Shown: positions 1 through 64,000 of the stretch, in pieces
How positions within the stretch are numbered: position 1 is the first letter of the stretch
Layout: each line of letters begins with the position of its first letter
From: Acidobacteriaceae bacterium
Lineage (GTDB): Bacteria > Acidobacteriota > Terriglobia > Bryobacterales > Bryobacteraceae
DNA: 64,000 bases
Assembly: GCA_019240405.1 (NCBI GenBank)
Contig: JAFAYL010000048.1
Coordinates: forward strand, 62,001 to 126,000
Direction: 5' to 3'
Program-made: the position numbers and the translations under genes
The notes under the pieces: model-generated
What the model was told of the DNA's origin: nothing
The model's database searches: none
The model's input: the letters and a program-made list of their open reading frames with translations, nothing else

Positions 1-425
1 CAGGCGGCGGCGGCATGGTCTCAACAGCCGAAGACTACTATCATTTCGCTCAGATGCTCGCTAACGGCGGCGAATTCGAAGGTAAGCGAGTTCTTGCGCC
101 GGCAACTGTCAAGCTGATGACTTCCAATCATCTGGCCCCCTCACTGCTGACCGGCGAGTTCGGCATCGGCCAGTCCATCATGCGGCGCGGCTTCGGCTAT
201 GGTTATAACTGCGCCGTTGTCGTCGATCCGCTCGAGGCGGGCATGTCCGATGGCAAAGGCACCTTCTTCTGGGATGGCGCGGCCGGGACCTGGTTCTGGG
301 TGGACCCGGCCAACGATGTTGTCTTCGTTGCCATGATCCAGCGCATGACTCATCCTGACAATCACTCGCTCGAGTACCGTAGCCACGCCGCTGTTTACAG
401 CGCGCTAACAGATGCATCAAAATGA
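1..425 (+). CDS. Serine hydrolase (class C beta-lactamase family), C-terminal part
   Basis: The reading frame is open from the left edge and ends with TGA at 423-425, so only about the last 140 residues are present. The segment GGGGMVSTAEDYYHFAQML followed by NGGEFEGKRVL is the typical C-terminal signature of the beta-lactamase/transpeptidase-like serine hydrolases (AmpC/EstB fold). The later FFWDGAAGTWFWVDP stretch matches the region around the family's third active-site motif. The SxxK nucleophile lies upstream of the window. Such proteins are usually periplasmic or secreted esterases or peptidases of unknown substrate. Family assignment is fairly sure; the substrate is unknown. Confidence 0.8.
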   Translation, partial: GGGGMVSTAEDYYHFAQMLANGGEFEGKRVLAPATVKLMTSNHLAPSLLTGEFGIGQSIMRRGFGYGYNCAVVVDPLEAGMSDGKGTFFWDGAAGTWFWVDPANDVVFVAMIQRMTHPDNHSLEYRSHAAVYSALTDASK

Positions 426-565
426 CCCGCAAGCCAAACGTCGCACTTAGACCACGGTCGCAGCAAACCTCACTGCGATTGTTCGTATTCTCCTCAACAA
501 CTTACGCTGAAACGCTTCCTTCGTGCGAATCGGCCCCATGCCATCGTTCGAGCGGAAATCCGAAT

Positions 566-1240
566 ATGTCTACTCACGCACAAATCCATGCAAACCGCTT
601 GAACGGCGCGCTCTCCACCGGTCCGAAAACGCCGGAAGGCAAAGCCAAATCCTCATTAAATGCTGTGAAAACCGGGCTCACCGGCCGCACTGTCCTGCTG
701 CCTAGCGACGATGCCGCCGCCTATCAGAAGCACGTCCAGCGCTTCTTCGATCAATACAAACCCGCCGGCGATGAAGAATCCGCTCTCACGCAATCGCTCG
801 CCGACACCGAATGGCGCTTGCTCCGCATTCCCTCGCTCGAAATGGGCATCTACGCCATCGGCCGCCTCGCGCTCGCCAAACAATTCGAGCACGAAGAAGA
901 CCCACAGGTCCGCGCCTCGCTCATCGAAGCGCAAGTTTTTCTCACCTATCGAAGAGACCTCAACAACCTGAGCATTCAGGAAGCCCGCCTGCGCAAGCAG
1001 CGCGAGAAAGATCAAGCCGAGCTACAAAAGCTGCAACACGAGCGTAAACAACGCCGTGAGAATCAGATGACGCAAGCCTGGCAGCTTTATCATCAAGCCC
1101 AAAAAGCCAGCGAGGTGTTCGATGCCGCCGAATTTGGGTTCGAATTTTCAACTGAAGAAGTCGAGCGCCACGCTGCCGAGGTGAGCAAGAAGATGGCCAT
1201 CTATAACCATACGTATTACGACAAAAAACGCGCCGCCTAA
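566..1240 (+). CDS. Acidobacterial hypothetical protein with an STGPKTPEGKA motif
   Basis: This is a 224-residue protein starting at ATG 566. A longer reading from 422 has an unlikely basic, low-complexity N-terminus, so I prefer MSTHAQIHANRL. The N-terminus carries ANRLNGALSTGPKTPEGKA followed by NAVKTGLTG, a motif I associate with an abundant, often multicopy family of unknown function in Acidobacteria and Planctomycetes. Residues 130-190 are rich in Glu, Lys, Arg and Gln and should form a coiled coil. No catalytic motif, signal peptide or membrane segment is visible. The function is unknown. The N-terminal motif is basic enough to suggest nucleic-acid contact, but that is a guess. Confidence 0.65.
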   Translation: MSTHAQIHANRLNGALSTGPKTPEGKAKSSLNAVKTGLTGRTVLLPSDDAAAYQKHVQRFFDQYKPAGDEESALTQSLADTEWRLLRIPSLEMGIYAIGRLALAKQFEHEEDPQVRASLIEAQVFLTYRRDLNNLSIQEARLRKQREKDQAELQKLQHERKQRRENQMTQAWQLYHQAQKASEVFDAAEFGFEFSTEEVERHAAEVSKKMAIYNHTYYDKKRAA

Positions 1241-1257
1241 TTGTAGGGGCGGGGCCT

Positions 1258-1277
1258 GCCGGGCCCGTATGCCCGGC
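1258..1277 (+). terminator. GC-rich hairpin downstream of the hypothetical gene
   Basis: GCCGGGC (1258-1264) and GCCCGGC (1271-1277) form a perfect 7-bp stem with a 6-nt loop, 17 nt after the stop codon at 1240. An outer GCCTGCC/GGCAGGC pair (1254-1260 and 1293-1299) could extend or compete with it. There is no T-run, so a classical intrinsic terminator is not shown. It may be a terminator-like or extragenic palindromic element. Confidence 0.3.
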
Positions 1278-1428
1278 CCGAATGCCCTCGCCTGGCAGGC
1301 GCGCACACACTGCCGTCTTCTTGCACCTAAATTCCTCATCATTTCCTCACGTTTTTGGTTACAAGCGTGTGAAGGCGATTCCGGGCATGCGTTGCGCGGG
1401 TTAGACTGATTTTTTCAGGGTCACTCGC

Positions 1429-4400
1429 ATGTCAAAGTTCCATTTCAACGCAGTATCGTTCTGCCTTGGGCTCGCCTTGCTCTTGGGCTTAGTTTCAAAC
1501 CCCGCGCGCGCTCAGCAAGTGCTCGGAGCGATTACCGGCACTATCAAAGACTCTTCCGGCGCGTCAGTCCCCGGAGCAGCGGTGAAAGCGCGCAACACGT
1601 CGACTAATCTTCAGGTCAGCGTCGAAACGCAGTCAAACGGTTTCTATTCCATTCCGAACTTGCCGATAGGGGCCTATGAGTTAAGCTTCAGCAAATCGGG
1701 ATTCGAGACCGAAACTCACCCCGAAGTGCTTGTCCAAGGCGATCGGACGACAACCGTGGACGGCAATCTCAGAGTCGGCGCGACGACCACTACAGTCGAA
1801 GTTGTCGGGACCCCTCTGATGAATCAGGTCGATACGACAAACGGCTATGTCGTCGATCAATTGACCATTCAGGAAACGCCTCTCGGAACCGGAAGCTTCA
1901 CGCAGCTCGCGATTCTCGCTCCCGGAGTCCACGCGGATTTCCTGGCCGGCGCGGGCAGCAACGCAGGACTCGGCAATCAAGCCATCTTCGCCAACGGCCA
2001 GCGCGACACCAGCAACAGCTTCTCGCTGAACGGCATTAGCACAAACAATCTCTTCAATGGAAACTCCACCAGCCAAGTCGGCGAGAACAGGTTCGTGCTC
2101 AATACAGGCGAAAATTTCGGAGCCGGCGGCGAGATTCAAACCAGCACCTCAGTCTATGGCGCAATCGGCCAGGCTCTTCCCACTCCGCCGCCCGAGGCGA
2201 TTCAGGAAATCAGCGTCAACGCCGCCATGTACGACGCCACCCAAGGCGCGAACAGTGGAGCCCACATCGGCGTGATCACCAAATCTGGAACTAATCAGAT
2301 TCACGGCCAGATCTATGAAAAATTCCAGAACAGCGCGATGAACGCCGCGCCGTTTTTCTATAACGCCTCTCCCGCGATTACAACCAAAGTGCCCTTCATG
2401 AATCGCAACCAATTTGGAGCAACGCTCGGCGGCCCGATCAAGAAAGACAAGCTCTTCTACTTTCTCTCCTACCAAGGCGTCCGAATCGCGGACGCAACGG
2501 ATGCAACCAAAGACGCGACTGTTCCCCTAGGGCTTACAAACGACCGCAGTGCGCAAGGGATTGTTAATGCCGTCAATAGCAGCGGCTTTGGAACCACAAT
2601 CACGGCGAGTCAAATCAGTCCGGTCGCAGCCGCGCTCCTAAACGCGAAACTGAAGAACGGCCAATACCTGATCCCCAGCGCGCAAATAACCAACCCGCTC
2701 CAGGCCACAGGGCTGGGTTACGACGCCGTTCTTCAAGGGCCGAACGCTATTGCGAACGTCGATCAAGGAATCGCCAATATCGATTTCGTCGCGAGCGAAA
2801 AGGACCGCCTCACCGGCAAGTATTACGTTCAAGTGAATCCGACAACCAATCCGTTTGGCGCGGTCGGCTCGCTGCTCGGTTTTCCGCAGCAATTGAGCGC
2901 CGGAAGCCAGGTAGGCTCGATCGAAAACACGGTTATCCTTTCACCCGCGCTCACTTGGGAGCAGCGTGTTGGCTTTACCCGCCTGCACGCCTATTCACAA
3001 ACTTCGCAGGCGCTCTCGCCCAGTGACGTCGGAATGAATTTGCTTGGTTCGAATACGTTTCCGCAAATGGAGATCGACACGTCCGATCCCACGATCGCGG
3101 CGGGCCTGGAATTTGGGCCTAGCACCAGTTTTGGCAATGCCGGAATGTTTCAAAACCAGTGGGAATACGGAACCAGGGTGGGTTGGGTCAAGGGCCGGCA
3201 CACCCTCTCCTTCGGCGCGCAGTGGGATCACACGCAGCTCAACATCATCAACAAAAACACTTCCACTGATATCGTCGAATTCACAGACTTCAGCACCTTC
3301 GTTCAGGGCTCGGTTCGCAGCGGCCAAGCGTTCGCCGGTTCGGCGAGCCGGTATTACCGCTCCGATACGGTCGGCGCGTTTATAAACGACAATTACAAGA
3401 TCCGCAGCAATCTCACGCTCACTCTCGGACTGCGCTGGGATTATGACGGCCCGCTCACTGAAAAATACGGCCGCCTCACTGCGTTCAATTCCAACCTCTA
3501 CGCCTACGACGCCGCAACCGATACAATCACCGCCTCGGGGCTCGAATTCGCAAAGAACGGAAGCGATTCCCTGATTCGCAAACTGCAAGGCGGTTTCGCG
3601 CCTCGCGTCGCTATCGCCTGGACCCCGCTATCTAAACTGACCATTCGCACAGGCTTCGGCATTTACTACGACCGCGGCGAATTTTTCAGCTATCTGTCTC
3701 CGAGCGCGGGTAAGGGTTTCAACGGACCCTTCGGAGTTACGCTTGCGCCTCCGTTCGTCGAACCCATTGCCGCCAAGAGAGGCGCCAGTTCGTCTGTTCC
3801 ATTCGGAACCGTTGCTCCAACGCCGCCGCCAGGCACCCCTGCGCAGTTTCTAAGCTCGCTACCCAATCTCGCGCAAACCGAATCGGGCAACTGGCCGGCG
3901 GGCAATCTTTTCGGCCCGTTCGCGTTCGGCGGCTACGACATCAACAACAAACTTCCATATTCCGAAAATTGGACCTTTGATCTGCAATATCAGGCTGCCA
4001 ATAACTGGTTGTTCAGCGCAGGTTACATCGGTAATCACGGCGTGCATCAGGTACTGCCGGTCCCCTTCAATCAGCCGCTCATCGCTACTCCGCAAAATCC
4101 GGTGAACGGACAGATTTACTCCTATGGCGGCTTGAGCCCGCTCAGCGTTTGCAATTTTCCGACCGCGCCGCCATTGGATTTGGAACCCCTCTGCCCGCCG
4201 CCATATTATGCCGGAAATGCTGAGGTTCGTGTTCCCTACATCGGCTATGACATGAACTCCGTCCTTTACAAAGCTGAGGGCATTTCTAATTACAACGCGC
4301 TGCAGCTTCAGGCTCGCAAGCGCCTCTCTTTTGGTTTGCAGTTTACGGCATCCTACACATACTCGCATGCCTTAGACGAGCAGAGCGGCCTCGGTCTTTT

Positions 4401-5118
4401 CTTTACCGGCAACAATCCCCTCAATCCGAAATCAAATTACGCCTCAGCCGATTTCGATCAAACGCATGTGTTCCTGATCAATTACAGCTACACAATTCCG
4501 AGCCTGACCTCTAACAAGCTCCTAGGGGAGTTTGTGAATGGATGGACGGTGGGTGGGCAGACCGTCGCCCAGAGCGGTCAGCCTTATAGCGTTTACGATT
4601 ACTCAGGATCAGTCGCGGGCCTCTACTACGGCACTTACGATGAGATCACGAACCCGATTGTTCCCCTGAAGCCGGGTGTTTCCGCCAAGCAGGCACAGCT
4701 TCAAGGCACCACCGGCATCAACGCCGGATTGCCGGTCCTGAATGCGAACGACTTCCTTCCACAGTTTGTCGCGCCTGGAACGTTTGGCGTTCCGCCGTGC
4801 GATGCGACTGGTTGCGATTTGTACGAATCGCTCTACGGCACTTCAGGCCGGAATCTATTCCGCGGTCCCTTCCAGGTTCGATTCGACATGAGCGTCGCAA
4901 AAGAGTTCTCCATTACCGAGCGCGCCCGCCTGCGCTTCGAAGCCGACGCTTTCAATATCTTCAATCACCCGGATTTCGATACGCCGAATAATGACGTTAC
5001 ATTCTTCCCATTTTTCTCGGGGCCTCCATTAATTCCGCCCCAGGGCAGTTTGGGAATCATCCAACACACGATCGGAAGTCCGCGCTTCTTGCAGTTGAAC
5101 CTGCACTTAACGTTTTGA
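1429..5118 (+). CDS. TonB-dependent receptor, Oar-like, with carboxypeptidase-regulatory N-terminus
   Basis: This is a 1229-residue outer-membrane protein. Residues 1-29 form a signal peptide ending in ARAQ. A carboxypeptidase-regulatory-like beta-sandwich follows (about 30-115; ITGTIKDSSGASVPGAAV, then YSIPNLPIGAYEL). Next come a plug domain (about 130-290, with GGEIQTSTSVYG and SGAHIGVITKSGTNQIHG) and a beta-barrel ending in QLNLHLTF with the usual C-terminal aromatic residue. This layout is the Oar/SusC-related type greatly expanded in Acidobacteria, where the ligand is rarely known. It stands alone on the plus strand and converges on the helicase gene. I see no SusD-like partner. Family is certain; the substrate is unknown. 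Confidence 0.93.
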   Translation: MSKFHFNAVSFCLGLALLLGLVSNPARAQQVLGAITGTIKDSSGASVPGAAVKARNTSTNLQVSVETQSNGFYSIPNLPIGAYELSFSKSGFETETHPEVLVQGDRTTTVDGNLRVGATTTTVEVVGTPLMNQVDTTNGYVVDQLTIQETPLGTGSFTQLAILAPGVHADFLAGAGSNAGLGNQAIFANGQRDTSNSFSLNGISTNNLFNGNSTSQVGENRFVLNTGENFGAGGEIQTSTSVYGAIGQALPTPPPEAIQEISVNAAMYDATQGANSGAHIGVITKSGTNQIHGQIYEKFQNSAMNAAPFFYNASPAITTKVPFMNRNQFGATLGGPIKKDKLFYFLSYQGVRIADATDATKDATVPLGLTNDRSAQGIVNAVNSSGFGTTITASQISPVAAALLNAKLKNGQYLIPSAQITNPLQATGLGYDAVLQGPNAIANVDQGIANIDFVASEKDRLTGKYYVQVNPTTNPFGAVGSLLGFPQQLSAGSQVGSIENTVILSPALTWEQRVGFTRLHAYSQTSQALSPSDVGMNLLGSNTFPQMEIDTSDPTIAAGLEFGPSTSFGNAGMFQNQWEYGTRVGWVKGRHTLSFGAQWDHTQLNIINKNTSTDIVEFTDFSTFVQGSVRSGQAFAGSASRYYRSDTVGAFINDNYKIRSNLTLTLGLRWDYDGPLTEKYGRLTAFNSNLYAYDAATDTITASGLEFAKNGSDSLIRKLQGGFAPRVAIAWTPLSKLTIRTGFGIYYDRGEFFSYLSPSAGKGFNGPFGVTLAPPFVEPIAAKRGASSSVPFGTVAPTPPPGTPAQFLSSLPNLAQTESGNWPAGNLFGPFAFGGYDINNKLPYSENWTFDLQYQAANNWLFSAGYIGNHGVHQVLPVPFNQPLIATPQNPVNGQIYSYGGLSPLSVCNFPTAPPLDLEPLCPPPYYAGNAEVRVPYIGYDMNSVLYKAEGISNYNALQLQARKRLSFGLQFTASYTYSHALDEQSGLGLFFTGNNPLNPKSNYASADFDQTHVFLINYSYTIPSLTSNKLLGEFVNGWTVGGQTVAQSGQPYSVYDYSGSVAGLYYGTYDEITNPIVPLKPGVSAKQAQLQGTTGINAGLPVLNANDFLPQFVAPGTFGVPPCDATGCDLYESLYGTSGRNLFRGPFQVRFDMSVAKEFSITERARLRFEADAFNIFNHPDFDTPNNDVTFFPFFSGPPLIPPQGSLGIIQHTIGSPRFLQLNLHLTF

Positions 5119-5146
5119 GGCGCTTCGCGCGGGTACTCGGACGTAA

Positions 5147-8100
5147 TTACCCGAGATGGACTTGCATCCCGCTGCGACGGAGCAATCCTCGGCTGACAAG
5201 ATCGTCAGTAACGCGCCGGATAATCTCGGCAGCCTCATTTCGGAGTCGCTCAACGCCGAAGAGCCGTGCGACAGCTGTTGGTAGAGAATCCTCGAAAATC
5301 CCGAACTGATCCTCTACGAGATAGAGAACCGCAAGCGACAGCTCTGAAGGCGCAATATATTCGATAGGTCGCCGCACGGAATCTGTGGCTAAGCGGAAGC
5401 ACTCAAGGTGCCCTTCCGGTGTGCAGTAGAAAAAAGACATCTTGGATATCTTGTGGCTGTGCACCGCAGACCGCAATGCGCAGTCGATATTCGACTGAAC
5501 GTTTGATCCAGCCCTCGCCACGGCATGCACGTCTTTCAGTCGCTCGATCAGGAAATGTTGATGAATCGGTCCTTCCACTTTCACCAACGAGGTAATCGTA
5601 TCGACAAGAAGGCTCTGATACGCTGCATCCATCAAGTACTCGCGGTTTAATTTCCTTGCCGATTGGAAAACCATATAGGAAATCCCTGGGCTATATCGAC
5701 GCTTGATTTCGATCGTCTCTGAGCTCCAAGGGCGCGTTGTCGAGCTCCCTTGCGGGCTATTGAAAACGGGCGGAGGCGCATATACAGGACGTCCGAGGGG
5801 AGTGCTCCGGGCTTGCTCGACACTCCTGAGAATACTCTCAATTGCCTGATCGCGATCATGGAACCATTCTGTGGACCATAGGCGGTGTATTCGCCATCCC
5901 ATTCGTTGAAGCACCAGTTGCCGAAGCAAATCGCGATCCCTGGCGGTGCGCGAGCTATGGTATGCGATTCCATCGCATTCTATCCCTAGGATGTACTGTC
6001 CCTCATCGCGTGGGTCGCGCACTGCTAAATCAATGCGGTAACGGCTAGCGCCTACCTGCATGTCGACTTTTAGCCCTCGATCCACGAGAGCCGCACGAAC
6101 AGCTTCTTCAAATTCATTTGTCTCGCTGTCAGTCTGAACAGCCATTTCGGAAGGCAGTTCGCCACCCTTTTCAGCAAACTCATGGAAGGCCCGAAGTGAC
6201 ACTGCCCCCCGGTTGTTTGGGTTGACTCCGCTGAGATCTTGATATCGCAAGCTGGAAACAAGCACACATTCCCACTTGGCACGAGTTACGAGGACATTCA
6301 GCCGACGCCAGCCACCGTCAGCGTTGATCGGTCCGAAGTTCATACTGAGCCCCCCAGCATGATCCCTCCCGTATCCGACGCTGATGATCATCGTGTCGCG
6401 CTCATCGCCCTGAACATTCTCCAGCGACTTAATAAACACCCCTTCGTGCCGACCTTGGTCGAAAAACGTGCTGAGGTCCGGTCGGGACAGTAATGCCTCG
6501 GAGATAGCATCCTCTATTGCGTCTTTTTGGCTCAGATTTAGCGCCACGATGCCAAGCGATCGGTCTGGATCACGCTCGAAGTGTTCCAACGCCAATCGCG
6601 CAACAACTCGAGCTTCAGGTCTGTTCATCCGACTGCGGCCACGATCATAAACGCCATCCGGAACATAAACGAAACGGACCCCTTGGCCGGCGGGTGAAGA
6701 ACCGGCAGCTGGGAATGTAATCAGCTTGTTCTCATAAAAGAAATGATTCGAAAACCTTATTAGGCGTTCGTCGCGGCTCCGGTAATGCCAGCGCAGATGC
6801 GATTGCTGAAAGATCGGCACCACCGCTACGCACTCATCGAGAAGTGATTCCAAAGGAGCCTGTCCCCCCTCAGTCTCATCCTCATCTTGCTCCTCAGTGA
6901 CGAGAGAGGTTTGAAAGAAGGAAGTTGGAGGTAGCTGGTTCGGATCACCCGCCACCACGACCTGCGAGGCTCGGAGAATCGCTGGGACTGCCTCCGCGAT
7001 TGGCAACTGCGATGCCTCGTCGAACACAACGAGATCGAAATGAAAGGTGCCGGGCTTCAGGTATGTGGACACCGAAATGGGACTCATTAATAGGCACGGT
7101 TTCAGTGCCTGCATGACGTGTGGGATTTCCGAAAACAATTTTCGCAGTGGCTTAACCCGCTTTCGTTTTTGCAATTCGCGCCGAAGTATACCCACTTCGC
7201 TCGCACTTTCGCCGAGATCTTCTGCGGTCCGAACTCGGTCCGAAGCCGAACATGCAATTCTTTGCGCACGTGAAATCGCTAGCTGACGGACACGCTCATC
7301 AAGTTCCCGAAATTTTGTGAGCAGATCTCGTCCTTTTGCTTCTGTGAATCCGGCGAGTGTTGGACTGCGGTCGATTGCGGCGCTCACCCAGTGCTTCAGG
7401 AACCGACGTTCAAAAATGCATGGCGCATTCTTCGCGCTCGTTATCCCAAAACTCTCTATAAATTCGGACAAACCCGCCTCATCGCACTGCTGTAGTGCAC
7501 GATCCAACAAAACCCATTCGCGTGCCTTTCTTTTAGATTCGAGTAGAGAGGCAGAGCGGTTAGCGACTTCTGGAAGAGGAGCTTTGCTCGCAGGCTTTCC
7601 TCGGGCGAATCCTCGTGGCCAATCGCGGTCGAGCCGGAGGAATTGTGGCGGCAGAGATGAATCTGCAGAAATGACAAGAAGTAATTCTCTTGCAGCCTTG
7701 CGGATCGCGTCACTCAAAACTACAATTGGCTCGGGTTCCCTTCCAAGGGCGGCTAATACCCTTCTGCAGAGCACTGCAACAGTGAACGAGCGAGCAATGC
7801 GTTCCATAGCGGCTGAGCCTGAGATCTCAGAAGGATCAATGCGCGATTCAATGGCGGCGGCATGCCCATGAAACCACTCTTCGATTTCCGAGGCCCTCGA
7901 GCAACGCGCTCTTAGAGAGTCAAGGTGCGCTCGCCCAAATCTGACGCCGGGTTTGAGGGCCAATTTCACCACCTTGCGCCACCGCCAATAGGCCGGCCTG
8001 AACAAGGAATGCCAAGCCTTGAAACGGTCACGAATAGGAGAAAGAAGCTCGATTAATTCGGCCAGATTCCCAGATATTTCAGCTTGAATCTCGGACGAAA

Positions 8101-9961
8101 GTAAGTCCAGCTCACGGCGTTGCTTGGCAGCATCCATGAAAAGTTCTGCGAATGTCGCCAGCCTTTCATCGTTCTCCTGCCACCAAGTGTCTGGGAGCCG
8201 CTCCGTCTCTGCAATTGCGCCGAGGACCACCCTCAGGAGAACCCAATCGCGTAAGGAAAGGCATTGTGCATCGGGAAGCAGAGGGCCAAGCTGTTCCGCA
8301 AGAGAGGCAATTTTGTTACTGAGACTTAGAGCCTCCCTAAGTGCGGTCTCAAGGTTTTCGTGCTCGGGCAATCCGAAGGCCTTAGGTGAAAATCCGGACC
8401 AAGGATGAGTCTCCCGTTCGTCGAATACAGAGGCGTTCTCTGCAAGCGCTTCGAGCGTCTGTTTGCGGCGTTCAAAATCGTCTCGAGAGACCTCAACAGG
8501 ATTCGACCACGGTAACGTTCCCGCTACATCATCGATTTCCGCAAGTTGTGCCAGCCGAGCGTTTGCCCGGTAAACCGACAGGCCAAGAGGTTCGATAATC
8601 TGATGAAGCTCCTTCGCGTAGGCGTTAAGCTGGTCTCGAATTCGCAGAAGCTTCTGGAGTTCCTGCTCAATCGCATTCCCGTCATAACTAATTTCGGCGT
8701 CCAAGGTCCGCTTAAGCTCATCGATAATTTTCTGTTTCCCAGCCTTGGTGCTGTGTGCCTCAAGACAGAAGCTCTGAAGCCCTATGCTTTTGAGCCGCTC
8801 ATAAACCACGTTCAGTGCAGCCATTTTCGCGCTCACAAACAGAACCTTCTTGCTTCGAGTAAGCGCGTCAGCAATCAGGTTGGCAATAGTCTGGCTTTTG
8901 CCCGTACCCGGAGGGCCATGCACGACCACGTGACGCCCCAACGAGCACAGAGTCAGAGCCTCAAGCTGGCTTGAATCCGCAGGCAATGTCGGTATAGGAA
9001 CAGTTGCCGGTGACGGCAGTGTGTCAAGATCATGCAGCGCTTCCGACTTGTCGGCCGTTGTAGTCGCTCGTGAAAAGGCGCAAACAATGGGGTGAGTTAT
9101 CCCTGTATCAACCAGTGCTTTAAGGTCACGATAGATGACGAGGGACTCAAAAGAAAATGTGCTGAGCCAAACCTCCTCTGTGACGTGCCAGGGCTGCTCC
9201 TTTACGGCACACCGGATCGAGTCGAGGACGCCCGTGGGCGATCCCTCATCCGCTTCCTCTGGCAACTCCGGTAGCTGTATCTTGTGGCGCTCGCGAAGAT
9301 AGTACTCGAGCGCTGGATTGATTTGGGCATCTTCGTCAGCCGCGGAAAGCCGGAGCGCCGTCTCCGGACCCTTGCTCTCCAATTCACAGGGCACCATCCA
9401 CAAGGGACTAACGGATTCACCAATTTGGTCGTCCTTCCAATGGAGGGCACCGAAGGTTAGATAGAGCGTTGTGACGCCGCGCTCCTCCATGCTTGTTCGC
9501 GAATTATCGTGAATTCGACGGAGTCGGCGCATCAGATCCAACGGCCTTGCATCAAATGTGATGTCTCCCGCTTGCACAACAAAATCGGAACCTTCGCCCT
9601 CACTTGAAAATAAGTCGTCGGCCGATTCGGTCCTCTTCCGCACTAATGGCATGCGGAGTTGGTTTCCGTCAACAACAAGGGCGGAGAAGAGCGTGTGTGC
9701 CGTAGGTCCTGTGACTTCGAGCCTTGAAACTCTGGATCGATTCAAACTCAGCAAGGGGTTCGATTTCGTTAAATCCAGCACCTGATCTTGCCAGCGGCGC
9801 ATTTGCGCCTTAACTCGTTCCGCATCCACAGAGCTTCCCGAAGTACCGGAGGATTGTGGACTCTCCCTGGTCGCGTCGCTGTCGCCTCTTACCGCTGGAT
9901 TGGTTTCGTGCAAATTTATCTGGTCCATCAGCTTACGACCAGCATGAGCGGAGATCCCCAC
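5147..9961 (-). CDS. Giant SF1 helicase with DUF4011, Vsr/DUF559-like nuclease and DUF3320 domains (candidate anti-phage defence)
   Basis: A 1604-residue protein. A DUF4011-like N-terminal region (about 50-300; RWQDQVLDLTKSNPLL) is followed by Walker A GPPGTGKSQT at about 349. A long helical insertion comes next, then the SF1 motifs VFDEASQLP (about 977), GDPNQLPPTSFF (about 1005) and QGDERDTMIIS (about 1183). A Vsr/DUF559-type endonuclease domain lies near 1310-1370, with IDLAVRD, GIECDG and WRIHRLWSTEW. A DUF3320-like winged-helix region follows near 1450-1500. ATPase and nuclease residues look intact. The architecture recalls the single-gene helicase-Vsr defence class named Hhe in defence surveys (from memory). 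It has no obvious partner gene. The start is uncertain: GTG at 9961 or ATG at 9928. Confidence 0.85.
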   Translation of the reverse strand: MGISAHAGRKLMDQINLHETNPAVRGDSDATRESPQSSGTSGSSVDAERVKAQMRRWQDQVLDLTKSNPLLSLNRSRVSRLEVTGPTAHTLFSALVVDGNQLRMPLVRKRTESADDLFSSEGEGSDFVVQAGDITFDARPLDLMRRLRRIHDNSRTSMEERGVTTLYLTFGALHWKDDQIGESVSPLWMVPCELESKGPETALRLSAADEDAQINPALEYYLRERHKIQLPELPEEADEGSPTGVLDSIRCAVKEQPWHVTEEVWLSTFSFESLVIYRDLKALVDTGITHPIVCAFSRATTTADKSEALHDLDTLPSPATVPIPTLPADSSQLEALTLCSLGRHVVVHGPPGTGKSQTIANLIADALTRSKKVLFVSAKMAALNVVYERLKSIGLQSFCLEAHSTKAGKQKIIDELKRTLDAEISYDGNAIEQELQKLLRIRDQLNAYAKELHQIIEPLGLSVYRANARLAQLAEIDDVAGTLPWSNPVEVSRDDFERRKQTLEALAENASVFDERETHPWSGFSPKAFGLPEHENLETALREALSLSNKIASLAEQLGPLLPDAQCLSLRDWVLLRVVLGAIAETERLPDTWWQENDERLATFAELFMDAAKQRRELDLLSSEIQAEISGNLAELIELLSPIRDRFKAWHSLFRPAYWRWRKVVKLALKPGVRFGRAHLDSLRARCSRASEIEEWFHGHAAAIESRIDPSEISGSAAMERIARSFTVAVLCRRVLAALGREPEPIVVLSDAIRKAARELLLVISADSSLPPQFLRLDRDWPRGFARGKPASKAPLPEVANRSASLLESKRKAREWVLLDRALQQCDEAGLSEFIESFGITSAKNAPCIFERRFLKHWVSAAIDRSPTLAGFTEAKGRDLLTKFRELDERVRQLAISRAQRIACSASDRVRTAEDLGESASEVGILRRELQKRKRVKPLRKLFSEIPHVMQALKPCLLMSPISVSTYLKPGTFHFDLVVFDEASQLPIAEAVPAILRASQVVVAGDPNQLPPTSFFQTSLVTEEQDEDETEGGQAPLESLLDECVAVVPIFQQSHLRWHYRSRDERLIRFSNHFFYENKLITFPAAGSSPAGQGVRFVYVPDGVYDRGRSRMNRPEARVVARLALEHFERDPDRSLGIVALNLSQKDAIEDAISEALLSRPDLSTFFDQGRHEGVFIKSLENVQGDERDTMIISVGYGRDHAGGLSMNFGPINADGGWRRLNVLVTRAKWECVLVSSLRYQDLSGVNPNNRGAVSLRAFHEFAEKGGELPSEMAVQTDSETNEFEEAVRAALVDRGLKVDMQVGASRYRIDLAVRDPRDEGQYILGIECDGIAYHSSRTARDRDLLRQLVLQRMGWRIHRLWSTEWFHDRDQAIESILRSVEQARSTPLGRPVYAPPPVFNSPQGSSTTRPWSSETIEIKRRYSPGISYMVFQSARKLNREYLMDAAYQSLLVDTITSLVKVEGPIHQHFLIERLKDVHAVARAGSNVQSNIDCALRSAVHSHKISKMSFFYCTPEGHLECFRLATDSVRRPIEYIAPSELSLAVLYLVEDQFGIFEDSLPTAVARLFGVERLRNEAAEIIRRVTDDLVSRGLLRRSGMQVHLG

Positions 9962-10275
9962 GCAACCTGGTTTGCGCCCGCCCCCTGGCCATAGCCTTGC
10001 ATTATCAGTTCTGATCGGTTATTTGTTTGATTTTACACTGAGTTTTTCGATTGCAAAGAGCCCGCCACAGGATAGGAAATTCCCGAATTGAAGGCAAGGT
10101 GTCCGGCTTTCCTGATCGCGTAATCCTTCAAGTTAATGTATCTTTCAAGGCTGTCCGCATCCGCACACCGCGATGCCAGTCCCGGCGAATCCAGTTTCGA
10201 CACAAAGCGCCCGGCACTTAAAAATCAAATACTTACATAAGTCCCGGACAAGGCCGGCGGCGTGCGCATAGAATC
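9962..10275. other. Intergenic region between divergent helicase and ADOP permease genes
   Basis: This stretch of about 314 bases has no plausible coding frame. It must hold the promoters of both divergent genes. An AT-richer core (10015-10055) faces the helicase gene. On the permease side there is an imperfect palindrome TGTCCGCATCCGCACA (10155-10170) and an A/T-rich tract near 10220-10240. No convincing -35/-10 pair or riboswitch was recognised. Confidence 0.4.
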
Positions 10276-10287
10276 TTGTCAGGCCGC

Positions 10288-12768
10288 ATGCTGCAAGCGC
10301 TCACTCAAGACATTCGCTTCGCTTTCCGCCAGTTCCGAAAGCGTCCCGGTTTCACAGCTCTCACGATCCTCATCCTCGCTCTGGGACTTGGCGCGAACAC
10401 AGCGATCTTCAGTATCGTGAATGCCTTTCTCCTACGCTCGCTTCCCTTTAAAGAACCCGACCGGCTGGTCGCGCTTTTCGAACGGAACGTCGTCAATTAC
10501 GACGAGCAGCGCAACTGGGTTGCACCGGCCAATTTCCTCGATTGGCAGAAGCTCTCCACTAGCTTCGAACAGATTGCCGCCTACGTGACTGGGAATTCCA
10601 ATCTATCTAGCTCGACAAACACTTTCGAACCCGAGCGTATCGACTTCTGCGCCTGCTCCGGTAACCTGTTTTCTACGCTGGGTGTTCCGCCCCTTCTTGG
10701 GCGCGACTTTCGTTCCGATGAAGATCGCTACGGCGCACCTCGTGTGGTCGCGATCAGCTATGGTCTTTGGCAGAGGCGATTCGGCGCAGCGCCAAACGTT
10801 ATAGGAAAAAGGGTCCGCATCGACAGCGAGGATTACCAAATCGTCGCCGTCATGCCTCGCGGTTTTGCATTTCCTTCTCGAACCATCGAAGCCTGGAGCC
10901 CGCTGCTCACCTTTCTGCCCCCTGAGCGCCAGAAGCGGCACGATACCCATTTCCTGCAGCCAATTGCCCGGTTAAAACCGGGTGTTTCGGTTGAAAAAGC
11001 CAGAGCCGAGATCGACGGCATCGCTGCGCGTTACAAGCGCACGCATCCTCAAGATGTGAGCGGTCGCGGAGGAAACGTTCTTCCGCTCCACGATTCGCTC
11101 GTCTGGGATGTGCGCACCTCGCTTTTACTATTACTCGGAGCAGTGGGCTGCGTCCTGCTGATCGCCTGCGTCAATGTAGCGAATCTCTTGCTGACGCGCG
11201 CGACGGGGCGGATTCGTGAAGTTTCCATTCGTGCAGCCGTAGGCGCAAGTCAAAACCGGATCATCTCCCAATTGCTGACTGAAAGCATTCTTCTGGCCCT
11301 CGCCGGCGGCGTTGTCGGTGTCTTCCTTGCCATCTCTATAACAGAAATCTTGATTTCCCATGCGCCGGGTGCAGACGCCATTCTTCCCGCGGGAAGACTC
11401 CCGCTCGATCCCATGGTCTTTCTGTTCGTGTTTTGCGTTTCGCTACTCACCGGCATTGCAGCGGGCCTTTATCCTGCAATTCAGTCTTCACGAACCGACC
11501 TCACGAACTCGCTGAAAGACAGCAGCCGCTCCGCAACTCCAACTCGATCTCACGGCCGGTTTAGAAGCATTCTAGTGACTGCAGAAGTCGCGCTTTCCAT
11601 GGTGCTTCTGGTCGCAGCGGGTCTTCTACTCCGGAGCTTCTCGCATCTTTATCGCGTGAATCCTGGCGTGCGCATTGATCACACGCTTACAATGGCCGTG
11701 TCTTTACCCGACGCAAGTTATCAAAAGCCGCCCAAGACCGCCGCATTTTTGACCCAGCTAACCGACCGCATTCAGACGATTCCGGGCATTAAATCTGCTG
11801 GTCTGACGACCTGTGCTCCCGTTTCCGGTCATTGTGACGATCTCGTCTTTCACATCGAGGGTGAGGAACTCCCGGCCGGCCAGATGAGAGACGCACTTGA
11901 TCGCGCCGCCGATCCGGGTTATTTCGCTGCCGTCGGACTTCCGCTCATCCGCGGGCGTCTCTTTTCACCCCAGGATGGAATCGGCTTCGATGAGAAGCAT
12001 CCCAAAATGGGCGCCGTCGTCATCAGCGCCTCCACGGCAAAGACATACTTTGCCCACGAGGACCCCATCGGCAGGCACATCTTCTTCGGGATCGACCTGG
12101 CTCGACAACAGCTCACCGGCACTCCTGTCCCGCGCTATGAAGTGGTCGGCATTGTCGGCGATACAGTCACAGATCTAGATCAGAAAATTAGACCCACTGT
12201 TTACTTGCCGATTTTGGACGGGCGCTGGAGCGAGTTCTACGTTGTGCTGCACACGGCCTTCGAACCGCATTCGGCAATTTCAGCAGCGCGAAAAGCCATC
12301 GACCAGCTCAACCCGGATCTCGCCGTCTATGATGTCCACACGATGGACGAGCTCATCGGGCAATCGGCTTCCGACCGACAATTCAGTATGCTTCTTTTCG
12401 GGTCTTTCGCGGGCCTAGCGGTGCTGCTTGCAGCGGTTGGCCTATATGGTGTTCTCTCGTACGCCGTCTCGCAGCGCAGAGGCGAAATTGGAATCCGAAT
12501 GGCTCTCGGTGCGAGTAATTCTGACGTCAGCCGTCTCGTGCTGAAACAAGGAATGACTCCAGCCCTCGCAGGCATCGTCATTGGCATTCTCGTTGCCCTC
12601 TTTGCGTCTCAACTTCTCAGAACTCTGCTCTTTGGCATTTCTCCAGTCGATCCCCTGACATTCGTCTTGGTACCTCCGCTATTGCTCGGAATCGCCGGAC
12701 TAGCCTGCTATATACCCGCTGTCCGCGCAGCCCGCATCGACCCGACCCTCGCGTTGCGCACAGAATAA
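10288..12768 (+). CDS. ADOP-family duplicated MacB/FtsX permease
   Basis: A permease of about 826 residues from ATG 10288; an in-frame TTG at 10276 would add four residues. The order is a short amphipathic N-terminus ([16 protein letters not shown]), TM1, a MacB-type periplasmic core (about 50-270) and a three-helix FtsX domain (about 280-405; [15 protein letters not shown]). A second copy of core plus FtsX follows (about 430-825), ending [10 protein letters not shown]. The internal duplication, with no ATPase gene attached, is the hallmark of acidobacterial duplicated orphan permeases. MacB-type proteins couple a cytoplasmic ATPase to extrusion of peptides or macrolides; for ADOP proteins the cargo is unknown. 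The gene is monocistronic here. Confidence 0.93.
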
Positions 12769-12787
12769 TTTCCCTATCGATCTGCTA

Positions 12788-13186
12788 TTACCAAATTGTT
12801 TCGAATCCTGCCGCTTGGATGCGAGCGTCGCGAGTAATGAGTGGCACGCGGAGGCGGAGCGCGGTTGCGGCAATGATGCGGTCGGGCATATCGGGAATTG
12901 CATTTCGATTAATGCTCCTCAGCACGGTGGCAATGTGCAAATCAACCGCAACCACGGTGAATGCGGGATCCTTTCCTCCCAGTTCGTCCACAAACTTCTC
13001 GAAGGCGTTGCTTGGTATGCGCTCACGTTCAATAAGATAGACAATCTCGACGAGCGATATAGCGGAAATGTATGTTGGAGTGCCGTCAGCAGCGGCGGCA
13101 TCGATCAGCGAATAAGCCGTTTGTGAGAGCCTCTTTGAATCGAGCAGGTACCAAATAGCCGCGTGAGTGTCGACCACTGCAGACAT
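12788..13186 (-). CDS. PIN-domain toxin (VapC-like ribonuclease)
   Basis: A 132-residue single-domain PIN protein. The four acidic residues expected at the metal site are present: D6 (VVDTHAA), E47 (SLVEIVY), D102 (PDRIIAA) and D120 (ITRDARI). VapC-type toxins cleave tRNA or rRNA and are neutralised by the protein encoded just upstream. Its ATG shares one base with the antitoxin's stop (TGATG at 13186), the usual translational coupling of such modules. Length and motifs are normal, so the toxin is probably active. The RNA target cannot be read from sequence. Confidence 0.9.
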   Translation of the reverse strand: MSAVVDTHAAIWYLLDSKRLSQTAYSLIDAAAADGTPTYISAISLVEIVYLIERERIPSNAFEKFVDELGGKDPAFTVVAVDLHIATVLRSINRNAIPDMPDRIIAATALRLRVPLITRDARIQAAGFETIW

Positions 13187-13407
13187 CAGGAGATGTCTCG
13201 CGGAAAGTTACCCCACATCTCGCGGCGAGCGTCGGCAATGTCTTCTTCAGTGATTTCGATGTTGAGATTATTCCAAAGGCCCCGCAGACTGCGACGAGAC
13301 TTCCTCGCATTCCTGTCTTTCAGCAAACTCACGAAATCCAGCACCTCCTTCTGATTTTCAAGAGGCAAATCGCGAAGTTTTTGCAGGACCTGTTCTTCGA
13401 TCGACAT
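13186..13407 (-). CDS. Antitoxin of the PIN-domain toxin (DUF2281/VapB-like)
   Basis: A 73-residue acidic and basic helical protein. Its N-terminus (EEQVLQKLRDLPLENQKEVLDFV) resembles DUF2281-type antitoxins, in which a short helical segment is followed by a C-terminal toxin-binding tail (here WGNFPRDIS). It lies directly upstream of the PIN toxin with a TGATG stop/start overlap, so the two form a two-gene operon transcribed toward the ADOP gene. Such antitoxins usually also repress their own promoter, here expected in the 98 bases shared with mdh. The pairing is strongly supported by position; the fold is inferred. Confidence 0.8.
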   Translation of the reverse strand: MSIEEQVLQKLRDLPLENQKEVLDFVSLLKDRNARKSRRSLRGLWNNLNIEITEEDIADARREMWGNFPRDIS

Positions 13408-13466
13408 CTCGCTTCATCATACGACTTAGCCGACACCGAGCCGGAAAGCGTTAGCGCCCTAGATCC

Positions 13467-13480
13467 GTTGCTATACTGAG
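13467..13480 (+). promoter_or_regulatory. Possible -10 element upstream of mdh
   Basis: TATACT at 13472-13477 lies 29 bases before the mdh ATG, in a 98-base divergent intergenic region shared with the toxin-antitoxin operon. A weak TTAGCG at 13451 could be a poorly spaced -35. This is a visual match only. Confidence 0.3.
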
Positions 13481-13499
13481 CGGGTTTAATCGTCATTAA

Positions 13500-14441
<942 letters not shown>

Positions 14442-14493
14442 ATCCGCTGAAATAAGGTGGCGGGATTGCCTGACATCCGCTAATCTGACGGGC

Positions 14494-14973
14494 ATGGCGA
14501 CTGTCGATTCTGCCAAACGACCGAAGCCAGAGACGCCCGCCCCCATTCGTATCAACCCGAAGTACGCGTGTTTCCGAATGCGTCCAGCCCGTTCGGCAAT
14601 TCATCGCTGGGGTGTGTACGCCACCGAGTTCATCCCGGCTGGCAGAAAGGTGATCGAGTACACGGGAGAACGGATCAGCCGGCGCGAAACAAAACGCCGG
14701 GCCGAAGCGAGCCAATTTACTTATCTATTTACTTTGGACGCCTATTGGACCGTCGATGGCTCCGTTGGAGGCTCAGGCGCCGAGTACATCAATCACTCCT
14801 GCGACCCGAATCTCACCGCCCGAATCATCAAAGGTCATATCCTCTATATGAGTCTCCGCGACATCAAACGCGGGGAAGAGCTGACCGTCGACTATCATTT
14901 CGATAAGAAGGTGGACAAGGTCCCTTGTCACTGCGGGTCGGAAAAGTGCCGCGGCGTAATCAATGTTCTGTAA
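14494..14973 (+). CDS. SET-domain protein-lysine methyltransferase
   Basis: This 159-residue protein is essentially one SET domain. The AdoMet-binding GVYATEFIPAGRKVIEYTGE segment is near residues 43-62. The pseudoknot motif NHSCDPN is near 107, and EELTVDY near 130. A post-SET-like CHCGSEKCRG with three cysteines closes the protein. SET enzymes transfer methyl groups from AdoMet to lysine side chains. In bacteria the targets are rarely known and may include ribosomal or nucleoid proteins. All core motifs are intact, so activity is likely. It lies 52 bases after mdh and may be cotranscribed with it. The substrate is unknown. Confidence 0.9.
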   Translation: MATVDSAKRPKPETPAPIRINPKYACFRMRPARSAIHRWGVYATEFIPAGRKVIEYTGERISRRETKRRAEASQFTYLFTLDAYWTVDGSVGGSGAEYINHSCDPNLTARIIKGHILYMSLRDIKRGEELTVDYHFDKKVDKVPCHCGSEKCRGVINVL

Positions 14974-14981
14974 TCGGCGCG

Positions 14982-15509
14982 CTATGGCTGCACCTGTAAA
15001 AGATTCGTTACTTTGCTGACGCCATTTACTTGTCGCGCGGCATCTTCAGCGCGCTGTTTCTGATCGTCGGAAGACACCGTTCCCCGCAGCGTCACGTCGT
15101 GATCCGTTACATCGACATCGATATTCGTGATGGTGGAGGCCCCGAGATCAGCAACCAGCGCAGCTTTAACCTTCGCAATGATTCCTGCGCGATCAAGCTT
15201 CGCTGCCGCATCTCTTCCTGCAGTGCGCACCTCCTGGCGGGCGTTGTCTATTTTCTGACCCGCCGTCGCGCCGCCGCTTGGCTCGCTGCCCTGTAGCCCG
15301 CGCTCTACTTTTCGATTCAGGTCGTTCGCTTCCTGCTTGATCTCGTGCCCAAGCTTTCGTGCCTCTTGGCGCGCCCGCTCCGCCTCACGATGCGCCTTCT
15401 CTCGTGCCTCTTCGGCCCGTTGACGCGCCCGTTCCTTCTCGCTCCTATCACACCCCGCGAAAAATCCGAGAACGGCGGCGCACGCCAGAGACAACAGTCT
15501 TCGCCTCAT
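14982..15509 (-). CDS. BON-domain lipoprotein
   Basis: A 175-residue exported protein. The N-terminus is a lipoprotein signal ending in the lipobox FFAGC (Cys about 19). A strongly charged Arg/Glu/Ala-rich coiled coil follows (about 22-95). A C-terminal BON domain (about 105-175; IIAKVKAALVADLG, then VTLRGTVSSDDQKQRAEDAA) ends in VSKVTNLLQVQP. BON domains bind phospholipid surfaces, as in OsmY and the E. coli lipoprotein DolP, and often appear in envelope-stress proteins. The gene converges on the SET gene with 8 bases between stops. The exact role is unknown. Confidence 0.88.
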   Translation of the reverse strand: MRRRLLSLACAAVLGFFAGCDRSEKERARQRAEEAREKAHREAERARQEARKLGHEIKQEANDLNRKVERGLQGSEPSGGATAGQKIDNARQEVRTAGRDAAAKLDRAGIIAKVKAALVADLGASTITNIDVDVTDHDVTLRGTVSSDDQKQRAEDAARQVNGVSKVTNLLQVQP

Positions 15510-15641
15510 GAACCTATTCTCTTACCGCAATTCCGCTCGCCGCGCTTCGCGGAAGATTGGCCATTCTGACTGAGAGTAGTCTGAGCCTACCACCACTCAA
15601 CTCAAAGAGAGTCCCTGCCGATAAGGAGCCTAGGCAGAACA

Positions 15642-16313
15642 ATGGAGTTGAACCTCGTAAAAAATAAAAAGACCGTCTCGATCTGTGAGAGCCAGCCGCT
15701 CACGGTCAACGGATTGCAACATCTTCTTGAATCGACGGACGATTTAAAGTTTGGGTCCTCGCATTCCTCACCCGCCGAGTGGATGCTCAGTTCCAATGCG
15801 GAACACACTCACGTCCTGATCATTGACAAAGGTCTGGGAGCGAAAACCGTTCTCGATGCGCTCGGTCAAATGCCAGCCGACCATGGAACATCACGCTCCA
15901 CCGCGCCTTCGGTTGTCGTGTGGGGGATGTCGATTACCGAGGCCGAAGCTCTCCGCTTCCTGCAAACCGGCGCGAAAGGGATTCTCAGGAAGTCGGCTGA
16001 TGGGCCGACTGTTCTGGCGTGTTTGCGAGCCGTCGCTCAAGGGCGAAGCTGGATGCAAGATTCCGTGTTTCGCGAAGCCATAACGCCCGACGCCCAAATC
16101 AGGACTGACTTGACTCCCCGCGAGCACCAGGTCATGGAGCTCGTGGAGCAGGGCTTTAAAAACCGGGAAATCGCCCAAGAGCTTGGAATTAGGCCTGGAA
16201 CTGTCAAGATTCACTTGAAGCACATTTTTGAGAAAACTGGCGTCCACGGCCGGCACGGGCTCGCACTCAACGGCCTTCGACAGAAGGGCGTGATCTCGCT
16301 CTTGGCTTCCTAG
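15642..16313 (+). CDS. LuxR/NarL-type response regulator with a degenerate receiver
   Basis: A 223-residue protein. A receiver-like domain spans about 10-130, with a putative phospho-acceptor in HVLIIDKG (D62) and GILRKSA supplying the conserved lysine. A LuxR-type helix-turn-helix spans about 155-215 (LTPREHQVMELVEQG, then GTVKIHLKHIFEKTG). The acidic pair normally found after strand 1 is replaced by ICESQPL, so Mg-dependent phosphorylation may be weak or absent. No histidine kinase is adjacent. An AAGGAG ribosome-binding site lies at 15623-15628. It is an orphan transcription regulator with unknown targets. Confidence 0.88.
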   Translation: MELNLVKNKKTVSICESQPLTVNGLQHLLESTDDLKFGSSHSSPAEWMLSSNAEHTHVLIIDKGLGAKTVLDALGQMPADHGTSRSTAPSVVVWGMSITEAEALRFLQTGAKGILRKSADGPTVLACLRAVAQGRSWMQDSVFREAITPDAQIRTDLTPREHQVMELVEQGFKNREIAQELGIRPGTVKIHLKHIFEKTGVHGRHGLALNGLRQKGVISLLAS

Positions 16314-16383
16314 GAACCGCGCTAAACCTGGGACTTGACATTAGGCGAATAAAAGGCAAAGATAAACACGAGAGGCTACTCTC

Positions 16384-17355
16384 GTGGAGCAGCTCGTCCC
16401 TCTAGTCGGCATCGCGCGCTTAGCTGCCGAAGGCCACCTGCTCGCCGAAAAACGGCGAGTCGAGTACCGCACCCTGCCCACTCGCAAATGGCTGACCCGT
16501 TGCGACTCGCAGCGCGTTCCGTTTCATTGGTCCATCAATCCTTATCGTGGATGTGAATACGGCTGCAAATACTGCTACGCCCGCTTCACGCACGAGTTTC
16601 TCGAGCGGCGTTCCCCGGACGCTTTCGAGACCGAGATATACGCCAAGGATTGGAACGCTGCGGCTTTCCACGAAGAGCTCCGAAGCGTCAAGCCGGGCCA
16701 AATTATCGGTATCGGAACGGCTACAGATCCTTATCAGCCCGTTGAGCGCAAATTCAGGCTCACCCGCCAGACGATTGAGGCTCTGATGACGCTCCAGGGA
16801 ATCTCGATATTCATCACCACGAAGTCAAACTTGGTGACCAGCGACATCTCGCTGCTGAAGAAACTTCAAAAGCGGAATGAGGTAGGAGTCACGCTGACGG
16901 TCACCACCATGGATCGAGAGCTGGCCCGGTTGATCGAGCCGTACGCGCCTCGCCCGGATCTGCGCATGCAAGCCGTCGCCGAGCTCGCCGCATCAGGCAT
17001 TCCTGTTGGGGTGATCGCGAACCCCGTTCTTCCCCTCATCACTGACTCGGAAGAAAACCTGGAATCAGTTGCGCGAACAGCGAAAGCCGCAGGCGCATGT
17101 CAGTTCGGTGCCAACGTAGTCTTTCTAAAGACCGCCGCGCAGCGCGTCTTCTTTCCATTCCTCGCTGAGCGGTTCCCGCAACATCTCCGGCGCTACGAGC
17201 ACAATTTTGCTGCCGGAGCATACCTCAAAGGCAAATACCCGGAGCGAATCCGCGCGCTCGCGAACAGTATTCGGGAACGTGTCGGGATTCAATCGCGAGA
17301 TATGGAGAACATCACCGTGCCTGAGATTCCCGGTTCGCAAATGTTGCTTTTCTAG
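16384..17355 (+). CDS. Radical SAM protein, SPL-like (PA0069/Rv2578c group)
   Basis: A 323-residue protein with a GTG start. The iron-sulfur cluster cysteines are C57, C61 and C64 in GCEYGCKYCYARF, a CxxxCxxC radical SAM motif. NPYRGCEYGCKYCYAR and GIGTATDPYQPVE are typical of the spore-photoproduct-lyase-like family found widely outside spore formers. These proteins cleave AdoMet reductively; the reaction of this subgroup is not established and may concern nucleic acids. It lies 70 bases after the response regulator and 49 bases before the SDR gene, so cotranscription is possible. Confidence 0.88.
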   Translation: MEQLVPLVGIARLAAEGHLLAEKRRVEYRTLPTRKWLTRCDSQRVPFHWSINPYRGCEYGCKYCYARFTHEFLERRSPDAFETEIYAKDWNAAAFHEELRSVKPGQIIGIGTATDPYQPVERKFRLTRQTIEALMTLQGISIFITTKSNLVTSDISLLKKLQKRNEVGVTLTVTTMDRELARLIEPYAPRPDLRMQAVAELAASGIPVGVIANPVLPLITDSEENLESVARTAKAAGACQFGANVVFLKTAAQRVFFPFLAERFPQHLRRYEHNFAAGAYLKGKYPERIRALANSIRERVGIQSRDMENITVPEIPGSQMLLF

Positions 17356-17404
17356 CCGCGGCGTTCCGATCCGAACGTCTGCTATTCTGCCTCAAGACCG
17401 CGCC

Positions 17405-18223
17405 ATGAACATCTCTCTCTCGGGCAAAACAGCGATCGTCACTGGCGCGGGCCGGGGCATCGGGCGTGCCATTTCCAAAAGGCTCGGAGCATCGGGCGCT
17501 TCCGTCCTGCTCGTCGATATTGACGAATCAGTGTTGCAAGAAGCACAGAAAACTATCGAGAAAGCGAGTAGCATTTCCGGCGACCTCTCCCAGCCCGAAT
17601 TTCCGCAGCGCGCAGTAGACAAAGCCATCGCCGAGTTCGGATCGTTGGACATCATCGTGAATAACGCGGGCTACACCTGGGATAGCGTCATTCAAAAAAC
17701 CACCGACGAACAGTTCCAGGCCATGCTGGATATCCATGTCGTCGCGCCATTCCGCATTCTGCGTGCTGCCTCGCACTGGCTCCGCGAAACCGCTAAGAGA
17801 GAGACCGCAGAGGACGTGCGGGTCATGCGAAAGGTCGTTAACGTCACGTCCATTTCGGGTCTCGATGGGAATCCCGGACAAGCCGGTTACGCTTCAGGAA
17901 AAGCTGCAGTGGTCGGTCTCACAAAGACGCTCGCAAAGGAGTGGGGCCGCTACAACGTAACGGTGAACGCCGTCGGCTTCGGACTGATCGACACCCGGCT
18001 AATTAAGCCCATGGAAGACGCCGAAACTAATATTTCAATCGGAGGAAAACATGTTCACGTTGGAATGCAAGCGCAGGTCCGTGAACAGGTAACCAAGCAG
18101 ATTCCGCTCGGCAGGCTGGGCACGCCGGAAGATGCCGCGAACGCAGTCTTCTTCTTCTGCTCTCCGCTCTCGGATTACATCACCGGCGAAGTGCTCGTTT
18201 GTGGCGGCGGAATTCGCTTTTAG
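17405..18223 (+). CDS. Short-chain dehydrogenase/reductase (FabG-like)
   Basis: A 272-residue SDR starting at ATG 17405, where SLSGKTAIVTGAGRGIGRA gives the glycine-rich NAD(P) motif. NNAGY and the catalytic YASGK (Tyr-x3-Lys) with an upstream Ser in VTSISGL are all present. The C-terminus TGEVLVCGGGIRF is typical of FabG-like 3-oxoacyl reductases. An insertion around residues 120-140 (RETAKRETAEDVRVMRK) makes it slightly longer than FabG. The in-frame sequence before 17405 lacks SDR features. Its stop overlaps the convergent DedA gene by 4 bases. Substrate is unknown; a fatty acyl or sugar ketone is plausible. Confidence 0.88.
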   Translation: MNISLSGKTAIVTGAGRGIGRAISKRLGASGASVLLVDIDESVLQEAQKTIEKASSISGDLSQPEFPQRAVDKAIAEFGSLDIIVNNAGYTWDSVIQKTTDEQFQAMLDIHVVAPFRILRAASHWLRETAKRETAEDVRVMRKVVNVTSISGLDGNPGQAGYASGKAAVVGLTKTLAKEWGRYNVTVNAVGFGLIDTRLIKPMEDAETNISIGGKHVHVGMQAQVREQVTKQIPLGRLGTPEDAANAVFFFCSPLSDYITGEVLVCGGGIRF

Positions 18224-18891
18224 ACCGAGCCCGACTGGATCCTTGCCGCGGGAATCTTTCGACTCTTCACAATTTGCAGCGCGACTGGGACGAGCGAAAC
18301 CACAATGATCGCCAGCACCACCTTCTCGAAATTGTGGCGCACGAATGGAACATCGCCCAGCCGGTAACCCAGGGTGATCATCAATGCTACCCACCCGATC
18401 GCGCCCACCACATTGAATGTCAGAAACCGCAGATACCGCATCTTGCCCACACCCGCGATGAAGGCCGCGAAAGTCCGGATGATCGGAACGAATTTCGCGT
18501 AGATGATTGTCTTGCCGCCGTGGCGCTCGTAAAACGCGTGCGTCCGATCGACATATTCGCGGCGGAAAATGCGCGAATCGGGCTTCTTGAAAAGCCCATA
18601 GCCGAGCGTGGAACCTAGCAGAAAGCCGATGCCATCACCGAGCATTGACGCAAAGGCAAGCATCCCGATCATCGCGCCCACTTTTAGCTTGCCGGCGCCC
18701 GCAACAACGCCTACCGTGAACAACAACGAATCGCCGGGCAGAAAAAACCCAACCAGCAATCCGCTTTCGGCGAAGACAACGCCGAAGAGGACTGCATAGC
18801 CGATCCAACCCGTCATCACTGTCGATAGCAGGTGAATCAACTTATCAGGATCGGTGAGGCTTCTAAGGAACTCGAGAAAAGGGCCGAGCAA
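18220..18891 (-). CDS. DedA-family membrane protein (VTT domain)
   Basis: A 223-residue inner-membrane protein with about five hydrophobic segments. The DedA/VTT signature FFLPGDSLLFTVGV and FGRxF-like region (YAKFVPIIRTFAAFIAGVGKM) are present. DedA proteins are thought to flip or transport phospholipids and carrier lipids and support envelope homeostasis. The start is TTG 18891, backed by AAGGA 8 bases upstream inside the intergenic end of ppiD. It is 9 bases downstream of the PpiD-like gene, forming an operon. It overlaps the convergent SDR stop by 4 bases. Confidence 0.9.
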   Translation of the reverse strand: MLGPFLEFLRSLTDPDKLIHLLSTVMTGWIGYAVLFGVVFAESGLLVGFFLPGDSLLFTVGVVAGAGKLKVGAMIGMLAFASMLGDGIGFLLGSTLGYGLFKKPDSRIFRREYVDRTHAFYERHGGKTIIYAKFVPIIRTFAAFIAGVGKMRYLRFLTFNVVGAIGWVALMITLGYRLGDVPFVRHNFEKVVLAIIVVSLVPVALQIVKSRKIPAARIQSGSV

Positions 18892-18900
18892 CTGCCGTCC

Positions 18901-20832
18901 TTATGACTGATATGACGCGATCATTTTACTGATGGCATTCTGATTGAGCTTGATCTTGCCGCGGCGTGTCAAATCGGCAACCACACTATCCCGGAAAAGA
19001 GGCTGCTGCAGGGTTTGCTTCTGCGTCATTAAGCTCTGGACAATCCCATCTTTGTTCCTCTCGAATTGGCTCATATCCGCTGGAATTTTTTCGGACACTC
19101 TGCATAAAAATTGTCCCGATTGCGCCGCAACAGGGCCGATGATATCGCCTACATTCGACTTGAAGGCTGACGAAACCAAACTGGCTGACCCAATACCTTC
19201 CGCCGCCCCGTCAATAGTGAATGGCGCTGCGGTTTTCACGGTCAGACCGTAATCGTTACCGATTTTTTCCAAGCTTTCACCCTTACGGGCGCGATCGGCC
19301 GCGCTTTGGGCAGTCTCTCGAGCCAGGCGAAGCGACTCGGCACCCGTGTAATGCTCCACAACGTCTTTTTCGACCTCAGCATACTCCGCATTGCGGGCCG
19401 GCGTGATATTGGTCACCACTGCAAAGGCGGCTTTCCCCTGCTGGTCCAGAGTCACAACATCGGTGACGCCTCCTTTGGCCGTGGAAAAAATCGCGTTCTT
19501 TAGTTCAGGCGTTGCGCCTACTTCGGGCATCACATCGTTGGTCGTGAATTTGTCGAGCCTAAAGAACTTCAGGTGGTATTTTTTCACTACGGCCTCCACC
19601 TGTGCAGGCGTCTTTAGCGCCTCCGAGCGCGCGTCTTCAATCGCCTTTCTTAGGTTCTCGGTGCCCAGCTCCTTCTGCGCATCAGCAAGCAGTTGCGGCT
19701 TCACCTCCTCAAATGTCTGCTGATGAGCTTCCTGCTTGTCTTCCACCTGGATGATGTGATACCCGTACTCGGTGTCAACGAGCCCGCTCAACTGGCCCGG
19801 CTTCAGTGAAAATGCCGTCTTTTCGAAATTCGGAACCGTCTGTCCGCGTACGATCCATCCGAGCTCGCCACCTTTAGCTCCTGAGCCGGGGTCCTCTGAA
19901 TTCTTTTTCGCTAAATCCGCGAAATCCGCCCCCTTCTGGAGCTGTTTGAGAATGTCTTCCGCCTTGGCCTTTAATTTCGGGGCATCCTCTTTGGGCTTAC
20001 CTTGTGTCTTTATGAGAATGTGCCGGACCTTTACGCGCTCAGGCTGCCGGTAGCTATCGAGGTTATCTTGATACTCGCGGCGGAGCTGGTCATCCGAAAC
20101 TTGCGCCGACTGCACGAAATCCGCGGTGGTTCCGACAATCAAGTCCGCATCGCGTTTTTCTTGAGTTCTGAATAACGCACGATTCTTATTGAAGTAATCC
20201 TTAAGCTTGGCCGGATCTTTATTGACCTTGGATGCGAAGTCTTTTGCCTCGAAATCGAGATACTGAAGTCCAATTTTCAGGTTTTTTCTCTGATACTCCG
20301 CTCTGGCGTCCTGATCGGACACGACCAGCGACCCTAACTCCAAGGTCTCCAGCCGGACCCCAAGCATTGCTTCCCGCCGCTGCTGTTCGTAATCGGGGAC
20401 CGTCATGCCCTGTTCTGCGAGGACACCCTGATATATACTCATGTCGAATTTGCCGCCGAGCTCGCTCGAAAACTCAGCCTGAATAGCGTCCCCTAATTCC
20501 TGGTCAGATACTCTAAGCCCGATCTCTCGCGCTTTGTAGGCCATCGCTTTCGCCTCCACCATCTGATTCACGATGGACGGCAGATACATTGCGATAACTC
20601 CCTTAGGAAGATTCGTTTGCATCCGCGTGAGACGCTGCAAGGCGCGCTGAACGTCTTGAGTGGTAACTTTGTCATCGCCGATCACCGCGAGAACGTTCTG
20701 GCCGCCGATGCTGCTCGGGCCGCCGGGACCACCAGGAATCAAATACAACAGCATCGATAAAGAGACGAGACCGAGCAAGACGCCGAGCATGATGCGCACA
20801 GTTCGCTCTCGGCTGCGAAAGAGGTTAAACAT
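18901..20832 (-). CDS. PpiD-like periplasmic peptidyl-prolyl isomerase
   Basis: About 643 residues from ATG 20832 (MFNLFRSRERTVRIML); a longer frame to 20880 lacks sense. One N-terminal transmembrane helix (about 12-34) anchors the protein in the inner membrane. A SurA_N/PpiD-like chaperone region follows (about 45-250). A parvulin PPIase domain (about 285-385; VRHILIKTQ, then GGELGWIVRGQTVPNFE and YGYHIIQVED) precedes a second degenerate parvulin-like region (about 420-600). PpiD-type proteins assist folding of secreted proteins near the Sec translocon. It is upstream of dedA in the same operon. Confidence 0.92.
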   Translation of the reverse strand: MFNLFRSRERTVRIMLGVLLGLVSLSMLLYLIPGGPGGPSSIGGQNVLAVIGDDKVTTQDVQRALQRLTRMQTNLPKGVIAMYLPSIVNQMVEAKAMAYKAREIGLRVSDQELGDAIQAEFSSELGGKFDMSIYQGVLAEQGMTVPDYEQQRREAMLGVRLETLELGSLVVSDQDARAEYQRKNLKIGLQYLDFEAKDFASKVNKDPAKLKDYFNKNRALFRTQEKRDADLIVGTTADFVQSAQVSDDQLRREYQDNLDSYRQPERVKVRHILIKTQGKPKEDAPKLKAKAEDILKQLQKGADFADLAKKNSEDPGSGAKGGELGWIVRGQTVPNFEKTAFSLKPGQLSGLVDTEYGYHIIQVEDKQEAHQQTFEEVKPQLLADAQKELGTENLRKAIEDARSEALKTPAQVEAVVKKYHLKFFRLDKFTTNDVMPEVGATPELKNAIFSTAKGGVTDVVTLDQQGKAAFAVVTNITPARNAEYAEVEKDVVEHYTGAESLRLARETAQSAADRARKGESLEKIGNDYGLTVKTAAPFTIDGAAEGIGSASLVSSAFKSNVGDIIGPVAAQSGQFLCRVSEKIPADMSQFERNKDGIVQSLMTQKQTLQQPLFRDSVVADLTRRGKIKLNQNAISKMIASYQS

Positions 20833-20976
20833 ATTTTGGAAACAGAACTCCGGTGTGAACTTCTGAAGGCAGCAACCCAAGCGGCTTACAGCTCGTGTGA
20901 CGCCTTTTTCGTCAGTATAGCGAAAAGCGGGTTAGAAGACCCGCAGCTCGCGGCCACCATAACTTATGGACCGATT

Positions 20977-21171
20977 ATGTCTGATGAGAACCGAACGGCA
21001 TTAACTGATCAAAAACGGCAGATGGAGAAAAAGCTTCATGAGATCCTCCTCGAATTTGAAAGGACCACAGGCTTGGCCGTGATGAGCATCGAGATAAACA
21101 GGCTCGATGAGGGTCGGGTGCTTCCCATTACGAGCGATGCCCTGAGCACAAAAATCGAACTGATCAGTTGA
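20977..21171 (+). CDS. Small hypothetical protein
   Basis: A 64-residue ORF from ATG 20977 (MSDENRTALTDQKRQMEK). The first half is a charged helix and the second resembles a strand-helix with GLAVMSIEINRLDEGR. Its stop (21169-21171) directly abuts the stop of the convergent hydrolase gene at 21172. It may extend upstream to 20836 in the same frame, but that part reads like the non-coding leader of ppiD. No family was recognised. The balanced composition and even codon pattern suggest a real gene, with moderate certainty. Confidence 0.5.
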   Translation: MSDENRTALTDQKRQMEKKLHEILLEFERTTGLAVMSIEINRLDEGRVLPITSDALSTKIELIS

Positions 21172-23040
21172 TTATTGTTGGTTCTCGACGGGAAGTATGA
21201 CGCCCGACGGAAGCTCGCGCGAACGGTAGACTTTCTGCGTCGCCGGAATGTAATCCGAATCCGCTGCCTCGAAAATGTTCGGCACAAACTTCTGCGGATT
21301 GCGGTCGATCAGCGGGAACCAAGTACTTTGAACCTGAACCATGATCTTGTGCCCGCGCTCGAAAGAATGATTCATTGTGTGAAGATCGATGCGGAAGTGC
21401 GCGGGGTGATTTGGGATGAGCGCTTCGGGATGCTCAAAGCTTTCTCGGAACCGGCCCCGGAACACCTCGTCGGAAACGATTAATTCGTAACCCCCCAAGT
21501 GCGCGTGCGACACGGGCTGCACGTAATCCTCGGGATAAACATCAATCAGTTTCACTATCCAATCACTGTCGGTGCCGGATGTGGACGTAAATAGATCAGC
21601 CTTCACATCCCCGGCTATCGAGACACTCGTCGCCAGCGGCTCGGTCTCCCATCCCAGGACATCCGGTCGATGGTCCACGAACCGCTGATCTTGTAGTAGC
21701 CATACTGGCCATTCCGGGCCTGGATAGGTTGGCGTTACTGGGCGCTGGCGGTATGGAACCGGATCGGCCGGATCGGAGACATATGTGTCGGCAGCTTCGC
21801 CCGATCCGCCAGGCGCATCGAAAGACAACTTGTGACCTTCGCGGAAATACAGTTTTTGTTCTCTGACGCCTTCCGTCGGAGGCCACGCGTTATAGCGCTT
21901 CCAAGTGTTCGATCCGGTTTGAAACGTCAGCGCCTCAGGTTCGTCGAAACCCGCCTTATCGTGTAGCCAGTGTGCGAACCATGGCGCCTGAACTTTCGCG
22001 CGGAACCATTTTGCAGTTTCGCTACCAAAGTCGATTGGCCCCAGTTCGCGGCCGCTGTTATGCATCCAACCGCCGTGATTCCACGGTCCCACCACAACAT
22101 AGTTCAAGTGCTCGCGATCCGTCTTCTCGAGCATTTCGTAAATCCTCATCGGGCCGTAAAAATCTTCCTGGTCGTACCAGCCGGCCACGTTCAGGTTAGG
22201 AACACGAGTGTGATGAAGATAGGGCTCGAACGCTTGTTTCTGCCAGAAATCATCGTAGTTCGGATGGTTGACGAAGTCGTTCCAGGTAGGCAACTTTCCG
22301 TGAAAATATTTCGCGTTTGCATTCGAAAGAGCGCCGAGCGATAAATACCACTCATACGTGTCGCATTTGTCGAACTGGAAATGCGTGTTCTCCTCCTTGC
22401 TCGATTCGAGAAGCGCCGCGTATTCGAACCCATAACTCAACCGGAACGCGCCATTGTGATGAAAATCGTCGCCCAGAAACATATCGGCCGGAGACGCCTG
22501 CTCGGAAGCCGCTTTGACCGCGGGATGTGGATCAATGAGGGCCATCGCCGTGGTCCAGCCGCTGTACGAGATCCCCCAGATACCAGCGCGGCCATTGTTA
22601 TTTTTTACGTTCTTCACGAGCCAATCCACGGTGTCCCAAGCATCGGTGGTCTCGTCAATGCCGTGGGGATCATTGGCATTCCGCGGGGAACGGTTCATGA
22701 CGAACTCGCCTTCCGATTTGAACCTGCCGCGCAGGTTCTGCCACACGAAGATGTATCCATCCGCGACCAGTTCCTCGAAGATTCCGCCTGGCTTCGTAAG
22801 CCCGCCATCATTCTCCGGTACTCCATAGGGAGTGCGCGTCAATAGAATCGGCAGTGGACCCGCTGCGTGCCGCGGCGTGAAAATAGCTGTCTGCAGACGC
22901 ACGCCGTCGCGCGTCGGAATCATTACTTCTTGTCTAATGAAAGCCTCGTCGCGAGAGCTTTTGTTTTCACTACCCGCGCGTAAAGCGACACCCAATAACG
23001 ATAAAAGTGCTAACGGCAACCCGACTAGGAGTATCCTCAA
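21172..23040 (-). CDS. CocE/NonD-family alpha/beta hydrolase (X-Pro dipeptidyl-peptidase-like)
   Basis: A 622-residue secreted enzyme with a signal peptide (MRILLVGLPLALLSLLGVAL). The alpha/beta-hydrolase part includes MIPTRDGVRLQTAIF, the TRTPYG oxyanion segment and the nucleophile elbow GISYSGW. A C-terminal jelly-roll domain typical of X-Pro dipeptidyl-peptidase (PepX) C-domains begins near residue 400 (QRFVDHRPDVLGWETEPL). Family members include cocaine esterase, glutaryl-7-ACA acylases and alpha-amino-acid ester hydrolases, so the substrate is open. Its ATG overlaps the cmk stop by 4 bases, so the two are cotranscribed. Confidence 0.92.
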   Translation of the reverse strand: MRILLVGLPLALLSLLGVALRAGSENKSSRDEAFIRQEVMIPTRDGVRLQTAIFTPRHAAGPLPILLTRTPYGVPENDGGLTKPGGIFEELVADGYIFVWQNLRGRFKSEGEFVMNRSPRNANDPHGIDETTDAWDTVDWLVKNVKNNNGRAGIWGISYSGWTTAMALIDPHPAVKAASEQASPADMFLGDDFHHNGAFRLSYGFEYAALLESSKEENTHFQFDKCDTYEWYLSLGALSNANAKYFHGKLPTWNDFVNHPNYDDFWQKQAFEPYLHHTRVPNLNVAGWYDQEDFYGPMRIYEMLEKTDREHLNYVVVGPWNHGGWMHNSGRELGPIDFGSETAKWFRAKVQAPWFAHWLHDKAGFDEPEALTFQTGSNTWKRYNAWPPTEGVREQKLYFREGHKLSFDAPGGSGEAADTYVSDPADPVPYRQRPVTPTYPGPEWPVWLLQDQRFVDHRPDVLGWETEPLATSVSIAGDVKADLFTSTSGTDSDWIVKLIDVYPEDYVQPVSHAHLGGYELIVSDEVFRGRFRESFEHPEALIPNHPAHFRIDLHTMNHSFERGHKIMVQVQSTWFPLIDRNPQKFVPNIFEAADSDYIPATQKVYRSRELPSGVILPVENQQ

Positions 23041-23729
23041 CTTCGCGTCTCCTTTCCATTCGAAATACGTGCTCGCACAACACGCAAAACGGTCTCTTCA
23101 ACCTGCTCCAAAGTCAATCCCGTCGTGTCCACAAGTTCCGCGTCAGGCGCCTGCACCAGCGGCGATTCTGAGCGTCGCCGGTCGCGTTCGTCCCGCTGCT
23201 TTAACTCGCCGGTGACGGCTTGAAAATCTGCGCGTTGTCCTTTCTGACTTATCTGCAAAGCACGGCGTCGCGCCCGCTCATCCGGCTCCGCATCGAGGAA
23301 GATCTTCACATCGGCTTGCGGAAACACAACCGATCCAATGTCCCGCCCCTCCATTACCACGCTATTCTGCTCGGCCATGCTTCGTTGAATCCCGAGCAGC
23401 GCGCGTCTCACTCCCGGCACCGCCGAGATTTTCGAAGCGGCCTCGGAAACCCGCAGATCGCGTACCGCTTCCGTCACATCCTCGCCGTTCAGAAATACGC
23501 GTCCGTCATCCGCGCCCAAGTCGATCTTCGCTTCCTTGGCAAGCTGCTCGAGCCGGTATAAATCATTTACATCGACACCCAGACGCAACGCCCATAGTGC
23601 AAGCGCTCGATAAATGGCGCCGGTATTGATGTATAGGAATCCCAGCTTGTCGGCGACCCGCCGGGCGATGGTGCTCTTGCCCGCGCCCGCTGGCCCGTCG
23701 ATCGCAACCACTACTCGTTTTTCACTCAT
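23037..23729 (-). CDS. cmk: Cytidylate kinase
   Basis: A 230-residue cytoplasmic enzyme that phosphorylates CMP and dCMP with ATP. The P-loop AIDGPAGAGKSTIAR is at the N-terminus, followed by YINTGAIYRA. The GRDIGSVVFPQADVKIFLDA and DERARRR segments are canonical for bacterial Cmk. Length is normal. It is the first gene of a two-gene unit with the downstream secreted hydrolase, which starts within its stop codon. In many bacteria cmk neighbours rpsA or aroA; that context is absent here. Confidence 0.95.
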   Translation of the reverse strand: MSEKRVVVAIDGPAGAGKSTIARRVADKLGFLYINTGAIYRALALWALRLGVDVNDLYRLEQLAKEAKIDLGADDGRVFLNGEDVTEAVRDLRVSEAASKISAVPGVRRALLGIQRSMAEQNSVVMEGRDIGSVVFPQADVKIFLDAEPDERARRRALQISQKGQRADFQAVTGELKQRDERDRRRSESPLVQAPDAELVDTTGLTLEQVEETVLRVVRARISNGKETRS

Positions 23730-23877
23730 CCGAAGATCATCATGCGTCTACCGGCCCCGCAGGGCGAGAGCCGGTACATTCGCGTCAATAGGAATTACTG
23801 TCCGAGTATAGCCGCAGCTTACGAGCAGGTTCGCTGTGGTGCATCAAAGTACAACTCTTTACAGCAGACCAGCTGTC

Positions 23878-24627
23878 TTAGTTCTCGAAGTCCTGGACGA
23901 ATCGCTTGAGCTCATCAGAGTTCAGATCAGATACAGCCCAACAAGCTACGTGCAACTGTATCCCGTGCACTACGTGATAACCCCTGATCACTAAGGCACT
24001 TGGCTTGGAGTCACTGTCGGATGAGGGCCAAAGGAACAAATTGATGGGGTGTTGACGACGTTTATACACGAGTGCCGCTACAGGGTGATCATCTAAATAG
24101 TCCAGGCGTCCTCCTATCAATGAGAATCCTTCCGAGGACAGATCTTTGATAGTGGGCGCGAAATCCAGTTTGCCGTTGAACCAAGGCTTCACCGTGTGTT
24201 GGTCCGACGAAGGAACATCGACTAGGTGATTTGCCATGAGCGAGCGAATGTGACAGGACACGACCTGCTCAGCAAGTAATTGCGTGGTCGAAGACCGCAC
24301 GGCGCTGCGGAAGAGCAGCGCGCCGAAAGCTAGGCAGATCACGAGACTAGCGGCAACTCCCCACGCGCGCCATGCTATCGTGCCCGGCGTATCACGGTGA
24401 CGCTCACCCGGTCGAAGTTGGGCGCGAATCTTGTACACCAGACCTTCGGGGGCCTGAAAATAGGGAAGCTGAGCTCTGACCGTTCTTTGCCGGTTTCGGT
24501 AGTGTTCAAAAGTGACGCGACAGGCATCGCAATGGTTCAAGTGGCGTTCGAAATCGCGAGCCGCCAACACGTCGAGCTCGCGGTCGAAATACGCGTCAAG
24601 CGAGTCGTGTATGAGATCGCAGTTCAT
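23878..24627 (-). CDS. Anti-sigma factor with zinc-finger (zf-HC2) domain
   Basis: A 249-residue membrane protein starting at ATG 24627, backed by an AGAGGGGCGGAA Shine-Dalgarno. The N-terminal ZAS domain shows His-x3-Cys-x2-Cys in HLNHCDACR (about 31-39). A single membrane helix lies at about 93-112 (GVAASLVICLAFGALLF). The extracytoplasmic domain (about 115-249) is acidic and would sense the signal. ZAS proteins hold their sigma factor inactive until proteolysis or redox change. The start overlaps the sigma-factor stop by 4 bases (ATGA), so the pair is translationally coupled. The inducing signal is unknown. Confidence 0.88.
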   Translation of the reverse strand: MNCDLIHDSLDAYFDRELDVLAARDFERHLNHCDACRVTFEHYRNRQRTVRAQLPYFQAPEGLVYKIRAQLRPGERHRDTPGTIAWRAWGVAASLVICLAFGALLFRSAVRSSTTQLLAEQVVSCHIRSLMANHLVDVPSSDQHTVKPWFNGKLDFAPTIKDLSSEGFSLIGGRLDYLDDHPVAALVYKRRQHPINLFLWPSSDSDSKPSALVIRGYHVVHGIQLHVACWAVSDLNSDELKRFVQDFEN

Positions 24628-25190
24628 TTCCGCCCCTCTTGGATAACGTTGCACAGCCGGCCGTGAAGTTCTCGGCGGCTCCGGGAAAGCCGAGACATGA
24701 CGGTTCCCAGAGGTATTTCGAGGATTTGGGCAATTTCCTTATACGAGAGCTCTTCGAGTTCTCGCAAAATCAAGACCTCGCGGTATTCCAGCGGCAATTC
24801 CTCGACTGCTCGCCTTATTAATTGCGAGTTCATATTATCGATTACCACTGCCTCAGGGTCCGACCATAGCTCTGTAGCCGGAACACTCTCATCCAGCTCA
24901 TTTAATGGCTTGTCAAATCCCTTACGCTTTAGCCAGGTTCGGCAGCAATTTCGGACTATCGCCAGCAACCAGGCACGAGCATCGCGACCCGGTATGAAGG
25001 TGCCAAAGGAGCGCATTGCACGTAAAAAGGATTCTTGAACGATGTCTTCAGCGTCATGCTCGCTACGCGTAAGCCATCGCGCCAAATTGTAAGCGGCATC
25101 AACATAGGGGAGAAGGGTCTTTTCAAACACTTCGTGTTCACGTTTCCCTACTTGTTCTGGAGTGCGTTTATTCCAAACTTCTTCACTCAT
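24624..25190 (-). CDS. ECF RNA polymerase sigma factor
   Basis: A 188-residue sigma-70 family protein of the ECF type, starting at ATG 25190 (MSEEVWNKRTPEQ). A longer frame to 25280 has an implausible N-terminus. Region 2 is near residues 35-100 (YNLARWLTRSEHDAEDIVQE, then FLRAMRSF), and region 4 near 130-180 (LPLEYREVLILRELEELSY, then GTVMSRLSRSRREL). ECF factors redirect RNA polymerase to envelope or oxidative stress promoters. The zinc-finger anti-sigma factor follows with a 4-base overlap, so this is a standard ECF/anti-sigma module, probably autoregulated from the 130 bases shared with dinB. Confidence 0.93.
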   Translation of the reverse strand: MSEEVWNKRTPEQVGKREHEVFEKTLLPYVDAAYNLARWLTRSEHDAEDIVQESFLRAMRSFGTFIPGRDARAWLLAIVRNCCRTWLKRKGFDKPLNELDESVPATELWSDPEAVVIDNMNSQLIRRAVEELPLEYREVLILRELEELSYKEIAQILEIPLGTVMSRLSRSRRELHGRLCNVIQEGRK

Positions 25191-25319
25191 CGGGATCTCG
25201 CTAGCATAATTGGTGGAGCAGCTGCTGCAGCGAGCGGCCAGTAAAAAACTTGCGGATGACTTCTCTGGCCACAGAAGCATAAGATTTTGTCGTTTACTCC
25301 ATAAAACAAGGAGCGTCTG

Positions 25320-25877
25320 ATGATCGGCTCAACGGCCCAGCAACAACCGCCCACCGTCACTTCTGTCCTCAACATGCTCTATGGTGTTGTCGAGCAGGAA
25401 GTCGTTTCCGCTGCTGAAGCTATGCCCGAAGACAAGTATTCCTTCGCGCCTACTAATGGCGAGTTTAAAGGCGTACGCACTTTCGCTGAACAGGTGAAAC
25501 ACATCGGCTTCGCCAATCACCTTTATTTTGGCCCGCTCATGGGCGAGACGATCGACACTAACTCCATCGAAGAAAATCTCAACGGCCCCGCGGAGCTGAA
25601 AACCAAGGCCGAAATTGTGCAGTATCTTAAAGATTCGTTCGCGCTCGGCCATCGGGCCATTTCCGAGGTCACCTCCGAAAACGAGGTCACGCCGCTGCCC
25701 AATCCCGTATCCCCATTCCTCTCGACGCGTCTCGCAATCGCCATTATCGGCTCCTTCCATCCGAAGGATCACTACGGTCAGATGGTCGAGTACTTGCGGA
25801 TGAACGGTATCGTCCCGCCTGCAAGCCGCCCGCGGCCACAACAACAACAGTCCTCGCAACCCAAACCTCAAAAATGA
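25320..25877 (+). CDS. DinB-family protein
   Basis: A 185-residue cytoplasmic protein with the four-helix DinB/YfiT-like fold. It shows MLYGVVEQEVVSAAEAMPED followed by FAEQVKHIGFANHLYF, whose histidine would bind metal. A C-terminal HPKDHYGQMVEYLRMNGIVPP supplies further His ligands. Members include mycothiol- and bacillithiol-dependent transferases, although many have no known activity. A good AAGGAG ribosome-binding site precedes the ATG. The last 15 residues are a low-complexity Gln/Pro tail. It is divergent from the sigma-factor gene. Confidence 0.85.
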   Translation: MIGSTAQQQPPTVTSVLNMLYGVVEQEVVSAAEAMPEDKYSFAPTNGEFKGVRTFAEQVKHIGFANHLYFGPLMGETIDTNSIEENLNGPAELKTKAEIVQYLKDSFALGHRAISEVTSENEVTPLPNPVSPFLSTRLAIAIIGSFHPKDHYGQMVEYLRMNGIVPPASRPRPQQQQSSQPKPQK

Positions 25878-25929
25878 AGGCAGGTTTGCAGCAGCTGCCC
25901 ACATGGTGAGAGGTTTCCCTGTTCGGTAG

Positions 25930-26170
25930 TCCTGATTCTCACGATGGAAGTTGAGAACAGCAGGGCGCGGCGGAGCTAAAATGAACTTGCCGAGTGAAAC
26001 GGAGGCAGGCTCTGCAGGGATGCAACCATGCTGAGGGATAACCCGGAGGGCTCATCGAGCCGATGTTTAGCAGCGCGGGAGGTCCTTCTCCCGCGTTGCA
26101 CGTTGACGGGAGAAAGTCATCGGACGATAGACCCCATACCTTGAAAATCCCCGCCCCGAAGGGGCGGAAT
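25930..26170 (+). ncRNA. Candidate structured non-coding RNA (four hairpins)
   Basis: A 424-base gap after dinB contains no credible ORF but four strong inverted repeats. These are TTCTCA/TGAGAA (25936-25941, 25952-25957), GGCTC/GAGCC (26049-26053, 26057-26061), GCGCGGGAG/CTCCCGCGT (26073-26081, 26088-26096) and CCGCCCC/GGGGCGG with a 3-base loop (26151-26157, 26161-26167). The last could be a terminator, although no T-run follows. Such a density of stems suggests a structured RNA or 5' leader. The strand and family are not known, and I did not recognise a riboswitch core. Confidence 0.35.
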
Positions 26171-26301
26171 CTACACTAACGGGGAACGTTCGCTTCTCCA
26201 TTTCAGGCTGAGCCAAGACATGACGACTTAGTCAGTCTCTCATCTATTCGCGCATCTCACAATCTGAGGAATAAAGCGAGATTGAACACGGTATTACAGG
26301 C

Positions 26302-26826
26302 GTGAGGTTTTTTCTACGGCATTGCTGGACATTTATTTCAGGAGTTTCGGTTTTACTAGCGGTGTGTTCGGTTACAGTTCATCCCTATGGACGGCCCAAA
26401 GAGATACCGAATGGCAACGATTCTCAGGGTGATCTGAAACTGCCGCCGGAGATTAATGTCCTTCTTAAGCATTCGTGTATGGATTGCCACTCAAGTCGAA
26501 CGGCGTGGCCCTGGTATAGCTATGTCGCTCCGGTATCGTGGCTACTGGAAAGGGATGTGCAGCATGGACGGGATCGCATGAACTTCTCCGAATGGGGACG
26601 GTACACCCCAAAGGAGCAGCAGAGGTTTCTAGCAAATATCGCATCTGCGGTCAAAAACGGCGAGATGCCATTACCTCAATACACTTTCATTCATCGCCAA
26701 GCCAAACTTTCTGATGCAGACCGGAACATCATCTACCGATGGGCGCGCCTGGAACGGCGAGGATTAAGGGCATCACAGTTACTCTTGCCGCCTTCGCCGG
26801 CTGAGCATGTTTTAACTGGTCGCTAA
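26302..26826 (+). CDS. Haem-binding-domain protein (CxxCH)
   Basis: A 174-residue exported protein from a GTG start. The N-terminus has one hydrophobic segment (about 5-27; FISGVSVLLAVCSVTV), serving as signal or anchor. A single c-type haem motif, SCMDCHS (C59, C62, H63), is followed by TAWPWYSYVAPVSWLLERDV and a helical region with NGEMPLPQYTFIHRQAKL. This matches the Haem_bd-type domain often seen beside anaerobic or stress-linked redox proteins. The second axial ligand is probably a downstream His or Met. It lies 125 bases before the phosphoesterase-cupredoxin gene on the same strand. The electron-transfer partner is unknown. Confidence 0.85.
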   Translation: MRFFLRHCWTFISGVSVLLAVCSVTVHPYGRPKEIPNGNDSQGDLKLPPEINVLLKHSCMDCHSSRTAWPWYSYVAPVSWLLERDVQHGRDRMNFSEWGRYTPKEQQRFLANIASAVKNGEMPLPQYTFIHRQAKLSDADRNIIYRWARLERRGLRASQLLLPPSPAEHVLTGR

Positions 26827-26951
26827 TTCGGACAAGTCTCTGCATAGAGAACACAGCGAAAAATATTCGTTGCGAAGGGAATAATTTGTGGCTTGCCGCG
26901 GTAATACCAAGTGACGGCGCACGTGCAAGATTTACTGAGAAGGAGAAGCAG

Positions 26952-28211
26952 TTGGCTCGAAAGATCAGAGATAACTCGAATGAAGACGGAATAGATCGAC
27001 GCGGATTCCTGGAATGTATGGCCTGGGCCGGGACAGGAATGGTCTGGACCGTAAGTGGAGGAGTGCTCAGCTCAAAAGCGTTCGGCAAGACTCCTCATCA
27101 TCAGATGGTGAAGAATGCAGGTTTTAGTTTCGTTCAAATCAGCGACAGTCACATCGGTTTCAACAAAGAAGCCAATAAAGACGTCACTGCAACTTTACAA
27201 GAGGCGATTAGTCGGATCAATGCACTCGAACATACGCCGGATTTCTTGATCCACACAGGCGACTTGAGCCATCTGTCAAAGCCCACGGAATTCGACACCC
27301 TCGATCAGATCCTCACATCGACAAGAACCGGCCAGCGGTTCTTTGTCCCTGGTGAACATGACATGCTGGCCGACAACGGACAGCAATATCTCGCGCGCTA
27401 CGGCAAAAACACCAAGGGCGCAGGATGGTACAGCTTCGATCATAAAGGAATTCACTTCATCGCTCTCGTCAACGTCGTCGATCTTAAAGCAGGGGGTCTC
27501 GGCACGCTTGGAAACGAACAGCTGGATTGGTTGCGGAAAGACCTCGCGGTCCGTACGAGCAGCACTCCCATTGTCGTCTTTGCTCACATCCCGCTCTGGA
27601 TTGTTTATCCAGATTGGGGTTGGGGTACTGGAGACGGCGCTCAGGCCTTGTCTTACATGAAACGTTTCGGCTCAGTTACCGTGCTGAACGGGCACATTCA
27701 TCAAACGATGCAAAAAATCGAAGGCAACGTCTTCTATCACACGGCGATGTCGACCGCGTTCCCTCAACCCAAGCCTGGAACTGCTCCGTCTCCTGGTCCA
27801 ATGAAGGTCCCCGCGGAACAGTTACGCGATGTGCTCGGCATTACTCATGTTAACTGCGTAGCCAGCAACCACACGCTCGCGGTTGTCGATTCCACTCTCG
27901 CAATGGGTTCCTTGTCGCGAACAAGTCTTCAAAATGTTGACGATAAAGCAGAAGTGAAGATCGATAATTTCTCCTTCACACCTAAATCATTAACCGTCAA
28001 AACCGGGACCACTGTCACTTGGACGAACCGCGATGACATACCGCATAACGTCGTGAGCACCACGAAAAAGTTTTCTTCTCCAGTGCTCGATACGGATCAG
28101 GCATTCTCTTTCCGGTTTGAAGAACCGGGCTCTTATCCGTACTTCTGCAAAATTCATCCAATGATGACCGGGACCATTGTTGTCGAGAAAGCTGCTTCGG
28201 GAACGGCGTGA
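26952..28211 (+). CDS. Tat-exported metallophosphoesterase fused to a C-terminal cupredoxin
   Basis: About 419 residues from TTG 26952, chosen because AAGGAG lies 6 bases upstream; another TTG at 26886 has no such site. A twin-arginine signal (DRRGFLECMAWAG, R16-R17) opens the protein. The calcineurin-like phosphoesterase domain (about 57-290) has SDSHIG, HTGDLSH, GEHDM (normally GNHD), HIPL and LNGHIHQ. A blue-copper cupredoxin follows (about 325-415; FSFTPKSLTVKTGTTVTW), with ligands His in IPHNV and Cys, His and Met in YFCKIHPMM. It probably acts in the periplasm. The substrate is unknown; the fused copper domain suggests redox coupling or copper delivery. Confidence 0.88.
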   Translation: MARKIRDNSNEDGIDRRGFLECMAWAGTGMVWTVSGGVLSSKAFGKTPHHQMVKNAGFSFVQISDSHIGFNKEANKDVTATLQEAISRINALEHTPDFLIHTGDLSHLSKPTEFDTLDQILTSTRTGQRFFVPGEHDMLADNGQQYLARYGKNTKGAGWYSFDHKGIHFIALVNVVDLKAGGLGTLGNEQLDWLRKDLAVRTSSTPIVVFAHIPLWIVYPDWGWGTGDGAQALSYMKRFGSVTVLNGHIHQTMQKIEGNVFYHTAMSTAFPQPKPGTAPSPGPMKVPAEQLRDVLGITHVNCVASNHTLAVVDSTLAMGSLSRTSLQNVDDKAEVKIDNFSFTPKSLTVKTGTTVTWTNRDDIPHNVVSTTKKFSSPVLDTDQAFSFRFEEPGSYPYFCKIHPMMTGTIVVEKAASGTA

Positions 28212-28223
28212 CAAGTAAGTCAG

Positions 28224-31200
28224 CTACCAAAGCAGTTTCAAGCCAAATTGAATCTGACGCGATGTGGTTGATGTGCTCGTGATCAGGCTGGCGGTGGGTG
28301 AAACACGAGTGGGAGTGAAGACCACTGCATTCGGCGTGTTGAAATTGGCTCTGTTCAGCAAATTGAAGAATTCCGCGCGGAATTGAAGGTTCATTCTCTC
28401 GGCAATTGGCGTGTCTTTTAGAAGAGAAAAGTCCCACGTTGCCAGGCCTGGTCCGATCAGCGTGTCTCTCCCGAGATTGCCGTAAAATCCACTCCCGTTG
28501 GGCGGCGGAAGAAATGCCGCTGGAGTGAACCATTCATTCACATTGCCCAGAATCACAGGCCCCGTAAACGATGGATTTACGAACGGGCGCACCGGATTCC
28601 GTGTGTCGCCATTTCGCGATGGATTGTAGCTGAGCTGCGGCGTAAACGGAAAGCCGCTTTGAATTGTCACGATAGAGTTGATGGTCCAGCCGCTTGCGAG
28701 GGCATTGCTTAGCCCACGGCCGTGACCCAGAATTTGCTTTCCATGCCCGAACGGCAGAGCGTAGATCGCGCTGATTACAGCAACATTCCTGACATCGAAA
28801 TTGGCAAGTCCCCGGTCCGCGCGCAAATCAAATGGATTCGAAGCAAGCGCCGGCTCGCCTCCGGAGGTGGTCGCGTTCAACGAGTCTCCATCGTCGATCG
28901 TCTTCGACCACGTGTAAGCTCCGCGCAAAGCGAAGCCGCTTTGGAATCGATGATTGATATCCACCTGCAGCGCGTTGAATGAGCTATCGCCTTCTGAGAA
29001 ATAGGTCCACGTATTTGCAAGCGCGGGATTGGCTCTTGTTGCACTAGGGACGTAATAGGTTCCGGCGGGAACGGGCGCGCCTGCAAGCGGTGCCGGGAAA
29101 CTACTGGGATACAACGCCGGACAAGGCGAAGCGGGACAGACAACAGGAAACGGTTCGTTTGCGTCGATACCGATCACTTCGTGATAGCCGTGCGATCCCA
29201 CATATCCAATACTGAGCGCCGTGTCCGCCGTGAGCTCCTGCTGAATACGAAAAGACCAGGAGATCAAAGTGGGCGTTTGCAAATCGGGTTGAACTCCGCC
29301 GGGAACCAAGCGGGCCGTCGCCGGCACAGGAGCGGTGCGTGAAAGCGGAAGCTTGGAGACGGAAGCGTTCGGAAGGCTGTAAGTCGGGTTGAACGGCGCA
29401 TTCTGATCTGTGCGATAACCGAGCGCGTCCTGAAGATCGTTGTAAACGCCAAATCCGGCGCGGATGACAGTTCTTTCGCTAAACGGGCGCCATGCGATTC
29501 CCACTCTGGGCTGCGGCAGAAACGTTCCGTTATTATGCGTGAAGACGGAGCTGCCGATCACTGGCTGAGTCGCGATGACGCCATTTGGATACGTGTAGTT
29601 GGCGGCCCGGCCATGCGCCTCGTTCCAGCCGGTCGTGAACTCATCGCGGAATCCAAGCGAAAGCGTTAGCCTCGGACTGAGTCGAATCACATCCTCGGCA
29701 TAGAGAGCGCCGAACACGGCCCGCCAATTCATTTCAGTAGGAGAAGGGTCGAACAACAAGCTGCTCGCTGTGCCTTGAAGCAGAGTCTGCACACTCGTGA
29801 ACGTTGCCTGTCCATATTGGCTGAGCGCCAGCGTCTCATTGGACTGGAATTGCTGAACCCAAGCGCCGAAGTTGAATTGATGAGAGCCGCTTGTGAGGGA
29901 CACGCGATCTTCATAGGTGAAGATGTTTCGAGCCACTCGCAGATTGCTTCCGTTATTACTCCCCGCGAGACTAATTTGCGCAGTAGGATTCGATGCTGCG
30001 CTGCCACCCACCACAAGCGCTCCCACCGGGTCTCCCGTTAAAAAGCCTGGCAGTGCCGCAGCCGGTGTGCCTGGCGTCGGCTCGCCTGTAAAGAAGTAGC
30101 TCGCCCTCGAGTAACCGGCGCGTGCGGTATTAAGAAGAGTCGGCGAGAACACGTGCGTCTCTTCCAGGCTTGCGACCTGTTCTCTCAGACTCTCCACATC
30201 TGTGCTGTAGAGATTCGTGCTGGTAGGAGTGAGATCCGCACTGTCATCGACCGTGTAGGCGACATTCAAAGAATCCGTGTCACTGAGGATTTGATCTCCT
30301 CGCACGGTTCCGAAGTCATCCCGGATTGTTTGCAGCGGATTGTTGAAAGCTTCAGAGATTCCGCCGAAGTCCGGTGCGCCAGGGGAGGGAACTGGCCATG
30401 CGGAAATTAGCGGGGAAATACCAACAAACGCAAGCCCTGAAGCCGGGCAGGGCTTCGGCGCGGGACTCACCAATTTGCAAGGCAAGTATCCGTTTCGCGC
30501 ATTGTTGTCCGGAACGAGATCCACGCCGGTTTGGTGCAGGTGCTGCCGCAGCTCCTCGTAATTCCCGAAAAGAAAAGTTTTGTCTTTCTTAACCGGCCCG
30601 CTAAGCGCGGCGCCGAACTGATTGCGCTGAAACCCGGGAACGGAGCGGCCATCAAAAAAATTGCGCGCGTCAAGATCGTTGTTTCGAAGAAACTCGTACA
30701 AAGATCCGTGCACCTGGTTTGTCCCGGACTGTGTGACGATCAGCACCTGGGCTCCGGGATGCTTGCCGTATTCAGCGCCGTAAGAATCGCGCAAGACATT
30801 GAATTCCCGGACTGCATCAACGCCGAGCAACTCCTGGCTGGTGCCGCCGGGCTGCATGTTGTTCTCGGCAGCGCCCGTAAACTCGATCCCATTCAGAAGA
30901 TAAAGATTCTGCTGCGGCCGGTTGCCGGAAACAGCAAAATTATTGCCAACCGTCGAATTCGAAACTCCCACGCCGCCCGTCTTCTCTGAGGTGAAATTCA
31001 CGACTCCGGGGCTAAGCGTGAGAAGTTCGTCGTAGCTTCTTCCGTTCAACGGCAAATCTTTCACCTGCTGTTCACCCACCAAGCCCGAAACGTCCGCCGC
31101 CGTAACATTCACAACTGGAGCATCTTCATTGACTGTGACTTGCTGGGTGGCCGTTCCGAGCCGTAAAGTCAAATCTACGCGCGCGTCTTCGCCGATCACT

Positions 31201-31469
31201 AAATTGATCCCTGTGCGAATCTCCTGCGCAAACCCCGGGTGATCGACTCGAACCTCATAATGCCCGACTGGCAAAGCGAAAAATTGATAGCGGCCTACAA
31301 TACTAGCGCTCGTTTTGCGAACTGCTCCCGTGTCCTCATTTTTAACAGTGATCTCGGCGCCCGAGATTACCGCCCCTGAGGGATCGGTAACTGTTCCTGA
31401 GATGGTACCCGAGACCTGCGTCCACACCGGCGCCGTACATAGCAGAACAAGCCAGAGAATCCGAACCAT
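28224..31469 (-). CDS. TonB-dependent receptor, Oar-like (second copy)
   Basis: A 1081-residue receptor from ATG 31469 (MVRILWLVLLCTAPVWTQ); longer frames to 31601 enter the divergent regulator gene. After the signal peptide comes a carboxypeptidase-regulatory domain (about 20-105; GTISGTVTDPSGAVISGAEI). Next come a plug with VKDLPLNGRSYDELLTLSPG and GGTSQELLGVDAVREFNV (about 120-270) and a barrel ending in QFGLKLLW, with the usual terminal aromatic residue. It differs clearly from the receptor at 1.4-5.1 kb, so this is not a recent duplication. It is transcribed divergently from the XRE-type regulator, which probably controls it. The ligand is unknown. Confidence 0.93.
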   Translation of the reverse strand: MVRILWLVLLCTAPVWTQVSGTISGTVTDPSGAVISGAEITVKNEDTGAVRKTSASIVGRYQFFALPVGHYEVRVDHPGFAQEIRTGINLVIGEDARVDLTLRLGTATQQVTVNEDAPVVNVTAADVSGLVGEQQVKDLPLNGRSYDELLTLSPGVVNFTSEKTGGVGVSNSTVGNNFAVSGNRPQQNLYLLNGIEFTGAAENNMQPGGTSQELLGVDAVREFNVLRDSYGAEYGKHPGAQVLIVTQSGTNQVHGSLYEFLRNNDLDARNFFDGRSVPGFQRNQFGAALSGPVKKDKTFLFGNYEELRQHLHQTGVDLVPDNNARNGYLPCKLVSPAPKPCPASGLAFVGISPLISAWPVPSPGAPDFGGISEAFNNPLQTIRDDFGTVRGDQILSDTDSLNVAYTVDDSADLTPTSTNLYSTDVESLREQVASLEETHVFSPTLLNTARAGYSRASYFFTGEPTPGTPAAALPGFLTGDPVGALVVGGSAASNPTAQISLAGSNNGSNLRVARNIFTYEDRVSLTSGSHQFNFGAWVQQFQSNETLALSQYGQATFTSVQTLLQGTASSLLFDPSPTEMNWRAVFGALYAEDVIRLSPRLTLSLGFRDEFTTGWNEAHGRAANYTYPNGVIATQPVIGSSVFTHNNGTFLPQPRVGIAWRPFSERTVIRAGFGVYNDLQDALGYRTDQNAPFNPTYSLPNASVSKLPLSRTAPVPATARLVPGGVQPDLQTPTLISWSFRIQQELTADTALSIGYVGSHGYHEVIGIDANEPFPVVCPASPCPALYPSSFPAPLAGAPVPAGTYYVPSATRANPALANTWTYFSEGDSSFNALQVDINHRFQSGFALRGAYTWSKTIDDGDSLNATTSGGEPALASNPFDLRADRGLANFDVRNVAVISAIYALPFGHGKQILGHGRGLSNALASGWTINSIVTIQSGFPFTPQLSYNPSRNGDTRNPVRPFVNPSFTGPVILGNVNEWFTPAAFLPPPNGSGFYGNLGRDTLIGPGLATWDFSLLKDTPIAERMNLQFRAEFFNLLNRANFNTPNAVVFTPTRVSPTASLITSTSTTSRQIQFGLKLLW

Positions 31470-31512
31470 ATAATTTGTCCTGTCAGAAAGACTTTGTACA
31501 GTATAGATGACA
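31467..31512. promoter_or_regulatory. Overlapping divergent promoters, receptor and regulator
   Basis: Only 42 bases separate the two start codons. On the plus strand a perfect TATAAT (31469-31474) overlaps the receptor's own ATG. On the minus strand TATACT (31505-31500) sits just inside the regulator side. The two -10 elements would place RNA polymerases face to face, so the regulator could control both genes from one site. No -35 is convincing. Visual match only. Confidence 0.4.
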
Positions 31513-32612
31513 TGGCGATTTGCAGCCGCCTTCAAGAGATTCGAAAGGGACGCGGAATTTCTGCGGCTGAGCTTGCCCGCCGTGTCGGTGTCAGCAGGCA
31601 AACAATCTACTCCATTGAAGACGGAACATTTCTTCCCAACACAGCAACTTCGTTAGAGCTCGCGCGCGCTCTTGACGTCACCGTCGAAGAGATCTTCTCG
31701 ATTCGAGAGGAACCATCCCAGCCGCGGATCATCGCCGATTTGCTCAGCGGCGATCAAGAGGCTGAAGGACAATTTGTAAGGGCTTGCCGCGTGAACCAGC
31801 GCGTCACCGCGGTTTCCATTCCATTCTTACCGGCTTATCTTCCGCTCGCGGACGGCATCATTCAATCGAGGACGCGGCGGCGCGTCTCGATCAAGCCTGC
31901 TGTGCCATTGCGCGAACAGGGCAAGAGTTTTTTGATTGCGGGTTGCGATCCGGCGCTCTCGCTATTGAGGGAATCGTTGCAGTCGTCCGGAATCGAAATC
32001 ATAACGGCTTCGTGTTCGAGCCGCCGGGCCCTCGAATGGCTGAAGCAGGGGCGAGTGCACGCGGCGGGTTCGCATTTGCTCGACCGACACACCGGAGACT
32101 ACAACCTGCCGGTTATTCGCCGCTTGCTCCCCAAGAAGCACGTTCGAGTCGTGAATTTCGCAAATTGGGAGCAAGGGCTAGTATTGCGGCGCGGAAATCC
32201 GAAGAGTATTCGTTCTATTGCGGATCTTGCTCGCAAGAACGTGAGATTCGTGAATCGCGAAAGAGGATCGGGCAGTAGGGATTTACTCGATACCGGCCTT
32301 CGCCGAGTCGGCATCCGGTCAAACCAGGTAAGAGGTTACGACTTTATCGTCCACGGCCATCTCGCGGCCGCTTACGCTGTGGCGTGCGGAACTGCCGATT
32401 GCTGCATCGCAACTCGGTCCGCCTCTCGCTGCTTCGGGCTCGATTTCATCGCCTTGAGAGCCGAGCGTTTCGATCTCGCATTCACGCAAGCATCTCTTGA
32501 ATTGCCCGCCGCCAAAGCATTGCTTGATTCGCTGAACCGTTCTCAGCTTCGGAAAAAGCTTCAGTGCATTGCCGGCTACGACACGACTCATACTGGCGAT
32601 CTTGTCATGTGA
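31512..32612 (+). CDS. XRE-type regulator fused to a periplasmic-binding-protein-like sensor domain
   Basis: A 366-residue protein from ATG 31512; a TTG at 31494 is also in frame. The N-terminal helix-turn-helix of XRE type spans about 6-60 (LQEIRKGRGISAAELARRVG, then VSRQTIYSIEDGT). Residues about 80-366 form a PBP-like domain with GCDPALSLL, FVNRERGSGSRDLLD and AYAVACGTADCCIATRSAS, as in molybdate-type or LysR-like ligand sensors (PBP_like family). Ligand binding would regulate DNA binding. It lies 42 bases from the divergent TonB receptor gene, making that receptor its likely target. Ligand is unknown; a metal oxyanion or small molecule is plausible. Confidence 0.85.
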   Translation: MAICSRLQEIRKGRGISAAELARRVGVSRQTIYSIEDGTFLPNTATSLELARALDVTVEEIFSIREEPSQPRIIADLLSGDQEAEGQFVRACRVNQRVTAVSIPFLPAYLPLADGIIQSRTRRRVSIKPAVPLREQGKSFLIAGCDPALSLLRESLQSSGIEIITASCSSRRALEWLKQGRVHAAGSHLLDRHTGDYNLPVIRRLLPKKHVRVVNFANWEQGLVLRRGNPKSIRSIADLARKNVRFVNRERGSGSRDLLDTGLRRVGIRSNQVRGYDFIVHGHLAAAYAVACGTADCCIATRSASRCFGLDFIALRAERFDLAFTQASLELPAAKALLDSLNRSQLRKKLQCIAGYDTTHTGDLVM

Positions 32613-32679
32613 CGCGGGTAACGGCTCGTCGTGTCTGCCAACCAGCATGTCGAGCGCGCTTTGAGAAGCCGCTAAACTC

Positions 32680-35600
32680 TCAGCCTCCGAACGACGACCG
32701 GTGAAGCCAACTTGGCAGCGGAAGCGGCCAGGACATCATAGCGAGATGGTCGTAGGCCCAGAAGTTGATCAACTGCAATCCGCGTGTGCTGGCGAGCAGC
32801 AGCTCGCGCGGCCACGGACACGTCCCGGTGAACCACGGGATGAGATATGCCACGCTTGATGGGGCCCACGACATGGGACTCGTGAGCGCGAAAACGATGG
32901 CCTGATGCGCTAAGTCCATCTGGAGATAGGTTGCGCCCCAACTGAGCGCTTCCACTTTGAAGCGATCAAGCCCGCTGGTGGCTTGGCTCTGAAATTCTAC
33001 CGGCAAATTAACTGCGGCATTTAGACGTCCGCCTTGCGGGTATTGCACGCCAGGGCCAAGGAGGCAGACCGGATTGTTGACGTCGTTCGGATAAAGGATT
33101 TCGAACTTCGCATTGGGATATTGCGCGAGGACAGCGGTCCGTATCGCATCAATATGAGCTTTGAGGCGCCCGGCAAGAAAGCTCGCATCCGCGCCGCCAT
33201 TTACCGTGGGATCGTCATCCTGACACGTGAATTTATAGAGCGGCCGCCCGAGGGCGGACTGAGCGGCTGCGGCAGTTACCGGGTCATAGTAGGCCATAGA
33301 GCCGCCGCGAACTTGCCCGCTGCCGGTGACCCAGTCGCCGTTGGGTGAGACCGGAACCGTGAAATGCGTGTCATCAACGACGGTGATCGCCCAGGTTCCG
33401 TTCACGGACGTACAACCTCCGACTCCGGTGATTACGACGCGATCGCCGGTTGTCATGCCATGAGGTTGCGGCCCGGTTGCGCCGGCCGTTTCTATGGTGA
33501 CCGGGTCTGTCGCGGCGAGATCGCCTACGGCCAGACTTGTCTCTGAAAAAAACCACCACAGAAATTCGCCGAATTGAAGCCAAGGCGTAAGACCCGCTGC
33601 GCTTTGCAAGCCTGCCATTGTCGTGAAAACGGATTGCTGAAATTGCGTCATGTTGTCGATAAACGAACATTGAGAGGAGACGAGATGCGCGTAGCCGGTA
33701 TCCGTCTGCACAGTGGTTCCGTCGTAGTAGCGAGCCTGCCAGGCATTGGCGAGAGTTCCATCGTCCGGCGGATACACGAGCTCCATCGAAAAAGAAGTGG
33801 TGATCAGCAGACCGGCAGCGTTTACGGCATTGAACAGATCGCTATGCCACGGCCGAATGGGGAAATTAATGGGATTGGATGCGGATGGATCGACTTGCCA
33901 GTTTCCCTGGACGCCTTTGGCAATACTGCCGGAAGTTGTGATGGTGCCAGTAGTGGTGGTGAAAAGCGCTTGTGCAGAGAACGTTTCTTCTCCCCAGCTC
34001 GGCGTCTTTGGGTAAATCGTGAGTTGGCCAGTGCCCGTCTTCTCCGCCCACATCTCAATGCTGGCGGAGTTGATATAGAAAAGGAAGTGCTGGGCAATTG
34101 TGTCAGCGGTATCCCAATAAATCATTGACTTCGTCATCGTGAACCCGCCAATAGTAAGCTGCACCGCGGCCCGCGGATCTTCGTTACCCTGCCACTCTCC
34201 ATTGAACGTGACCACTCCTGAATTCCACGTTTCGCCAAAGCGTTTCCGCTGGTTCCACCAGAAAACGCCCAAGTATTCATTCAACTGGCCATTGAAGCCG
34301 AGCTTCAGCAAATGCCAGAGGAGCCGTTGCGGACTTACTTTATAAGTGGCGTCGGTATCAAAGTCAAGCGCCGGACTGATGTTCCCGTACGTAACTGTGG
34401 CATCAGCTACTTCGGCAGTAGGGACTGCGGCTTCTATGTAATCGAAGATGAAAGTGAACCCGGACGAATTGATATCGGTCGGAAATTGGGCGACGTGATT
34501 TACGCTTTTGACGGTGAATGTGACGGTATGAGCGCCCGCGGGAACTTGCGGCTGTATGAGACGCCTCGTGACCAGCTCGGAGCCAAGGTTCAAGAAGCAG
34601 TCGAGGTCTGCCAACTGATTGCCGTCGAGCGTCACACTAACAATTCCTCGATCCACGTATAAAGAGGTTCCCAGATAGAGATCGTGGGTGTGACGTGACG
34701 TGTATGAAACGGTGATGGAATCGCCGGGCTCGGCAGTAACTCGGGCGAATCCATGCCAATAGTTGTTTGCCGCTTTCACGCTCCAACCCGCACCAGAGTA
34801 GGTACACGAGCCGCTCTCGTCATTACCAATGCGGAGGCTTCCGGGGCCGGCAATCTGAAGCGTTCTCGTGTTGTTTGGATCGGCGACCGACCAGTTGCTG
34901 AAAGTCGCGGTCCATTCCGTGTCGCTATAAGCGCTGCTCGCAGGGAGTTGCGGCGCGAAGGTAATCCATGCTTGTCTAATCTGATCGATTCCTAAAGCGG
35001 AGAAATCGAGCGAAACGTTCCAAGTGACGTTATCGGAATTTCCGCCTGTCAGCGGAAGGACCGGATTGTCAACCTGGAGATTGATATTTCCGGGTCTCAC
35101 AACGATGTAGACCGTAACGCTGTTGCCGTCCAAACCCCCATACTCGGCAAGATAGACGGCTGCGGCCTGCGAGCCTGCATCGCTTGTGAGGGTGAGAGAC
35201 GTCGGGCTATTTACAGCAGCGACGATGTACGCGTTTCCGCCGATATAGATGGTCGACCCGGCTGCGATCCCCGGAAATTTCGTTCCGTCAGACCACTCCA
35301 CGTCCGTGCCCGAGACATTCACATGCCCAGTTCGCGCATTCTTCAATGTCAGCGCGCCGCTTCCATCTGTCGAAGCAATTACGGAAACGCTGCTCTGCTC
35401 ATAAGTCCACCAGCTATACGAGTTGATTGAATCTGCGAACCACTGCGCGACTTGAGCCGCGGTCATTCCGACGTAGTTGCCGACGGCAACAAAATCGAAT
35501 TCCGCGTTGTTCACGAAGAGAGTCAAACGGTCATAGAGGTAGCAGCCGCCAGGGGCCGTAAACGTAAACGTGCCCTGCGCCACGGAATAATTCCCAGACA

Positions 35601-35973
35601 CGAGCGTGGCGTAGTCCCATAGACGAACCTGCTGATTAGCGCCGGTGACAGGCGCGATATCGAGTTGTGCCCAGTCGACCCACGAATATTTTGCGGAATC
35701 GATCGGCTGGAGACCCTGATAGGTAAGATTGAAGCTCAGCACCATGCCGGAAAAATCGAAGTTGGGCAGATATCTGACCGTATAGTGCTCGAATGTGTTA
35801 TCCGCGTCGTAGAGAACCAAGACGCAGAAGTCGGCCATATCGCGGAATACACCATACACTGTGAATCCGGTCGGGCTGGCTTGACATAGCGAGGCGGCAG
35901 CGCCGAAACCGTCGAAGCCGCGGAGGTACAGGGTTCGATCGGGCTGCAGCTTGAGAATCTGTTCTGTGCTCAT
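32680..35973 (-). CDS. Large phage-tail-like protein with possible TIM-barrel domain (orphan)
   Basis: A 1097-residue protein from ATG 35973 (MSTEQILKLQPDRTLYLRGF). It is rich in Thr, Ser, Gly and aromatic residues and has no signal peptide. The N-terminal half consists of predicted beta-sandwich segments with IYIGGNAYIVAAVNSPTSL-type repeats. A region near 870-920 (MTTGDRVVITGVGGCTSVNG) resembles FCCH-like modules of phage tail proteins. The C-terminal third (WLQFGEFLWWFF, then LYPNDVNNPVCLLGP) suggests a TIM barrel like those of non-contractile tail-sheath or glycosidase-like phage proteins. No other phage gene is nearby. Function is unknown; a tail-derived or surface-structure protein is the best guess. 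Confidence 0.6.
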   Translation of the reverse strand: MSTEQILKLQPDRTLYLRGFDGFGAAASLCQASPTGFTVYGVFRDMADFCVLVLYDADNTFEHYTVRYLPNFDFSGMVLSFNLTYQGLQPIDSAKYSWVDWAQLDIAPVTGANQQVRLWDYATLVSGNYSVAQGTFTFTAPGGCYLYDRLTLFVNNAEFDFVAVGNYVGMTAAQVAQWFADSINSYSWWTYEQSSVSVIASTDGSGALTLKNARTGHVNVSGTDVEWSDGTKFPGIAAGSTIYIGGNAYIVAAVNSPTSLTLTSDAGSQAAAVYLAEYGGLDGNSVTVYIVVRPGNINLQVDNPVLPLTGGNSDNVTWNVSLDFSALGIDQIRQAWITFAPQLPASSAYSDTEWTATFSNWSVADPNNTRTLQIAGPGSLRIGNDESGSCTYSGAGWSVKAANNYWHGFARVTAEPGDSITVSYTSRHTHDLYLGTSLYVDRGIVSVTLDGNQLADLDCFLNLGSELVTRRLIQPQVPAGAHTVTFTVKSVNHVAQFPTDINSSGFTFIFDYIEAAVPTAEVADATVTYGNISPALDFDTDATYKVSPQRLLWHLLKLGFNGQLNEYLGVFWWNQRKRFGETWNSGVVTFNGEWQGNEDPRAAVQLTIGGFTMTKSMIYWDTADTIAQHFLFYINSASIEMWAEKTGTGQLTIYPKTPSWGEETFSAQALFTTTTGTITTSGSIAKGVQGNWQVDPSASNPINFPIRPWHSDLFNAVNAAGLLITTSFSMELVYPPDDGTLANAWQARYYDGTTVQTDTGYAHLVSSQCSFIDNMTQFQQSVFTTMAGLQSAAGLTPWLQFGEFLWWFFSETSLAVGDLAATDPVTIETAGATGPQPHGMTTGDRVVITGVGGCTSVNGTWAITVVDDTHFTVPVSPNGDWVTGSGQVRGGSMAYYDPVTAAAAQSALGRPLYKFTCQDDDPTVNGGADASFLAGRLKAHIDAIRTAVLAQYPNAKFEILYPNDVNNPVCLLGPGVQYPQGGRLNAAVNLPVEFQSQATSGLDRFKVEALSWGATYLQMDLAHQAIVFALTSPMSWAPSSVAYLIPWFTGTCPWPRELLLASTRGLQLINFWAYDHLAMMSWPLPLPSWLHRSSFGG

Positions 35974-36106
35974 AGAAAGGGCGCAATTGCGGATTGTGGT
36001 TCCGGCCCGATTTTTTCGCCAGCCGAGTGCGGCAGGCAAAATGTTGCGAAAAGAAGTCGTTGAATCTACGTGAAATAGAAAAGCTTGTGAACGCGTGACT
36101 GGGGGC

Positions 36107-36185
36107 TGGGGATTCCGCCGAAGGTGATCGGTGATTCCGAAGGGAACGCGGTCACTGTCCCGGGAAGATCCCGGTCAGCCGTCGG
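36107..36185. repeat. Left terminal repeat array of the IS21-like element
   Basis: TGGGGATTCCG at 36107 is followed by further TTCCG or TCCCG cores at 36135 and 36158, a spacing of 22-23 bases. Read inwards, it matches the inverted copy at the right end. A short extra copy at 36169 is out of phase. These are the multiple transposase-binding repeats expected at an IS21 end. Confidence 0.55.
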
Positions 36186-36420
36186 AGCGAAGCGACGCTG
36201 GTTCTTTGATTGTGGGAGAAGTAATCGGCTTCGTCAAGACCTAATCCGGAGCGGAGCGAAGGAAGGATGCGCCGAGCGGGCAAAGGGGCGCGGGGAAAGG
36301 CGGCAGGCCTTGCCCCGCCTCGGCACACAGAAGCCCCGAGCGCGATGAGCGCTCGACTCGGTTCTGCTTCAGCTCGATCTCCAGGCTTCTGGTGCCTCGC
36401 CCGGCTTTACATCCCTCTTT
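36186..36420. other. Non-coding remnant between IS21-like end and truncated CMD gene
   Basis: About 235 bases without a credible gene. It is GC-rich, with a GGCAGGCCTTGCC palindrome near 36301-36313. Forward reading frames are short. It probably represents the inner edge of the IS end joined to the broken CMD gene. Nothing else is recognised. Confidence 0.4.
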
Positions 36421-36550
36421 GAGTTTTGGCGAGTTTGCAATGACTGCGGGAAGGTTCGGTAGAACACCAAAGGCCTTCTGCAACTGGTTCAAGCGCTGGT
36501 TTCGACTTTTCCGGCGCCGAGGCGATCGTATGAACTGGATAGTTCGGCAT
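36421..36550 (-). pseudogene. Carboxymuconolactone decarboxylase/AhpD-like gene, truncated and frameshifted
   Basis: Starting at ATG 36550 with a strong AAGGAGAATCAC Shine-Dalgarno, the frame reads MPNYPVHTIASAPEKSKPA. A frameshift near 36488 then moves the reading to QLQKAFGVLPNLPAVIANSPKL, the typical N-terminus of carboxymuconolactone-decarboxylase/peroxidase-related proteins. Homology ends at about 36421, so the CxxC-containing catalytic part is missing, replaced by the IS-end sequence. It was probably the last gene of the VOC-cupin operon. Such enzymes are AhpD-like peroxidases or decarboxylases. Confidence 0.6.
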
Positions 36551-36634
36551 GTGATTCTCCTTGGTGATCAGCGGCCTTACAGGAAATCCTGTTCGGCTAC
36601 TGCCCACTATCGGATAGATCAAGAATCGCAGCAA

Positions 36635-36736
36635 TTACCTCGCAGGTAGTCGTTCGATGCGAATCTGCCCCCTTTCAATGAACGATTCATGTTGGTTCGC
36701 CCTGCGGTTGCGCTGGATGTACGAGACCTGTTCCAT
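36635..36736 (-). CDS. 33-codon ORF with strong Shine-Dalgarno
   Basis: An ATG at 36736 is preceded by TTAGGAGGGTAATC, one of the best ribosome-binding sites in the window. The 33-residue product starts MEQVSYIQRNRRANQHES and ends IERLPAR before TAA at 36635-36637. It is basic and has no homologue I recognise. It lies between the frameshifted small gene and the CMD remnant on the same strand, so it belongs to the same transcript. It may be a small protein, a leader peptide or the start of a gene lost by deletion. Confidence 0.45.
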   Translation of the reverse strand: MEQVSYIQRNRRANQHESFIERGQIRIERLPAR

Positions 36737-36746
36737 GATTACCCTC

Positions 36747-36925
36747 CTAAACGGCTTGACTAGACGCTCTGTTCTCAGCCCACGCTTCCAACAGCTGCTC
36801 GTCGGACTGTGTCAGATCGAGCGACCGCGCCGAGCGGATGGTCGGGGCGCGCTCCCGCCGACAATTTCCACGCGAAAATCGTCCTGGAAAAACTGCGCCG
36901 TCGCAGCCGGGCTCTGTGGCGTCAT
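36747..36925 (-). pseudogene. Small frameshifted gene coupled to the cupin gene
   Basis: An ATG overlaps the cupin stop (TGATG at 36927-36923). The frame reads MTPQSPAATAQFFQDDFRVE to about 36840, then a +/-1 shift is needed to continue as RSARSLDLTQSDEQLLEAW up to TAG at 36747. The intact protein would be about 59 residues, acidic at its end. The start/stop coupling suggests a real gene whose frame is now broken, or a base error. No family is recognised. Confidence 0.35.
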
Positions 36926-37557
36926 CAGCGAACCGGAACGCCAAAGCCGGGATATTGTGGCAATTCCTTCTCGGCCTCCAGAGGTGAGAGAATTCGTATG
37001 CCATGGAGAGCTGCGATTCGTATTGCGCGCTCTGGATCGTCCACGGCATAGGTTATGGTGTCTCGCGGCAGCGACATGTCTCGAGCCGGTTCGGCCATCG
37101 CAAGGAAATAGTTATCCAAGCCGACAGGGTCCGCACCAATTGCTTGAACCAGGATCAGCGTGCGAACGACAGGCGAGGTGCAGTCGAACGCGTGAGCCTT
37201 CCCCTGAGGAAGAAAGGCGACCTCGCCAGCTTTGATTTCCAGTATTTTGTCTTCGCAGTAGAAGCGCATCGAGCCTTCCAGCACGAAGTACAACTCGTGT
37301 TCCCGTTCGTGAACGTGAGGCGGAGGTTCATTTCCCGGCTTGGTATAGAACTCCATCAGGGCAAAGCGGCCGCCTGTTTCCGAACTCTTCGCCAAGAACG
37401 TCATTAAGCTGCCCATGTAGCTGAAGGTGGAGTCAATGGTAGCCGCTCGCGCGAAGGATGTTGCCAACTGTTGTTCTTCACGTTCAATCGTGGTTTTATT
37501 GCTTTCACTCTTACTATCGTTCAAGTAAGCAGGTAAGGCATTCTTGGTTTGTGTCAT
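36925..37557 (-). CDS. Cupin-domain protein, quercetinase-like
   Basis: A 210-residue protein from ATG 37557, preceded by AGGAGAACAAGACA. The cupin core (about 75-150) shows PHVHEREHELYFVLEG followed by FLPQGKAHAFD. These supply the His-x-His, Glu and His metal ligands of dioxygenase-like cupins such as quercetin 2,3-dioxygenase. The C-terminal part (AHGIRILSPLEAEKELPQY) is specific to this subgroup. It lies 133 bases after the VOC gene on the same strand and is followed by coupled small genes. A role in aromatic or flavonoid oxidation is likely; the substrate is unknown. Confidence 0.82.
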   Translation of the reverse strand: MTQTKNALPAYLNDSKSESNKTTIEREEQQLATSFARAATIDSTFSYMGSLMTFLAKSSETGGRFALMEFYTKPGNEPPPHVHEREHELYFVLEGSMRFYCEDKILEIKAGEVAFLPQGKAHAFDCTSPVVRTLILVQAIGADPVGLDNYFLAMAEPARDMSLPRDTITYAVDDPERAIRIAALHGIRILSPLEAEKELPQYPGFGVPVR

Positions 37558-37690
37558 TGTCTTGTTCTCCTGTTCTTGGTAGGGCAGCGCCTCCTCCAAG
37601 CTATCGCCGCTCCCTCGATCAGTGCGAAAAGCAGCATGCTTGGATGAGACGCAGAAGGACGCGATTTATTCCCGCGATCTCCAGCGGTGG

Positions 37691-38275
37691 CTATGCTGAT
37701 CCGTGAGCCACCTTCTCTAACAGCAAGTCGGCTGCCTGCGTCAGATCCAGCGGCTCCGCGTACGGCTGCCGATAGGATTGCAATGCCCCAGTTGGCCAGT
37801 ACACCTCGATCATGTGTCCGTCGGGATCGTCGAAATAGAACGCGAAGGACACCCCGTGGTCGAACGCAAACTTGATCGGTATCCCCCTCTCCACGACCCT
37901 GGTGTGCAGCGACCGTAATTCCACGAGTGATGACACCTTAAAAGCGACGTGCGCATAAACGGGGTTCGCGAATAGGGCGATTTCGTGCGATTCCTCGTCT
38001 GGCCGGCTGCACAAAAAGGCGCTGGCTCCAAGCGGATTCTCCGGCCCGCTTCCCCCCACGATTTGCATGTTCAGAAGATCTCGATAGAACTTCGCTGAGG
38101 CTGAGGGATCCTTGGCGTACAAGCCGACGTGGTGGACGCCGGTATTTCCGCAGGCGCACTTCTGCGGATCCCTGTTATTCCTACTTAAGCCTTCAAAAGC
38201 CCTTGTATTGATTTGATTGCCTTCCCGGTTTTCACCTGGCAGTGTCTGTTTGGTAGCTGTCTTTGTAACGCCCAT
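37691..38275 (-). CDS. VOC-family protein (glyoxalase/extradiol-dioxygenase-like)
   Basis: A 194-residue protein from ATG 38275 with an AAGGAGAAATTAGCAG leader. One vicinal-oxygen-chelate module spans about 42-170. The expected metal ligands are visible: His in GVHHVGLYA, His in VYAHVAFKV, and Glu in GHMIEVYWP. The first 40 residues are a charged extension without homology that I recognise. VOC enzymes include glyoxalases, fosfomycin-resistance proteins and catechol 2,3-dioxygenases; the FYRDLLNMQIVGG segment fits the dioxygenase/glyoxalase group. It is the first gene of a minus-strand operon with the cupin gene, divergent from the AraC regulator. Confidence 0.85.
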   Translation of the reverse strand: MGVTKTATKQTLPGENREGNQINTRAFEGLSRNNRDPQKCACGNTGVHHVGLYAKDPSASAKFYRDLLNMQIVGGSGPENPLGASAFLCSRPDEESHEIALFANPVYAHVAFKVSSLVELRSLHTRVVERGIPIKFAFDHGVSFAFYFDDPDGHMIEVYWPTGALQSYRQPYAEPLDLTQAADLLLEKVAHGSA

Positions 38276-38378
38276 CTGCTAATTTCTCCTTCGCTGGGTT
38301 CTTACCCTACGGAGACATAGATTGCTGCGATGAAGCGAACTGCAGGGGAGAACTTGCCATCACCCGGGGGATTCTTGC

Positions 38379-38395
38379 GCAATTTTGCAAATTGC
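38379..38395. promoter_or_regulatory. Palindrome in the AraC-VOC intergenic region
   Basis: GCAATT-TTGCA-AATTGC (38379-38395) is a 6-bp inverted repeat with a 5-base centre, about 105 bases upstream of the VOC start and 85 bases upstream of the AraC start. In this divergent arrangement it is a reasonable operator candidate for the AraC protein. Evidence is symmetry and position only. Confidence 0.3.
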
Positions 38396-38479
38396 CGAGA
38401 ACGACAATGAGTGAGGACAGTGGAGAACGTCGAATGACGCTGGCCGTCAACACCGCCGAACCGACTGATCTTTCAGGAG

Positions 38480-39466
38480 TTGTCTTTGGCCGACATTCAT
38501 GAAGCCCAGGCACTCGCCGCGCATCGAACTGGTGTGGAACCGGTTGGCATCAAAGGAAACGTATGTAGGACCGCTCGTAGGAGAGTTGGGCTCCTGGTTG
38601 AAGGTCGCCAAGCTCCCATAATTCCACACACCCCGCTGCTTTCCAGCGCTTCCCACGAATGGGAGGGTTTTGTTGTAGAGCGTCATCTCGCCGAGCTTAA
38701 TCATGATGAAATTCCAAAGCACCGTCACTCGGGGATCGCGCTGAGCATGCAGCTCAATGGGAGCCTGCGGCTGCAGTGGAAGTCAGGCTCGGGTTGGCAA
38801 AGCGCGACCACGGGTGAAGGCAGCATCCTTCTGCATGGTGGGTCGGGCTGCAACGAATCGATTTGGGATGGCACATATGACCGCATCCTGCTTGAGGTCA
38901 TTCCTACCCATCTCGCGAAGCTTACAGAGGGAAGATTTCGAGGAGCAGTCGTAGACGTTGCGGACCGCTGGTCGTTTAAAGATGCACGCCTTGAACACCT
39001 ACTCAAGGTTCTTGATGTGGAACTGCAGCAAGGCGCCCCCACCGGGCCCCTGTTCGGAGAACAGGTCGGCGACGCCATCGCCATGCTCCTGGCGAGGCAT
39101 TATGCGACGGTGAAGGTGGGCCTATGGGGAACAGGCGGATCCATTCCGCCGCCGCGCCTGAAGCAAGTCCTCGACTATATCGAGGCTCATCTCGATCAGC
39201 AAACTCATCTATCCGACCTTGCTCAAACCGCATCAATGAGCCCATTCTATTTTGCACGCTTGTTTAAGAACTCTATGGGTGTTAGCCCGCACAAGTACGT
39301 GACGATGCGCCGGATCGAGCGATCGAAGAAACTGCTCCGTCGATCCGACATAACTATTTTTGAGATCGCAGTGCGTGTCGGTTACTTGGACCCCAAACAT
39401 TTCAGAGTCGTGTTTCACCGCGAGGTTGGCGTCTCCCCGAGTGAGTTTCGAGCCTCAAAGTCCTAA
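38480..39466 (+). CDS. AraC-family transcriptional regulator
   Basis: About 328 residues if translation begins at TTG 38480; a GTG near 38534 would give a protein about 18 residues shorter, and the true start is uncertain. The N-terminal half (about 60-210) is an effector domain with cupin-like features (KHRHSGIALSMQLNGSL). The C-terminal double helix-turn-helix (about 230-325) shows HLSDLAQTASMSPFYFARLF, then VSPHKYVTMRRIERSKKLL and the typical ending VGVSPSEFRASKS. It is divergent from the VOC-cupin operon and probably activates it in response to an aromatic compound. Confidence 0.85.
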   Translation: MSLADIHEAQALAAHRTGVEPVGIKGNVCRTARRRVGLLVEGRQAPIIPHTPLLSSASHEWEGFVVERHLAELNHDEIPKHRHSGIALSMQLNGSLRLQWKSGSGWQSATTGEGSILLHGGSGCNESIWDGTYDRILLEVIPTHLAKLTEGRFRGAVVDVADRWSFKDARLEHLLKVLDVELQQGAPTGPLFGEQVGDAIAMLLARHYATVKVGLWGTGGSIPPPRLKQVLDYIEAHLDQQTHLSDLAQTASMSPFYFARLFKNSMGVSPHKYVTMRRIERSKKLLRRSDITIFEIAVRVGYLDPKHFRVVFHREVGVSPSEFRASKS

Positions 39467-39512
39467 CCGCATTGAGGTGCCCCGGTTTCACTATGCCTGG
39501 CCCCACCGGAAA

Positions 39513-39761
39513 ATGGCTGACTCGGGGATGGCGGTTTCTCCGCATCTGCGAGGCAGAGGACTCGGCCGCCGCCTACTTCAGCACGCCATTGTGAAGGCCA
39601 AACGCCTTGGCGCCAAGTCTTTGTTCCTTGGCAGTAATACGCGCCTCAAGGATGCTGTTCACTTGTACGAATCGGTCGGCTTTCATCACGTGAAACCTGA
39701 GACCCTTCCGCCAATGCCCTATAGCCGTGCCGACGTCTTCATGGAGATGCAACTGGGGTGA
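39513..39761 (+). pseudogene. GNAT acetyltransferase, C-terminal remnant
   Basis: From MADSGMAVSPHLRGRGLGRR (39513) the frame encodes the acetyl-CoA-binding half of a GNAT enzyme: motif A RGRGLGRRLL, then SLFLGSNTRLKDAVHLYESV. The N-terminal half and motif C/D are missing; upstream codons belong to the AraC stop region. It starts within the AraC tail in another frame and overlaps the convergent hypothetical gene at its end. It is probably a fragment left by recombination. Confidence 0.6.
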
Positions 39762-40069
39762 GGTTCGCAACGAGGGCCGTCGCTTTTCCAGACCTCGTAG
39801 GTAGTCAGCTCAAGATCAGCCGTGCCATCGGGTCGAAGACGGAAAACATTTTTGGTCACAGTCTCTGTGGAGGGCATCCGGACGACGAAGCTGAGTGCTT
39901 CACCGTCCCATGTCACCTCAGTGATTTGAAACTCTTCGCCGTCGGATCTGCAGAAACCCGAGACTTGAAACTGATTGCTCGACACTGAAAAAACGAAGGC
40001 CGCGTTCGAATCTTCGTCCGAGGTGATCCAAGTTCCAATGAGCGGATGATCGGGAGAAACAGGAGCCAT
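39719..40069 (-). CDS. Small hypothetical protein
   Basis: A 116-residue protein starting at ATG 40069. The sequence is beta-rich (HPLIGTWITSDEDSNAAFVF, then FQITEVTWDGEALSFVV) and resembles lipocalin-like or DUF-type small beta-barrels, but no family is assigned. No Shine-Dalgarno is visible, and the region upstream becomes the istB pseudogene 25 bases later, so its native promoter may have been lost. Its 3' end overlaps the GNAT remnant by 43 bases, tail to tail. Confidence 0.45.
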   Translation of the reverse strand: MAPVSPDHPLIGTWITSDEDSNAAFVFSVSSNQFQVSGFCRSDGEEFQITEVTWDGEALSFVVRMPSTETVTKNVFRLRPDGTADLELTTYEVWKSDGPRCEPHPSCISMKTSARL

Positions 40070-40093
40070 CTCAGTATTGATATTGCTGCAAAG

Positions 40094-40834
40094 TCAGGCG
40101 CTCGACTTTCCTCGATTCTTCCGCATCGAGTCGCCTCGCATCTCGATCCGATGTGTTGTGCACGAGGTGGTCGAGGATGCCATCAGCCAAGGTTGGATCA
40201 CCGATCTGCTCATGCCAGCGGGCGACTGGCAGTTGTGAAGTTAGGACCGTGGAGCGGACCTGATAGCGCTCCTCGCAGATCTCCCAGAAGTCTCGCGGCG
40301 CTCAGGTTCGGATAGTGGAGCCATGGCCCAGTCGTCGATCACCAGAACGTCAACGCGAGCCAGCCGCGCCAGCAGATTAAGGCTTCCGTCAGCACGGGCC
40401 ATCGCCAGATCGCGGAACAGAGACTGCGCGCGGGTGTAAAGCGCCGAATAGCCATCGCGGCACGCCTTCTGAGCCAGTGCCGAAGCAACGAAACTCTTGC
40501 CGACGCCAGTCGGTCCCAACACGAAAATGTTTTCATGTTTTCCGGCCCAGGCTGATTCTTGTGCCAGCGCACGGATCACGCTCTTATCCAGACCACGGGT
40601 CGTTCGATAGTCGATCTCTTCGATGCAGGCGTTATTGCGCAGTTTGGCGCTTTTCAGCCGCCGGCCGAGCGCCTGATTCTCCCGCCAGTTCCACTGTTGA
40701 TCTACGAGTAGCCCGAGCCGGTCCAGAAAGCTCAGCTCACGCGAGCTGGCATCCTGTTCTTGGTTTCTCAATGCTTCGACCATTCCGAGCAGGCGCAATG
40801 CCAGCATTTTTTCGATCGTCGGTTGTTTGAGCAT
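40094..40834 (-). pseudogene. istB: istB (IS21-family ATP-binding helper), frameshifted
   Basis: IstB-like sequence begins at ATG 40834 ([15 protein letters not shown]) with the P-loop GPTGVGKSF and the Walker B-like [17 protein letters not shown] 2-base insertion (GAGA, near 40291-40294) breaks the frame. The homologous [20 protein letters not shown] segment and the [11 protein letters not shown] tail continue in other frames, with a second shift (2-base loss) near 40150-40157. The tail ends at TGA (40096-40094). IstB loads IstA onto target DNA; this copy is inactive unless these are sequencing errors. Confidence 0.75.
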
Positions 40835-40845
40835 CGCCGGACTCC

Positions 40846-42373
40846 TCAATCGAAGTACTCTGCGCCGCGAATGTTGTCACGCGGCGGGGGCGCGGCGAGG
40901 AGGCAGGCGGCGTGACAGGCGGAACCGCATCGAGGGAGTTTTTCAAAATAGACTTTACGCTCTGATAACGGCACGCGCCGCTTCCAAGCGCACGCTCGGC
41001 AGCAGTTTCCATCCGCGCGGACGAATGCTGACTGGCGAGCCGGATGAGACCGAGGCAAGAACGGTAGCCCATCTCCGGGTGGGGCTTCTCGGCGAGAATG
41101 CGTTCAAATAGTCGTGCCGTGTACGGACCTATGGACTGCGCCCAATGCACCGTGTGCGATGGGGTCCATTCGAGATGCGCCTGGTGGGAGCGTTGGCGGT
41201 GTTCGTTGATGGTGATGGTATGCCCATGATCACGGGCTCGAAGGTGAGAGGCGACGCGCTGACCTTTGTGGAAAACCTCAATCGTTGTGGGCGTTGAGCG
41301 CACTTCCACCAGCTCGTGAACGAGGTTGTAGGGAACGCTGTAATAGTTCGTATCGAAGGCGATGTGGTAATCGATATTCACCCGTGCCCGCGACCACTGG
41401 CTGAGGTCAAACGGCTCCGCTGGCAACGGATTTAGTGCCGGCTTGTCGAGCGCGGTAAACTGCGACGCCCGTGAACCTTCGCGTTTGCGAAACGGCCGCT
41501 GGTTGATGCGGTCGCGCAGTTCGCGGATGGCCTGGTTCAATTCCGCGATTGAAAAGAACGTCCGATGCCGCAGGGCCGCGATAATCCAGCGCTCAGCCAA
41601 CTGCACACCCGACTCGACTTTGGCCTTGTCCCGTGGCTTGTACGGACGTGCCGGTACAACGCCGATGCCATAATGCATCGCCATCTCCTGGTAGATCGGA
41701 TTGAGATCGGGATCGTAGCGACACGCCTTGGTGACGCCAGTCCGCGCGTTATCGGGAACTACAAGTTTCGGCGTGCCCTGAAAGAACTCGAACGCCCGCA
41801 CGTGAGCGCCGATCCAACTCGCCAGCTGCTCATCCGCTGTCGCTTCGGCATACGTGTACGAACTGGCTCCCAGCACCGCGACGAATAAGTACGCCTGCTG
41901 CGTGGCTCCGCCGCGGGGATCGTGAACAGGCATCGTGTCCCCGGCCCAATCGACGAACAGCTTCTCGTCGGCCTTGTGTTCCTGCCGCAGCACCACTTCC
42001 TGCTTGCGCCGCCAGCGCTGGTACAGCTCGCAGAATCGCGAGTAGTGATATCCGTCGGGCTGTGCCTGGCGATACTCTTCCCAGAGCAAGGCTAGGGTTC
42101 GATTCAAATGACGTTTCAACTGTTCATGGATCGATTCGAAATCTGGCTGCGGGCGCTGTGGCGGCGGTCCCGGGTGTTGACCATAGGCGACAGGGATCGT
42201 TCGATCCGATCATCATCCCAATCGTCCGGCAGCGGCCAGCGAAGCCCGGCCGCCTCAGCGCGTTTCAAGTAGTCAAAAACTGTGGACTGGCCAATCGAGC
42301 AACTGCGTGCGATCTGGCGTTGCTCCAACCCCAGTTAATATCTGAGTCGAAGTACTTCTTTGATTCTGCGCAT
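40846..42373 (-). pseudogene. istA: istA (IS21-family transposase), broken
   Basis: Starting at ATG 42373, the DDE-type transposase has an in-frame TAA at codon 13 (42337-42335) where CAA would give YQLGLEQRQIA. A frameshift follows near 42148-42156, after the N-terminal helix-turn-helix (IARSCSIGQSTVFDYLKRA). The long central part is intact: [18 protein letters not shown] and VESGVQLAE hold the D, D and E catalytic residues. A further shift near 40880-40910 moves the true C-terminus (NIRGAEYFD) to another frame. Transposition cannot occur from this copy as written. Confidence 0.8.
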
Positions 42374-42529
42374 GGATAATCTCCTGGCCGGCAATCTGAT
42401 TCCTCCCTTTTCAGGAAGGTTCGCTTGCCGGGTAGTTATCCAGCGCCGCTCGCCCTTCGGGCGTGGAAATCATTCCGGGATCAAGCCGATCACGAATCCG
42501 GGATCGACCAATCGGTGATCGGCTTCCTG

Positions 42530-42632
42530 CCGGAATCAGTGATCGCCTTCAACCGGAACGGTGATCGGAATCACCCCGGAACGCTGATCGCTTTCACCCC
42601 GGAATCGCGACCGCCTTCGTCCGGATTCCCCA
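42530..42632. repeat. Right terminal repeat array of the IS21-like element
   Basis: Copies of a CCGGAA-N4-TGATCGC-type unit begin at 42530, 42553, 42576, 42599 and 42621, a period of 23, 23, 23 and 22 bases. The final copy ends in GGATTCCCCA, inverted relative to 36107. Weaker units precede it near 42484-42507. The spacing fits transposase-binding repeats of an IS21 end located upstream of istA. There are no unique spacers, so it is not a CRISPR. Confidence 0.7.
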
Positions 42633-42635
42633 CTG

Positions 42636-43862
42636 CTAGAAATTCCTCAACGCAGGCCGCCTGACAAACAGCGAAAATACCGCGAGGCCGACAACGGCCG
42701 ATGCAGCGGCGGCGGTGAGCGGGGCGCCCAACAAACTGATCAGAGCGCCTGCCGGGAAGTCGCCCAGCGGTCTGACTCCCATGACGAGAAGCGTATTTAG
42801 GCTCATCACGCGGCCGCGCATCTCGTGAGCTACTCGCGTCTGCAACACGGTTGAGGTGATCGCGCCGATGACGCTCTGCGACAGGCCGAAAAATACGAGG
42901 GCTACAAAAGTGATTGCCAGATTCCGGCTGAATCCGACTACCGCCAGACTGCTAACCCAAAGCGCAAATGCGCCGAACAGAAGATCGCTTTTATTTACGC
43001 CGTCCGAGATGGATGCGAGCAGTAGAGCGCCCAGAACTGCGCCAATCCCTGCTGCAGAGAATAGAAGACCGAGAGTGCTGGCCGTGATGTGAAGATTGCG
43101 CACGGCGAGAACGGGCAGGAGCAGCGGAAGCGAAGGTCCTGAGAATAAGAGAATCCCGTAGCTCAACAGAAGTCCCGGAAGCACGGCATCGCGCTTCACG
43201 CTAGACAGTGCTTCACGGATTTGAGCGAGCAATCGACGCCATCCGGTCGCCGGAACTGATCTCGGCGGATGGATTGGAAAAAGACTGAAGAGAACAGCCA
43301 GAAAGCTTACGGCGTTGAGAAAGAAGTTTGCGGGTAGGCCAATTGCATCAATCGTGATGCCGGCGAGCGCGGGTCCGATTGTGGCCGCGCCGTTGAAGAC
43401 AGCCGATTGGAGAGAAATGGCATTCAGCAAATCTTCTTTGGGAACCAAGGAAGAAATGAGAGCGGCGCGCGCCGGTTGATCGAAGCTCAAGGTCGCCCCG
43501 GACAGGAACGCGATGACGACGATCATCCACACTTGAATGATTCCCGCGATTGTCAAAATGCCCATCGCGAGCGCCAGGCACATAAGAAGAGTTTGGGTCC
43601 CGAGAACCAGCCGCCGGCGATCAATGCGGTCGGCGAAACCGCCTCCAAGCAGTGCAAATAGAAAAAAGGAGAGCGCCTGGGCAAGCGATACCAGACCGAG
43701 TGCAAACCCCGAGTTGTGAGAGAGGCGAAGCACCAACAAACTCTGCGCGACGATTTGCATCCAGGTCCCGATAGCAGAAACGATGAGACCGCCCCAGAGG
43801 AGGCGAAAATCCCGGTGCTGAAGCGAGCGAACCCCTGCGGACAAACCCCGATTCAGAAGCAT
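42636..43862 (-). CDS. MFS transporter (MFS_3/EntS-like exporter)
   Basis: A 408-residue inner-membrane protein with about 12 hydrophobic segments. Features include GGGFADRIDRRRLVLGTQ (the loop 2-3 motif A), SFDQPARAALISSLVP and RGRVMSLNTLLVMGVRPLGD, typical of the MFS_3 group that includes enterobactin exporters and multidrug exporters. Its stop codon lies 3 bases from the right end of the IS21-like island, so the island abuts the gene, but length is normal for the family. The gene is divergent from pqqA. The cargo is unknown. Confidence 0.88.
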   Translation of the reverse strand: MLLNRGLSAGVRSLQHRDFRLLWGGLIVSAIGTWMQIVAQSLLVLRLSHNSGFALGLVSLAQALSFFLFALLGGGFADRIDRRRLVLGTQTLLMCLALAMGILTIAGIIQVWMIVVIAFLSGATLSFDQPARAALISSLVPKEDLLNAISLQSAVFNGAATIGPALAGITIDAIGLPANFFLNAVSFLAVLFSLFPIHPPRSVPATGWRRLLAQIREALSSVKRDAVLPGLLLSYGILLFSGPSLPLLLPVLAVRNLHITASTLGLLFSAAGIGAVLGALLLASISDGVNKSDLLFGAFALWVSSLAVVGFSRNLAITFVALVFFGLSQSVIGAITSTVLQTRVAHEMRGRVMSLNTLLVMGVRPLGDFPAGALISLLGAPLTAAAASAVVGLAVFSLFVRRPALRNF

Positions 43863-43941
43863 TCTCTTTAGTGTCGCGGCTGAATGGCGCGCCGATTTGA
43901 AGGACCGATGTGCGCTAACATTTCTTTAGGAGAGTACAGCG

Positions 43942-44019
43942 ATGGAATGGTCTACCCCACAGTTTGACGAAGTTTGCCTGAGCTGTGAAATCGCAAGCTA
44001 CAGCAATCCTGAAATCTAA
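43942..44019 (+). CDS. pqqA: PqqA, precursor peptide of pyrroloquinoline quinone
   Basis: A 25-codon gene read directly from the sequence. ATG 43942 is preceded by TTTAGGAGAGTACAGCG, a good ribosome-binding site. The peptide begins MEWSTPQFDEV and has Glu at position 16 and Tyr at position 20 (CEIASY). These are the residues joined and processed into PQQ by PqqE and the other enzymes. Cysteines at 12 and 15 (CLSC) are unusual among the better-known PqqA peptides. pqqB starts 10 bases after the stop. It is the first gene of a pqqABCDE operon. Identification is strong from position, length and the E-x3-Y spacing. Confidence 0.9.
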   Translation: MEWSTPQFDEVCLSCEIASYSNPEI

Positions 44020-44029
44020 TTGCTGATGG

Positions 44030-44944
44030 ATGCACGTTAGGGTCCTCGGTGCAGCCGCCGGGGGCGGTTTTCCTCAGTGGAACTGTTCCTGCACAAACTG
44101 CAGGCGGCTGCGTCAAGGAACGTTTCCCGGACTGGCTCGGTCGCAAACTCAACTGGCGATCAGTAGCGATGGGGAGCGGTGGTTCCTAGTGAATGCAAGT
44201 CCTGACCTGCGATCTCAGATCGAATCTTTTCCTCCTCTAACTCCCCGGCCAACTCAATCGCGGCAATCCCCGATCACAGGTGTGATTTTGACCTCGGCAG
44301 AGATAGATGCCTCCCTGGGATTGCTGTTGTTGAGAGAATCGCAGCCGCTGGTCGTTTTTGCGACGGAGCCGGTCCGGCGAGTTTTGACAGAAGATAACAG
44401 CCTTTTTGCGGTTCTGCAGCGCGAGCCGGATCAAATTCGATGGGTGAGAATCGCTCCTGGAAGGGCGTTCGAGCTCGACTCAACTGCTATTCGCTGTACT
44501 CCTGTCTCGACTCATGGAGCCTTTCCTGGTTTCGTGCGGCCGGAGAGGGCGGCGCAGTTCGACGCGTCCGGCGCGGTGATTGGACTGATTTTGGAGGAAG
44601 CATCGAGACGAGTGGCGTTCTTCCCAGGTGCGCCACGAGTTGCTTCCGAATGGTTCGACGACATGGCCGGCTGTGACGCGATTCTGTTCGATGGTACGTT
44701 TTGGTCAGATGACGAATTGATTCGCGTGAAAGGGCGCGGCAAAACGGGGCGGCAGATGGGACATTTGCCCGTTGGAGACGCTGGCGGCACGCTCGAACAG
44801 TTCTCAGGGCTCGCCACGCCACGAAAAATATTCATTCATATCAACAACACCAATCCGATGCTCGATGAAGAGAGTGCTGAATACCATCGGGTTCGAGCGT
44901 CAGGTTGGGAGCTGGCCTTCGATGGAATGGAAATTTGCTTATGA
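44030..44944 (+). CDS. pqqB: PqqB, PQQ biosynthesis protein
   Basis: A 304-residue metallo-beta-lactamase-fold protein. The N-terminus GAAAGGGFPQWNCSCTNC is diagnostic for PqqB. A metal-centre region follows, and the ending shows DGTFWSDDELIRVKGRGKT, MGHLPVGD and HINNTNPML. PqqB is now thought to act as an iron-dependent hydroxylase on the cross-linked intermediate in PQQ synthesis. It follows pqqA by 10 bases, and its TGA overlaps the pqqC ATG (ATGA at 44941-44944). Its length matches the family. Confidence 0.95.
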   Translation: MHVRVLGAAAGGGFPQWNCSCTNCRRLRQGTFPGLARSQTQLAISSDGERWFLVNASPDLRSQIESFPPLTPRPTQSRQSPITGVILTSAEIDASLGLLLLRESQPLVVFATEPVRRVLTEDNSLFAVLQREPDQIRWVRIAPGRAFELDSTAIRCTPVSTHGAFPGFVRPERAAQFDASGAVIGLILEEASRRVAFFPGAPRVASEWFDDMAGCDAILFDGTFWSDDELIRVKGRGKTGRQMGHLPVGDAGGTLEQFSGLATPRKIFIHINNTNPMLDEESAEYHRVRASGWELAFDGMEICL

Positions 44945-45687
44945 GGCAGTCGGCGGAAAATGCTCTACTTACTCCTGAGCAATTGAAAAAACGCCTGCTA
45001 GCAGTAGGAGAGGATCGTTACCATCACAAGCATCCATTTCATTTGCTGATGCACAAGGGCGAGCTGACGCGCGGCCAGTTACAGGCATGGGCGCTGAACC
45101 GTTATTACTACCAAAGCCGGATTCCGGTGAAGGACTCAATCATTCTGTCTCGCAGCGATGATCCGGCATTTCGGCGCGCGTGGCGCAAGCGCATTCTCGA
45201 TCATGACGGAACGGATGGCGAGCCGGGTGGAATCGAGAAATGGATTAAACTGGCTGAGGCGACAGGTTTATCTGCCGAGCGCGTGAGCTCGGCGCATGAG
45301 GTTCTGCCCGGTGTGCGCTACGCCGTAGATGCGTACCTGAACCTGGTAAGCCAGCGTAGCCTGCTGGAAGCCGTAGCATCGTCGCTGACGGAACTTTTTT
45401 CGCGCAATTTGATCGCGTTGCGAATCAGTGCTTTGCGAGAACACTATCCTTGGCTCGCACCGGGCTTGACGTACTTCACCGCCCGATTGACGCAGGCTCC
45501 TGATGATGCTGCGTTTGCGCTCGATTGGGTTACGAAGCGCGCAAAAACACGTGAGCAGCAGGAGCTTGTCATCAATGCCCTCCAGGCCAAGTGCGACATG
45601 CTTTGGGCGCAATTGGATGCGATCTATTTTTCTTATGTTGAGCCTGGCTGGCCGCCTCCTGGGGCATTCCAGCCGGATGTGCAATGA
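44941..45687 (+). CDS. pqqC: PqqC, pyrroloquinoline-quinone synthase
   Basis: A 248-residue oxidase that performs the final ring-closure and oxidation of PQQ without a cofactor. It starts at ATG 44941 in the ATGA overlap with pqqB; a longer frame from 44905 is less likely. Family signatures RYHHKHPFH, LNRYYYQSRIPVKDSIIL and HDGTDGEPGGIEKW are present, as is HEVLPGVRYAVDAYLN. The all-helical heme-oxygenase-like fold is expected. The downstream pqqD ATG overlaps its stop by 4 bases. Confidence 0.95.
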   Translation: MRQSAENALLTPEQLKKRLLAVGEDRYHHKHPFHLLMHKGELTRGQLQAWALNRYYYQSRIPVKDSIILSRSDDPAFRRAWRKRILDHDGTDGEPGGIEKWIKLAEATGLSAERVSSAHEVLPGVRYAVDAYLNLVSQRSLLEAVASSLTELFSRNLIALRISALREHYPWLAPGLTYFTARLTQAPDDAAFALDWVTKRAKTREQQELVINALQAKCDMLWAQLDAIYFSYVEPGWPPPGAFQPDVQ

Positions 45688-45965
45688 AGCCGCCGGGTTT
45701 AGCAGAACGTCCAGCACTCAAGCCGGGCTGCAGACTCTCGCCTGCTTCCAATCCGGAATCGTTGCTTTTAATACCGGAAGGAGCATTGCGGCTACATGGA
45801 CCGGGCAGGCGAATTCTGGAGCTTTGCGATGGGCAACACACGCTGGCGGACGTGATTGACCAATTACAGATGGAATTTCCTTCCGCAGAGGCGAACCGCA
45901 TAGCCGGTGAAGTCGTAACCTACCTTTCACGGCTGCACGAAAAGGGCGCAATCGAGTTTCTATGA
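45684..45965 (+). CDS. pqqD: PqqD, peptide chaperone
   Basis: A 93-residue RiPP-recognition-element protein that binds the PqqA peptide and presents it to PqqE. The core LKPGCRLSPASNPESLLLIP and GRRILELCDGQHTLADVIDQ match PqqD. It starts in the ATGA overlap at the end of pqqC and its own stop overlaps the pqqE ATG (45962-45965). The stand-alone form is normal; in some species it is fused to PqqC or PqqE. Confidence 0.92.
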   Translation: MKPPGLAERPALKPGCRLSPASNPESLLLIPEGALRLHGPGRRILELCDGQHTLADVIDQLQMEFPSAEANRIAGEVVTYLSRLHEKGAIEFL

Positions 45966-47068
45966 TCGCCCCGCCGCAAGCGCTGATTGCTGAAGTAACT
46001 CACCGCTGCCCAATGCACTGCGTCTATTGCTCGAACCCATTAGAGATGCAGAGCGCGGATCGTGAGCTTTCTACAGACGCATGGACTGCGATCATTCGCG
46101 ACGCGGCCGGTTTGGGTTGTTTCCATCTTCATCTAACAGGCGGTGAGCCGCTTTCTCGAAAGGATGTCGAGCAGCTCGTGCGGGTAGCTCGTGACGCTGG
46201 ACTATATACGAATCTCATTACGTCTGGGCTTGGCCTCTCTCGAGCGCGTCTGAAGGATTTGGTCGCGGCCGGCCTCGATCATATTCAGCTCAGTTTTCAA
46301 GACAGCGTTGAGGAAACGGCCAATGCGATCGGCGGCGCGAGAGCCCATGCCTACAAGCTGCGCGTTGCAAGCTGGATTCGGGAGCACCGGCTCGCGTTCA
46401 CTGTCAATGCGGTCGTGCACCGGCACAATCTCGACCGTCTGCAAGAGTTCATTGGCTTAGCGGAACAGCTAAACGCGGACAAACTGGAGATTGCCAACGT
46501 GCAGTACTACGGTTGGGCATTTCGGAACCGCGATTATCTCATGCCCACGCGTGCGCAAGTAGCGAAATCGCTGCCGATTGTGGTAGCCGCTCAGGAACGT
46601 TTGAAAGGAAAGATGCGAATCGATTTCGTTCTTCCTGACTACTACGCGAAATATCCGAAACCGTGCATGGGCGGCTGGGGTCGAAAGCTCATCCTGATTG
46701 ATCCCGCGGGTCGGGTGATGCCTTGCCATGCCGCCGGTGTGATTCCCGGATTGCAATTTGAAAACGCTCAGGACAAGCCGCTGCGCTTCATTTGGGAGCA
46801 GTCGGATGCGTTTCAATGCTTCCGTGGCGATGAATGGATGCAGGAACCGTGCCGCTCATGCGAGCGCAAGGGAATCGATTTTGGGGGATGCCGCTGTCAG
46901 GCGTTCTTGCTGACTGGGGACGCAACCGCCACAGATCCCACTTGCTCGAAAGCTCCCGAGCGAAGCGCGGTCGATGAGGCTGTGTCGAAAGCCAATCGCG
47001 ACGACCAGCTTAATCAGCTACCGCGTGGAGACTGGGTTTATCGAATCGATCCGGTTATGCGCGCATAG
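45962..47068 (+). CDS. pqqE: PqqE, radical SAM enzyme of PQQ synthesis
   Basis: A 368-residue radical SAM enzyme that cross-links Glu16 and Tyr20 of PqqA. The catalytic cluster cysteines are C16, C20 and C23 in THRCPMHCVYCSNP. A C-terminal SPASM-type region with KPCMGGWG, PAGRVMPCHAAG, EPCRSCERKG, GGCRCQAF and DPTCSKAP supplies auxiliary clusters. The THLTGGEPL-like motif is LHLTGGEPLSR. It is the last pqq gene; no pqqF peptidase is nearby, so a protease elsewhere must release the intermediate. The ABC genes that follow begin 36 bases later. Confidence 0.95.
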   Translation: MIAPPQALIAEVTHRCPMHCVYCSNPLEMQSADRELSTDAWTAIIRDAAGLGCFHLHLTGGEPLSRKDVEQLVRVARDAGLYTNLITSGLGLSRARLKDLVAAGLDHIQLSFQDSVEETANAIGGARAHAYKLRVASWIREHRLAFTVNAVVHRHNLDRLQEFIGLAEQLNADKLEIANVQYYGWAFRNRDYLMPTRAQVAKSLPIVVAAQERLKGKMRIDFVLPDYYAKYPKPCMGGWGRKLILIDPAGRVMPCHAAGVIPGLQFENAQDKPLRFIWEQSDAFQCFRGDEWMQEPCRSCERKGIDFGGCRCQAFLLTGDATATDPTCSKAPERSAVDEAVSKANRDDQLNQLPRGDWVYRIDPVMRA

Positions 47069-47104
47069 TTGTCCGCCGAGCGGTTCGGCACCGTACTATA
47101 GTTC

Positions 47105-47734
47105 GTGGATCCAACGGTTCTCAAGAGCTTGCTGAGCGATGTCGCTCAACTTACGGGCGAGCATCTCCTTTTAGTGCTGGTCTCGTCAGCGATCGCCGTA
47201 TTGATTGGTGTAAGTGTCGGGATCACGGGCACCCGCCGCCCGGCGCTCCGGCGCACCTCGCTGGCAATTGCGAACGTGCTGCAAACCATTCCGAGCCTCG
47301 CGTTATTCGGTTTTTTGCTTCCCATCCCTTTCATCGGCGGAATCGGTAAACGAACGGCGATTATCAGCCTGGTTCTTTATTCGCTCTTGCCGATTCTGCG
47401 CAACACGATCGTCGGAATCGCGAGCGTAGATGCGCCGGTTCGCGAAGCGGCGGTCGCGATGGGGATGACCGACGCGCAATTGCTGCGCATGGTCGAGCTG
47501 CCGCTTGCCGCGCCGACGATCATTGCCGGGGTACGAATCGCGCTGGTCACAAATATCGGAACCGCCGTGATTGCGGCGGTCATCGGGGGAGGCGGGCTGG
47601 GCGTCCTGATCTTTCGCGGCGTGGCTTCTGTGGATACGGTCGAAATTCTGGCCGGAGCCATTCCCGCGGCAATATTGGCGCTGGTTGCCGATGCGGGCAT
47701 GTCTGTCCTAGAGCGGAGAATAGGGAAAAGATGA
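47105..47734 (+). CDS. ABC transporter permease, osmoprotectant (OpuBB/OpuCB) type
   Basis: A 209-residue inner-membrane permease with a GTG start and about five membrane helices. The EAA-like motif APVREAAVAMGMTDAQLLRMV and the ending GGGGLGVLIFRGVASVDT are typical of glycine-betaine/choline/carnitine permeases. Its stop overlaps the start of the binding-protein gene by 4 bases. No cognate ATPase gene of the OpuCA type is visible, so an ATPase elsewhere must be shared. It follows pqqE at 36 bases and might be transcribed with it. Confidence 0.88.
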   Translation: MDPTVLKSLLSDVAQLTGEHLLLVLVSSAIAVLIGVSVGITGTRRPALRRTSLAIANVLQTIPSLALFGFLLPIPFIGGIGKRTAIISLVLYSLLPILRNTIVGIASVDAPVREAAVAMGMTDAQLLRMVELPLAAPTIIAGVRIALVTNIGTAVIAAVIGGGGLGVLIFRGVASVDTVEILAGAIPAAILALVADAGMSVLERRIGKR

Positions 47735-48585
47735 GAGCAATTTTTATCCTGTTCTGCGTTGCGTGCCTGTCGTCCTGCTCGCGGCAAGGCGCGGTTGTGA
47801 TCGGTTCGAAGAATTTCACCGAGCAGGTGATCCTGGGTGAAATGGCCGCGCAGCAGCTCGAGCGGAAATTGCACATCCCTATCGAGCGGAGGCTGAATCT
47901 TGGAGGAACGCTTCTCGCTCATGAGGCGCTGGTCCACAGTCAAATCGACCTGTACCCTGAGTACACCGGAACTGCGAGCAGCGTGATTTTAAAGCAAAAG
48001 CCCGGGGAGGATCCCGCGAAAGTATACATGGAAGTCAAGGACGCTTATCGCGAGCGATTTCACTTGACATGGCTTCCGCCGCTCGGCTTTAACGATACGT
48101 TCGCAATGGTGGTGCGCCGGGAAGATGGCCAGCGGTTGAGCAGGCCCGAATTATCTTCGGCCCTTAGCAGAAGCTGGCGGTTGGGCGTTTTCTATGAGTT
48201 TTTGACTCGCCCCGACGGCTTGCGAAAACTGAATGATGTCTATTCACTCCATTGGCAAGGTACGCCAAAGAGCATGGATCTTGGGTTGTTGTATCAGGCC
48301 CTTGCGAAGAAGCAGATCGACATGGCGGCTGCTGATTCAACGGATGCGCCGCTCAGCGGCCCAAACTACATCGTTCTCGCGGACGATAAGAAAGCATTTC
48401 CGCCGTACAATGCGTGCTTCGTCGTTCGGGAGAATTTACTCCAGAACGCAGGAATTAAGTGGGCGCTAACGATGCTTTCCGGGCGTATTAGCGAAGAGAC
48501 AATGCGAGGTCTGAATCGACGCGTGGACATTGACCACCAGCCGGTTCAGCGTGTTGTAAGTGAGTTTCTGGCCAAAGAGCCTTGA
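47731..48585 (+). CDS. Osmoprotectant-type ABC substrate-binding lipoprotein (OpuBC/OpuCC-like)
   Basis: A 284-residue periplasmic binding protein with a lipoprotein-like signal (FCVACLSSCSRQG). The core motif GSKNFTEQVILGEMAAQQLE followed by GGTLLAHEAL and IDLYPEYTGTASS is diagnostic of the OpuBC family, which binds glycine betaine, choline or similar quaternary amines. The C-terminus contains NRRVDIDHQPVQRVVSEFL. It is translationally coupled to the upstream permease. Binding specificity cannot be read from sequence. Confidence 0.88.
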   Translation: MRAIFILFCVACLSSCSRQGAVVIGSKNFTEQVILGEMAAQQLERKLHIPIERRLNLGGTLLAHEALVHSQIDLYPEYTGTASSVILKQKPGEDPAKVYMEVKDAYRERFHLTWLPPLGFNDTFAMVVRREDGQRLSRPELSSALSRSWRLGVFYEFLTRPDGLRKLNDVYSLHWQGTPKSMDLGLLYQALAKKQIDMAAADSTDAPLSGPNYIVLADDKKAFPPYNACFVVRENLLQNAGIKWALTMLSGRISEETMRGLNRRVDIDHQPVQRVVSEFLAKEP

Positions 48586-48631
48586 GCGCTCGGGCTCGGA
48601 TGAGACTCTGTAAGCAGCTAATCCTTTCCGA

Positions 48632-49741
48632 ATGATCAACAAGCTTGTCCTCGAAAACTTAAAGGATCGCTGGGTCCGTACGCTCCTGAGCGCGCTCGTC
48701 GTGGGCGTGCAGGTGATGTCGATACTAACGCTGATCGGGCTCAGCCGCGGCATGCTGCAGGAGTCAGCGGCACACGCGAAAGGAACAGCCGCCGACATCT
48801 TTCTAAAGCCGGATTCGCAAGGTACGTTTTCCTTTTCGACGGGCCAATTGTCTGAGAAGTTTGTTGATTTCTTGGCCAAGCAGCCGCACGTGAAACAGGC
48901 AGTGGGAGTGCTGATGAGCCCGATTCAGGGCGAGCTAATCACTCCCATGAACGGCGTCGATATTCCGCGGTTCGAAAAAATGAGCGGCGGGTTCCGGTAC
49001 TTGGCAGGTGGACCGCCCCAGGCCCCCGATGATTTGATCGTCGATGAGTATTACGCGCGTCAACACAAGCTCCACGTTGGCCAAATCGTCAAGCTTCTGA
49101 ACCACAACTGGCGAGTCTGCGCCGTTGTGCAAGGCGGCGTGCTAGGCCGGCTGATTGTGCAGCTATCGACGCTACAGCGCCTGACTGCGAATGCGGCTCC
49201 TCCGCGCGTTTCGGAGATTCTGGTTAAGCTGGACAATCCCGCGCTGACCGATCAGGAAGTCGCGCATTTCAATCAGCTATTGCGCGGCAATCTCCAGGCC
49301 GTATCGATGGAGGCGTTTGTTTCGCAATTTAGTGTGAACAATATCCCCCAGCTAAGAGCCTTCATTTACGTCATTACGGTTATCGCCGTGATCGTTGGTT
49401 TTCTCGTCGTATTCCTATCGATGTACACGGCAGTGATCGAGCGAACGCGGGAGATCGGCATTCTGAAGGCGCTGGGCGCGAAGCCGCTCACTATTTTGGA
49501 CATTCTCGTCCGAGAAGCAGTCGTGCTGGCGCTTGTGGGCTGCATTCTCGGCATCGCGTTCTCGTTCGGAACGAAAGCACTGATCATGACCTTTATGCCC
49601 GCGTCGCTGCACGCGGTGAATGTACCGGATTGGTGGCCCATCGCCGGCGCGATCGCACTCGCTGGAGCGCTGCTCGGAGCAACATATCCCGGCTTGAAAG
49701 CTGCGCGACAGGATGCGATCGAGGCTTTAGCTTATGAGTGA
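48632..49741 (+). CDS. FtsX-like ABC permease (MacB/LolC class)
   Basis: A 369-residue inner-membrane protein. An N-terminal helix is followed by a periplasmic core (about 45-245) and a C-terminal FtsX domain with three helices (about 250-369; RTREIGILKALGAKPLTIL). These systems extrude peptides or antibiotics or move lipoproteins. The gene overlaps the LolD-type ATPase gene by 8 bases, forming a pair. It is separate from the osmoprotectant genes by 46 bases. The substrate is unknown. Confidence 0.88.
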   Translation: MINKLVLENLKDRWVRTLLSALVVGVQVMSILTLIGLSRGMLQESAAHAKGTAADIFLKPDSQGTFSFSTGQLSEKFVDFLAKQPHVKQAVGVLMSPIQGELITPMNGVDIPRFEKMSGGFRYLAGGPPQAPDDLIVDEYYARQHKLHVGQIVKLLNHNWRVCAVVQGGVLGRLIVQLSTLQRLTANAAPPRVSEILVKLDNPALTDQEVAHFNQLLRGNLQAVSMEAFVSQFSVNNIPQLRAFIYVITVIAVIVGFLVVFLSMYTAVIERTREIGILKALGAKPLTILDILVREAVVLALVGCILGIAFSFGTKALIMTFMPASLHAVNVPDWWPIAGAIALAGALLGATYPGLKAARQDAIEALAYE

Positions 49742-50444
49742 AGCTTCGGCTGTCGGCGAGCGCTCCCAGACGGGACTCGATATTATTCGGGTGCGTGGAC
49801 TGGAGAAGGTTTATCACGTCGGCGATGTAGATGTTCCCGCGCTCCGTGGCGTCGACCTGGACGTGAGGCGCGGCGAATTCCTTGCCGTCATCGGCCCTTC
49901 AGGTTCCGGCAAATCGACGCTCTTTCATATTTTGGGCGGACTGGCTCCGCCTACTGCGGGTCACGTCTATTTAGACGGTGTCGACCTGCGCGGATTGAAA
50001 GAATCGGAGCGGACAGAAATGCGGCAGAAGAAAGTTGGGTTTGTGTTTCAGAAATACAACCTGCTCCCCACCTTGACAGCGCGGGACAATATCGTCATTG
50101 CGCAGTCGCTCGCGGGCACAAGCGATTGGCCGCCGGGCTTCGACAGCATCTTGACTCTGCTTGGCATCAAGCACCGCCTCGATCATAAGCCGCGAGCGCT
50201 TTCGGGCGGTGAACAGCAGCGTGTAGCAATTGCCCGGGCCCTAGTGAATGAGCCAGCGATACTGCTCGCCGATGAACCAACCGGGAATCTCGACACCGCC
50301 AACTCGAACGCCGTTCTGGATATTCTTCGCGATTTGAACCATCGTGTGGGGCAAACGATTCTGATGATCACGCACAATCCTGAAGCCGCCGCGTTTGCGG
50401 ACAGGACGGTGACCATGCGAGACGGCAGAATTGTCGGTTCTTAA
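49734..50444 (+). CDS. ABC transporter ATP-binding protein (LolD/MacB type)
   Basis: A 236-residue ATPase with Walker A GPSGSGKSTL, Q-loop FVFQKYNLLPTLTARDNIV, signature LSGGEQQRVAIARAL, Walker B ILLADEPTGNLD and H-loop MITHNPEAA. The VFQxxNLLPTLTA-type Q-loop places it with the LolD/MacB/FtsE exporters, not the osmoprotectant ATPases. It overlaps the FtsX-like permease by 8 bases. Together they form a complete exporter core. An outer-membrane or adaptor partner is not visible here. Confidence 0.93.
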   Translation: MSEASAVGERSQTGLDIIRVRGLEKVYHVGDVDVPALRGVDLDVRRGEFLAVIGPSGSGKSTLFHILGGLAPPTAGHVYLDGVDLRGLKESERTEMRQKKVGFVFQKYNLLPTLTARDNIVIAQSLAGTSDWPPGFDSILTLLGIKHRLDHKPRALSGGEQQRVAIARALVNEPAILLADEPTGNLDTANSNAVLDILRDLNHRVGQTILMITHNPEAAAFADRTVTMRDGRIVGS

Positions 50445-50460
50445 ATACGTGGCCCGCTTC

Positions 50461-50670
50461 TTAGCGCAGGCTTTCGGGCGGGATGCGGTCGATAAGATCC
50501 CGGAGCGCGCCTAGCAGTTTGTCTACATTCTCCTTCTGCTGTACCATGCTCTGGCGCAATCCCTCGATATTGCGGTCAATGCGCTCGTGATCCGCCCAAT
50601 TCTTCTGGATGGATTGCTCCAAGCGTTCCATGCGCTCCCGCCAGTCGTAGCTGCCGTTTCCGTCAGGCAT
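50461..50670 (-). CDS. Small coiled-coil protein
   Basis: A 69-residue protein from ATG 50670, preceded by GGAGGGGAGATC; a longer frame to 50709 is less likely. The whole sequence after residue 10 is a charged coiled coil (WRERMERLEQSIQKNWADH, then VDKLLGALRDLIDRIP). Such short heptad-rich proteins are frequent in acidobacterial genomes and have no known function. The start overlaps the stop of the retropepsin-like gene, so the two are cotranscribed. Confidence 0.6.
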   Translation of the reverse strand: MPDGNGSYDWRERMERLEQSIQKNWADHERIDRNIEGLRQSMVQQKENVDKLLGALRDLIDRIPPESLR

Positions 50671-51616
50671 GTGATGATGATCTCCCCTCCAACCCACCCG
50701 CTGCTTCAATCCACATATGCATGCCTTTGAAATCGAACGTCACAACTCCGCGGCGAAGCAAGTCAGTCCCAACGGTAGCATCGAATTGCACGTTGGGAAC
50801 GTGAGCGTCTGAGGTTCCGAAATATAGCGGCGCGTCTTGCATGAGCTGAACATCATAAAAACTTTCCGTCGCACCTTCCGCGCGCGCCAGCTTTAGTCCG
50901 CCCTGAATATATGGAAAAAATTCCTTATGTTTCGCTTTGCTCTGCTTTTTCAGCGCAAGTTTCTCGACCGCGCCGGGATACACAAGCATTGTCCCGGAAA
51001 AAAGAGTGTCGAGTTGCGCCTCGACGGGCTGGCCGTTGATGGAAAATCCCGTCGTGGTCAGCGTGGGCGGACCGGAACTTCCGACATGTTTAATCGCGAG
51101 ATCGCCGCATTTCTGCGGGCAGGCCTGAGCTTCTGCTAGGGGCGCTGAGATTCGTATCAGGTGATTAGGATAGTCGAGCTGAAGCATCCGATTCTGGAAT
51201 GCGCGATACGTCAGCGCGCCATCGGCCGGTAAGCTTTGTGCCTTTTGCCCGTTCTGTTGTGGCTCCGAGGTGTCCAGGACCATGAAAGGGAAATCTCCCA
51301 ACGGCGCATCTCCGAGGTGAGCCCCGGGCACGACAGTCTGCTGAATCTGAGTAATATCCGTGCCATCATTTGCCTTCAGAGGCTGAAGCTGTAGTCCCAA
51401 GTTCTGCGCAGCCTTTGCGTCGAGGTACGAATTAGCCGCTCCGAGATCAATTAACAGACGGATCGTTTTCCCGTCGCCCGCAGCTAGATCGACGCAAGGA
51501 AGTCCTGAGCAATCTAGGAGAGGAACCTGCGTGAGCGGGGGCGAGGGGGTTTGAGCACCTATGCCGGCTGAAAGCAGGAACAAAGCACCCATTACGATCC
51601 AAACGGCTGGTCTCAC
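50663..51616 (-). CDS. Retropepsin-like aspartic-protease-fold protein
   Basis: A 317-residue secreted protein. The signal peptide (VWIVMGALFLLSAGIGAQ) is followed by two pepsin-like halves. The first catalytic-loop equivalent is LLIDLGAANSYLDAK, where the usual D-[ST]-G is D-L-G. The second half has VEAQLDTLFSGTMLVYPG, also atypical, and VGTDLLRRGVVTFDF near the end. The fold resembles bacterial gag-polyprotein-type aspartic proteases common in Acidobacteria, but activity is doubtful. It shares a transcript with the coiled-coil gene. Confidence 0.7.
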   Translation of the reverse strand: MRPAVWIVMGALFLLSAGIGAQTPSPPLTQVPLLDCSGLPCVDLAAGDGKTIRLLIDLGAANSYLDAKAAQNLGLQLQPLKANDGTDITQIQQTVVPGAHLGDAPLGDFPFMVLDTSEPQQNGQKAQSLPADGALTYRAFQNRMLQLDYPNHLIRISAPLAEAQACPQKCGDLAIKHVGSSGPPTLTTTGFSINGQPVEAQLDTLFSGTMLVYPGAVEKLALKKQSKAKHKEFFPYIQGGLKLARAEGATESFYDVQLMQDAPLYFGTSDAHVPNVQFDATVGTDLLRRGVVTFDFKGMHMWIEAAGGLEGRSSSHA

Positions 51617-51642
51617 ACTTCCATTGTCTCCGTCGCGGTAGC

Positions 51643-54009
51643 CTACTTCGCCGGTACCAGCACGATCCGCTCCTCGGCCGCCGTTTCGACAGCTTTGCGC
51701 GAAAACGGCATCGGGTGATATTCACCTCTGGACCAAGGTCCGACCAGATCGCCGTAATGTTTGTCGCCGGGAACGCCTGATTCGCCTGGAACGTTTGTCA
51801 TCACGGAACGATCCCAATCGCCAACGTCGATCACCTCCCGATAGGAAGCGCCATACGCCGCGGCATAATTCGGTCCTCCCGTTGCATTCACCGTGCTCGC
51901 ATCACCGGGCCGGGGAACCGGCGGGAGGTCGAGGCTGTCAAGCAAGCGTTCGCGTTCCACTGCGTGGCTGTCCAGCCCGAGCTGATGTGTTGCCGGGATG
52001 GTGTCGCGCGATGATGCGAGATTCAGCGGGTGACGGAAGTGGGCCTGGTGCAGATTGCCCCATGTCCAGCGCGATTCGTCTGGACCAAGGCGCCTCTCAA
52101 TATCGGCCAGAGTTTGATCAAGGGACGCGGAGAGCAGCTCATTTGTGTGCGGGTTGGATTTTAGGGTTGCGAGAACCGCGCGCGGATTCGTGCGCGGCAC
52201 AGGTAACACCTTCGCAGTGAGTTTTCCGCTGAGGTAATTCTTCCAGATTTCGTAAATCAGAGCCGGTGTCGAATTCACACCGAGATTTCCATCCCAATCG
52301 AGCAATTGAGCCCTGACGTGAGCAGCGCGGCTTTGCTCGAGAGGATTCCAATTTCTCAACAGGTCGATAAAATCGCGGGCGACCAAGGAAACGGTGTCTT
52401 GCTGCATGCGCTCGAAATCAGCGATGTCAAATTTACTGCCCTCACCGAGTAGCTCGACGATGCGCTGATAACGCTCCGGCGACGCCCAATAAAATCCCAG
52501 CTCGTGGGAATAGCCGTGCGGCAGTATGTTGTTGTTCGCGGTCGCGATGAAGTGCTGGTTGGGGTTGAATTCGGAAGGATGCTCTGAGGGCGGCAGGTAT
52601 CCCGTCCACTCGTACTCGCCTGTGTCGCCGGGGACAGGGAAAAGCCCTTCCCAGCCTTTACGGACGGGCGCTAGTCCGCACGCGATCCAGCCTATATTTC
52701 CGCGTCGATCCGCGTAAACCAGGTTTTCTGAAGGTACTTTGTAACGCGCCGCCGAAGCCTGAAACTCATCCCAATTCTTCGCGCGAGCGAGTGCGAGACC
52801 CGTTAGGTAGCCCGCTGTTCCCGGCGCTTCGCCTACCCACTTCAGGGCATATGCACGGTGGCGAGCAGGATTTTCATAGATCACCGGACCATGCACCGTG
52901 TATTTCAGATCGACACTCTCAGGCGCAGGTGTTTGCGAGCCGGCCTCAGATCCGCCGCCTCGTACCTGGAGAGTTTCATGCTCCACCGTGAATTTCTGCA
53001 ACGCTCCACGGTAGAGATATTCATTCGCGTTTTCAGGATTGATCTTTTCAACGAATAGATCTTGCTGATCGATACCTACAATCGTGAAGCCGAACGCAAC
53101 ATCTTCGTTGTGTCCGAGAGCAATGCCGGGCAGTGCGGGCTCGCCGGCGCCAATGACGTTCCAGCCGGGAGCGACTAGGTGCACCGTTTTGCGGAGAGAG
53201 GGAAGCTGAATCGGACGGTGGGGATCGTTTGCGAGAAGAGGCTTGCCGGTGCGAGACATTGTGCCGTCAATGACCCAGTTGTTGCTGCCTTGCTGGCCCG
53301 GAAAGCGGATCGGGCCCACGGCCGCCAGATAGTCTTCGAGAATGGCCGGAGTAATATCGGCGAGATCGAGACCGTGCGGCACGATGAAAGCTGTTGGCGG
53401 ATCGGGCGGCGAGAGAAGCTCGACCGTCGCTAGTCCGAGTCTCGCTACCTGTTGCGCGCGATTCACTTCTTGAACCATGTTGCCGGTCATCTGAAGTCCT
53501 GCGACTCGAGAGACAACATCCTCTGCGGTCCACAGGCCGGGATCAAATCCGGCAAGACGAAATTCTTCGGGGCGCTCGCCATTCAGAGAGCGGATATATG
53601 CGTTGATTCCGTTCGTGAAGGCAGTGCAAATTTGCTTTGCGTCCGGCGAGTAGCTGTTCCACTCTTCCTCCCAGTTGCCGCGATAGCGAACCAGACGTGC
53701 AATACGATCGCGAGCGATGAAAGCGGGACCAAACACCTCGGATAGCCTGCCCGACCCCATGCGGCGCCACAGGTCGATCTGGAAAAGGCGATCATTGGCG
53801 GCAATGTAACCCTGCGCGAAAAAGAGATCGTCGGAATTCTGTGCATAGATGTGCGGCACGCCCCAGCGGTCTCGCAAAATCTCGACGGGCTGTTTCAAGC
53901 CCTTGACGGTTCTCTGCGCCTGCTTAACCTCGTCCGCGGCGTTGATGAGGAACAAGGCTGACGCGGAAAGCAGAAGGGCCAAAGCTGCTGGCGCGTTATA
54001 CCGGCGCAT
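51643..54009 (-). CDS. Penicillin acylase family protein (N-terminal nucleophile hydrolase)
   Basis: A 788-residue secreted amidohydrolase with a signal peptide (YNAPAALALLLSASALFLIN). The family's A-chain motif DRWGVPHIYAQNSDDLFFAQG is followed by a linker and the nucleophile site GQQGSNNWVIDG (about 255), where cleavage would expose the catalytic Ser. LLANDPHRPIQLPSL and GHNEDVAFGFTI are other conserved stretches. Members hydrolyse penicillins, acyl-homoserine lactones or N-acyl amino acids, so the natural substrate could be a quorum-sensing signal or an acylated metabolite. It is the longest gene of a minus-strand run. Confidence 0.93.
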   Translation of the reverse strand: MRRYNAPAALALLLSASALFLINAADEVKQAQRTVKGLKQPVEILRDRWGVPHIYAQNSDDLFFAQGYIAANDRLFQIDLWRRMGSGRLSEVFGPAFIARDRIARLVRYRGNWEEEWNSYSPDAKQICTAFTNGINAYIRSLNGERPEEFRLAGFDPGLWTAEDVVSRVAGLQMTGNMVQEVNRAQQVARLGLATVELLSPPDPPTAFIVPHGLDLADITPAILEDYLAAVGPIRFPGQQGSNNWVIDGTMSRTGKPLLANDPHRPIQLPSLRKTVHLVAPGWNVIGAGEPALPGIALGHNEDVAFGFTIVGIDQQDLFVEKINPENANEYLYRGALQKFTVEHETLQVRGGGSEAGSQTPAPESVDLKYTVHGPVIYENPARHRAYALKWVGEAPGTAGYLTGLALARAKNWDEFQASAARYKVPSENLVYADRRGNIGWIACGLAPVRKGWEGLFPVPGDTGEYEWTGYLPPSEHPSEFNPNQHFIATANNNILPHGYSHELGFYWASPERYQRIVELLGEGSKFDIADFERMQQDTVSLVARDFIDLLRNWNPLEQSRAAHVRAQLLDWDGNLGVNSTPALIYEIWKNYLSGKLTAKVLPVPRTNPRAVLATLKSNPHTNELLSASLDQTLADIERRLGPDESRWTWGNLHQAHFRHPLNLASSRDTIPATHQLGLDSHAVERERLLDSLDLPPVPRPGDASTVNATGGPNYAAAYGASYREVIDVGDWDRSVMTNVPGESGVPGDKHYGDLVGPWSRGEYHPMPFSRKAVETAAEERIVLVPAK

Positions 54010-54063
54010 GTCCGCAGTTTATCCGAATTCTTAAGCTAATCTGCGTATAGAACGGATTGAGCC

Positions 54064-55197
54064 ATGAAGGAACTTCAACGCATTCTCGAGCTCTGGGCCG
54101 AGGCAAAATCCTCGGGCGAACCGGCCGTTCTGGCAACAGTTGTGAAAACCCGCGGCTCAGCATATCGTCTACCGGGAGCGCGGCTGCTGCTGACTCAAAG
54201 CGGTAAACGCGCAGGTTCCGTTAGCGGCGGCTGTCTCGAAGACGATTTGACCAGGAAGGCATGGTGGCTCACCGAAAACGGACCGGTCGTAAAGCGATAC
54301 GATACAACGCCGGAGGGTGAGATTGCGTCGAGCTTCGGACTGGGATGCAGCGGCATTATTTATGTTCTCCTCGAACGGCTGAATCTAGCCGAAAATATCT
54401 TATTGATGATTCGAAAAGTGCGGCTGGAGCGGAAACCGGCCGCAATCGCGTATGTCATTCATCCAAGAGAATTGGTCGGGCAGAAACTTGTCATCGATGC
54501 AAGTGGTCACGTGACGCATGATTTTCGAAATGGCGCGCTGGCGAATTTCCTGGAAGGCGAGAGCCGAACTGCACTGTTGGAGCGCTCCTCGCGGAACGTC
54601 CGTACCAAAGACGGGCTGGAGGCGTTTATTGAGGTAGTGACGCCCGAAGTGCGGCTGCTAATATTCGGCGCTGGTGATGATGCGATCCCGCTAACGGATT
54701 TGGCCAAACATCTCGGATGGCACGTAACGGTTTTCGACGGTCGTGCGCATTATGCGCGTCGCGAAAAATTTCCGAATGCCGGCGAGGTCCTCGTTCGTGA
54801 GACGGCAGAAGCCGCTGCATCGGCCGGAATCGACCATTGGACTGCGGCGGTGTTGATGAGCCACAGCTACAGCCAGGACTTAGCGGCGCTTCGAAAACTC
54901 GCCAGCAGAGATCTGCGATATCTTGGGATTCTAGGGCCTCGCAAGCGAACCGAGCAGCTCATCGGTGAAATTGGGCCCGACGTCTCGCGTCTAGGCCCCG
55001 CGCTTCACAGTCCCATGGGGCTAGATATCGGCGCGGACGGGCCGGAGCAGGTTGCGCTCGCAGTGGTTGCCGAAATTCAAGCCGTTTTAAACGGGCGCAC
55101 GGGTGGGGCGCTTCGAGAGCGCGGCGGATCAATTCACTCGCGCGAAGAAGGTTTCCCCGAGGAGGAACAGGTCTGGGTGCAACTTTCCTGTGTGTAA
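54064..55197 (+). CDS. xdhC: XdhC/CoxI-family molybdenum-cofactor insertion protein
   Basis: A 377-residue cytoplasmic protein. The N-terminal XdhC/CoxI domain (about 10-80) has VLATVVKTRGSAYRLPGARL and GSVSGGCLEDDL. The C-terminal Rossmann-like XdhC_C region (about 195-340) has LLIFGAGDDAIPLTDLAKHL and YLGILGPRKRTEQL. XdhC binds the molybdenum cofactor and delivers it, sulfurated, to xanthine-dehydrogenase-type enzymes. No such oxidoreductase is present in the window, so it serves a distant target. The gene opens a plus-strand run. Confidence 0.9.
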   Translation: MKELQRILELWAEAKSSGEPAVLATVVKTRGSAYRLPGARLLLTQSGKRAGSVSGGCLEDDLTRKAWWLTENGPVVKRYDTTPEGEIASSFGLGCSGIIYVLLERLNLAENILLMIRKVRLERKPAAIAYVIHPRELVGQKLVIDASGHVTHDFRNGALANFLEGESRTALLERSSRNVRTKDGLEAFIEVVTPEVRLLIFGAGDDAIPLTDLAKHLGWHVTVFDGRAHYARREKFPNAGEVLVRETAEAAASAGIDHWTAAVLMSHSYSQDLAALRKLASRDLRYLGILGPRKRTEQLIGEIGPDVSRLGPALHSPMGLDIGADGPEQVALAVVAEIQAVLNGRTGGALRERGGSIHSREEGFPEEEQVWVQLSCV

Positions 55198-55218
55198 TCG
55201 GCGTCGAACTTTTGTCGA

Positions 55219-56019
55219 ATGAAGCAAACGAATTTCTTCGCGGCGCCGCTGGTTCTCCTTCTCTGCGCCTCTAGTCTCTCGGCGCAAACAAACACGAACA
55301 AGGGGAAGCAGTTGATGGATCAAGCTATTAAGGCGCTTGGCGGAGACCGCTTTCTCAAAATGCAGACTCGGATTGAAAGCGGGCGTGTTTACTCGTTCTT
55401 TCGCGAGCAGCTCAGCGGATTGGCGATAGCGAAGATCTATACCGAGTATTTGAATGAGAAACCTGCCAATGGGCTGGCAATCCGCGAACGCCAGGTGTTC
55501 GGAAAGAAACAGGATTACTCGATCCTCTTTCTTGGCGATCAAGCCTGGGATTTGACTTTTCGGGGCGCGCGTCCGATATCCGACGAAAACTGGCAAAAAT
55601 ATCTGCGCACTACGGAAAACGACATTTTGTACTTGCTCCGTGTTCGTAACAATGAGCCGGGATTGCAGTTCGATTATCTCGGGACAGATGTCTACGCGAC
55701 TGCCCATGTGGAAAAGGTCGACATCACGGACGCGCAGGATCGAACGATACGAGTGTACTTCGACCACAATACGATGCTGCCGGTGCATGAGGAGTTCAGT
55801 TGGATCGACCCCGACACCAGATACCATAACGACGAAGCGACGGAGTTCGATAAATACCGTGACGCAGGCGGCGTGATGTGGCCGTATACGATCGAGCGCG
55901 AGCGCAACGGCTACAAGACGTACCAGAAGTTTGCAGAGCAGGTGCAAATAGACCCGCCGTTACCCCCCAAGATGTTTGAGCTTCCGGCCGGTGTTAAAGT
56001 TCTAAAGAAGGTAAACTAA
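55219..56019 (+). CDS. Exported protein resembling LolA-like outer-membrane lipoprotein-sorting proteins
   Basis: A 266-residue protein with a signal peptide ending LSSLSAQ (about 23). The mature part has alternating beta strands (ILFLGDQAWDLTFRGARP, then TIRVYFDHNTMLPVHEEF, then FDKYRDAGGVMWPYTIERE), as in LolA/LolB-like half-barrels. The first 60 residues resemble the LolA-like VxxALGGxxxL segment (ALGGDRFLKMQ). Assignment is by fold impression and not certain. It is 21 bases downstream of xdhC on the same strand. Confidence 0.6.
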   Translation: MKQTNFFAAPLVLLLCASSLSAQTNTNKGKQLMDQAIKALGGDRFLKMQTRIESGRVYSFFREQLSGLAIAKIYTEYLNEKPANGLAIRERQVFGKKQDYSILFLGDQAWDLTFRGARPISDENWQKYLRTTENDILYLLRVRNNEPGLQFDYLGTDVYATAHVEKVDITDAQDRTIRVYFDHNTMLPVHEEFSWIDPDTRYHNDEATEFDKYRDAGGVMWPYTIERERNGYKTYQKFAEQVQIDPPLPPKMFELPAGVKVLKKVN

Positions 56020-56028
56020 CGGTTGCCT

Positions 56029-56394
56029 ATGACCGGGCTAATTGCACGCACCTCGACAATCTTCATCGCGACCGACGCGGGAACACGCGTTTATCGCTCG
56101 ATGGCTGAAGTGCCTGCTCCGCTCCGCCAAAAACTGCGCGCTTCCACGAAAGGGATGAACTCGGCTACTATTTTGATTGCCGATAGGAGAGGACGCGAAG
56201 AACTCATCCGGGCATTGCAAGGGCAACCAAGTGAGGTTTGGTCGCTTCTCGCCAAGATTCGCTCGCGGCAAAGCGAGAAAAAGCCTGCAAAAGGAAAGCG
56301 CGGTCTACCCGCTTTGCGCACCTGGTTGGAGCTTTTGCTGCCGCTCGTGATTGGCGCCTCCTTATGGGTCTTGATTGACCTGCACTATTGGTGA
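56029..56394 (+). CDS. Small membrane-anchored hypothetical protein
   Basis: A 121-residue protein from ATG 56029. The first 75 residues are soluble (FIATDAGTRVYRSMAEVPA, then MNSATILIADRRGREELIRAL). After a basic linker (RSRQSEKKPAKGKRG), one membrane helix (about 97-117; LELLLPLVIGASLWVLIDL) ends the protein, a tail-anchored topology. No family is recognised. It lies 9 bases after the LolA-like gene, so cotranscription is likely. Function is unknown. Confidence 0.6.
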   Translation: MTGLIARTSTIFIATDAGTRVYRSMAEVPAPLRQKLRASTKGMNSATILIADRRGREELIRALQGQPSEVWSLLAKIRSRQSEKKPAKGKRGLPALRTWLELLLPLVIGASLWVLIDLHYW

Positions 56395-56437
56395 TTTTGG
56401 CTAAGGTTTGCTGCCGCCCCGGCCGATTAGTAGAGGT

Positions 56438-56791
56438 GTGAACACCTTTTCAGCCGATTCCGCGCCTTCCGCCAGAATTCAACTGATGACTCCTGGACCT
56501 GACGGAACGAAGCGGTGCGTTCCATGTCAATTCCAGGGGTTTGAAGGCAAGCGGCTGAGCCTGCAGGCGAGCGAACCAGTACCGGTTTCAAGCGCAGTGA
56601 GTGTGGAATTTAATGACGCACTTTTCCTGGGCGAAGTTGTCGCTTCGAATGGCGAACCGAATCGAGCCTTTGACATCGAAGTTAAGGTCGAACAGGTTCT
56701 GAGCGGACTTCAAAGCCTAATGGCGCTGCGCTCCCGCTTGCTAGGCGAAGGGGTACCCCAGGCATCCACCTTGGTATCAGTTCAGAAGTAA
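56438..56791 (+). CDS. Small hypothetical protein, possibly PilZ-like
   Basis: A 117-residue protein from GTG 56438 (NTFSADSAPSARIQLMTPGP); a TTG at 56408 would add ten residues. Beta-rich composition (LSLQASEPVPVSSAVSVEFN, then ALFLGEVVASNGEP) and the order of strands recall small PilZ-like domains, but the RxxxR and DxSxxG motifs of PilZ are not clear. It lies in the plus-strand run after the tail-anchored protein. Function is unknown. Confidence 0.5.
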   Translation: MNTFSADSAPSARIQLMTPGPDGTKRCVPCQFQGFEGKRLSLQASEPVPVSSAVSVEFNDALFLGEVVASNGEPNRAFDIEVKVEQVLSGLQSLMALRSRLLGEGVPQASTLVSVQK

Positions 56792-56837
56792 TTTTCGCCA
56801 CAAGCTGTCATCCTGTAATCCGCTATGCTGCAAATGA

Positions 56838-57704
56838 ATGCAGCGCAAAGCCATCATCTTTGGCGCACAAGGCCAACTCGGCGTCGAGTTGTGTAGCGAA
56901 TTTGAGCGGCGTGGATGGAAGGTCGAGCGTTTCGACCGGCAATCTCTTGACATCACCAACCCCCACCGTGTCGAGCAGGCGATTAGCCAAGGCGATCCGC
57001 AAGTAGTTGTCAACGCCGCTGCGTACAACCAAGTAGACATCGCCGAGAATGAGCCTTTGGCCGCTTACGAGACGAACGGGCTGGCGGTCCGAAATATCGC
57101 CATGGCATGCCGGCAGACCGATTCCCGGCTGGTTCACTACTCTACTGACTACGTGTTCGATGGTACGAAGGGCGCTCCATATGTGGAGACCGATCGTCCT
57201 CATCCGCTGGGCGCCTACGCGGTCTCGAAGCTCGCAGGAGAGCTGTACGCGCAGGCTTACCTGAAAGATCCCATCATCCTTCGAACATCGGGTGTTTTTG
57301 GTCCAGGCGGAAGGTTCACGCCGCGCGGAAATTTCGTGGAGCTGATGCTCCGGCTCGCAAAAGGCTCGAGCCCGATTCGAGTGGTACAAGATCATGTCGC
57401 TTCGCCGACCTATGCTCCCGCGATGGCGTCGCGAACAGTTGACACTATCGAGAAAGGATTGACCGGGATTTTTCACTTGGGCGGAGGCGAACCGATCTCG
57501 TGGTATGACTACGCTAAATTGATTTTCGAATTGGCAGGCTTGCCGGCCTCTGTCCAGCCCACCGATGAGCGGGAATATAGAACACCTGCGCGCCGGCCCA
57601 AATATTCCGCGCTATCGAACAGCAAGCTGGAAGCGGCAGGCATTGCCCCGATGCCGCCATTGCGAGAAGCAATCGCCGATTATCTCGAAAAACGCACCGC
57701 TTGA
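56838..57704 (+). CDS. rfbD: dTDP-4-dehydrorhamnose reductase-like protein
   Basis: A 288-residue extended SDR. The nucleotide-binding motif AIIFGAQGQLGVELCSEF is at the N-terminus. NAAAYNQVDIAE and the active-site STDYVFDGTKGAPYVETD and YAVSKLAGE (Tyr-x3-Lys) follow. The C-terminal GIFHLGGGEPISWYDYAKLI is typical of RmlD. This enzyme makes dTDP-L-rhamnose for surface polysaccharides. The rmlA, B and C partners are not in the window. It converges on the VWA gene, with a 1-base gap. Confidence 0.9.
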   Translation: MQRKAIIFGAQGQLGVELCSEFERRGWKVERFDRQSLDITNPHRVEQAISQGDPQVVVNAAAYNQVDIAENEPLAAYETNGLAVRNIAMACRQTDSRLVHYSTDYVFDGTKGAPYVETDRPHPLGAYAVSKLAGELYAQAYLKDPIILRTSGVFGPGGRFTPRGNFVELMLRLAKGSSPIRVVQDHVASPTYAPAMASRTVDTIEKGLTGIFHLGGGEPISWYDYAKLIFELAGLPASVQPTDEREYRTPARRPKYSALSNSKLEAAGIAPMPPLREAIADYLEKRTA

Positions 57705-57705
57705 A

Positions 57706-58758
57706 TCAGTGCGCTTCGTTGAGAGTAGCGTAATACCCGCTACGTGCCTGAACGCGATAATCGTTGTTGTTTGTCTTGATCTCAATGTGACGAAATGTTC
57801 CGTCTTTTTTGGCGTTCGTTGAAACGTAACCGATAGAGTACTGATTGCGCATTTCGTCCTGAATTTCTTTGAATACTTCGCTGAGTGGGTGCTTGTTGCT
57901 TACGGTGAACACATGGCCGCCGGTCTCTTCGGACATTTTTCGCAGGTGTCCCTCGCCGCCGCCTCCGATCATCCCAGCCATTTCATAAAAATATCGGTCT
58001 ACGTAATAGATGCTGTAGATGATCGAGTCCGCGCGTTGAGCTGCTTCAATCGCGGCCCTCCGATCATAGAAGCTGCCTTGGTCTTCGCCGTCGGTAATTA
58101 GGATTAGCGCTTTTCTTCCGACCTCGGTCTTTAACTTCTCGTTGCAAGCAAGATAAACCGCGTCAAACAGAAGAGTTCCTTTGGGCGTGCCGGATGTGGG
58201 AATCGGGCCGGTGTTGACGTTCGGAATCGGGCCTCGGCCGAGCATCGGAGGCTGTCCGTCGCCTCTCAAATCCTTCAAAGCCGCCGTCAGCAGCCGCGGA
58301 GAGTTTGTATAGTCTTGCAGCAAGTCCGTGCTCTTGCCGAAAGAGATCAAAAACGCTTCGTCTTTCTGGCGAATGACGCTCGAGAAAAACGCCGAGGCGG
58401 CCTGGCGTTCGATATCGATCAAGTTCTCTTGACTGGCGCTTATGTCGATGAGCAGGCCCAGTGTAAGAGGAAGGTCTGTCTCCCGCGAGAATCGCTGGAT
58501 CGTCTGCTGTTTGCCGTCTTCATACACCTTGAAATCGTCCTTCGTCAGATTCGGGATTAATTGTCCGCCGTGTTTAGCTCGGACAGCGAACAATATGTTC
58601 ACCAAGTCGATGTTTATACGAATCGTCGGCTCCTGCGGCGCTGACTGGTCTTGCTGGCCTGCCGGGGGCGGCGTGTCTTGCTGTCGGGAAACACCTTGCG
58701 GGCTAAAAATCAGACCCAGGAAAACCGAGCCGATTAGGCATCGAAGAAAAAAACTCAT
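57706..58758 (-). CDS. Secreted VWFA-domain protein (acidobacterial type)
   Basis: A 350-residue exported protein (signal about 1-25). A leader region with IRINIDLVNILFAVRAKHG and KDDFKVYEDGKQQTIQRFS precedes the von Willebrand factor A domain (about 95-300). The MIDAS-like motif is GLLIDISASQENLIDIERQ, which gives D-x-S-x-S, and ILITDGEDQGS supplies a further acidic site. Proteins with this exact arrangement are a lineage-enriched family in Acidobacteria (VWFA-related). They may bind metal or matrix protein outside the membrane. Function is unknown. Confidence 0.9.
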   Translation of the reverse strand: MSFFLRCLIGSVFLGLIFSPQGVSRQQDTPPPAGQQDQSAPQEPTIRINIDLVNILFAVRAKHGGQLIPNLTKDDFKVYEDGKQQTIQRFSRETDLPLTLGLLIDISASQENLIDIERQAASAFFSSVIRQKDEAFLISFGKSTDLLQDYTNSPRLLTAALKDLRGDGQPPMLGRGPIPNVNTGPIPTSGTPKGTLLFDAVYLACNEKLKTEVGRKALILITDGEDQGSFYDRRAAIEAAQRADSIIYSIYYVDRYFYEMAGMIGGGGEGHLRKMSEETGGHVFTVSNKHPLSEVFKEIQDEMRNQYSIGYVSTNAKKDGTFRHIEIKTNNNDYRVQARSGYYATLNEAH

Positions 58759-58797
58759 TTCGTTATGATTATCGTCTGAACCTACAGGCTATTTCGC

Positions 58798-59400
58798 ATG
58801 AAATCTGCAATGCTCCACCTTCGGAAAGCCGATCCGATAATGGCACAGATCATCCGACGTGTAGGGCCATGCCGGTTCACACTCCGGCAGCCCACGTTCG
58901 AGACGTTGGCGCGCTCCATCGCGTTTCAGCAGTTGAGCGGAAAGGCCGCACGCACCATCTTTGAGCGCTTGCGCAAGGCGGTAGGCCGCCGCTTTACAGC
59001 ATCGGCTTTTCTGAAGCTTACGCCTGAGCAACTGCGCGCATGCGGACTCTCGAAACAAAAGATAGCGTCGCTACAGGATTTGGCGTCGAGGGTTGCGCGC
59101 CGCGAAATCAATTTCAGAAAACTTCCCCATCTGCCCGACGACGAAATTATCGCCATTCTCTCTCAAGTGCGAGGCGTCGGCGTCTGGACCGCGCAGATGT
59201 TCTTGATCTTCGCTCTGGAGCGCCCTAACGTGATGCCGCTCGAAGACCTCGGCATTCGAAATGCCGTTCGTCGAGCATATGGTCTCGAGCAATTGCCTAA
59301 ACCGGCTGAGCTATCGAAATTTGCCGAGAAATGGCACCCGTATTGTTCGATTGCGAGTTGGTATCTCTGGCGGAGCCTCGATGGCCCGGCAGGAATCTAA
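58798..59400 (+). CDS. DNA-3-methyladenine glycosylase (AlkA/HhH-GPD)
   Basis: A 200-residue base-excision enzyme. FETLARSIAFQQLSGKAART begins the HhH-GPD fold. The helix-hairpin-helix segment VRGVGVWTAQMFLIF and catalytic Asp in MPLEDLGIRNA follow. It removes alkylated purines. The final residues DGPAGI and the stop come from an 80-bp repeat (59379-59458) that also occurs at 61366, so the natural C-terminus may have been changed. It is otherwise a standard short AlkA-like enzyme. Confidence 0.88.
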   Translation: MKSAMLHLRKADPIMAQIIRRVGPCRFTLRQPTFETLARSIAFQQLSGKAARTIFERLRKAVGRRFTASAFLKLTPEQLRACGLSKQKIASLQDLASRVARREINFRKLPHLPDDEIIAILSQVRGVGVWTAQMFLIFALERPNVMPLEDLGIRNAVRRAYGLEQLPKPAELSKFAEKWHPYCSIASWYLWRSLDGPAGI

Positions 59401-59458
59401 ATCTCCAGTTTTGGACTTTCCGAGTCGCTGGTGGCAGAGGAGGCAGCGGTCTCGCCGG
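59379..59458. repeat. 80-bp dispersed repeat, copy A
   Basis: An imperfect direct repeat of 61366-61446. The first 29 bases (CGATGGCCCGGCAGGAATCT and the following 9) are identical, then the copies diverge at about ten scattered positions plus one indel. It overlaps the last codons of the AlkA-like gene and ends just before the stop of the membrane-protein gene at 59461. Confidence 0.85.
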
Positions 59459-59460
59459 TC

Positions 59461-59997
59461 TCACCCATGAAGCAACGGTTGTTCTTGCAATGAACTCTTC
59501 TTCCCAAAGGCCCAAGAACCAAGCGCCACAAGTGCCAATACCTCCGCACAACCCGCTAGTACTCCAAATACAGCCCGGATCGAATCCCATCGATAAAAAC
59601 CTTCAAAGGCTTGCTGCAGCGCTGCACGACTATTACCGATTCGAGGCAAACTCAACATAATGGGAGCCGCTTGAGTAGTCGTGAGCATGACGCAAATCGA
59701 CATGACCGCGGCGCCATAAAGAGGAATGGCCACAAATAGAGGTCTTTTGGGACTCAGGCGAAACGTGATGGCGGCGGCCAGGAGTAAGACAGTTTCGCCA
59801 ATGCCCGCCAGTGGATACATAATCTCACCATTTCCGAGATCAGCCCTTCGGCTGAACGCGGCCCACGCTTCGGCTCCGAGATAACGCCATGCAGGCATCT
59901 CCACTAAGGTTCGATTTAGACCGCCGGTTATGGTGGCCAATAGTTGTCCCGCGAGGATGAGCAATAGGACTATACGCAGCACCTTCTCGCTTTTCAT
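59461..59997 (-). CDS. Small membrane protein of unknown function
   Basis: A 178-residue protein with about four hydrophobic segments: about 6-24 (VLRIVLLLILAGQLLATIT), 62-80 (MYPLAGIGETVLLLAAAIT), 90-112 and 145-165 (AVFGVLAGCAEVLALVALG). A good AGGAGTCAAAA leader precedes the ATG at 59997. No family was recognised. It is divergent from the PadR gene across a region with two palindromes, so PadR may control it. Confidence 0.65.
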   Translation of the reverse strand: MKSEKVLRIVLLLILAGQLLATITGGLNRTLVEMPAWRYLGAEAWAAFSRRADLGNGEIMYPLAGIGETVLLLAAAITFRLSPKRPLFVAIPLYGAAVMSICVMLTTTQAAPIMLSLPRIGNSRAALQQAFEGFYRWDSIRAVFGVLAGCAEVLALVALGSWAFGKKSSLQEQPLLHG

Positions 59998-60026
59998 TTT
60001 TGACTCCTATGATCTTTTGTCTACTG

Positions 60027-60041
60027 CCTCGTTATACGAGG
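60027..60041. promoter_or_regulatory. Perfect palindrome between the membrane-protein and PadR genes
   Basis: CCTCGT-TAT-ACGAGG is a 6-bp perfect inverted repeat with a 3-base centre, located 30 bases upstream of the membrane-protein start and 157 bases upstream of padR. The position fits an operator for the minus-strand gene. Assignment to PadR is by context only. Confidence 0.4.
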
Positions 60042-60116
60042 TATGATAAAACTTTGAGAATCACCCAGTCAAGTCTGATAAAACCGAAGGCGCCTCGTGC
60101 TACAGAAAACTTCTCG

Positions 60117-60140
60117 CGAAGTATTTCACGCATTACTTCG
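60117..60140. promoter_or_regulatory. Second inverted repeat upstream of padR
   Basis: CGAAGTA (60117-60123) and TACTTCG (60134-60140) form a 7-bp inverted repeat with a 10-base spacer, about 58 bases before the padR GTG. Half-site spacing suits a dimeric winged-helix regulator. It is a candidate autoregulatory site. Confidence 0.35.
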
Positions 60141-60197
60141 TAGTCGCAGTACAATACCTCTTTAGCCGATATAGAGTATGGTCTGAGGTGGGATAAC

Positions 60198-60533
60198 GTG
60201 CCGCTTGATCGAGAATTGCTGAAAGGCAGCATCGCGGTTTTAATACTGAAGCTGCTGTCCGAGCGCGACATGTACGGGTACGAGATCATCCAGGAGTCGC
60301 TACGCCGCAGCGACGATGCCTTTGAATTCAAGGAGGGCACGCTGTATCCGGCCCTTCACCAATTGCACAAGCGTGGTTATCTCCGCTCAGAATGGCGCAC
60401 GGGGGAGAGCGGGAAACAGCGAAAATACTACAGCTTGACCGCCGTCGGCCGAAAAGCCGCCCGCCGCAGTGAAAAGGAATGGTTCGTGTTCACCAAAATC
60501 GTGAACGCGATTCTTTCGGGAGCCAATTCGTGA
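60198..60533 (+). CDS. PadR-family transcriptional regulator
   Basis: A 111-residue winged-helix protein with a GTG start and a GAGGTGGGATAAC leader. The PadR core (about 8-85) has LLKGSIAVLILKLLSERDMY followed by GYEIIQESL, FKEGTLYPALHQLHKRGYL and SEWRTGESGKQRKYYSLTA. It lacks the long C-terminal dimerisation helices of phenolic-acid PadR proteins, so it belongs to the short subfamily. Its TGA overlaps the GTG of the permease-prefix protein (GTGA, 60530-60533), so the two are coupled. It probably represses this operon. Confidence 0.9.
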   Translation: MPLDRELLKGSIAVLILKLLSERDMYGYEIIQESLRRSDDAFEFKEGTLYPALHQLHKRGYLRSEWRTGESGKQRKYYSLTAVGRKAARRSEKEWFVFTKIVNAILSGANS

Positions 60534-61300
60534 CGCACTTAGATCGCATCCTCTCTCAGGTGATTTCGCTGGCGAAACTCCCCGGTAATAGGCGCCGGAA
60601 CGAGGTCGCGAAGGAATTACGCACCCACCTCGATGATCTCGCAGAGGACGCGCGATCCCAGGGCTATGATGACGACACCGCTGCCCGGATCGTAAGGATG
60701 CGGTTTGGTGACCCGGAGGAGGTCGCCGCGGCGTTCATTTCTGTGTACAAGCCGGAGCGATTGGCGAGGCGCATTCTTCAGTCGACCATACTGATGACCG
60801 TTTCCACCGTGGCCGTGGTGGTTGTGATCGGTACGGTGCAGTCGATCGCCGCAGTTTGTACTGCGAGCTCAATGGTACCGACGTTGCGGGATATTTCTCG
60901 GGAAGTCTTTGGCTTCACTGCGATTGCGTCGGGCTATTGCAGTCTTTACGCCGGAGAGCGGCTCTTTCCGGCCTCTCTTCCGAGGGCGCTTTTGCCAAGC
61001 GTCTCCTTTGGGTTATTGCTCGCCGTCGTTTTCGGTTGGCTGATCCCGCAACATGCGGGAATGCCGTTGGCTGCCTTCACAAGCGCCGCCTCCGGTCGCC
61101 TGCTTCAGCGCGTCGAAATACCGTTCCTATGGTTCGCCGGAACGGCACTGCCGCTGCTGATTGCATGGGCATTGTTTGGGCCTCTAATTCCTGGCTGGGA
61201 ATTCCCTTGGTTGGTATGGTTTGGCGTAACGGTTTCCTGTAAGGCACTTCGAGAAATTGTTCGGCTCTTTGAAAGAGCTTTTGTCGAGGACTGTGCGTAA
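60530..61300 (+). CDS. Permease-prefix-domain membrane protein
   Basis: A 256-residue protein from GTG 60530. The N-terminal soluble part (about 1-70; RRRNEVAKELRTHLDDLAED, then RMRFGDPEEVAAAFISVY) matches the permease-prefix domain found before ADOP and related permeases. After it come about five or six membrane helices (ILMTVSTVAVVVVIGTV, then ALLPSVSFGLLLAVVFGWLI and others). No catalytic residues are recognised. PadR-coupled membrane proteins of this type are common in Acidobacteria and may be sensors or transporters. Function is unknown. Confidence 0.82.
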   Translation: MTHLDRILSQVISLAKLPGNRRRNEVAKELRTHLDDLAEDARSQGYDDDTAARIVRMRFGDPEEVAAAFISVYKPERLARRILQSTILMTVSTVAVVVVIGTVQSIAAVCTASSMVPTLRDISREVFGFTAIASGYCSLYAGERLFPASLPRALLPSVSFGLLLAVVFGWLIPQHAGMPLAAFTSAASGRLLQRVEIPFLWFAGTALPLLIAWALFGPLIPGWEFPWLVWFGVTVSCKALREIVRLFERAFVEDCA

Positions 61301-61365
61301 CCGAGAGCACTGGCCACGTCCAATCCGCTTGGCCGCAGACGTTCATGCACGCTGCCGAGAACTTA

Positions 61366-61446
61366 CGATGGCCCGGCAGGAATCTAAATCTCCACTTTTG
61401 GAGTTTCTGGAGCCGCTGCTGGCAGCGGCGGCAATGGTCTCGCCGG
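61366..61446. repeat. 80-bp dispersed repeat, copy B
   Basis: Direct imperfect copy of the repeat at 59379-59458, one base longer. It covers the stop codon (61384-61386) and the last codons of glgB on the minus strand, so the GlgB C-terminus (RPLPPLPAAAPETPKVEI) is repeat-encoded. In copy A the same reading is kept except for a 1-base loss (RPLPPLPPAT, then ESPKLEI). Confidence 0.85.
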
Positions 61447-63621
61447 CTTAAAAACAACAACGCCGAGCGGAGGAAGCACGAGCCTGGCTGATGCGGGTCT
61501 TCCGTGCGAAGGCGTTGTTTCTGCGTTCACGTAACCGCCGTTTCCCATGTTGCTGCCGCCGAACATCTCGGCATCTGAGTTAAATATCTCCCGGTGTACG
61601 CCTGCTTCCGGCATTCCGATGCGATATCCCAGGTGCGGAGTCGGAGTGAAATTGCATGCAAAAACTAAATAGTCTTCGCGCCGTTTCGCGCGGCGGATGA
61701 ATGAAACAATCGAATTCTGAGAGTCGTGGAAATCAATCCATTCAAAGCCCCAGCCCTGGAAATCAATCTCGTAGAGAGAGGGCTCGCTTCGATAAAGCTG
61801 ATTTAAAGCAGCGCAGAAGGCCTGGAAACGCCGGTGTATCTCGTGATCTAGTAGCCACCATTCCACCTCGCCTTCATAATTCCATTCGGCGGTCTGGCCG
61901 ATCTCGGCGCCCATGAAGAGAAGTTTTTTGCCGGGATGGCCGTACATGTAGCTCAAAAAAGCGCGGCAGTTGGCAAAGCGCTGCCACTCATCGCCGGGCA
62001 TCTTGCTCAAAAGGGCTCGTTTCCCGTAAACCACTTCGTCATGCGAAATCGGAAGCACAAAATTCTCGGTGAACGCATACACCATGCTGAACGTGATGTC
62101 GTTCTGGTGATATTTCCGATAAACGGGATCTTTCGAAAAGTAGAGGAGCATGTCGTGCATCCAGCCCATGTTCCACTTCATCGTGAAGCCGAGGCCGTTC
62201 AAATAAGTGGGGCGCGAGACGCCGGAAAATGCGGTGGACTCTTCCGCAACGGTCACCACTCCTGGAACCGTATGAACAAGCTCATTTGTCTTGCGCAAAA
62301 AATCGATCGCCTCTAAGTTCTCGTTTCCACCAAACATGTTCGGCACCCATTCGCCGGGCTTGCGTGAGTAGTCGAGGTACAACATGGAAGCAACCGCGTC
62401 GACGCGCAACCCGTCGATGTGATACTCCTTCACCCAAAACATCGCGTTCGACATCAAGAATGAGCGGACTTCGTTCCTGCCGTAGTTGAAGATCAGCGTG
62501 CCCCAGTCTCTGTGTTGGCCTAGCCGCGGATCTTCGTGCTCGTAAAGCGCAGTGCCGTCGAAATACGCGAGTCCGTGCGCGTCTTTGGGGAAATGCGCCG
62601 GCACCCAGTCCATAATCACTCCGATCCCGGCTTCGTGACAGCAATCCACGAAGTACATGAAATCCTGCGGCGATCCATAGCGGGCGGTCGGCGCGAAATA
62701 TCCGATCACCTGATAGCCCCATGAGGGCGCGTAAGGATGCTCGGCAATGGGCATCAGCTCGATGTGGGTGTAGCCCATCTCTTTGGCATAAGCCGGCAGT
62801 TTACTCCCGAGCTGGCGATAATTTAGCGGCTGGTGAAGTTCGCCCTTGAGCCACGATCCGAGATGAACTTCGTAAACGGATATCGGGCTTTCGAGAAGTT
62901 TCGTCTTGGCGCGCTCGTCCATCCACTTCTGGTCGTTCCATGTGTAGGTTTCAAGCGTGTTGACAAGCGAAGCAGACTTGGGAGGAACTTCCATCCCGAA
63001 ACCATAGGGATCGCACTTCATCTGGCTGTAGCCACGGAAACGTGACTTGACGCCATATTTGTAAGGCGCCTCGGGCTGTACGCCAGGAATGAAGATTTCC
63101 CAAATCCCGCCGGTGCGAGCGCGCATGGGATGCCGTCGCAGATCCCAATCGTTGAAGCTTCCTACGACGCTGACCACAATCGCATTCGGCGCCCAGACAG
63201 CAAACCGCGTTCCAGTGATGCCGTTTATGGTCATCACGTGAGCGCCGAACGATCGGTACGCCTCGTAGTTAGTTCCCTCTCCAAAAATGTGCAAGTCGAA
63301 GTCACTGAGAAGAAGATCTTGAAACCGGTAGGGATCGTCTAACTCGGAAACTTTGTCAGTGTAGTCGGTGATTCTGAATTTGTAGGAAGATGGTTCGGAA
63401 GCAAGTCGCGCCGTAAACAAACCCGCCAAATGAATGCGATCCATCGCTACTTGCTTGCCATTCGCGACCAGCTCTACCCGTTTCGCTTGTGGCAAAAATG
63501 CTCGAATCTCCCATTGCGTGGTTTTCGATTTCCCGTTGCCGGTGACAGCGTGCGGCCCCAAAATGCGAAACGGATCGCCGTGGTAACCCCCGGTTATCGC
63601 TTCAATCTCGTGATCGGTCAT
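61384..63621 (-). CDS. glgB: 1,4-alpha-glucan branching enzyme
   Basis: A 745-residue cytoplasmic glycogen-branching enzyme. The N-terminal CBM48 region (about 20-230; GTRFAVWAPNAIVVSVVGSF) precedes the GH13 barrel. The catalytic residues are visible in GLRVDAVASML (nucleophile Asp), VTVAEEST (acid/base Glu) and PISHDEVVYGK (third Asp). The DVPAHFP-like segment reads DWVPAHFPKD. It makes the alpha-1,6 branch points of glycogen. The last 18 residues (RPLPPLPAAAPETPKVEI) are encoded by a dispersed repeat and look unrelated to the GlgB tail. It is divergent from the adenosine deaminase-like gene by 29 bases. Confidence 0.95.
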   Translation of the reverse strand: MTDHEIEAITGGYHGDPFRILGPHAVTGNGKSKTTQWEIRAFLPQAKRVELVANGKQVAMDRIHLAGLFTARLASEPSSYKFRITDYTDKVSELDDPYRFQDLLLSDFDLHIFGEGTNYEAYRSFGAHVMTINGITGTRFAVWAPNAIVVSVVGSFNDWDLRRHPMRARTGGIWEIFIPGVQPEAPYKYGVKSRFRGYSQMKCDPYGFGMEVPPKSASLVNTLETYTWNDQKWMDERAKTKLLESPISVYEVHLGSWLKGELHQPLNYRQLGSKLPAYAKEMGYTHIELMPIAEHPYAPSWGYQVIGYFAPTARYGSPQDFMYFVDCCHEAGIGVIMDWVPAHFPKDAHGLAYFDGTALYEHEDPRLGQHRDWGTLIFNYGRNEVRSFLMSNAMFWVKEYHIDGLRVDAVASMLYLDYSRKPGEWVPNMFGGNENLEAIDFLRKTNELVHTVPGVVTVAEESTAFSGVSRPTYLNGLGFTMKWNMGWMHDMLLYFSKDPVYRKYHQNDITFSMVYAFTENFVLPISHDEVVYGKRALLSKMPGDEWQRFANCRAFLSYMYGHPGKKLLFMGAEIGQTAEWNYEGEVEWWLLDHEIHRRFQAFCAALNQLYRSEPSLYEIDFQGWGFEWIDFHDSQNSIVSFIRRAKRREDYLVFACNFTPTPHLGYRIGMPEAGVHREIFNSDAEMFGGSNMGNGGYVNAETTPSHGRPASARLVLPPLGVVVFKPARPLPPLPAAAPETPKVEI

Positions 63622-63650
63622 GGCACGTTTATTATGTCAGGGGAGCGCAG

Positions 63651-64000
63651 GTGACGGAGCTCGAAGAGTTCATCTGGAGATTGCCGAAAACTGAGCTTCA
63701 TGTGCACTTAGAAGGCTCGCTTGAGGCGGAAACGATTCAGGAACTTGATCCCTCCCTCACCGCGCAGATGATTCGCGAAAATCTCGAATACAGCGATTTC
63801 GCTGGGTTCATAAAGGCGTTCGTGTGGGCCACTCGCAGGCTGAACACGCCGGATGCCTATGCGCTGGCGGCGCGCCGGCTGTTAGAAAAGCTGGCATCGC
63901 AGAACGTTTCCTACGCGGAGATCACGTTATCGGCCGGGGTCATTCTTTGGAAAGGGGAAGACATCGAGCCTATCTTTGAGGCGCTCCGCAGGGAGGCTGA
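63651..64000 (+). CDS. Adenosine deaminase-like protein, 5' part
   Basis: Starts at GTG 63651 after GGGGAGCGCAG and runs off the right edge, giving 116 residues. The start LPKTELHVHLEGSLEAETI carries the HxH zinc-binding motif of adenosine or adenine deaminases (amidohydrolase superfamily). The remaining ligands lie beyond the window. These enzymes hydrolyse adenosine to inosine and ammonia or related purines. It is divergent from glgB. Confidence 0.88.
   Translation, partial: MTELEEFIWRLPKTELHVHLEGSLEAETIQELDPSLTAQMIRENLEYSDFAGFIKAFVWATRRLNTPDAYALAARRLLEKLASQNVSYAEITLSAGVILWKGEDIEPIFEALRREA

Follow-up and report, generated by a model that had tools for sequence, protein, structure and literature searches.

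Results

The gene and its locus

The window, that is the whole stretch of 64,000 nucleotides analysed here, carries one long open frame at 5147-9961. It consists of 1604 codons plus a stop and begins with GTG, with an ATG at residue 12 of the 1604-aa protein as an alternative start. A preliminary description of this DNA had reported a single gene here and gave no strand; the frame is indeed one and uninterrupted, and lies on the minus strand. A chance ORF was ruled out, because three relatives are 64-66% identical to the protein along its full length. The G+C content of the gene is 54.0% versus 55.5% for the window, and is not clearly foreign. Between 9850 and 10350 we found three promoter-like sites, against a mean of 0.4 in shuffled sequences; these are consensus matches only, and one of them is on the strand of the gene.

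The gene lies, as described before, between a receptor and a permease. The receptor is an outer-membrane barrel of the TonB-receptor type (1429-5118) and the permease is of the MacB/FtsX type. The gene, the permease, and a PIN gene accompanied by an ORF for a possible antitoxin make up an accessory stretch that reaches from the receptor gene to mdh, and whose ends are approximate, not base-exact (Table 1).

Table 1. Features of the locus and of the encoded protein, in window positions; residues refer to the 1604-aa protein
Feature	Positions	Strand	Evidence
PDC-S37/ProA-like helicase-nuclease gene	5147..9961	minus	open frame; PADLOC PDC-S37, 1221.6 bits; NCBIfam ProA, 1226.9 bits
Probable winged helix 2, residues 1538-1603	5153..5350	minus	model secondary structure, block pLDDT > 90
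Winged helix 1 (overlaps DUF3320), residues 1440-1513	5423..5644	minus	Pfam and model secondary structure, block pLDDT > 80
Vsr-like PD-(D/E)xK nuclease (REase_MTES_1575), residues 1284-1379	5825..6112	minus	Pfam PF18741, 6.3e-35
Helicase motifs II-VI and RecA2 lobe, residues 916-1239	6245..7216	minus	Pfam AAA_12
Long, mostly helical insertion from motif I to II, residues ~456-915	7217..8596 (limits approximate)	minus	AlphaFold2 model
First part of RecA1 lobe with Walker A, residues 329-455	8597..8977	minus	Pfam AAA_11
DUF4011 domain, residues 62-222	9296..9778	minus	Pfam PF13195, 4.2e-25
Accessory stretch, receptor gene to mdh	5119..13505		flanking genes ~25 bases apart in congener G013
MacB/FtsX permease, neighbour outside the system	10276..12768	plus	Pfam MacB_PCD, FtsX
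PIN-domain gene (12788-13186) and 73-aa upstream ORF (13186-13407)	12788..13407	minus	Pfam PIN, 2.2e-14; adjoining ORF

The accessory stretch

The receptor-mdh interval measures 8.4 kb in the window versus about 25 bases in G013, where the orthologous receptor gene (80% protein identity, 864 residues) directly precedes mdh (91%, 203 residues). This empty site is that of one congener, which is 62% complete and was read on a 3,197-base contig. No full copy of the gene was present in the 16 congener assemblies searched, several of them incomplete (55-96%), and two gave short matches only, of 44 and 75 residues. With no full copy in the congeners and abutting flanks in G013, the gene is accessory. 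The receptor-mdh site is variable in general, since no receptor orthologue was found beside mdh in two other congeners with longer flanks (L056 and L057). Between the edges of the stretch (5051-5300 and 13151-13560) no exact words of 9 or more bases were shared in direct orientation.

Shortly before mdh, at 13465-13477, the window has a CGTTGCTATACT-like element that G013 has as well. Variants of it occur in 7 of the 11 other congener loci compared, and it is absent from L043, L044, L048 and L056. The element is probably the -10 region of the mdh promoter. Given its recurrence before mdh in congeners, it seems that the added stretch lies upstream of that promoter.

The permease belongs to a large, expanded family: counting itself, the genome has 47 matches at E <= 1e-30, and each of the 16 congeners has matches too. 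Its relatives in G008 and G011 (L054 and L055; 60-63% identity) have neither mdh nor the helicase-nuclease gene in the stretches read. The history of the permease may therefore be a separate one. On the other side, the end of the 73-aa ORF touches the start of the PIN gene, and this pair adjoins the accessory gene. The two are likely a VapBC-type pair, the antitoxin role being suggested by the arrangement.

Domains and conserved motifs

The architecture proposed earlier (DUF4011, SF1 helicase motifs, a Vsr-like nuclease and DUF3320) is confirmed by Pfam profile search and by motifs. The best AAA_11 stretch is the one given in Table 1, and AAA_12 covers residues 1052-1237. The set of SF1 motifs is complete, with GPPGTGKS, DEASQ, GDPNQLPP, QGDERD and RRLNVLVTRA. 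Walker A (GPPGTGKS, residues 349-356) and Walker B (976-982) are about 620 residues apart, which splits the first RecA lobe. In the nuclease region, which holds IDLAVRD (residues 1310-1316) and GIECDG (1326-1331), DUF559 is the weaker match (2.8e-5) compared with MTES_1575. DUF3320 itself spans residues 1443-1490 (8.8e-9). The probable second winged helix has three helices and two strands in the model, and structure matches that reach this part have Z <= 7.6. No HEPN, transglutaminase or other separate toxin domain was found in the protein by Pfam at E <= 0.01.

Aligning 23 proteins, including that of the window and leaving out L067 (a split ORF), L071 and the viral-contig loci, we observed D1311, E1328 and D1330 in all of them. 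Walker B (DEAS) is likewise present in all 23 and Walker A in 22, the sole exception being L069, which has a short frame of 1310 aa. When 21 C-terminal regions were compared as a second set, D1311 and D1330 did not vary, and E1328 was conserved at 90% or more. Loss of the acidic residues across the family, raised earlier as a point against the defence reading, is thus not seen in either set.

Structure models

Residues 1240-1604 and 40-1239 were modelled separately, with structure alignments of 21 and 17 sequences. In the model of the C-terminal part (mean pLDDT 84.8), a nuclease core is followed by a linker of low confidence and two units of the winged-helix type. A structure prediction of the nuclease site had been proposed as a check in the preliminary description; the modelled nuclease resembles Vsr-like enzymes, namely the catalytic domain of the homing endonuclease I-Bth0305I (Z 11.9, rmsd 2.7, 96 aligned), NGO0050 (Z 10.9, rmsd 1.9, 91 aligned) and E. 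coli Vsr (1vsr; Z 9.5, rmsd 2.5, 98 aligned). A Toxoplasma mitoribosomal chain also matches (Z 11.2). For this model Foldseek alone found nothing at E <= 0.001 (NGO0050 and I-Bth0305I had E 0.07-0.14), so the assignment of the nuclease fold comes from the second aligner and the Pfam match.

The AlphaFold2 model of residues 40-1239 has a mean pLDDT of 73.4, with several insertion stretches below 50. It matches IGHMBP2 (4b3g; Z 20.7, rmsd 4.9, 476 aligned), UPF1 (2wjy; Z 20.1, rmsd 4.3, 402 aligned) and Dna2 (Z 19.6); together with Aquarius, all are within Z 18-21. Foldseek gave 63 matches at E <= 0.001. The fold predicted for the motor is that of a UPF1-like SF1 helicase.

Family assignment

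A profile search against defence models, which had been proposed as a check along with the DUF families found above, returned PDC-S37, ProA and, more weakly, Hhe. PDC-S37 (PDLC05009) is an unpublished candidate single-gene system of PADLOC, and the protein matches it over nearly the whole length (residues 48-1598 against profile positions 4-1541 of 1550). Membership was judged by a whole-length profile match in one gene, which is what we found, and not by the PADLOC threshold. PDC-S37 is also the best PADLOC model for all six other homologues scanned. Scores are 1205-1227 bits for the window protein, L021 and L023, 1683 for L058, 1484 for L072, 1184 for L060 and 926 for L024. The branch of the window protein is therefore neither central nor the most remote in PDC-S37, as it scores below L058 and L072 and above L060 and L024. 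In the parts of PMC12988326 and PMC11811056 available to us, PDCs as a class are termed putative or unpublished candidates. We found no described mechanism for the PDC-S37 family in the open-access literature searched.

The anti-phage protein ProA of NCBIfam (NF058533) has the same domain order, and residues 33-1572 align to profile positions 337-1903. The score is below the curated cut-off of 1500, and the first ~336 profile positions, the N-terminal part of ProA, are unmatched. The same part is unmatched in L021, L023, L058 and L072, where the match starts at about profile position 350. A full ProA (L060, 1992 aa, 2127.5 bits, matched from profile position 2) is present in G023, which belongs to the same taxonomic family as the host.

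The preliminary description had likened the protein to the Hhe class. Hhe reaches 800.2 bits in NCBIfam (NF042953), below its cut-off of 2000, and 560.2 bits in PADLOC (PDLC02194), with a best stretch of residues 860-1385 only. These matches are weaker than those to PDC-S37 and ProA, and we therefore rejected Hhe as the closest family. The Hhe class, which we take to combine DUF4011, an SF1 helicase and a Vsr-like nuclease as the window protein does, was reportedly shown by Gao and colleagues in 2020 to protect against phage. Mokosh was rejected as well: MkoA and MkoC share the SF1 helicase lobes, where the match is local (85.2 and 71.5 bits), and a whole-length match is absent.

Larger relatives with the same helicase-Vsr-wHTH core were discussed in Biology Direct in 2013 (PMC3710099), and the part of that paper available to us proposes modification-independent DNA defence for them. 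It also suggests suicidal action for those bearing a HEPN domain. These MTES_1575 helicase-Vsr giants, as far as that part describes them, have in common with the window protein the SF1 helicase, the Vsr REase of the MTES_1575 type and a wHTH overlapping DUF3320; their HEPN and transglutaminase domains are unmatched in it. The giants also have a second C-terminal wHTH, with which the secondary structure of the probable second winged helix is compatible, at the low Z given above.

A small branch present in two phyla

The three close relatives come from Acidobacteriota (L021), Bryobacterales (L022) and Smithellaceae (L023). The four proteins show the same 64-66% identity among themselves, and at most 31% identity to the other 19 compared. 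They form one side of a tree split with support 100/100; elsewhere in this tree the placement of L069, L070, L076 and other long rows is unsure. The distinct branch considered in the preliminary description is thus supported; its restriction to acidobacteria, also considered there, is not, with one of the four members in Smithellaceae. The distance to the Smithellaceae copy is no greater than that to the acidobacterial ones, which points to transfer between phyla, with the reserve that its contig comes from a metagenome assembly, where mis-binning is possible.

The gene, intact and probably moved horizontally, belongs to a distinct branch of an already catalogued family of candidate defence genes, and is not a new kind. 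An unrecognised system, as first supposed, it is not, since PADLOC lists the family as PDC-S37.

Six short peptide patterns taken from one protein served to find the close relatives in the collection, and no more than two candidates per genome were scored in the phylum search; the branch may therefore have members beyond those found. In this phylum search 16 of the 396 sampled genomes, the own one included, match at E <= 1e-120; no further member of the close branch is among the listed matches of the 15 others (33-40% identity). Any match at all was obtained in 21 of 60 relatives, again with the own genome counted.

On plasmids, 432 of 72,556 records have a homologue at E <= 1e-5, 221 of them conjugative; only 7 cover at least 80% of the query. 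Just one of 50,697 phage records has a homologue. Viral-contig loci with a homologue number at least 31, with 14 distant ones among the matches listed.

Two homologues depart from the usual length or organisation. The one in Bryobacterales (L022, 2325-7691) is longer by some 180 residues and carries extra sequence in its helical region; part of this aligns a second time to residues 580-742 of the window protein, indicating an in-frame internal duplication or an assembly artefact. The one at L067 (792-6227, in G023) is split in two ORFs of 504 and 1260 aa, possibly a broken or a two-gene version of the family.

Genomic neighbourhoods

A simple rule based on length and on G+C by codon position served to call neighbour genes. 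It gave 52 other ORFs in the window, of which 49 were scanned, together with the ORF at 13186-13407. Among these 50, PADLOC reported eight families with one member each (GlgB, mad3, mad8, viperin models and CARF-type models), which we have taken for generic homologues, and no clear defence neighbour at the host locus.

Elsewhere in the window, an ORF of 1119 aa at 32680-36039 has a Pfam match (1.2e-15) to the TIM barrel of a phage tail sheath protein of the non-contractile type. The nine other ORFs scanned alongside it did not look phage-like.

The neighbours differ among the window, L021, L022 and L023. A conserved partner gene was rejected on this basis, and the earlier claim that the gene has no partners holds for these four loci. 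The neighbours are mostly ordinary in L021 (hemerythrin, glycosidase-like) and in L022 (epimerase, sodium symporter). A DACNV sensor-domain gene lies at 7530-8384 of L021, 1.5 kb upstream of the helicase-nuclease relative. In the Smithellaceae locus, a DUF1016/PDC-S02 gene is 1.5 kb away. Also at this locus, a fragment encoding the C-terminal specificity region of a Type ISP/IIG restriction enzyme (14752-15216) follows the helicase-nuclease gene and overlaps its stop by 4 bases, which looks like an insertion into, or the replacement of, a restriction locus.

As for more distant members, L069 adjoins GajA and GajB (Gabija), a copy on a Salinibacter plasmid has a type I-E CRISPR locus about 2.5 kb away, and two copies on haloarchaeal plasmids are near genes for a UvrD helicase and a PD-(D/E)XK nuclease. 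Around 13 more distant loci 107 neighbours were called; 96 were scanned and 11 shorter ones dropped, and ten were then scanned singly. Few families match more than one of the 96 neighbours (mad2 three, mad3 two), in a raw tally of the best 25 of 120 families with no random-locus background.

Inside a single bacterial family, four families of neighbour genes are each found at four loci, and part of the wider helicase-nuclease family therefore looks as if inherited vertically. A conserved housekeeping context, named in the preliminary description as a reason to doubt a defence role, is hence seen for some members of the wider family within one bacterial family, and the window gene does not share this synteny. 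The available part of PMC10250203 places a DUF4011 gene at the edge of a defence hotspot in Pseudomonas aeruginosa; since it is there reported in every isolate, that gene would be a core gene.

Discussion

Proposed function and alternatives

We think it probable that the gene was acquired horizontally and encodes, on its own, a DNA defence protein of the PDC-S37/ProA kind that works independently of modification; judged from sequence, defence is a plausible function. The winged helices and the N-terminal part would help to engage foreign DNA. The UPF1-like SF1 motor, with its large helical insertion in the first lobe, would carry out ATP-driven translocation or unwinding, and the tethered Vsr-fold nuclease would nick or cut the DNA. 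As no methylase was found beside the gene, self is presumably spared by the state of the DNA (ends, replication or repair structures) and not by a modification mark. We infer DNA as the substrate, and likewise the order of the steps and the trigger.

In favour of defence are the near-whole-length match to PDC-S37, the strong match to ProA, the intact motifs, the nuclease and motor folds and the patchy accessory distribution. The presence of the branch in Acidobacteriota and Smithellaceae at equal identity, the neighbours in Smithellaceae, at L069, in Salinibacter and on the haloarchaeal plasmids, the homologues on plasmids and viral contigs and the proposal in the available part of PMC3710099 point the same way. 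Counted against it are the neighbours at the host locus, the mostly ordinary context in L021 and L022, the few families shared among neighbours of the more distant loci, the partial synteny, the single phage record and, as far as the portion of PMC10250203 goes, the core DUF4011 gene of P. aeruginosa.

The same anatomy, with nuclease and motor motifs intact, is compatible with an abortive-infection effector, in which the helicase would sense phage DNA intermediates and the nuclease would degrade the DNA of the infected cell, the host's included, leading to death. The suicidal action suggested for HEPN-bearing relatives in the portion of PMC3710099 available goes with this, but the window protein has no HEPN or other separate toxin domain at the Pfam threshold used, and we consider such an effector unlikely. 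Less likely again is a housekeeping or niche helicase-nuclease of DNA repair or recombination, similar to Dna2 and transferred now and then. The resemblance of the motor to Dna2 and UPF1, the synteny shared in part of the wider family, and neighbours that include no clear defence gene in the host and are mostly ordinary in two close relatives would all suit that role. It fits poorly with the patchy distribution, both in the congeners and in the sampled phylum, with a close relative in another phylum and with homologues on plasmids and viral contigs.

An SF1 helicase-nuclease that needs no modification gene could also exclude plasmids or conjugative elements instead of phage. We hold this to be improbable: the homologues are themselves found on plasmids, about half of those records being conjugative, the nearest curated NCBIfam families are named anti-phage, and nothing favours plasmids over phage.

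Returning to the reading as a defence protein of the PDC-S37/ProA kind, the four-member branch might even be a defence subtype apart from PDC-S37 proper, ProA and Hhe, in which DUF4011 and the helical insertion have diverged, and which has a trigger of its own and spreads between Acidobacteriota and Smithellaceae as a lone gene, mostly outside defence islands. This is a speculative extension that we regard as rather doubtful.

Significance

With this locus, a family listed by tools as candidate defence gains a well-supported branch whose nuclease is intact. This helicase-nuclease giant is seen in two phyla, mostly as a lone gene outside a defence island, and in such a setting discovery based on neighbourhoods could miss giants of this type. 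The form without the ProA N-terminal module could help to locate the part that senses phage.
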